Part shown: positions 1 to 23,148 of the stretch, in pieces
How positions within the stretch are numbered: position 1 is the stretch's first letter
Layout: each line of letters opens with the position of its first letter
DNA from: a virus
DNA length: 23,148 nucleotides
Strand: one strand, 5' to 3'
IMG/VR virus record: IMGVR_UViG_3300030107_005474
Coordinates: 1-23,148 of that record
The notes under the pieces: model-generated
The model's input: the letters and a program-made list of their open reading frames with translations, nothing else
Databases searched by the model: none
What the model was told of the DNA's origin: nothing
Program-made: the position numbers and the translations under genes

Positions 1-288
1 ATACTTTACTCTTTTAGGTTTATCAAATCCAAAAATATTTTTTTTACTCATTTTACTAACTTCTTTTGTTTCAAACCAATCTCTTAAATCTGTATTATAA
101 TTTTTTACTGCATAATCACTATATTCTTCCGCTCTTTTCCAATTGCCTTTTTTATAATGAAAACTATATCTTGATTTCAAATAATTTATATTGCTCTTTT
201 TAATTTCACCTCCCTTAACTCCTTTTTTATTTATCTTAATTTCAGAGCTTTTATCAAATAAAGGTTTTCTTACACTTTTTTTTATCAT
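1..288 (-). CDS. Hypothetical protein, C-terminal end outside window
   Basis: An open reading frame begins with ATG at 288 and runs leftward without a stop to the edge of the window, giving the first 96 residues. The product is very basic (many Lys and Arg) with no membrane segment, signal peptide or motif that I recognise. Its start codon overlaps the stop codon of the upstream gene in a TAATG arrangement, which indicates translational coupling. It is co-transcribed with the two genes upstream from the promoter at 1089-1096. A virion or DNA-packaging role is only a guess from position on the late strand. Confidence 0.75.
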   Translation of the reverse strand, partial: MIKKSVRKPLFDKSSEIKINKKGVKGGEIKKSNINYLKSRYSFHYKKGNWKRAEEYSDYAVKNYNTDLRDWFETKEVSKMSKKNIFGFDKPKRVKY

Positions 289-818
289 TACATTTCTTTT
301 ATTTTCTTACGATTCTCTAAAAACGACAAACCTTTATCTCCAGCAATTTTTTGTCTAGAGCCTCTTCTTTCAATAGAATCTAATAAAGCTTGTCTTGTTT
401 TTAATATTTTTTCCACACCTATCATTAACTTTTGTAATAGTTCTGCATTGTCCTCACTAAGAAACATTTTGTCTATTAGATTTGTAAATTCATTAATCTT
501 TTTATTAAAAGCAAATAATTGTTCATCTAAAGGGTCAAATTGTAATTCTTTATATTTATTAGAAGCTTCTACTATTTCTTTTTTGCCTGCTCCTTTCCAA
601 TGATATGTGTCATATAAATCTTTTGAAACTACTTTAACTCTTTCTTTTTCTATATAATGCCTGTATGGACTTTCATAATCATATATTAAAGCTATCCATT
701 TCATAGCTGTTTGTCCTAATCCTTCTGAATCTAATACTGTCTTAAATTCTGGCACTAATACAACTCCATTGTCGTCTTTATGAATGTCTCCCTTTTTATT
801 AATTTGTAATAAATACAT
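288..818 (-). CDS. Hypothetical 176-aa phage protein, probable late gene
   Basis: I do not recognise this family. The protein is soluble and of mixed charge, and its C-terminal half (about residues 95-160) is predicted by eye to be long amphipathic helices, possibly a coiled coil. The only in-frame ATG near the 5' end is at 818, two bases after the stop of the upstream 87-aa gene, so it sits in a tight operon. Its stop overlaps the next start (TAATG). Position on the late strand beside a virion-associated hydrolase suggests a structural or assembly role, but nothing in the sequence proves it. Confidence 0.8.
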   Translation of the reverse strand: MYLLQINKKGDIHKDDNGVVLVPEFKTVLDSEGLGQTAMKWIALIYDYESPYRHYIEKERVKVVSKDLYDTYHWKGAGKKEIVEASNKYKELQFDPLDEQLFAFNKKINEFTNLIDKMFLSEDNAELLQKLMIGVEKILKTRQALLDSIERRGSRQKIAGDKGLSFLENRKKIKEM

Positions 819-820
819 AG

Positions 821-1084
821 TTAAAATTGTGCGTGATATAGTTTGAATATATTTTTATAAAATACTTTCTTTGTTTTCTTACCATATAGTTTATCTAAAT
901 CGTAATATGGATTTTCACAGAATGAAACATCATTATCTAAATATATAAAATTATTTTCTTCTATTTTATCGATAATTAATTCCTCGTCTTTAAGTAGTTC
1001 TGATAGGTCTTTGTATCTTTTTTCTAAATAAAAAAACTCTCCGTCTTTTGTTATTTTACCATTTTTATGATTTACTATATTCAT
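821..1084 (-). CDS. Hypothetical 87-aa protein, first gene of a minus-strand operon
   Basis: A small unrecognised protein with alternating basic and acidic stretches and many aromatic residues; no transmembrane segment. It is the first gene after the promoter box TATATTTG at 1089-1096. That box lies so close to the only available ATG (1084) that the mRNA may have almost no leader. It is followed two bases later by the 176-aa gene. Function unknown. Confidence 0.7.
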   Translation of the reverse strand: MNIVNHKNGKITKDGEFFYLEKRYKDLSELLKDEELIIDKIEENNFIYLDNDVSFCENPYYDLDKLYGKKTKKVFYKNIFKLYHAQF

Positions 1085-1088
1085 TTTA

Positions 1089-1096
1089 CAAATATA
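1089..1096 (-). promoter_or_regulatory. Bacteroidota-type -7 promoter box (TATATTTG)
   Basis: Read on the minus strand this is a perfect match to TAnnTTTG, the -7 element used by the primary sigma factor of Bacteroidota. No TTG is found at the usual -33 distance. The box lies just downstream of the terminator at 1132-1159 and just upstream of the 87-aa gene, so it would restart transcription after the 830-aa gene. Confidence 0.55.
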
Positions 1097-1131
1097 AGAA
1101 ATTTATTGCGGTTTTTTTTAATTACTTATTT

Positions 1132-1159
1132 AAAAACAGAAAACCCCTAGTAATAGGGG
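1132..1159 (-). terminator. Rho-independent terminator after the 830-aa gene
   Basis: On the minus strand CCCCTA, a four-base loop and TAGGGG form a six-base-pair stem (1144-1159), followed by the T-rich stretch TTTTCTGTTTTT. On the plus strand the hairpin has no T tract, so it acts leftward. It ends the unit that starts at 4142-4149. Confidence 0.8.
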
Positions 1160-1226
1160 CTAACTGCAAAAGAAAACACGGAAAATAAGAGACTGCAAAA
1201 TTATAATAATTTATTGATTATTACAA

Positions 1227-3719
1227 TTAATACGCCATCTTTTTTATTTTTTCTACTTCATCACTAATTGCATCTTCATCTAATAGCGCCCACATTGATG
1301 GTTCGTCACCTATTCTTGGGTCATAAGGATTGTATGGAGAAGGTAATTGCTGAGGAGGTCCACTTGGTACTTCGCCTTGCCAAGGAGCCCATGGTTGAGG
1401 AGGTCCAATTTCAGGATTATGCGGCCCATATTTAGGCCATTTAGGAGCCCATGGTTGAGGTTCAGCTGGTGGAGGATTAAAAGGTCCATATTCAGATTCT
1501 CCGATTCTTTTTTTCTTGAAAACATCTTGCCAGTTTGGACCAAAGTGTTTTTCCGCATATTCAGCAAATTTCTTGCCTTCTTCAGTTTCAAAAAACGGTA
1601 CTTTAGTTGGAGAATCATACGGCATATTTGGTACTGATGGATTCTCTAACTGATAAGGATTGCTATCTGTTGGTATATTTAACTGTCCTTCTTCTGGATT
1701 TGGAGATTGTATCACTGATTTAGAAGGAGCTTTGGCTCTAGAAAATTGTGACATTTTATAAATATCTTGTATAGGGTCTCCTGTCCAATCTACATCTGAA
1801 ATATTTTGTGTTTGATAAGGATTCACTGGAACTGTACCTGCTTGCTCCATATATTCAGGATTCTCTTGTATCCACTCATCAAATGATAATGTAGGATAAT
1901 TTTTATCATATTTATCCATATACCCAAAATGTTCTGCCATTTTATATCCTGGTCTTCTTTTTTGCTCTTCTAAATAAGATTGATATTCAGAATATCCTGC
2001 AGGCATGGTCGCTCCTGTAACAGTTGGTTCAGGCGTTTCTACATTCAAACTAACTTCCTTCATTGGTAAAGGTTCTGTTCTAGGTCCAAATAATACATCG
2101 TCATAAGTGCTTACGCCCGCTTCGTCTGTTTGTTTGTAATCAGATGGATTCATACTTATAACCTCTGTTCCCGATACACTTCCTTCTTGTTTTAAATTAT
2201 TGAATTGAGATGAGTGAACTTCATAATTCGCTTTGTTTTCTTCTGTTAAAGTGTTTATATCCGCACCTCCGAATGTTACATGGAAATGGTCATGTTCATC
2301 TAAAACCTTTACATTGAAATCTTTTCTAAATTGTTCACTTTTATCACTATTTAACCAATTTCTAAATCCTCCAACAAAATCAGCAGAAGCTCCTTCCATA
2401 TGTCCTAAAGGAAATAATTTACTTGCTTCTTGTAAAGAGATTTCATTATTTTGTAATTTATCCCATACATCATCTATATAATTTTCTGCAATTTCCCAAT
2501 CTGCATTATTCCATTGCTTTTTATCATAATTTCCTCTTTGGTAATCTCTAAGGCTCACTCCTAATGAATCTGCAATTGCTTTTTGATATTGAGGAAATCT
2601 TCTATATACATTATGGTCTCCATATTGATATGCAGCAAATACTCTTTGTTGGTCTTTACTTCCTCTTTGACCACTAGTCATCTCAATCTCTCCATCGTAG
2701 CCATAATATTTTGCCATAGATACAGCAATAAAAGCTTGTTCATTTAAATGTAAATTAGGAAACTCTTCAGAATCTTCATATTTCATTCTAGGAAAGGTTC
2801 CTCTTTCAGAAGAAACTGCTCTTTCAGAGTAAGGTAGAAAATCTCCTCCATTTTGGAATTTACCTCCTTTTTTATAGCTTCTCATTTTTCCACCGTATTT
2901 ATACTCTTCCTCGCCACCTGACCCCGAAGGGGTCGAAGTTCTATAACCACTACTTAATTTTTCAAAATCAGTCTCAAACCTTTCGTCTCCACCGAAAAGT
3001 ATTGTATTAACATATCCTTTAGTTTCTTCATTAAGTCCAGATATCCATTCACTCATTGCTTCTTCACTATAAATGTCCACTCCTTTCGCTTTTTGCTCAT
3101 TAAGAAAGTTAACAAGTCCTGTTGGACCCATATTATATGCGGCTAAAGATTTTGCAACTTTAACTTTATCATCTCCTTTATTCCAGTCTCTTCCGTATAA
3201 ATCGTTCATATAAGCTTCTTGGAATTGTCTTGCTAAATTATGGTCGTTAATTAAATCTTTTATAGTTGTTCCTTTTGGAACATATCCCTTATCAAGACCA
3301 TCTTGAAAGGTGTCTGGTGTTATTTGAGCCATACTTACAGCTCCAGCTGAACTTGTAACATCACTTCTAAAATCAGACTCCTTCATTAATTGCCTAAGAA
3401 ATGTCTCTTCAGTTATAGGTGGGTCAGTAGGTGGGTCAGTAGGACTAACAGTACCCCCAGTGTTATAAGCTTGAACTTTAGGAGATATTAAAGGGTGTTC
3501 TAATGTACCTTCATAACCATAAGGGGTTAATCCTTGATAAGAACCTCCTCCTGCAGTGGATATACCAGAATCCATCATTCCTCCAGTGTTATAATGTTTT
3601 TTTCCACCATGATAATATTTATTACCACCCTTACCTTTCATCTTATGTAAGTTTTCAAGTACAGTAGGAACATGTTTGAAGTTCCCTATCATATGCATCA
3701 TGTCTTTATATCCACCCAT
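1227..3719 (-). CDS. Virion-associated peptidoglycan hydrolase: SLT transglycosylase plus M15/M74-like peptidase
   Basis: An 830-residue protein with two cell-wall-cleaving domains. Residues about 105-240 look like a lytic transglycosylase (SLT) domain: candidate catalytic Glu114 in KESDF, a GAVSMAQITP motif at 126-135 equivalent to GLMQI.P, and AAYN at 193-196. Residues about 320-485 look like a zinc D,D-peptidase or endopeptidase: SGQR at 349-352, H440xxGxxxD447 and a terminal H478-x-H480 as metal and active-site residues. Glycine/lysine-rich GGK motifs flank the first domain (33-47 and 274-292), and the C-terminal 150 residues are Pro/Trp-rich with a repeated QPWAP. No signal peptide is present, which argues for a particle-borne hydrolase that opens the wall during DNA entry rather than a secreted enzyme. 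The ATG lies two bases after the 64-aa gene's stop. Family assignments are by motif only. Confidence 0.85.
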   Translation of the reverse strand: MGGYKDMMHMIGNFKHVPTVLENLHKMKGKGGNKYYHGGKKHYNTGGMMDSGISTAGGGSYQGLTPYGYEGTLEHPLISPKVQAYNTGGTVSPTDPPTDPPITEETFLRQLMKESDFRSDVTSSAGAVSMAQITPDTFQDGLDKGYVPKGTTIKDLINDHNLARQFQEAYMNDLYGRDWNKGDDKVKVAKSLAAYNMGPTGLVNFLNEQKAKGVDIYSEEAMSEWISGLNEETKGYVNTILFGGDERFETDFEKLSSGYRTSTPSGSGGEEEYKYGGKMRSYKKGGKFQNGGDFLPYSERAVSSERGTFPRMKYEDSEEFPNLHLNEQAFIAVSMAKYYGYDGEIEMTSGQRGSKDQQRVFAAYQYGDHNVYRRFPQYQKAIADSLGVSLRDYQRGNYDKKQWNNADWEIAENYIDDVWDKLQNNEISLQEASKLFPLGHMEGASADFVGGFRNWLNSDKSEQFRKDFNVKVLDEHDHFHVTFGGADINTLTEENKANYEVHSSQFNNLKQEGSVSGTEVISMNPSDYKQTDEAGVSTYDDVLFGPRTEPLPMKEVSLNVETPEPTVTGATMPAGYSEYQSYLEEQKRRPGYKMAEHFGYMDKYDKNYPTLSFDEWIQENPEYMEQAGTVPVNPYQTQNISDVDWTGDPIQDIYKMSQFSRAKAPSKSVIQSPNPEEGQLNIPTDSNPYQLENPSVPNMPYDSPTKVPFFETEEGKKFAEYAEKHFGPNWQDVFKKKRIGESEYGPFNPPPAEPQPWAPKWPKYGPHNPEIGPPQPWAPWQGEVPSGPPQQLPSPYNPYDPRIGDEPSMWALLDEDAISDEVEKIKKMAY

Positions 3720-3721
3720 GA

Positions 3722-3916
3722 TTAATAGTTTTTAGAATTTTTTTTATTAATTTTTCCTCCACCCATATAATTCATAGTGTTCTCCATGTGTCTTTGTCGA
3801 GCCAACTCTTGTTCTTGTTGTTTTTTCATTTGATTCATACGAGTCTGTTCTTGGAGTTCCCTGTTCCTTTGTATGAACCTCATCTTTTCTTCAAAATCAT
3901 CTGGCATATTAGGCAT
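3722..3916 (-). CDS. Small Gln/Met/Arg-rich hypothetical protein (64 aa)
   Basis: The protein opens with a short acidic segment, followed by a highly charged helix rich in Arg, Gln and Met (about residues 10-48), probably a coiled coil. It ends with a MGGGK-type glycine segment resembling the GGK motifs of the neighbouring 830-aa hydrolase. It lies between the 57-aa gene and the hydrolase gene on the same strand, with two bases separating it from the latter. A small virion or assembly protein is plausible; the function is unknown. Confidence 0.65.
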   Translation of the reverse strand: MPNMPDDFEEKMRFIQRNRELQEQTRMNQMKKQQEQELARQRHMENTMNYMGGGKINKKNSKNY

Positions 3917-3939
3917 GTTCTTTTAGTTTAAATTAATAA

Positions 3940-4113
3940 TTAATTGTGTTGATGTCTTTTTCCAGCAACCGCTCCAATTATTCTTCCAATTTTAGATTTA
4001 CTTTTTTTTGATAGATAAGACCCTGCTATCCCAACTATCGCTCCTGACACAGCTCCCTTTTTACTCTTTGAACCATTTTTACCACCATGGTTGTATTTAA
4101 TACTCTTCTTCAT
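3940..4113 (-). CDS. 57-aa basic protein with glycine-zipper segments
   Basis: This short frame starts with ATG at 4113, 29 bases downstream of the promoter box at 4142-4149, and is the first gene of its unit. The product begins with a basic Gly/Asn/Lys stretch containing HGGKNG, followed by two small-residue hydrophobic segments (about residues 21-34 and 42-50) with Gly/Ala spacing like glycine zippers, and ends in a basic tail. Such segments often insert in or perforate membranes. Together with the wall hydrolase downstream this could be a virion entry peptide, but that is inference. Confidence 0.65.
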   Translation of the reverse strand: MKKSIKYNHGGKNGSKSKKGAVSGAIVGIAGSYLSKKSKSKIGRIIGAVAGKRHQHN

Positions 4114-4141
4114 AATATTTATAATTGAAATTAATAATATA

Positions 4142-4149
4142 CAAAGATA
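4142..4149 (-). promoter_or_regulatory. Bacteroidota-type -7 promoter box (TATCTTTG)
   Basis: A perfect TAnnTTTG match on the minus strand, preceded by an A/T-tract-rich region and placed 29 bases before the 57-aa gene. It would drive the unit containing the 57-aa, 64-aa and 830-aa genes. No TTG is found at the usual -33 spacing. Confidence 0.6.
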
Positions 4150-4315
4150 GAAAAAATTTTTATATTTTTTTTTAAAAATTATGTTTTGTTATGAGAGAGG
4201 GATACGATATGGGTTACTCCCCCCTTTGGTTTCAAAACTTTGGACACCCCTACCCTCCTCGTCGATACTCTCCTCGTTTCAATTTCTCATAGATATTAAC
4301 CCTAAAACTTACACT
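4150..4315. other. Divergent intergenic region with pyrimidine-rich plus-strand leader
   Basis: This region separates the leftward late unit from the rightward early genes. It starts with A and T tracts (about 4150-4180). It then holds a locally C-rich, pyrimidine-rich stretch containing two direct copies of CTCCTCGT (4255-4262 and 4270-4277, 15-base period) and two copies of CTTTGG. TATTAACC at 4294-4301 precedes the first plus-strand ATG by 14 bases. A TATGTTTTG at 4180-4188 resembles the Bacteroidota -7 box with one extra spacer base. No convincing gene is present. Confidence 0.5.
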
Positions 4316-4465
4316 ATGAACTACTTAATGCTTATCTTCACCCTCATTTGCTTCATCGCTAAAGCAGCATTCTTCGGTATTGCCGCTTACATCCTCTATC
4401 TTATCTTCATAAAGAAAGATAAAGAAACAATTAACACTGTTAAAGATTTAAAGAGACTTGTTTAG
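4316..4465 (+). CDS. Small membrane protein (49 aa)
   Basis: The frame is open further upstream, but the only sensible start is the ATG at 4316. The upstream extension is rich in Pro and Ser and lies in a C-rich leader. From this start the product is almost entirely one long hydrophobic stretch (residues about 2-32, one or two transmembrane helices) followed by a charged Lys/Asp-rich cytoplasmic tail. It is the first rightward gene and its stop codon is part of a terminator hairpin. Small early phage membrane proteins often act in superinfection exclusion or in disturbing host membranes; which, if any, applies here is unknown. Confidence 0.65.
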   Translation: MNYLMLIFTLICFIAKAAFFGIAAYILYLIFIKKDKETINTVKDLKRLV

Positions 4466-4475
4466 TCTCTTTTTT
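4450..4475 (+). terminator. Rho-independent terminator overlapping the stop codon
   Basis: AAAGAGAC (4450-4457) pairs with GTCTCTTT (4465-4472) around a seven-base loop that contains part of the TAG stop, followed by a T run to 4475. It terminates the 49-aa membrane-protein gene. Confidence 0.85.
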
Positions 4476-4824
4476 GCATAATATATGTATAATCTACATG
4501 AAAGTGTGAGCTTGCTAGCTAATCTAAAACCCTTTAAAACACTATAATTACATAGTTATTTACTATGATAATAAGTTAACTGTTTGACTATCAATAAGTT
4601 ATTGAATATTTATCACTAAATGTATTAAATATATAAGTATTATATTTATTTATGTGATTAATATATATTCTAATTACGCTACGAAGTTATATAAAATATT
4701 TGATATTGTCAAGTATTGCACAACAATTATTTTCAACCATATCATATCAGTATGTATTTATGTGATTAACAATTATTTACACATACGAATAGAACCTTTG
4801 GTTCTGTCGGTTTATGTTACATAT

Positions 4825-4903
4825 AGGACATATTTATCTAAACTTTCGGGCAGACACACAATAAAACTATCGCTGCTATCAAGTAAAGACAATGTCCTTT
4901 TTT
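4825..4903 (+). terminator. Long-loop stem followed by T run; possible end of a small RNA
   Basis: AGGACAT (4825-4831) pairs perfectly with ATGTCCT (4892-4898) and is followed at once by a run of six T (4898-4903). The 60-base loop contains a short GCAG/CTGC pairing (4850-4853 with 4873-4876). No gene precedes it closely, so it could terminate a non-coding transcript. The arrangement resembles the structured terminator at 6411-6483. Confidence 0.4.
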
Positions 4904-4930
4904 GCTAAGTATTAACCAATCCACTACAAT

Positions 4931-5002
4931 ATGAAAGTATTACTATTCATGCGTGATTCAGCTGTCAAAGTGTATAACTATCTATACATTTATTACAATT
5001 AA
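4931..5002 (+). CDS. Possible 23-aa peptide
   Basis: A 23-codon frame begins 13 bases after TATTAACC (4910-4917), the same spacing seen before the 49-aa and 73-aa genes nearby. The peptide has a hydrophobic N-terminus and a Tyr-rich C-terminus with no recognised motif. It could be a leader peptide or chance, and I rate it low. Confidence 0.2.
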   Translation: MKVLLFMRDSAVKVYNYLYIYYN

Positions 5003-5024
5003 TTATTAACTAAAGTATAAAACC

Positions 5025-5246
5025 ATGGGCATACTTGGAATTGCATTCTTCACAGCTATAGGCTATTTTATAATAGTCTACAAAATGATAGGTAGGAAAA
5101 GACTAGTTCAAACCCAAATACTATGGGATGTATTATTCACATTAGGACTGCCTATATTATTCATTGGAACATTCAGTGGACTAGCTACAGCTGTACTGGC
5201 TGGAGTTATGTTCTCAGTATTCACGTCAATGTTACCAAAAACATAG
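5025..5246 (+). CDS. Small hydrophobic membrane protein (73 aa)
   Basis: The product has a first transmembrane helix at residues about 3-20, a short basic loop (GRKR), and a second hydrophobic region at about 33-70 long enough for two helices, so two or three transmembrane segments in total. I do not recognise the family. ATG at 5025 follows TATTAACT by 13 bases. The TAG stop lies at the base of a terminator, making this a single-gene unit. An early membrane-acting or exclusion protein is a reasonable guess; a holin role is less likely because a holin gene sits beside the endolysin elsewhere in the window. Confidence 0.7.
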   Translation: MGILGIAFFTAIGYFIIVYKMIGRKRLVQTQILWDVLFTLGLPILFIGTFSGLATAVLAGVMFSVFTSMLPKT

Positions 5247-5268
5247 AGAGAGATTCGTCTCTCTTTTT
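5245..5268 (+). terminator. Rho-independent terminator with TTCG loop
   Basis: AGAGAGA (5247-5253) and TCTCTCT (5258-5264) form a perfect stem closed by a TTCG loop and followed by a T run. It begins within the stop codon of the 73-aa gene. Confidence 0.9.
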
Positions 5269-5520
5269 AGAACTCACTGCGTTCGTTCATTTAAATTATA
5301 TATAGATAAATATGTGTGGCCAAAATAACACCAGAGTGATTAAGTAACTACGACTAAAACTCAAACACATATGACTTCATAATATTTAGGTTAATATTAA
5401 ATACAGGTTGGAAAGGTTAGTAATACAAATAATTTATAATTGCTGTTATACTTTGTGTGTGATTACAATTCCTTTCCTTCCTTTTGCAATCAAATGAATG
5501 TATAATTAAATTATAATGAA
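5269..5520 (+). other. Non-coding leader upstream of the secreted-protein gene
   Basis: No gene is seen. A distant inverted pair GGAAAGG (5410-5416) and CCTTTCC (5471-5477) could form a stem around a 54-base loop. Inside it is TATACTTTG (5448-5456), which resembles the -7 box with a three-base instead of two-base spacer and could serve the gene at 5521. A pyrimidine-rich tract follows at 5471-5485. Confidence 0.35.
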
Positions 5521-5823
5521 ATGAAAAGAATTAAAAGTTATGCATTACTTGTAATAGTAATGATGAGTTACAATACTTACAGTCAATCTAATCCGCCCTT
5601 CTGTACATTTCCTCAAAATATAGACACAACACATTTAAATCATGAATGTTATGATGTAACAGTTTATGTTAAAGATATACAAAATAAAGTTCACACATTA
5701 ATAGAAATCAAGTGTGATAAAATAATAAATGTAGTATTTGAAAGTACAGAGAGTTGCACTTCACCTAATAATAAATATATATCATGGAAAATATGGAAAC
5801 AAAAGTATCAGTTAAGAAAGTAA
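5521..5823 (+). CDS. Secreted or periplasmic hypothetical protein with signal peptide (100 aa)
   Basis: Residues 1-22 form a classic Sec signal peptide: basic MKRIK, a hydrophobic core, then a Ser/Gln-containing cleavage region typical of flavobacterial exported proteins. The mature part has four cysteines (28, 43, 65 and 79), enough for two disulfides, and looks like a small beta-rich domain. No family is recognised. An exported protein among early phage genes suggests action at the host envelope, such as superinfection exclusion, but this is inference. Its 3' end is overlapped out of frame by the next gene for about 40 bases. Confidence 0.75.
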   Translation: MKRIKSYALLVIVMMSYNTYSQSNPPFCTFPQNIDTTHLNHECYDVTVYVKDIQNKVHTLIEIKCDKIINVVFESTESCTSPNNKYISWKIWKQKYQLRK

Positions 5824-5987
5824 AAGCATATAATAAAGTATTAGATGTAATTTGTACATCTACAACTACACATCACAAAGATGTAGCTTACATACTTATT
5901 GAAAGATTTGCTCACACGTTCCAAGACGATAGTCTATCGGAACAACTGCTAGAGATAGCAGACAGTGAATTAAGAGAACTCGTTTGA
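5784..5987 (+). CDS. Hypothetical 67-aa protein
   Basis: A soluble, mostly helical small protein with an acidic C-terminus. The start at 5784 (or an ATG three codons on, at 5793) lies inside the preceding gene, so translation is probably coupled. The TGA stop sits in the loop of a terminator hairpin, which supports the frame being real. No function is recognised. Confidence 0.6.
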   Translation: MENMETKVSVKKVKAYNKVLDVICTSTTTHHKDVAYILIERFAHTFQDDSLSEQLLEIADSELRELV

Positions 5988-5999
5988 GTTCTTTTTTTG
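5972..5999 (+). terminator. Rho-independent terminator overlapping the stop codon
   Basis: GAACTC (5976-5981), loop GTTT and GAGTTC (5986-5991), extended by further A-T and G-T pairs, then a run of seven T. The TGA stop of the 67-aa gene spans the loop and the stem. Confidence 0.9.
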
Positions 6000-6031
6000 T
6001 TATACATCGTTTAATCATAAAATAATATAAA

Positions 6032-6403
6032 ATGGCAAAAACAACAAAGAAAGCTACTAAGACAGTAGCAAAGAAAGTAGAAGCAGAAACTACTAAAGCA
6101 CAATCTACATTAGTTCCTAATCTATTTATTACTGACCATACTTATAAGACTGGTACAACTGTAATAAATGTAGGTATTAAATTACCAGACTTTATTGACT
6201 TCCTTAATAATAATAAGAGAGTAAGTAAAGATGGTAACTCTTGGGTTAACATCAAGTTAATACCATCAAGTAAAGAGAATCGTTCTCATGTTCCTGTGCT
6301 AGATGAATATTGGCATAAGGACGCTCAAGCTTTAGCTAAAGATATATTTAGTGAAGACTTTGAGAAAGAAAGTAGAGCGGTAGAAAATAAAGTTACTGCA
6401 TAA
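6032..6403 (+). CDS. Hypothetical 123-aa protein with histone-like basic N-terminus
   Basis: Residues 1-25 are a Lys/Ala/Thr repeat like the basic tails of histone H1 or HU-type proteins, suggesting nucleic-acid contact. The remainder (about 28-115) appears to be a compact alpha/beta domain that I do not recognise. The start follows an A-rich leader of the kind Bacteroidota use for initiation (TATAAAATG). The gene is followed by the long-stem terminator and the tandem structured RNAs at 6411-6573, and may be co-transcribed with them. Confidence 0.7.
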   Translation: MAKTTKKATKTVAKKVEAETTKAQSTLVPNLFITDHTYKTGTTVINVGIKLPDFIDFLNNNKRVSKDGNSWVNIKLIPSSKENRSHVPVLDEYWHKDAQALAKDIFSEDFEKESRAVENKVTA

Positions 6404-6410
6404 TAATTAT

Positions 6411-6483
6411 AAGAGAGAGTATTAAAGAGCGTTACGTACAAAATAGGATAAAGTCAACGCGCCTATATTAATACTCTCTTTTT
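6411..6483 (+). terminator. Long-stem terminator with pseudoknot-capable loop
   Basis: AGAGAGTATTAA (6414-6425) pairs perfectly with TTAATACTCTCT (6468-6479), extendable to 15 pairs with the flanking AAG/TTT, followed by a T run. The 42-base loop can form GCGTT/AACGC (6429-6433 with 6456-6460) and ATAGG/CCTAT (6443-6447 with 6462-6466). These interleave, so they would be a pseudoknot. The connecting loop of a single base (6461) is tight, so the two helices may alternate rather than coexist. It would terminate the 123-aa gene. Confidence 0.65.
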
Positions 6484-6573
6484 AAGAGAGATAACAAATC
6501 CCTAGGATATCAGGTAGGCAATGCCTTTTAAGACTTAAATGCGCCACATTATCCAAGGGCGCAACTCTCTTTT
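6484..6573 (+). ncRNA. Structured RNA element with predicted pseudoknot
   Basis: AAGAGAG (6484-6490) pairs with CTCTCTT (6565-6571) and encloses a compact fold: hairpins AGGC/GCCT (6516-6526) and TTTAA/TTAAA (6527-6539), a GCGCC/GGCGC hairpin (6541-6562), and GGATA (6505-6509) paired with TATCC (6550-6554) inside that hairpin's loop, giving a pseudoknot. A T run follows the closing stem. The element shares TAGGATA and GCGCC with the preceding element. It matches no RNA family known to me; a riboswitch-like leader of the gene at 6645 or an independent small RNA are both possible. Confidence 0.5.
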
Positions 6574-6644
6574 GCCTTCGAAGCGTCGTTCCTCCTTTCG
6601 GTGTTTCATTACATATAAATTATTAACCCCTTAAATTTATATTT
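6574..6644 (+). promoter_or_regulatory. Leader of the 121-aa gene with anti-Shine-Dalgarno-like tract
   Basis: The leader contains the palindrome CTTCGAAG, then CCTCCTTTC (6591-6599), identical to the anti-Shine-Dalgarno end of 16S rRNA, and TATTAACC (6621-6628), 16 bases before the ATG. Its order (pyrimidine tract, TTTC, TATTAACC, ATG) matches the leader of the gene at 4316. Confidence 0.35.
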
Positions 6645-7010
6645 ATGAACAAACAATTTGAATTAACTGACGAGTATATTAAAAAATTGAAAACACTATT
6701 ACGTATGAAGAAAATTACATCTTATGATGTGGCACACGCCTCTTTTAGAAATGCAAATCAACATTGTATAATTAGTTCTACAGATAAAAGAGAATTAACA
6801 ATTACATTTGTAAATGGAGATGTAAAGAAATTTCCTTCAATTATATCTTTATTAAATGAAGTAAAGATAATTAATAAATGGTATAAAGAAGCTAGAAGAA
6901 AATATATCAAAAGATATTATAAAGTAATAGGAAAATGGAATAGTAGGCATAATAATAAAGCTCCTAAACAAGAGCAATTTCAAGCCTTGATTGAAAAATA
7001 TAATATATGA
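6645..7010 (+). CDS. Hypothetical 121-aa basic protein
   Basis: The product is strongly basic, with a central beta-like segment (about residues 40-65) and a C-terminal Lys/Arg/Tyr-rich helix (about 75-100) that could bind nucleic acid. No family is recognised. It is the first gene of the early run that continues to 10192 and lies directly behind the structured RNA region. Its stop overlaps the next start as ATGA. Confidence 0.7.
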   Translation: MNKQFELTDEYIKKLKTLLRMKKITSYDVAHASFRNANQHCIISSTDKRELTITFVNGDVKKFPSIISLLNEVKIINKWYKEARRKYIKRYYKVIGKWNSRHNNKAPKQEQFQALIEKYNI

Positions 7011-7189
7011 TTATAACTGAAGAGTTAAAACTAAAATCTGACATAAGGACAAGGTGTGCTAATATTATAGTCGCCTTGTACTCTCCTTATGAACAACTAA
7101 CTGAACAACAATTAATTGAAAAAACTGATACATTGTTTCAATATTGTATGTATAACAAACATCCTAAAGATATAAACTTTAATTATTAA
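7007..7189 (+). CDS. Hypothetical 60-aa protein
   Basis: A small soluble, largely helical protein of unknown function, translationally coupled to the gene before it through an ATGA overlap. A TATTAAATAAAATAAAA stretch after its stop serves as the A-rich initiation region of the next gene. Confidence 0.6.
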   Translation: MIITEELKLKSDIRTRCANIIVALYSPYEQLTEQQLIEKTDTLFQYCMYNKHPKDINFNY

Positions 7190-7204
7190 ATAAAATAAAA
7201 TAAA

Positions 7205-7603
7205 ATGGAAAATAGTAGTTTAGACAACATAATAAAGTATAAGGACGAAATAAATCCTGAAGCAATGCAAAATATGATTGATAGTTTACAACAAAAAGTT
7301 TCAACTTTAAATGAAGAAATTAATCATAAAAAACAAGTATTGGAAGATATTAATAAACCAATATTAAAGAAAGAAGATTATAATTTACTTGTAAACGCTA
7401 TAGTAGACGGTATAGATAATACTAGCTTTGAAGAAGGTAATTTTGATTGGGAGCCTGAATTTTGTGGTAAGGAAGTTCAATTAAATTACTTAACTTTTGA
7501 AGGTCAAGAATATTTACTAGAAGCTATTCAAACAGCAATAGAAAGTACATTTAAAATTGTAGAAGAAGAAGACGAACAAGAAAATAGTTTTGAGAATGAA
7601 TAA
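7205..7603 (+). CDS. Hypothetical 132-aa protein with N-terminal coiled coil
   Basis: Residues about 18-52 show heptad-like spacing of hydrophobics with many Gln, Glu and Lys residues, a probable coiled coil. The remainder is acidic and ends in a run of Glu and Asp. The start is preceded by TAAAA repeats, typical of Bacteroidota initiation sites. Function unknown; acidic, DNA-mimic-like small proteins in early phage regions sometimes inhibit host enzymes. Confidence 0.7.
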   Translation: MENSSLDNIIKYKDEINPEAMQNMIDSLQQKVSTLNEEINHKKQVLEDINKPILKKEDYNLLVNAIVDGIDNTSFEEGNFDWEPEFCGKEVQLNYLTFEGQEYLLEAIQTAIESTFKIVEEEDEQENSFENE

Positions 7604-7793
7604 TCTTAATTACGAAGATTGGGTAAAAGCTACGTATCAACATTGTGATGACCCTACAGAACACAATGAAAAAGAAAATAATGAAGGCATAAGTATAGAC
7701 GATATAGATGTAGACTTATGCTTACAATTCATAGAAGACCATAATATGATGGAAACATTTTATGACTGGGCAGATATAAATCCTAATAAATAA
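7596..7793 (+). CDS. Hypothetical 65-aa acidic protein
   Basis: The ATG at 7596 is preferred over an in-frame TTG two codons upstream; it overlaps the previous stop by eight bases. The product is very acidic (Asp and Glu throughout) with the repeated pattern DDIDVD in the middle. No family is recognised. Acidity and position make a host-protein inhibitor conceivable but unproven. Confidence 0.6.
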   Translation: MNNLNYEDWVKATYQHCDDPTEHNEKENNEGISIDDIDVDLCLQFIEDHNMMETFYDWADINPNK

Positions 7794-7794
7794 T

Positions 7795-7980
7795 ATGGAC
7801 AATTCAACATTCGATAAATTAACACAGAATCTTATTAAAGTAATAAAAGATGAGTTATCTGATAGTCAAACAAATAAAAATGGATTATCAGCTGAATATA
7901 GATTAGGTAAGAATGAAGCTTACTTAAAAATACTTGGAATATTAACAAAAACAATGCAAGATGAAAAATATATCAACTAG
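7795..7980 (+). CDS. Hypothetical 61-aa protein
   Basis: A soluble, helical small protein. The ATG follows the previous stop by a single base and the 3' end overlaps the DUF932-like gene by 20 bases, so the three are probably co-translated. The segment YRLGKNEAYLKILGIL resembles a pattern common in small phage proteins of unknown role, but I cannot name the family. Confidence 0.6.
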   Translation: MDNSTFDKLTQNLIKVIKDELSDSQTNKNGLSAEYRLGKNEAYLKILGILTKTMQDEKYIN

Positions 7981-8842
7981 TGAAATATTACAATCATGTG
8001 GTCTTAACTGGAATGTAACTAAAGAAAAGTTAATGTATGCAGGAGAGTGTATTCCTGGAGCTAATAATGGATTACATGATACTGATTACTACGCTATAGT
8101 TCGTGAAGACACTGGAAAAGTATTTACTACTGTTAAAGAAGGATATACTCCTACACAAAATAGAACTATTATAGAAACCATGAAAGGTATAGCTGGTAAA
8201 AATGATTTATTAATTACTAAAGCTTTACCAATTAATGGTGGTAGAAAAATAATAGTACAAATGCAAAGACCTGATAATCACGTTGTTATAGGTGGTCAAG
8301 ACACTAAACAATATGTATACGCTATTAACTCTCATGATGGGACATCAGCTTTAAAGTTTGGATTTATGAATCAAGTGGTATTTTGTCAAAATCAATTTGC
8401 TTGGATGAATGCTAATGGACTTAAAGGTTATGTTCATAAACAATCTATTCAAGATAAAGTGAGTAATCTACCAGAGATTCTTAATTTTGATGGACAAGAA
8501 GAAAGAATAGCTCAACTACAAGAGATGAGTTTTAAACGTGTAAATCAAGAACAACTTATACAACTAATTGATTACTTAACTGGTATGGATTCAACACAAT
8601 ATGGTTGGGCTGATAAATACACTACAAGAAAAATGAATATTAGAGACCATCTACAGATGTGTATGGGTAGAGAAACAGCTAGACTAGGTATGAATCAATG
8701 GGGACTTTTTAACGGAGTAACTATGTATACATCTCATTATAAATCTATACCTAATAGACTAAATGGTAGAGAAGAATCTATATATTCTGGTTCAGGTCAG
8801 AAAATGAATGACAAGTCATTTAACTGGTTATTAAATAATTAA
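7961..8842 (+). CDS. DUF932-like phage/plasmid protein (293 aa)
   Basis: The protein resembles the DUF932 family (also known as the phage/plasmid-like protein family TIGR03299). It has an early GYTPTQN-type segment at about residues 58-66, an isolated SHDGTSALKFGF motif at about 123-134, and a VFCQNQF segment soon after, all characteristic of this family. The length agrees. The biochemical role of the family is not established; members occur in phages and conjugative plasmids near recombination genes. The start overlaps the preceding gene by 20 bases. Confidence 0.75.
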   Translation: MKNISTSEILQSCGLNWNVTKEKLMYAGECIPGANNGLHDTDYYAIVREDTGKVFTTVKEGYTPTQNRTIIETMKGIAGKNDLLITKALPINGGRKIIVQMQRPDNHVVIGGQDTKQYVYAINSHDGTSALKFGFMNQVVFCQNQFAWMNANGLKGYVHKQSIQDKVSNLPEILNFDGQEERIAQLQEMSFKRVNQEQLIQLIDYLTGMDSTQYGWADKYTTRKMNIRDHLQMCMGRETARLGMNQWGLFNGVTMYTSHYKSIPNRLNGREESIYSGSGQKMNDKSFNWLLNN

Positions 8843-8844
8843 TT

Positions 8845-9009
8845 ATGAAATGGTATTTAAATATAATAATAACAAATACTAAATCAAAATACATGATAAG
8901 AACATATGGAGATAGTATAATAGTATATAAAAAACTATTTCCGTATGTTTTTATTAAACATCGTGTGTTTGATGATTTAGATAAAGCAATTGAATATATT
9001 AATCAATAA
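8845..9009 (+). CDS. Hypothetical 54-aa protein
   Basis: A short frame starting with ATG at 8845, two bases after the DUF932-like gene. The product is basic and rich in Ile and Tyr, looks like a small beta-beta-alpha domain, and has no signal peptide. It is followed closely by the winged-helix gene. Function unknown. Confidence 0.55.
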   Translation: MKWYLNIIITNTKSKYMIRTYGDSIIVYKKLFPYVFIKHRVFDDLDKAIEYINQ

Positions 9010-9016
9010 TAATTAT

Positions 9017-9262
9017 ATGACAAATTTAGTAGATACACCAAAAAATCAACATGAAGCTGTCTTATGGCATCTTAATGAGTATAACACCATTACATCATGG
9101 GAAGCAATTAAAGAATATGGAGCTACAAGATTATCAGCTATCATATATAATTTGAGAGATGATGGATATATCATTGATACAAATATGCAAACTGCTGAAA
9201 ATAGATTTGGTAGAAAAGTAAGTTATTCAGAATATAAATTAATTAATCATGACAGCAACTGA
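9017..9262 (+). CDS. Winged-helix DNA-binding protein (81 aa)
   Basis: The sequence fits the small winged helix-turn-helix family common in phages: a first helix (HEAVLWHLNEY), a turn with ITSWEAIKEYGATRLSAIIY as helices two and three, then a wing with DDGYIID. Members usually act as transcription regulators or DNA-binding accessory proteins. The start was set at the ATG at 9017; a longer in-frame start inside the preceding gene is less likely. It may regulate the early module, although no operator has been identified. Confidence 0.75.
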   Translation: MTNLVDTPKNQHEAVLWHLNEYNTITSWEAIKEYGATRLSAIIYNLRDDGYIIDTNMQTAENRFGRKVSYSEYKLINHDSN

Positions 9263-9503
9263 AGTTTTAAATTACTTAGAAAAAGAATATGGAGAATGTA
9301 GACACGATGCTTATGCTATGGCAGAAGCTGTAAATCAAACACGTGAAGACATGGACTATGAAGATGAGTGGGACTTATTTCACTTATTAGTAGAAAATAA
9401 ACCTATACCATCTTTACATACACATAGTTATGGGTTCCATACACGAAATGGAAGAGGTATAATAGAAAGAATAAAAAGTTATTATCATGAATATACGGAA
9501 TAG
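9249..9503 (+). CDS. Hypothetical 84-aa acidic protein
   Basis: A soluble protein with an acidic N-terminal two thirds and a His-rich segment at about residues 57-64. It overlaps the previous gene by 14 bases and the next by 17, consistent with a translationally coupled early operon. No known domain. Confidence 0.6.
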   Translation: MTATEVLNYLEKEYGECRHDAYAMAEAVNQTREDMDYEDEWDLFHLLVENKPIPSLHTHSYGFHTRNGRGIIERIKSYYHEYTE

Positions 9504-9609
9504 AATAGCAATTGAAATGTTAACATCTATGTTAGAGTGGAGTGATAGAATCGGCTCTGATGAAATAGATGAAATTAAATCAATAATATCAATTTTAAAA
9601 AATAAATAA
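9487..9609 (+). CDS. Hypothetical 40-aa protein
   Basis: A 40-codon frame starting inside the end of the preceding gene and ending three bases before the next start. It appears to form two amphipathic helices and fills the space exactly, which is the main argument for it being a gene. No function is recognised. Confidence 0.5.
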   Translation: MNIRNRIAIEMLTSMLEWSDRIGSDEIDEIKSIISILKNK

Positions 9610-9611
9610 TT

Positions 9612-9971
9612 ATGGGATTAGACATGTATGCATCAAGACGTGCTCCAATGAGTAAACAAGAAATACACTATTGGAGAAAGCACAATAGACTTCATGGTTG
9701 GATGGAAGAACTATGGAGAGAAAAAACAGGTAATGAATCAGTATTTAACAACGAAGATGTTATTCTAGAATTAATAGACATAACTAATTTAGAAAAGGCT
9801 ATTATTAATGATAATTTACCTGCAACAGAAGGATTTTTCTTTGGAAATGATTCCTATAGTTATGATAAAGATGAATTAAAACAACAAAAAGAAGATGATT
9901 TGCAATTCATAGAAGAAGCTAAACAAGCAATTGAAGAAGGAGATGAAGTTGTATATAGTTCTTGGTGGTAA
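9612..9971 (+). CDS. MGLDMY-type conserved phage protein (119 aa)
   Basis: The protein begins with MGLDMYASRR, followed by a WRKHN-LHGWM segment. This pattern is typical of a widespread but uncharacterised family of small phage and bacterial proteins that start with MGLDMYL and carry a WRK-N-LH-W segment. The C-terminal part is acidic and helical. Its stop overlaps the next start (TAATG). Function unknown; position in the early operon suggests a role in host takeover or DNA metabolism. Confidence 0.7.
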   Translation: MGLDMYASRRAPMSKQEIHYWRKHNRLHGWMEELWREKTGNESVFNNEDVILELIDITNLEKAIINDNLPATEGFFFGNDSYSYDKDELKQQKEDDLQFIEEAKQAIEEGDEVVYSSWW

Positions 9972-10192
9972 TGAAAGAATTTAATTTAAGAAGGCTTATG
10001 GATAGTTGTTGTGTAACAATAGATAATGAATATTATGATGAACTTTATGATTATCTTTTAGATATAGATGTTGATTTAAATACATTAAATATTGATGACT
10101 TAATAGTTAATGGTGTTCAATTTCTTGATAAAGATGAATGTGAAGATTATTATATCCTAAAAGAAACCGACAATGGATGTTGGGTAATATAA
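9971..10192 (+). CDS. Hypothetical 73-aa acidic protein
   Basis: A very acidic protein with repeated Asp and Tyr residues and two adjacent cysteines near the N-terminus. The ATG at 9971 overlaps the previous stop and is preferred over an in-frame GTG a few codons upstream. It is the last gene before the strong terminator at 10199-10219, closing the first early block. No family is recognised. Confidence 0.65.
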   Translation: MKEFNLRRLMDSCCVTIDNEYYDELYDYLLDIDVDLNTLNIDDLIVNGVQFLDKDECEDYYILKETDNGCWVI

Positions 10193-10198
10193 TTATTT

Positions 10199-10219
10199 GG
10201 GGGTCTTTGACCCCCTTTT
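10199..10219 (+). terminator. Strong Rho-independent terminator
   Basis: GGGGGTC (10199-10205), loop TTT and GACCCCC (10209-10215) make a perfect seven-base-pair GC-rich stem, followed by TTTT and a second T run after AA. It separates the small-gene early block from the replication block. Confidence 0.95.
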
Positions 10220-10231
10220 AATTTTTTATAG

Positions 10232-10239
10232 TATATTTA
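10232..10239 (+). promoter_or_regulatory. Possible promoter of the helicase operon (TATATTTA)
   Basis: Seven of eight positions match the Bacteroidota -7 box TAnnTTTG. The box lies between the terminator at 10199-10219 and the helicase ATG, where a promoter is expected. A TTG at 10207-10209 is 22 bases upstream, slightly further than usual. Weak support. Confidence 0.35.
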
Positions 10240-10256
10240 CCATTCAAAATTAAAAT

Positions 10257-11543
10257 ATGGAAGATAGAGAAATAGAAGAAATTCTTCTAGGTAAAATTAT
10301 ATTAGAATCTCATTTATTAGATGAGTATTCTACGTTAATTCATAAAAATTTATTTCAATATCCATTATCAAAAGACATCTTTTCTCTTATGTTAAAATAT
10401 AAGAAAGATGGGAAAACTATAGATTTAGTTACCATGAATGATGGGTTAAAAAATCAACACAGAGAAGCTCCTAGACTATTAGCTTATATTGTGAACAAAG
10501 GACATTCTCCAGCTAGTATGACATCATGTATAGACGCTCTTGAAAACCTTTATCAAAAAAAGAAATTGCTTGCAATATCTCAAAATATAGATAATGGAAT
10601 TAGTAATAGAGAAAATTTACATCATATTATAGCATCTATTGAAAATGAATTATCAAATATAAACATAAGTAAAACTGAGAAGCTAGATGATATACAGCTT
10701 CAAATACAAAATACCTTAGAAGATATTAACAAAAGAATGTCTACAGATGGTTTGTTAGGTATACCTACAGGCTTTCATAAAATTGATAAGTTTACAGGGG
10801 GCTGGCAAGAAACAGATTTAGTAATCATAGGTGGAGCTTCATCTATGGGTAAAACTAGCTTTGCTCTTGCCATTCTTATTAACGCTTGTAAATATTCTGA
10901 TACGCCATCTGTGATATTCTCTTATGAAATGAGTAGTAATCAACTACTAAAAAGACTTATATCTATGGAGTCTGGAGTTAGTAATAGCTATATTATTAAT
11001 GGAACATTAGGAAAAGACGAATTTCTTAAAGTTAATAAAGCTATTGGAGTTATAGAAAAATTACCTATTAATATAGACGAGTGTAATATAACTTCATTGA
11101 AATATCTAACTAATAGAATAAGACAATATGTAAATAAAAAGAAAGTTAAATTAGTTTTAGTTGACTATCTCCAATTAGTTTCATATAGTTCTAAAAATTC
11201 TAACAGAGAACAAGAAGTAAGTAAAGTAGCTAGAACATTAAAGAATTTAGCTAAAGAATTAAATATAACAATAATAGCTTTATCTCAATTAAATCGTGGT
11301 GTAGGAATGAGAGCTATGGGTAAGCCCACTCTTTCCGACCTAAGAGAATCAGGAGAGATAGAACAAGCTTCTGATATTGTTGTATTAATACATAGGCCTG
11401 AATATTATGGAATAAAACATGATGAAGAAGGTAATGATACTAAGGGTATGGCCAACATTATATTTGCTAAAGGTAGAAATATAGGAGTTGGAGAAATACC
11501 TTTAAAATTTAATAGTAGTTTAACCAAATTTGAAAATGTATGA
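10257..11543 (+). CDS. dnaB: Replicative DNA helicase, DnaB family
   Basis: A hexameric RecA-fold 5'-3' helicase that would unwind phage DNA at the fork. The N-terminal DnaB domain spans about residues 1-100 and the ATPase domain about 165-428. Visible motifs: Walker A GASSMGKT at 193-200, SYEMS at 222-226, Walker B LVDYLQL around D303, SQLNR at 343-347 and a KGRN segment near 405 with the probable arginine finger. Length (428) is close to that of bacterial DnaB. No primase or helicase-loader gene is visible, so the phage probably uses host primase; the DnaA domain IV-like protein downstream might help recruitment. It starts a new unit after the terminator and overlaps the next gene by ATGA. 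Confidence 0.95.
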   Translation: MEDREIEEILLGKIILESHLLDEYSTLIHKNLFQYPLSKDIFSLMLKYKKDGKTIDLVTMNDGLKNQHREAPRLLAYIVNKGHSPASMTSCIDALENLYQKKKLLAISQNIDNGISNRENLHHIIASIENELSNINISKTEKLDDIQLQIQNTLEDINKRMSTDGLLGIPTGFHKIDKFTGGWQETDLVIIGGASSMGKTSFALAILINACKYSDTPSVIFSYEMSSNQLLKRLISMESGVSNSYIINGTLGKDEFLKVNKAIGVIEKLPINIDECNITSLKYLTNRIRQYVNKKKVKLVLVDYLQLVSYSSKNSNREQEVSKVARTLKNLAKELNITIIALSQLNRGVGMRAMGKPTLSDLRESGEIEQASDIVVLIHRPEYYGIKHDEEGNDTKGMANIIFAKGRNIGVGEIPLKFNSSLTKFENV

Positions 11544-11692
11544 CATTTAAAAACAAATTTATATTTGGAATGGCTGCCGCTGTTCTTTTAATATATATAT
11601 CTATAACTTTAATCAGCTATATTGCTGCTGGTGTCTTTATTTTTTATGCTGGAAAACATTTTATTAACAAAATTTTGTCATTAAAAAATTAA
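11540..11692 (+). CDS. Small single-pass membrane protein (50 aa)
   Basis: The start overlaps the helicase stop in ATGA, indicating coupled translation. Residues about 8-38 form a long Ala/Ile-rich hydrophobic segment, one long or two short transmembrane helices, flanked by Lys residues. Coupling a membrane peptide to a helicase gene is unusual and could anchor replication at the membrane, but no direct evidence supports this. Confidence 0.65.
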   Translation: MTFKNKFIFGMAAAVLLIYISITLISYIAAGVFIFYAGKHFINKILSLKN

Positions 11693-11730
11693 TTTATATA
11701 TTAGCCAATCACTTAAATAAATAAGTGTAC

Positions 11731-11976
11731 ATGGAGAATATAAAAAATAAGAAAAGTAAATTACAAAAAATTGTTGATGAGATTGCTCATGATTTGGGCA
11801 TCGACAAGCAAACTGTCAGAAATGTATTAACCCTAGTATTTAAAGAAATAGCAATATCACTTATCTTAAAAGGTAAGCCAGTATTGATTAGAAGATTTGT
11901 TAAATTCGTAATAGCATTAAAAGGATATAACAAAATAAAAGAAGATTTAAGTAAAATGAAAACAAGAAAAAAATGA
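11731..11976 (+). CDS. HU/IHF-like DNA-binding protein (81 aa)
   Basis: Resembles the HU/IHF fold: an N-terminal helical part (VDEIAHDLGIDKQTVRNVLTLVF split over about residues 15-40), then KGKPVLIRRFVKF at about 48-60, equivalent to the HU segment G-x-V-x-I-R-x-F-G-x-F. The DNA-intercalating arm with its Pro tip is not evident, so this is a short or divergent member. It would bend or compact DNA and could help replication or recombination. The ATG at 11731 is chosen over a GTG two codons upstream; CACTTA/TAAGTG (11710-11727) forms a small hairpin just ahead. The stop overlaps the next start (ATGA). Confidence 0.7.
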   Translation: MENIKNKKSKLQKIVDEIAHDLGIDKQTVRNVLTLVFKEIAISLILKGKPVLIRRFVKFVIALKGYNKIKEDLSKMKTRKK

Positions 11977-12467
11977 AATTAGAAGATTTAAAGAAAGAAC
12001 TACCATATAAATGGAGAGTTCAATCATCTAAGTACGGAAAGTCTACCTGCGTTGCTTACATAGACGCTAGAGACTGTCAAGACTTATTAGATGAAGTGGT
12101 AGGCCCTGAAAACTGGCAAAGTATATTCTACGAAGAAAATGGATTATTATTTTGTAAAGTAGGCATTTGCTGTGATGGAGTAAAAGCTGGTAAAGGTGGA
12201 GATTCATATTATCAATGGATATGGAAATCTGACACAGGCTCAGAGTCTAATGTAGAAAAAGATAAAGGACATGTATCAGATGCATTTAAACGTGCATGTG
12301 TATCGTGGGGTATAGGTAGATTCTTGTACAGACTACCAATACAAACTCTTAAAACTAAGGAATATAAAGGTAGAGAATATCCTTATGCTCCTGAGAAAGA
12401 TAAAATTATATTTGATGGGGATACATTAACTAAATATATTAATTGGAAAATCAAAAACAATAAATAA
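11973..12467 (+). CDS. Rad52/Rad22-like single-strand annealing protein
   Basis: Single-strand annealing recombinase of the Rad52 superfamily. The diagnostic pieces are YIDARDCQDLLDEVVGP at about residues 29-45, aligned tryptophans (W48, W82) and the C-terminal SDAFKRACVSWGIGRFLY at 102-119, a hallmark of phage Rad52-like proteins. The length (164) fits the minimal annealing core. It would coat resected single strands produced by the exonuclease encoded at 14301-15104 and pair them with homologous DNA, for recombination-dependent replication and repair. Neighbours (SSB-like protein, resolvase and nuclease) complete the pathway. Stop and next start overlap (TAATG). Confidence 0.88.
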   Translation: MKLEDLKKELPYKWRVQSSKYGKSTCVAYIDARDCQDLLDEVVGPENWQSIFYEENGLLFCKVGICCDGVKAGKGGDSYYQWIWKSDTGSESNVEKDKGHVSDAFKRACVSWGIGRFLYRLPIQTLKTKEYKGREYPYAPEKDKIIFDGDTLTKYINWKIKNNK

Positions 12468-12634
12468 TGGCAAATAAAGATAAAGATAAAGATAGTGATA
12501 TCCCATTAAGTCAAAAACCATGGGACCCATCAACAATGACTTATGACCAACTTGGAGAATTTTTAGGAAAAACATTATCTAAACTCCATGAAGAAGAAAT
12601 GAAAAAAATAATAAATAAAAAGAAAAAGAAATGA
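12467..12634 (+). CDS. Hypothetical 55-aa charged protein
   Basis: The frame starts in the stop of the Rad52-like gene (TAATG) and ends in the start of the SSB-like gene (ATGA), so it fits exactly into the operon. The product has a Lys/Asp repeat at the N-terminus, a short middle helix and a run of Lys at the end. It may be an accessory to its neighbours; unknown. Confidence 0.6.
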   Translation: MANKDKDKDSDIPLSQKPWDPSTMTYDQLGEFLGKTLSKLHEEEMKKIINKKKKK

Positions 12635-13194
12635 ATGTATTACCATTTGATTTAAACACTACTAGTCAAAAGACTAAAGAAAAAGTAGATTATTTAAAAG
12701 AGCCAGGAGCTTATAATTGTAAAATAATAAGTATAACTACTTCTGATTTATTAGACAATTATAAAGGTTCACCATTTATTACATTTAATGTAGATGCTAA
12801 TGGAAAACAATCTAGAGTACAAATGTGGGCTGTTAAACAAACTGACAAGCCGTCTACACAAGATTGGAAGAAAAAGCAAATGAAAGACTTTTTAGTGAAT
12901 GCAGGTGTAAAAGATTTTTCTGATGATTCTACAGCTATGAACGAAGCTATAGGAAAAGAATTAATGATTACATTTATATCAGAAGAATATGTTACTACAG
13001 ACAAAGAATCAGGACAACCTGTTATCAGAGAAGCTTTAAAGTATAGATGGAGTAATAAATCAGGAGCTAATTGTTTATATAATCCAGATATGAATAAAAA
13101 ACTATCTGCTGAAGATAAAGACAAATACAGAACTATGGTTGAGGAATACAAAGGTAATGCTAGTGTTCCAGCAGAAGAAGACCTACCGTTCTAA
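12631..13194 (+). CDS. Single-stranded DNA-binding protein-like (187 aa)
   Basis: The core (about residues 20-150) looks like the beta-rich OB-type domain found in phage SSB-like and DUF669-like proteins. The protein ends in an acidic tail closing with EEDLPF (182-187), the same type of C-terminal tip (DDDIPF in bacterial SSB) by which SSB recruits repair and replication partners. It would protect single-stranded DNA for the Rad52-like and exonuclease proteins. It lies between the annealing protein and the resolvase in one operon. The exact family needs a profile search, but the tail is persuasive. Confidence 0.75.
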   Translation: MNVLPFDLNTTSQKTKEKVDYLKEPGAYNCKIISITTSDLLDNYKGSPFITFNVDANGKQSRVQMWAVKQTDKPSTQDWKKKQMKDFLVNAGVKDFSDDSTAMNEAIGKELMITFISEEYVTTDKESGQPVIREALKYRWSNKSGANCLYNPDMNKKLSAEDKDKYRTMVEEYKGNASVPAEEDLPF

Positions 13195-13201
13195 ATAAAC
13201 T

Positions 13202-13570
13202 ATGGAGAATGAAATCTTTATATCGAGAAATGTGCCAAGTTCTAAGAATGGAAAAAGATGGACTGGGAAATATCTTATACATTCTAAAACTACAATGAAT
13301 TATATAAAGGATACTAAATTAGAATACGTGATGAATAAAGAAAAGTTTCAATATATGATAAAAGAAAAAGAAGCTCCTTATAAGATTTCATTCAAATTCC
13401 ATAGAAGTACAAGACGGAAATTCGATTACATTAACCCAGCTCAAACTGTACAAGATTTGATGGTTAAATATAATTGGATAGAAGACGATAATTGTAATTA
13501 TATAATACCTTATTTTGAAGAGTATGAATATAATAAAGAGAAACCAGGTGTAACAATAAAAGTATTATGA
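13202..13570 (+). CDS. rusA: RusA-like Holliday junction resolvase
   Basis: A dimeric, metal-dependent endonuclease that would resolve four-way junctions. The family signature is clear: PSSKNGKR near residues 12-18, RRKFDYINPAQTVQDLMV at about 71-88 with D75 and D85 equivalent to conserved acidic residues of RusA, then IEDDN at 93-97 supplying further acidic metal ligands, and a beta strand near the C-terminus (GVTIKVL). The length (122) matches RusA (about 120). It sits in the recombination cluster and overlaps the following gene by ATGA. Confidence 0.8.
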   Translation: MENEIFISRNVPSSKNGKRWTGKYLIHSKTTMNYIKDTKLEYVMNKEKFQYMIKEKEAPYKISFKFHRSTRRKFDYINPAQTVQDLMVKYNWIEDDNCNYIIPYFEEYEYNKEKPGVTIKVL

Positions 13571-13998
13571 ATGATTATTATATAAACGAATTTATAGAGA
13601 AATTCTGTGAGATACATAGAGTAAGTAAATCTATGTTATTTTCTAAAAGTAGAAAAAGAGAATTAGTTGACAGGAGAGGAGTATTAGCTTTCTTTTTAAG
13701 ATATAAAGCTAAACTAACTTGGCAAAAAATTGGAAATATAATGAATAGAAAACATTGTGCTATCTTATATGTTGTAAATAAAACAGAAGGCCTTATATCA
13801 GTTTATCCACATATAAAAAGAATGATTGATGAGACAAATAAATTGTATTTACAATATAAACACGTGATAGAAAAAAACGATGATAAAAAAGAAAGTATAT
13901 ATTCTCATCTTTTAACAGATAATCAAAGATTAAAAGAGAGAATAGAAAAGAATGAAAAACTATTAAAACAACTTATAAATTTAGAACAAGATGGCTAA
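13567..13998 (+). CDS. DnaA domain IV-like DNA-binding protein with coiled-coil tail
   Basis: Residues about 8-80 resemble the C-terminal DNA-binding domain (domain IV) of DnaA: a VSKSMLFSKSRKRELVDRRG segment that includes the basic loop, then LTWQKIGNIMNRKHCAIL, which lines up with the DnaA signature (IG..F.RDHSTV). The AAA+ ATPase domain is absent. The C-terminal 60 residues are Lys/Glu/Asn-rich and probably a coiled coil, perhaps for oligomerisation. It could bind DnaA-box-like sites and mark the phage origin or compete with host DnaA. Stop and next start overlap by eight bases. Confidence 0.75.
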   Translation: MNDYYINEFIEKFCEIHRVSKSMLFSKSRKRELVDRRGVLAFFLRYKAKLTWQKIGNIMNRKHCAILYVVNKTEGLISVYPHIKRMIDETNKLYLQYKHVIEKNDDKKESIYSHLLTDNQRLKERIEKNEKLLKQLINLEQDG

Positions 13999-14323
13999 AA
14001 AACAAACCAAAACCAAAATTAAAATTGCAGGTAAAAGTTATATGATTCCTGTAGATGTAAAAAAATCTATTGAATTTTTAAGCGATGTTATAAGAGCTCA
14101 TGAAGTAGCTTTATTAACATGGGAACATAAAGTTTGGAATAAACAAGCTTTAGACGAAAAAGACATTGCTGTATTTGAGCAGAACATGCATGAATATGTA
14201 ATGAGAATACCTAATGCAGGAGAAATTTTAGCTAATATGGTAAAGATTGATGAAAAGGAAAAGAATCTAAAAGAAGAGGAAACAACTGAAGAAAAAGTAG
14301 ATGAAGTTAATCAAGAAGCATAG
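13991..14323 (+). CDS. Hypothetical 110-aa protein with acidic tail
   Basis: The N-terminus is strongly basic (about 12 Lys, Thr and Gln residues), followed by a segment (IKIAGKSYMIPVDV) and a helical middle; the last 25 residues are almost all Glu, Lys and Val. There is a superficial likeness to the start of ZapA-type cell-division proteins, too short to rely on. It overlaps both neighbours and is probably coupled to the exonuclease gene. Confidence 0.6.
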   Translation: MAKKQTKTKIKIAGKSYMIPVDVKKSIEFLSDVIRAHEVALLTWEHKVWNKQALDEKDIAVFEQNMHEYVMRIPNAGEILANMVKIDEKEKNLKEEETTEEKVDEVNQEA

Positions 14324-15104
14324 TTTAAATCAACATAACTATTATAATGATACAGAATATGTATCTAATAGTATGCTAAACTATATATCTATATCTCCTG
14401 AGTACTTTAGATTTAGACAAGATTTTCCACAAACTGCTACGCCTTCTATGAAATTAGGCTCGGCAATACATATGAACGTATTACAGCCTGAATTGTTTTA
14501 TGGAACTTATGCTGTATCTCCTAAGTTTGACAAAAGAACCAAACAAGGTAAAATAGATAGTCAAGAGTTTATTGACCATAATAAATTTAAAACTATTATT
14601 AGTGAATCTGATTATCATTTAATAGAACAAATAACTTTGAAAACTATGAAAGATGGTACAGTAAATCGTTTATTGACAAATGGAGAAGCAGAAAAAATAA
14701 TTGTATGGAATAATGAGCATTATAATGTAAACTGTAAAGGTATGTTAGACTATCATAGAGACGATATGATAATAGACCTTAAAACAACTAAAGATTGTTC
14801 TTACAATGGATTTATGAAGTCTATGAGAAAATTTAAATATCATAAACAAGCTGCATTCTATATGGACGCTGTAAAGGCTACTAGGTTTATTATTGTAGCA
14901 ATAGAAAAGACTCCACCATTTTCTATTAATGTATTTGAACTAGGAGACGATATGATAGACGAAGGTAGAGATATGTATAACCATGAATTGGAAACTTATA
15001 AATATTGTACAGAGAATGATTACTGGCCTGGAGCTGGATTCGACCCTCTAGACAAAAAATCAGAGAGAACAATTCATATATTAACCAATAATTATGAAAT
15101 CTAA
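14301..15104 (+). CDS. PD-(D/E)XK exonuclease, RecE/exonuclease VIII-like
   Basis: A recombination nuclease that would resect double-stranded ends to give single strands for the Rad52-like annealing protein. Motifs of the phage RecB/RecE-type PD-(D/E)XK family are visible: GSAIHMNVLQPE (about 53-64) with His57, GMLDYH with D150, IIDLKTTKD with D159 and K161 as the active-site D-x-K, and HKQAAFYMD with Q183. The length (267) fits the nuclease domain of RecE. The start overlaps the preceding gene by 23 bases. Direction of digestion cannot be told from sequence. Confidence 0.85.
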   Translation: MKLIKKHSLNQHNYYNDTEYVSNSMLNYISISPEYFRFRQDFPQTATPSMKLGSAIHMNVLQPELFYGTYAVSPKFDKRTKQGKIDSQEFIDHNKFKTIISESDYHLIEQITLKTMKDGTVNRLLTNGEAEKIIVWNNEHYNVNCKGMLDYHRDDMIIDLKTTKDCSYNGFMKSMRKFKYHKQAAFYMDAVKATRFIIVAIEKTPPFSINVFELGDDMIDEGRDMYNHELETYKYCTENDYWPGAGFDPLDKKSERTIHILTNNYEI

Positions 15105-15504
15105 GTCGGTGTTATTTGAAGGCGGGGTAGAAAAAATATCTACCCTTGCCGACGGCTCATTAAGGATACACATAGGTACTCCTGAGCTATCTAATGAAAC
15201 TATGGTAAATCTATTTAAATTAAATAGAAAAACAGGATATGTATTATTATCTCCCTACCCTGTTAATGAGGACCAAAAAATTGCCGTAGAAAAAGCTACT
15301 GAAACTATAGAACATGAGTCTACAGAGTTTGGTAACAAAACTCCTAGTCAAAGATTAAGAGCTGTATTATATGTACATTGGGAACAAACACAACCTAAAC
15401 AACTAAATCCTGATACAGGTAATTTAGAATTGGTTGAATTTGACTTGTTTTATAAAAGAGAATTAAACAAGATTGTTGAACATTATAAAACTAAATTAAG
15501 CTAA
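15094..15504 (+). CDS. Conserved hypothetical phage protein (136 aa)
   Basis: I recognise the pattern rather than a function: a beta-rich start (ADGSLRIHIGTPELS), a middle reading TGYVLLSPYP, then SQRLRAVLYVHWEQ and a helical end with YKTKL. Proteins of this shape occur in many tailed phages within replication or recombination clusters. Its place right after the exonuclease, with an 11-base overlap, suggests an accessory recombination or replication role. The stop overlaps the next start (TAATG). Confidence 0.7.
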   Translation: MKSKSVLFEGGVEKISTLADGSLRIHIGTPELSNETMVNLFKLNRKTGYVLLSPYPVNEDQKIAVEKATETIEHESTEFGNKTPSQRLRAVLYVHWEQTQPKQLNPDTGNLELVEFDLFYKRELNKIVEHYKTKLS

Positions 15505-15635
15505 TGGCAATAAAAACATTCGTATATCAAAAAGAAAAACAGAAAAAGAGGCCTGGTGTTCATGCTAAAAGCAAAACATCAAATTTAAAACAAAGTAGAA
15601 ATTATAAAAAAAAGTATCGTGGCCAAGGAAGATAA
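15504..15635 (+). CDS. Small very basic protein (43 aa)
   Basis: Nearly half of the 43 residues are Lys, Arg or Gln, with no hydrophobic core, so the peptide is probably disordered and could bind nucleic acid. ATG overlaps the previous stop (TAATG) and its end overlaps the following GTG start, which argues for a real gene. No family is recognised. Confidence 0.55.
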   Translation: MAIKTFVYQKEKQKKRPGVHAKSKTSNLKQSRNYKKKYRGQGR

Positions 15636-15903
15636 AAAACATAGTAAATACTATTATGATTATGATAGAAATAAAAATATGACATCTACATATGATATAG
15701 AAGATAGTAGAATACCTGAATACTATAAAGGTAAAGAAGGGTATGAAGCTAGAAAAGTTTGTGACAACTTTGAATTAACTTATCATATAGGAACAGCTGT
15801 AACATATTTATTAAGAGCATATCGCAAACATGATACGCCTGTAGATTGTATTAAAAAAGCAATAGCTCATTTAGAATTTGAATTAGAAAAATTAAAAAAA
15901 TAA
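15619..15903 (+). CDS. DUF3310-family protein (94 aa)
   Basis: The C-terminal two thirds fit DUF3310, the domain also present in T7 gp1.7 (a nucleotide kinase): IPEYYKGKEGYEARKV, then FELTYHIGTAVTYLLRAYRKH, and a final CIKKAIAHLEFELEKL helix. The family usually has the pattern F-GNA-KYI-RA-K, matched here. The N-terminus is a Lys/Tyr/Asp-rich extension beginning with GTG; an ATG 20 codons later (15679) is the alternative start. A role in nucleotide metabolism follows from the T7 relative but is not proven for this branch. Confidence 0.75.
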   Translation: MAKEDKKHSKYYYDYDRNKNMTSTYDIEDSRIPEYYKGKEGYEARKVCDNFELTYHIGTAVTYLLRAYRKHDTPVDCIKKAIAHLEFELEKLKK

Positions 15904-15907
15904 AATT

Positions 15908-16063
15908 ATGTTGGCATTTTTAACATTTATTGTTGGGTTTATTTCTGGAATGTATGTAGTAACTCAATATGAAAAAAGTATAGATAGAAATATCGAAAGA
16001 AATAGTAAAAAAAAAACATACGTAGATTTCGTAGAAAAACATTATAAAAAGAAAGATGATTAG
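15908..16063 (+). CDS. Small membrane-anchored protein (51 aa)
   Basis: Residues about 2-18 are a hydrophobic helix (uncleaved anchor), followed by a basic tail of Lys, Arg and Asn. The frame ends inside the start of the methyltransferase gene (eight-base overlap). Function unknown. Confidence 0.6.
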   Translation: MLAFLTFIVGFISGMYVVTQYEKSIDRNIERNSKKKTYVDFVEKHYKKKDD

Positions 16064-16868
16064 TTATATAGGGGGCAAAAGTAGAATGGCTAAATGGATA
16101 TCTGAATATATTCCAAAAGACATAGAATCCTATATAGAAGTATTTGGAGGAGCTTTCTGGGTATATCTCAAAGGAGATGTATCTAGTTCTCCAAAATTAG
16201 AAAAAGTTGTTTATAACGATAAGAATAGGTTTATGGTTAATCTTATTCAATGTTGCACTGACCCTTTAATGTTTTATAATCATATAGAAAAAATTAAATC
16301 ACAAGATGAAAAATTATTTTATCAATATCAAAAAGAAATAAATAATACATGTGATTTAGGCTTTCCAGATTTTTCAATGGACTTAGCTATGAAATATGCT
16401 TATGTTGCTACACAAGTATTTAGTGGAAGTAAAATAATGGAATCTAAATATATAGATTTAAAAGGTAAATATAAGTGTAAGTTTGATTCTTTTCGTGATA
16501 GATTATTAAATTTTGATATAGTAAATCGTTTAATAAAAATAAGTCAATGTGAAAATTTAGATTATACAGAATGTATTTCTAAATATGATGGAACTACTAG
16601 CTTCTTTTATTTAGACCCACCATATTGGAAAACAGAAAAATATTATTCTAATCATGATTTTGACGCATTAGACCATGAAACATTATCTAAGTGGCTACAA
16701 AATATAAGAGGTAAATTTGCATTATCTTATTATTATTTTGAAGAGCTAGAAGAGATGTATCCTAGAAAAGATTTCCGATGGGTGAGCAAAGAGTTTACAA
16801 AAGCTGCTGGAGCACAAAAAGGAAAGAAACAAAATAAAGGAGAAGAATTATTAATTATGAATTATTAA
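16056..16868 (+). CDS. DNA adenine N6-methyltransferase, D12 (Dam) class
   Basis: S-adenosylmethionine-dependent methylation of adenine N6 in DNA. The D12-class order is clear: YIGGKSRMAKWI at residues 4-15, SAM-binding motif VFGGAF at 29-34 (FxGxG type), a target-recognition region in the middle, and the catalytic DPPY at 187-190. The length (270) matches Dam and T4 Dam. The recognition site cannot be read from sequence; many members methylate GATC, yet that tetranucleotide is almost missing from this window. The enzyme may protect phage DNA from restriction or control gene expression. No partner endonuclease gene is adjacent, so it is an orphan. Confidence 0.9.
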   Translation: MISYIGGKSRMAKWISEYIPKDIESYIEVFGGAFWVYLKGDVSSSPKLEKVVYNDKNRFMVNLIQCCTDPLMFYNHIEKIKSQDEKLFYQYQKEINNTCDLGFPDFSMDLAMKYAYVATQVFSGSKIMESKYIDLKGKYKCKFDSFRDRLLNFDIVNRLIKISQCENLDYTECISKYDGTTSFFYLDPPYWKTEKYYSNHDFDALDHETLSKWLQNIRGKFALSYYYFEELEEMYPRKDFRWVSKEFTKAAGAQKGKKQNKGEELLIMNY

Positions 16869-16884
16869 CTAAAAATTAAATAAA

Positions 16885-17061
16885 ATGGAAGATTTGTTAG
16901 ATAAGCTACAAAATTTAGAAGACTCAGTAATGAATAAACTGGAAAGAAAACTAGACAACACTCAAGATGAAATAGACAAAGAAGAATTAGAAGAGCGTAT
17001 AGAAGAGATTCGTGATAAATTTAGCGATATACAAGATATGGTTGCTTCAACAGAATATTAA
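16885..17061 (+). CDS. Small acidic coiled-coil protein (58 aa)
   Basis: The whole protein has heptad-like leucines and isoleucines with dense Glu, Asp and Lys, i.e. one coiled coil. ATG is preceded by AAATAAA and, 14 bases further up, by TATTAACT, which overlaps the stop of the methyltransferase. No function is recognised; it could be a multimerising partner. Confidence 0.65.
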   Translation: MEDLLDKLQNLEDSVMNKLERKLDNTQDEIDKEELEERIEEIRDKFSDIQDMVASTEY

Positions 17062-17071
17062 AAAGAAGTAA

Positions 17072-17401
17072 ATGGATAATTTAGAACCAGGTCAAATAGT
17101 TTATTGTGATATTACTTACGAGTATGATAGACCTTATCGTAATAGAACTAAAACAGAAACTATAAATCTGGTAAATATTGTATTTGGTAGAGAGTATGTA
17201 TCTACATACCCTCTGCTAGAATACAAAAAATATAAAAGAGATATATTAAAAATAAATCGTAAAAAACCTATACAATGTGATGTAAGAGTTATAGATTTAA
17301 AAATCCATGCTAAAATGGGGTTTAAAAATAAATCTAAAGGGTATACACAGGTAAAGCGTAGTGAACAAATTAGAAATAAAATAACAGGAGCTTATGAATA
17401 A
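17072..17401 (+). CDS. Hypothetical 109-aa basic protein
   Basis: A Lys/Arg-rich, beta-leaning protein that starts MDNLEPGQIVYCDITY, which looks like a small beta-barrel (SH3 or Tudor-like) opening, and ends in a basic helix. No family is named with confidence. It overlaps the next gene by eight bases. Confidence 0.65.
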   Translation: MDNLEPGQIVYCDITYEYDRPYRNRTKTETINLVNIVFGREYVSTYPLLEYKKYKRDILKINRKKPIQCDVRVIDLKIHAKMGFKNKSKGYTQVKRSEQIRNKITGAYE

Positions 17402-17594
17402 ATATAATAACATAAAAAGAATATTAAGAAATCAAATAGATAAAGGTGTAAAATCATTATGGACATTTGATGAAGAAAAAAAAGAGTTTAATTATCTATA
17501 TAAACGATTTGATGATAAACTAAAAATATATACACCTCAACAATTAATTGATAAATTAGAAGAAAAAGTAAAAGAAAATGACAGTAGAAACTAA
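17394..17594 (+). CDS. Hypothetical 66-aa protein
   Basis: A short, mostly helical basic protein with a Lys/Glu-rich C-terminus, coupled to both neighbours by short overlaps. Function unknown. Confidence 0.6.
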   Translation: MNKYNNIKRILRNQIDKGVKSLWTFDEEKKEFNYLYKRFDDKLKIYTPQQLIDKLEEKVKENDSRN

Positions 17595-17694
17595 ATTAAG
17601 ATATTGGAGAAAATATAAAAGATATCTAGAAAAGTGTATTAAAGTAGTAGATAAAACTATTAAAAATTTAGATAAACGTAGATTTAAAAATTAA
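17578..17694 (+). CDS. Hypothetical 38-aa very basic protein, last rightward gene
   Basis: The frame starts within the previous gene and ends with TAA at 17692-17694. Over a third of the residues are Lys or Arg in a single helix. Its stop overlaps the stop of the leftward metallophosphoesterase gene within TTAA (17691-17694), so the two convergent units end on the same four bases. Function unknown. Confidence 0.55.
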   Translation: MTVETKLRYWRKYKRYLEKCIKVVDKTIKNLDKRRFKN

Positions 17695-18977
17695 TCTAAT
17701 TCTACATTATAGTTTAATATACCCTGAAGTCCATTGTTTCTATGATATAGAAAAGCTTGGGCTTTTTTAATGTTCCCTATATAACCCTTACTATCATGCC
17801 AAAAATCAGTGGCAGACATAGAAGATAAATTACGAATAGTTATTCCTTGTAATTCTTCAATAGCTTGCATTTTTGTAGACTTATTTGTATGTAAATGACC
17901 TCTATGAACTTCAACATAATCCACATCACTCCATGCGTTTTTATATCTTTGTGATATAATACCAGGTAAATCATTAGCTTTAGGTCCGTCACCATGGTCA
18001 GATATAACCATATTCTTACCATATACCATCATCTTCATTAAACAATCACTATTGTCTACTTTAACATTTTCATTATTCTCATAATATAATTCTAAAGTAT
18101 CTCCTAAATGCATCATTGACTCTCTATCATGATTACCTGGAACAACCATTACATGTACATCTGCTATCTCTGATAAATAATTAATTGCTTTGATAAGTAA
18201 TTTTCTACCAGCTCTGTACATGTCTATATGATAATTGGAATTAAATTGTGGAGTACCTTTAGTTGTAGTAGGTATAGGCCAATCTCCATCAGAATTTAAG
18301 AAGTCATGACCCGCTATAAATAATATTTTATCTACATAGTATCCCTGAGCTCTATATAATAGATGTTCAATAGCATCAAACATTCTTGTCTCTGCTATTT
18401 CTAAACTATACTCATCACCTTTAATTCCTATTTTACCTAAATGTAAATCAAAAGCAGATATTTCTAAAAGATATTTATCTTTTTTATCATTCCTATCTCT
18501 TTTTTTACGTTCTACTTTAGGAGACAGATCGGCCAAATCTTCTTTTAATTGTTTTTTTACTATTTTAAGATTTAGTTCTGGCTTAATTCTAGTTAACCAT
18601 GCTTTCATACGATACATAGTAACTGTTGTAGGATTGTTATCTTTATCAAAACCTGTTACTTCATACGTTCCTATATCGTATTTATTTATTTCCCATTCAT
18701 TTAAATCAATTTTACAATGCTTTATTAAGTCATCTATTGATTTTACTCTATTAGAGTTTTCTACATATACTTTTAAATTGTCTTCTTGCTCCTCTATATT
18801 TATAACTTCTTTCTCTTTTTGATTCTGTGTATCACCAATTTCTTTGCGTAGTCTACGAGCCGTTCCTCTTATTACTTCGTAATTTGTATTAAATAATACA
18901 GCCGTTTCTGCGTACCTACTTCTTAATAAATGTGGATTTGCTAAAAGATGTTTCTTAATTTTATCAGTTAAAGACAT
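17691..18977 (-). CDS. Helix-turn-helix metallophosphoesterase (428 aa)
   Basis: Calcineurin-like phosphoesterase with an N-terminal DNA-binding part. Residues about 1-48 form a helix-turn-helix-like segment, residues about 60-160 a poorly conserved charged linker, and 170-428 the catalytic domain: D177-x-H179, HDFLNSDGD around 224-231, GNHD at 281-284, H328 and the H358-RGH-LH363 group. These supply the usual two-metal site, so it should hydrolyse phosphodiesters or phosphomonoesters, possibly in DNA given the HTH domain. The substrate is unknown. It lies on the minus strand beside virion genes, opposite to the replication genes, behind a promoter box at 19060-19067. Confidence 0.85.
   Translation of the reverse strand: MSLTDKIKKHLLANPHLLRSRYAETAVLFNTNYEVIRGTARRLRKEIGDTQNQKEKEVINIEEQEDNLKVYVENSNRVKSIDDLIKHCKIDLNEWEINKYDIGTYEVTGFDKDNNPTTVTMYRMKAWLTRIKPELNLKIVKKQLKEDLADLSPKVERKKRDRNDKKDKYLLEISAFDLHLGKIGIKGDEYSLEIAETRMFDAIEHLLYRAQGYYVDKILFIAGHDFLNSDGDWPIPTTTKGTPQFNSNYHIDMYRAGRKLLIKAINYLSEIADVHVMVVPGNHDRESMMHLGDTLELYYENNENVKVDNSDCLMKMMVYGKNMVISDHGDGPKANDLPGIISQRYKNAWSDVDYVEVHRGHLHTNKSTKMQAIEELQGITIRNLSSMSATDFWHDSKGYIGNIKKAQAFLYHRNNGLQGILNYNVELD
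18527..18530. other. The only GATC found in the window
   Basis: Reading all 23,148 bases by eye I found this one GATC, inside the metallophosphoesterase gene. GTAC, with the same base composition, occurs at least twenty times. As GATC is a palindrome the count holds for both strands. The count was not computed and should be confirmed. Confidence 0.8.
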
Positions 18978-19050
18978 AATATTTTTTATGTTATTTTATA
19001 TGTCTATAAAATTATTATATATAGTTTTCAATGTAAAGCTTAAGAAAATT

Positions 19051-19072
19051 AGTTATCAACAAAGTTATCAAC
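19051..19072. repeat. Tandem direct repeat AGTTATCAAC (DnaA-box-like)
   Basis: AGTTATCAAC occurs at 19051-19060 and 19063-19072, separated by AA, a 12-base period close to one helical turn. Each copy contains TTATCAAC(A/T), one base away from the DnaA box TTATCCACA. The repeat overlaps the minus-strand promoter box at 19060-19067 and the stop of the 205-aa gene, so it may be an operator or an initiator-binding site. Confidence 0.6.
19060..19067 (-). promoter_or_regulatory. Bacteroidota-type -7 promoter box (TAACTTTG)
   Basis: A perfect TAnnTTTG match on the minus strand, 83 bases before the metallophosphoesterase ATG. It lies in the short gap between the virion genes and that gene, and the tandem repeat at 19051-19072 covers it. 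No TTG at the usual -33 spacing. Confidence 0.5.
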
Positions 19073-19685
19073 TTGTCTTTATCTTAGCATATGTGATGTC
19101 AGTACCAGAACGACTTGATACATAATAAAAATAAACAGGCTGGGATACATTATCAAACATTGACAAAAATGGATTATCAATCACTGTGGCAGGTCTAGTC
19201 ATACCTGTACTATTTGCAGACATAGTTCCTAAAAATGCTAACAATGAATGCTGCTCTCCACTACCTAAAGCATCTGAAAGTAATTTTATAGTATCTCCTC
19301 CCGATACTGCTGTTATTTTACCATCTGAACCTACTGTAAATGTTAAATCTCCAGGTGGATTAAAGCTCCAATGTAATTCATATATATTTGTACCAGCAGC
19401 ATTAAAATGAGATAATGATACATTAACTAATGATTCTCCTTTATTAAGTGTGAATAATAAATAAACTTCATTTGATGTTCCGTCTTTATGATACCCTAAT
19501 TCTACATTACTTGATATAGATTGTTGTTCCTTAGCAAAATTTTCTTTCCTTTCTGCTGTTACAATCTTTTCACTTTCTCGTAAAGTATGATTAGTTGTTT
19601 TTGTAGAAGAATCAACAGAATGCTTTAACGCTCCTCTATCTTTAGATAATTTATTGTACCTATCCTTATCACTAATTAAAGGCAT
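19068..19685 (-). CDS. Probable virion structural protein (205 aa)
   Basis: Residues 1-60 are polar and helical (Lys, Glu, Ser); the rest is rich in Gly, Ser, Thr and aromatic residues with the alternation of beta strands, typical of phage capsid-decoration or fibre domains. No named family is recognised. It is the third gene after the promoter box at 20544-20551, following the 129-aa and 142-aa beta-rich proteins with short gaps. A structural role is inferred from composition and neighbours. Confidence 0.65.
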   Translation of the reverse strand: MPLISDKDRYNKLSKDRGALKHSVDSSTKTTNHTLRESEKIVTAERKENFAKEQQSISSNVELGYHKDGTSNEVYLLFTLNKGESLVNVSLSHFNAAGTNIYELHWSFNPPGDLTFTVGSDGKITAVSGGDTIKLLSDALGSGEQHSLLAFLGTMSANSTGMTRPATVIDNPFLSMFDNVSQPVYFYYVSSRSGTDITYAKIKTS

Positions 19686-19693
19686 AATATATC

Positions 19694-20122
19694 TTAATCG
19701 TCATCAGATAATCCTAAATCTGGACCGTCACACAATAAAAATTGTACTTTTTGAGCTGCTGTTGTAGCGTCTATATCTAGATTTGCTGAATCATTTGCTG
19801 CACCGTCTAAATTAAGTGGAGCAAACATACACCATCCTGGCTTTAAATCAGCGATAACATCACCATCTGGCTTTACCGCTACTGGATAGTCTGTATCTAC
19901 ATTTTTTATAAATGCATATAAACGGTCTTTATTATGACTAGCTAAGTTAATAGTAGTGTCTGAAGTTCCATTACTCAATATTTCACCAGTAGATATTACA
20001 GCTGAGTCTACTGTTGAACTAGCTGTAGTAAAAGATGGCGAAAATGAAAGTACTTGATTTCCATCTGAATCTGTTAATGTTAAACTTCCTGATACTGTTA
20101 CCGATAATTGTTGTGTTGCCAT
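19694..20122 (-). CDS. Probable beta-rich virion protein (142 aa), paralogue of its neighbour
   Basis: A Ser/Thr/Asp-rich beta protein with no Cys-rich or catalytic motif. Its pattern (a beta hairpin ending in DSDG, then FIKNVDTDYPV, ADLKPG and a final beta segment) can be matched to VRNLDDTNFV and GILKPGEF in the 129-aa protein encoded just upstream, so the two probably share a fold and arose by duplication. Such pairs are common among decoration or head-fibre proteins. The exact role is unknown. Confidence 0.7.
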   Translation of the reverse strand: MATQQLSVTVSGSLTLTDSDGNQVLSFSPSFTTASSTVDSAVISTGEILSNGTSDTTINLASHNKDRLYAFIKNVDTDYPVAVKPDGDVIADLKPGWCMFAPLNLDGAANDSANLDIDATTAAQKVQFLLCDGPDLGLSDDD

Positions 20123-20137
20123 TTTTAAATATTTTTA

Positions 20138-20527
20138 TTATGCGTTAGCGTCTATTTCAATTGCAGCGTATTCTATTGTAACCGTTGCTGTGTCTGCTCT
20201 TGCTGTTGTTGTACCTGTACCTTTTATTATTGTCATTAAAAACTCACCTGGTTTTAATATACCTATATAATCAGCAGCACTAGAGGCTCCGTCATATATT
20301 TTAACAAAATTAGTATCATCTAAGTTTCTAACATATATCATTCTACCGTGTCCTGGAGCAGCCATTACAGTTGAGTCACCATCATGAGCTACATCTATTC
20401 TTCCTGTAGCTATTTGGTCTACACCTGTTATATTTAGTGTATAACTACCACTCTGTGACTGAGAATATCCTGTACCAGAATTAGCTGTCATATTTAAACT
20501 GCAATTAAGAGTATAATTTTTTGCCAT
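20138..20527 (-). CDS. Probable beta-rich virion protein (129 aa), first gene after a promoter
   Basis: Gly/Ser/Thr/Ala-rich with the strand-turn pattern of beta sandwiches and the VRNLDDTNFVKIYDG and GILKPGEFLMTIIKG segments that resemble its 142-aa neighbour. The -7 box at 20544-20551 lies 17 bases upstream of the ATG, giving a very short leader, as expected for an abundant structural protein. No family is named with confidence. Confidence 0.7.
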   Translation of the reverse strand: MAKNYTLNCSLNMTANSGTGYSQSQSGSYTLNITGVDQIATGRIDVAHDGDSTVMAAPGHGRMIYVRNLDDTNFVKIYDGASSAADYIGILKPGEFLMTIIKGTGTTTARADTATVTIEYAAIEIDANA

Positions 20528-20543
20528 CTTTTTTAATTTTTTA

Positions 20544-20551
20544 CAAAGTTA
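20544..20551 (-). promoter_or_regulatory. Bacteroidota-type -7 promoter box (TAACTTTG)
   Basis: A perfect TAnnTTTG match on the minus strand, overlapping the stop codon of the upstream 87-aa gene and 17 bases from the ATG of the 129-aa gene. It should start transcription of the three beta-rich genes. No TTG at the usual -33 spacing. Confidence 0.6.
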
Positions 20552-20812
20552 AGAATTTTTTTTATTATAAATACTATCTTTAATTCTTTTTATTACTGCA
20601 CATTTTTCATATTCTTCTGTTTCTATAAAATGGTCTATAATTTCTGTATATACATCTTCTTCTATATCTTCAATATTTGTATATGGTTCAAAAGGAAGTA
20701 CACATCCATTATATTCTATTAAGTCCTCTATATGTAATTTTCCTGTTATTACATAATAAGCGTTTTTATATATATCATTAAATATCACGTTATCTTTTTT
20801 AGATTGACTCAT
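20549..20812 (-). CDS. Hypothetical 87-aa acidic protein
   Basis: The frame is open further upstream, but that would overlap the endolysin gene by up to 89 bases. The ATG at 20812 (14-base overlap) is preferred; 20833 is possible. The product is acidic with the segment YEKCAVIKRIKDSI near the C-terminus, a pattern I have seen in small phage proteins but cannot assign. It follows the lysis genes and precedes the virion genes. Confidence 0.6.
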   Translation of the reverse strand: MSQSKKDNVIFNDIYKNAYYVITGKLHIEDLIEYNGCVLPFEPYTNIEDIEEDVYTEIIDHFIETEEYEKCAVIKRIKDSIYNKKNS

Positions 20813-21263
20813 GCTTATATCTTGTTCTACCATTTTTATCTCTATATGCAATAGTAAGTTTTTTTCTATTTTGTCTATGTGTAACATAACTTATATGTAT
20901 CCAATTAGGATTTCTTTTATCTCCAAACTCCCATATTAGCTGGTCAAATTCTAAATTGTCTTTTATATAATGATACATTTCAGCATTTGTTTTATATCCA
21001 AAAGTATCATCTATATCTATAGCTTGACCTTTACAGTGTTGAGATTTTTTATCACCACCTATTGCTCTATTTACTTTTTCAGACCTAAAAAAACTATTTA
21101 CTTTTATTGGCCCTCCCACCCACTCTCTTAATGGTTCAAATACATAATGAGCAATATCATGCATACATTTTAATTGTTCTGCATTTGGAGTGTTGTCTAA
21201 TCCTTTTCTTAGAGCAGTTGCACTATACGTGCCCTCTTTATCACTAATATGCTTACTTATCAT
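20799..21263 (-). CDS. Endolysin, M15 family peptidase (154 aa)
   Basis: Zinc D,D-peptidase that would cleave peptidoglycan peptides during lysis. The M15 pattern is complete: SFFRS at 57-61, the VNRAIGGDKKSQHCKGQAID stretch with zinc ligands H76 and D83, and WIHISY with the terminal His at 123. No signal peptide, so release would need the holin encoded directly upstream; the two genes overlap by ATGA. A second wall-cleaving protein, the 830-aa virion-type one, is encoded elsewhere, so this one is the likely lysis enzyme. Confidence 0.88.
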   Translation of the reverse strand: MISKHISDKEGTYSATALRKGLDNTPNAEQLKCMHDIAHYVFEPLREWVGGPIKVNSFFRSEKVNRAIGGDKKSQHCKGQAIDIDDTFGYKTNAEMYHYIKDNLEFDQLIWEFGDKRNPNWIHISYVTHRQNRKKLTIAYRDKNGRTRYKHESI

Positions 21264-21652
21264 TTTTTTGTTTTTTCTAAAGACCTACCACCAAAGTAAG
21301 CACCTATTACGGTAATTAATACTAATTGTAATAAATCTGTCCATTTTGCTTCTACTACAAAATTAATAACACCAGCATCAATAAATATTAATAGTACTGT
21401 TGATAATACTAAAAATATTAAAACTAATGGCCTTACATTTTTACTTAACCAAGAATCTGATTTCATATCAGCTTCCCATCTAGTAGAAATTTCTTTTTCC
21501 ATTTGTGTTTCATAAGACGCTATTAATTCTTGCATTTTTTGTTTGGCTTCTAATTTTTCTTCTTTAGAAGTATGTAAGTTATCTATAACTCCACCTACAC
21601 CTTCCACTAAATCTTTAGCTCCTCCGCTAAATAAATTTCCTAGTATATTCAT
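21260..21652 (-). CDS. Holin, three-TM superfamily (130 aa)
   Basis: Matches the Holin_3TMs pattern: a Gly-rich N-terminus (GGAKDLVEGVGGVID), TSKEEKLEAKQKM, a tryptophan followed by the SWLSKNVRPLVLI signature, and hydrophobic segments at about residues 73-100 and 105-122. It would form pores in the inner membrane at the end of infection and let the M15 endolysin reach the wall. The overlap with the endolysin gene (ATGA) makes a typical lysis pair. How many segments cross the membrane cannot be fixed by eye. Confidence 0.85.
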   Translation of the reverse strand: MNILGNLFSGGAKDLVEGVGGVIDNLHTSKEEKLEAKQKMQELIASYETQMEKEISTRWEADMKSDSWLSKNVRPLVLIFLVLSTVLLIFIDAGVINFVVEAKWTDLLQLVLITVIGAYFGGRSLEKTKK

Positions 21653-21680
21653 AATTTTATTATTTTAATTATTATTATTA

Positions 21681-23078
21681 TTATGTACCTTCTTCTCCTC
21701 CTACGCTTAAATCTGTACCACCACTAACACTATCATCACTAGAACCGCCAGAGCCTCCTGAAGGAGAGTATCCTACTGTACCTCCTCCTGTACCCCCTCC
21801 TGTACTTCCTGTAACAGGTGATGGACCTTGTTGTCCTATATTGCTTGTTGGCACTCCTGGGTCTGGGTTTATTTCTTTGCACCCTGAATTAATACATTCT
21901 TGTTCAGTTTCATATTGACCCGATAATCCATGTATCTCTATACATTTATGACCAAACTTAGGGTGGTCTCCTATTTGAACACAGTCCCATGATGATGGAT
22001 ATACAGGTGGCGTAAACCAACAATCAGGGTCTACAGCTGTGTCCCATCCAGTCATACCATACATATCAGTCTCTGGAGTTTGAGATATCGTAAAATTTGA
22101 TAAATCTAACTTATAAACTGATACAGGATGATTACCTATTAGCGTCATATATACATTTGAGCCATAAGTAAATACGTTTAAGTTTCTACTCAAGTCTGTA
22201 GCATTCATCATATTTACAAAAGACACCATACCTGGATTATATATATGTTCAGGTATAATACACTCTCCTATAACATTACCATTACTATCATATTGTCTAG
22301 CCCAAGCTTCTGGAGAGTCATGACGTACTTCCATTACTGTAACATGAGTATTAGTGGTAGGTATATATACTAAACTTCCAAATGAAGCAAGATGATAAGG
22401 GTCTTTTAATTTATGTATAGGTCTCCAATCTATAGGGTCATTAGAGTTCGCTGGAGGTACACCAATTTTAGCAATCGTAGGTTTACCTATTAAATCTCCT
22501 CTACCTATAGAAGTTAAATATCCATGGTCAAATAATACTCCAGCTGCACTTAAAACTTGCCATCCAGCAGAAATTTGGTTAGTTGCGCACATTCCTATTC
22601 CTGTAGAATATCCAAAACTTTGACAACCACCTGAACCTCCAGCCCATTGTCCATTCCATATAACTCCATTAAAAGAAGTAGTAGTACTTGATGTTACATA
22701 ATTCATAAGTCCGTGCTCTTTCACGTGTGAAGGTAAAGTCCATGACCTTGTTGGGCTCACATTACAGTCAGCTAATATTTCCCATTCGTCTATTTGAATC
22801 TCCCACCCATGAAATTGTGAACATGGTAAATTATTTGGATTTATTTTTTTAATCCAAAATTTATTTCCTCTTCTAGCTATATTACCTGGATAGCTACTAC
22901 CAAAAGATTCTTCATTCCAAAATGCCGCATTTATATGTCCATTAGGCTGAAATCCAATTCCATGATTTATCGGGTCATTCCACGGAAAAAGTGGATTGTG
23001 AAATCTAATTCTCGAAGGTTGGAAAAATATAACACTACTACAATCTAAACAAAATCCACTATTATTATTATGACTCAT
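21681..23078 (-). CDS. Probable tail fibre or receptor-binding protein with Cys-rich C-terminus (465 aa)
   Basis: The N-terminal 220 residues are rich in Trp, Asn, Gly and Cys. The middle (about 230-330) shows repeated beta segments (GSLVYIPTTNTHVTVMEV, GSNVYMTLI...VSVYKLDL) like propeller blades. A Cys module with Cys366, 379, 395 and 400 follows, ending ECINSGCKEINPDPG, then a Gly/Ser tail of about 50 residues. The upstream partial gene ends with the same module, so these are tandem relatives. Disulfide-rich modules and Gly/Ser tails suit exposed receptor-binding parts, but no family is named. It lies just upstream of the lysis genes. Confidence 0.7.
   Translation of the reverse strand: MSHNNNSGFCLDCSSVIFFQPSRIRFHNPLFPWNDPINHGIGFQPNGHINAAFWNEESFGSSYPGNIARRGNKFWIKKINPNNLPCSQFHGWEIQIDEWEILADCNVSPTRSWTLPSHVKEHGLMNYVTSSTTTSFNGVIWNGQWAGGSGGCQSFGYSTGIGMCATNQISAGWQVLSAAGVLFDHGYLTSIGRGDLIGKPTIAKIGVPPANSNDPIDWRPIHKLKDPYHLASFGSLVYIPTTNTHVTVMEVRHDSPEAWARQYDSNGNVIGECIIPEHIYNPGMVSFVNMMNATDLSRNLNVFTYGSNVYMTLIGNHPVSVYKLDLSNFTISQTPETDMYGMTGWDTAVDPDCWFTPPVYPSSWDCVQIGDHPKFGHKCIEIHGLSGQYETEQECINSGCKEINPDPGVPTSNIGQQGPSPVTGSTGGGTGGGTVGYSPSGGSGGSSDDSVSGGTDLSVGGEEGT
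21847..21901. repeat. Repeat of C-terminal Cys-module coding DNA, copy 1 (copy 2 at 23094-23148)
   Basis: Two 55-base segments, here and at 23094-23148, align without gaps with roughly 45 identical positions and encode ECINSGCKEINPDPG and ECLNAGCKEIDPDPG. They mark duplicated or recombining ends of neighbouring genes. Copy 2 runs to the window edge, so the true repeat is longer than seen. Confidence 0.75.
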
Positions 23079-23080
23079 TT

Positions 23081-23148
23081 TTATAAACTTATTGTTGGTA
23101 TTCCTGGGTCTGGGTCAATTTCTTTACATCCCGCATTTAAACATTCTT
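23081..23148 (-). CDS. C-terminal end of a paralogous Cys-rich protein (partial)
   Basis: Only 21 codons and the stop (TAA at 23083-23081) are inside the window. They read ECLNAGCKEIDPDPG followed by a short hydrophobic end, and match residues 394-408 of the 465-aa protein encoded next to it. Unlike that protein it stops soon after the module and lacks the Gly/Ser tail. It is probably another fibre or receptor-binding gene in a tandem pair, three bases upstream of the next ATG. Confidence 0.75.
   Translation of the reverse strand, partial: ECLNAGCKEIDPDPGIPTISL

Follow-up and report, generated by a model that had tools for sequence, protein, structure and literature searches.

What are the two RNA structures that lie end to end between two phage genes without assigned role, and to which gene do they belong? 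The window, that is the whole stretch of DNA analysed here, is an A+T-rich virus record of 23,148 bases and comes from a marine phage, probably one of Bacteroidota. Its plus-strand early region encodes a DnaB helicase, an Erf-like annealing protein (PHROG match, 6e-27), a RusA-like resolvase, and HU-like and DnaA-C-like proteins. The structures occupy positions 6411-6573, between genes 6032-6403 and 6645-7010, neither of which gave a match in Pfam/PHROG searches. A sequence-only reading had described them as pseudoknotted RNAs that could adopt two mutually exclusive global folds.

Homologues of gene 6032 in six distant loci (L175, L181, L184, L187, L188 and L195) carry the C-terminal residues DLPF, an SSB-like tip which is missing from the window's clade. 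These DLPF-tailed homologues are the sole hint towards an SSB, as a fold search with the protein of gene 6032 itself found no match to a solved SSB fold. For the protein encoded at 12631, which we name ssb, no protein family was matched; it ends in EEDLPF, and its model weakly resembles OB-fold proteins (PrgE, E 6e-4). Among annotated phages no match was found to genes 6032 and 6645, to ssb or to the RNAs, and a profile search of bacterial genomes with gene 6645 found no relative.

Terminator hairpins enclosing folded domains

The features of the tandem and its flanking genes are as follows.

6032-6403, plus strand: gene upstream of the tandem; in most of its distant homologues the C-terminus is DLPF, as in SSB tails
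6411-6483, plus strand: element 1, a terminator-embedded RNA domain, with homologues at the same site in L015, L016-L018, L023 and L019
6411-6425 with 6468-6482, plus strand: closing stem of element 1, followed by a T-run to 6483
6429-6433 with 6456-6460, plus strand: inner helix of element 1, GCGTT with AACGC, with AC/GT flanks and one bulge
6443-6447 with 6462-6466, plus strand: candidate pseudoknot helix of element 1, ATAGG with CCTAT, present and invariant in four distinct sequences
6484-6573, plus strand: element 2
6645-7010, plus strand: gene downstream of the tandem

The sequences named in the earlier reading are all present at their positions, the AGAGAG/CTCTCT closing stems of both elements form, and a T-run follows each. 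The tandem folds at -46.9 kcal/mol with a z of -4.4 against chance; element 1 alone reaches -4.3 and element 2 alone a weaker -2.5. Both elements are real, strand-specific structures. Furthermore, in the window as well as in L005, L015, L016 and L019, each element present has a G+C-containing stem that runs directly into a stretch of U, as intrinsic terminators do, and both are hence predicted to be intrinsic terminators holding folded domains. That two adjoining structured RNAs without known family lie here, each with a terminator-like closing stem, is thus borne out.

Loci with homologues of gene 6645 were compared at the same intergenic site, which displays four states among these relatives. 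Element 2 stands alone in L005 and element 1 alone in L015, L016-L018, L023 and L019, a plain terminator hairpin, AAGAGAGAGTC-CATGT-GACTCTTTCTTTTTT, is found in L020-L022, and both elements occur together in the window only. Given these four states at a single site, AGAGAG/CTCTCT is to be read as a terminator stem with the elements as its inner domains. The words TAGGATA and GCGCC, which the earlier reading took as shared, do occur in both elements, but their structural positions are not equivalent. Just upstream of the terminator site, two relatives show candidate structured elements of their own: at L019:5779-5845 ATTGATT...AATCAAT closes a GACGC/GCGTC pairing, and at L020:1013-1057 CACACT...AGTGTG closes GTCC/GGAC.

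Element 1 is found in close relatives only. Its inner helix is predicted in L015 and L016 and partly in L019, and is invariant in three of four sequences. For GCGTT/AACGC and ATAGG/CCTAT together, 98.7% of the cells are paired and no both-side change is seen, in a set of four distinct, near-invariant sequences. A resemblance to UUAACGA...CGGUAA made element 1 a candidate member of family D (see below); it was rejected, as the covariance model R3 finds no element 1 in the survey and scores higher on the minus strand than on the plus strand when run on L016 alone.

A constant shell with an exchangeable inner domain

Element 2 can be divided into a shell of three helices and an inner domain.

6484-6573, plus strand: element 2, a terminator-embedded RNA with a constant shell and a type 2A inner domain, found in 15 further loci of distant phages and showing covariation
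6484-6490 with 6565-6571, plus strand: P1, AAGAGAG with CTCTCTT, with both-side changes at 7 of the 12 modelled P1 pairs in 13 sequences
6491-6499 opposite 6560-6564, plus strand: internal loop J1, ATAACAAAT opposite CGCAA, the most conserved part
6500-6503 with 6556-6559, plus strand: P2, CCCT with AGGG, where C-G at the base of the helix changes to U-A and U-G
6505-6509 with 6550-6554, plus strand: P3, GGATA with TATCC, changed to GGGTA/TACCC and others
6510-6549, plus strand: variable inner domain, type 2A, TCAGGTA-hairpin-TTTTAAGAYTTAARTGCGCCA

Relatives were sought with R2, a covariance model for which the copies of the window and of L005 were the only input, in 52 loci that had been reached by a DUF932 protein profile. 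R2 matched 15 further loci at E values from 6e-14 to 0.01, with one match per whole record. Where both flanks could be located, the element stands 8-17 nt past the last matched codon of the ssb-like gene and 20-28 nt before the rusA match, a position at which the window has 7 bases only. Most relatives thus carry element 2 behind the ssb-like gene and before rusA, which makes it doubtful that it is a leader of gene 6645, as had been proposed. The tandem elements behave as 3'-end modules of the preceding gene. At the ssb-rusA site, the U-run behind the stem is broken in most copies (AAATTTATTATTATC), so that termination by element 2 might be weak at this position. The spacer between element 2 and rusA in relatives holds TATCTTTG or TATATTTG, which we take to fit the Bacteroidota -7 element TAnnTTTG, and because of this promoter-like element rusA need not rely on readthrough.

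Pattern searches added little: among the matches listed for a 14-base core pattern of element 2 most were random, a longer pattern recovered L005 and chance matches only, and the shell pattern found in bacterial genomes one chance match lacking the 3' half. When the flank from L184 was compared with annotated phages, only a promoter-like stretch in Polaribacter phages was matched.

From the outside inwards the shell reads P1 (GAG/CUC plus variable pairs), an AUAACARAU/YGMAA loop, P2 (YCCU/AGGG), an A opposite an A, and P3. In 13 distinct shells 86.6% of the pair cells are standard. Both-side changes occur at 11 of 19 pairs compared with 6.3 in shuffles (sd 1.3), and the covariation score is 0.255 against 0.134, with slid controls at or below 0.117; the inner part was removed from this alignment by hand, which leans it towards the proposed fold, and the slid controls offset this partly. 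Within J1 the R and M positions are coupled, A going with C in 8 cases and G with A in 5. Well-supported branches of the ssb tree force at least two changes of this label, which could also be explained by recombination of whole elements. As A-G opposition adjoins G-A or A-C, tandem sheared pairs may be suspected. A kink-turn has tandem sheared G-A pairs beside a bulge of three nucleotides; the oppositions in J1 would fit it, and the bulge geometry is not a clean fit.

The covariation bears directly on the pseudoknot that had been proposed for element 2, GGATA/TATCC through the loop of GCGCC/GGCGC. The first helix is real and corresponds to P3; the second shows no both-side change in 9 sequences, GCGCC/GGYGC varying on one side only. 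Moreover, members that lack GCGCC keep the 3' strand GGGYG just as constant, and this strand pairs with CCCU in P2, hence the nested P2 and P3 constitute the general fold of element 2. Two type 2A members, L170 and L183, have a mismatch in P2 and keep CGCC/GGUG, which RNAalifold also chooses on the 2A set; in 2A members this pairing may therefore form as a modelled alternative.

Inside this shell the sequence is far less constant. Nine distant loci have the 2A inner domain in common with the window and L005, and unrelated inner sequences fill the same shell in L180, L181, L186, L187 and L191/L196. L191 and L192 have near-identical flanks and different inner domains; L178 and L186, sisters on the ssb tree, differ in the inner domain too. 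Element 2 thus represents a conserved RNA family of phages, in which the shell is near-constant and the inner domain is replaced wholesale between relatives.

Further modules embedded in terminators

Terminators with long loops were counted in 28 loci of the clade: 27 lie on the gene strand and 2 on the opposite strand, and segment-wise shuffles gave 0-5. Counted on both strands, long-loop stems amount to 0.64 per kb of noncoding DNA in the clade and 0.41 in unrelated viral loci of higher G+C; since such stems are not rare in the latter, the enrichment in the clade rests on the shuffles and the strand bias. A frame of the form AGGTTG-stem...stem-CTTCCTT occurs 14 times on the plus strand and never on the minus strand. 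One of its copies is a third module in the window, outside the stretch first described.

5405-5488, plus strand: family C module, with the frame AGGTTG-GAAAGG...CCTTTC-CTTCCTTTT

The borders of these families were set by blastn and by eye, and some families may merge. Pairing is complete (100%) in families C and P, with both-side changes at 5 of 16 and 4 of 18 pairs respectively. For each of the families E2 (element 2), C, D and P, two gene contexts are known from these loci: C after gene 5025 (window 5405-5488, L015) or after gene 6645, D before or after gene 6645, and P after DUF932 or after gene 6645. Downstream of the small membrane gene 5025 of the window there is also a simple terminator-like hairpin at 5247-5270, AGAGAGATTCGTCTCTCT followed by a T-rich stretch, with the same AGAGAG stem, and recombination might draw on this hairpin for repeated stems.

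Family P is a three-helix RNA (GCGUGUGGCCACGGAAUGAUAACUAA...) present in about ten loci and at two sites; the stem of the terminator that encloses it is replaced by compensatory changes. Family D has an invariant core, CUUAACGAAUA...ACGGUAAACUAG, and a variable inner hairpin and outer terminator stem. Copies of these families, and some long RNAs closed by terminators, are located as follows.

L180:4629-4694, L188:2890-2963, L170:2363-2442, L175:3086-3161 and others: family P
L185:1208-1281, L195:2295-2370, L175:3238-3301: family D
L170:2015-2265, L167:1178-1426, L202:2053-2188: long terminator-closed RNAs

Tandem arrays are recurrent, as in L170 (Fa, Fb, P) and L175 (P, an unnamed module, D). 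L170 and L167 carry two long terminator-closed RNAs of 110 and 136 nt in tandem, and the second of these, shared by three phages including L202 at 97-99% identity, may have spread recently. Another RNA, of 180 nt (L195:1651-1830), lies between a gene 6032 homologue and gene 6645 and is closed by AGAGAAGG/CCTTCTCTT followed by a T-run.

We tentatively consider it possible that this phage lineage uses a pool of interchangeable terminator-hairpin RNA modules, which all contain a conserved folded domain, move between sites, stack in tandem and often have a replaceable inner arm. Terminator loops are usually regarded as filler, and here they carry conserved RNA families missing from Rfam, with different inner domains in one constant shell and the same module at different genomic sites. 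If such a pool exists, it would represent an RNA-based layer of regulation or counter-defence, with domains exchanged in the manner of protein domains; confirmation would add several RNA families and would mean that phages reassort RNA domains inside terminators.

Possible roles and nearest known systems

We give about an even chance to the reading that both elements of the tandem are composite intrinsic terminators, which lie at the 3' end of the early transcription unit of gene 6032 and end or gate its transcript. The structures, their strand specificity, the covariation of the shell, the exchange of inner domains and the differing genomic sites back this composite terminator reading. The loop of each terminator hairpin would have been replaced by a folded RNA domain; in element 2 the conserved shell would be the functional part and the inner arm exchangeable, and element 1 would be a second, clade-restricted module. 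Transcription would usually stop at the U-run. The conserved internal loop might bind a ligand or a protein, of phage or host, and either this binding or co-transcriptional folding would tune readthrough into the next gene or guard the 3' end of the upstream mRNA. The modules may be shuffled by homologous annealing at their short repeated stems, perhaps via the Erf-like annealing protein. One site of element 2 follows ssb and the other follows gene 6032, most distant homologues of which have the DLPF tail; control by an SSB-like protein would be a guess from this and not a finding. Phage gp32-type autoregulation offers a precedent, but one that acts in the 5' leader.

Alternatively, the modules could work in trans as stable small RNAs (antisense, decoy or counter-defence), with the terminator making their 3' end and the inner swaps varying the target. 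The persistence of the shell while inner domains are replaced wholesale would suit such RNAs, as would several families per genome in tandem arrays, reminiscent of small-RNA islands, and a 2A inner sequence kept across distant phages. However, conservation peaks in the internal loop of the shell rather than in an exposed loop, the modules stand at most about 20 nt past the upstream stop codon at most sites of elements 2 and 1, and a promoter of their own is not established, hence we regard this as rather unlikely. Distinctly unlikely, in our estimate, is a ligand-sensing riboswitch or protein-binding attenuator, where the bound state of the shell would itself determine whether transcription continues into the next gene. 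The conserved internal loop with its non-Watson-Crick covarying position and an architecture that parallels the HMP-PP riboswitch (PMC6478431) speak for it; different genes follow the two element 2 sites, however, no metabolic gene is linked, and the TAnnTTTG-like element separates element 2 from rusA.

The switch between pseudoknotted folds, as first proposed, is very improbable. Its helices are allowed by the sequence and the minimum-energy fold of several 2A members takes CGCC/GGUG, but GCGCC/GGYGC lacks both-side covariation and the alternative CTCTCTT/AAGAGAG pairing between the elements costs about 4 kcal/mol more (-42.9 against -46.9), with a pairing probability of 0.011. This alternative is confined to the window genome because its two terminators abut, and where a relative has one element only (L005, L015, L016, L019) the partner strand is missing, so that a conserved two-state switch is not supported. 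Still less probable is an element that works as DNA (cruciform, recombination or replication site) and is transcribed incidentally: module positions do vary between genomes and lie near replication genes, but T-runs and long-loop stems are nearly all on the gene strand (27 against 2; 14 against 0) and the helices contain G-U pairs.

Searches with Rfam 15 at the gathering threshold gave no match in the window or in 13 relative loci, relaxing to E <= 10 yielded best E values of 0.8-4.3 with scores far under gathering, a tRNA search found none, and we found no description of these RNAs in open-licence papers. The nearest architecture is that of the HMP-PP (thiS motif) riboswitch, whose aptamer is embedded in the terminator stem, often in tandem after another riboswitch, and whose loop is unusually conserved for a terminator (PMC6478431). 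The layout idea is alike, an RNA domain within an intrinsic terminator stem and in some cases in tandem with another terminator element, but the present RNAs are probably not members of that class. The domain here is larger and matches nothing in Rfam, the phage genes ahead of it are unrelated, its inner part can be exchanged, and the flanking genes are 6032 and 6645 or ssb and rusA instead of the thiamin genes to which HMP-PP riboswitches are linked.

In the known attenuators and riboswitches with terminator platforms, the aptamer mostly precedes the terminator and belongs to the 5' leader of the gene under control. They share with the present modules a structured RNA coupled to an intergenic terminator; here, in contrast, the domain lies inside the hairpin and close behind the upstream gene. 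The put and nut antitermination RNAs of HK022 and lambda are phage structures which act on the elongating polymerase and suppress downstream terminators. Both they and the modules described here are phage RNA structures, the latter being parts of the terminator hairpins themselves.
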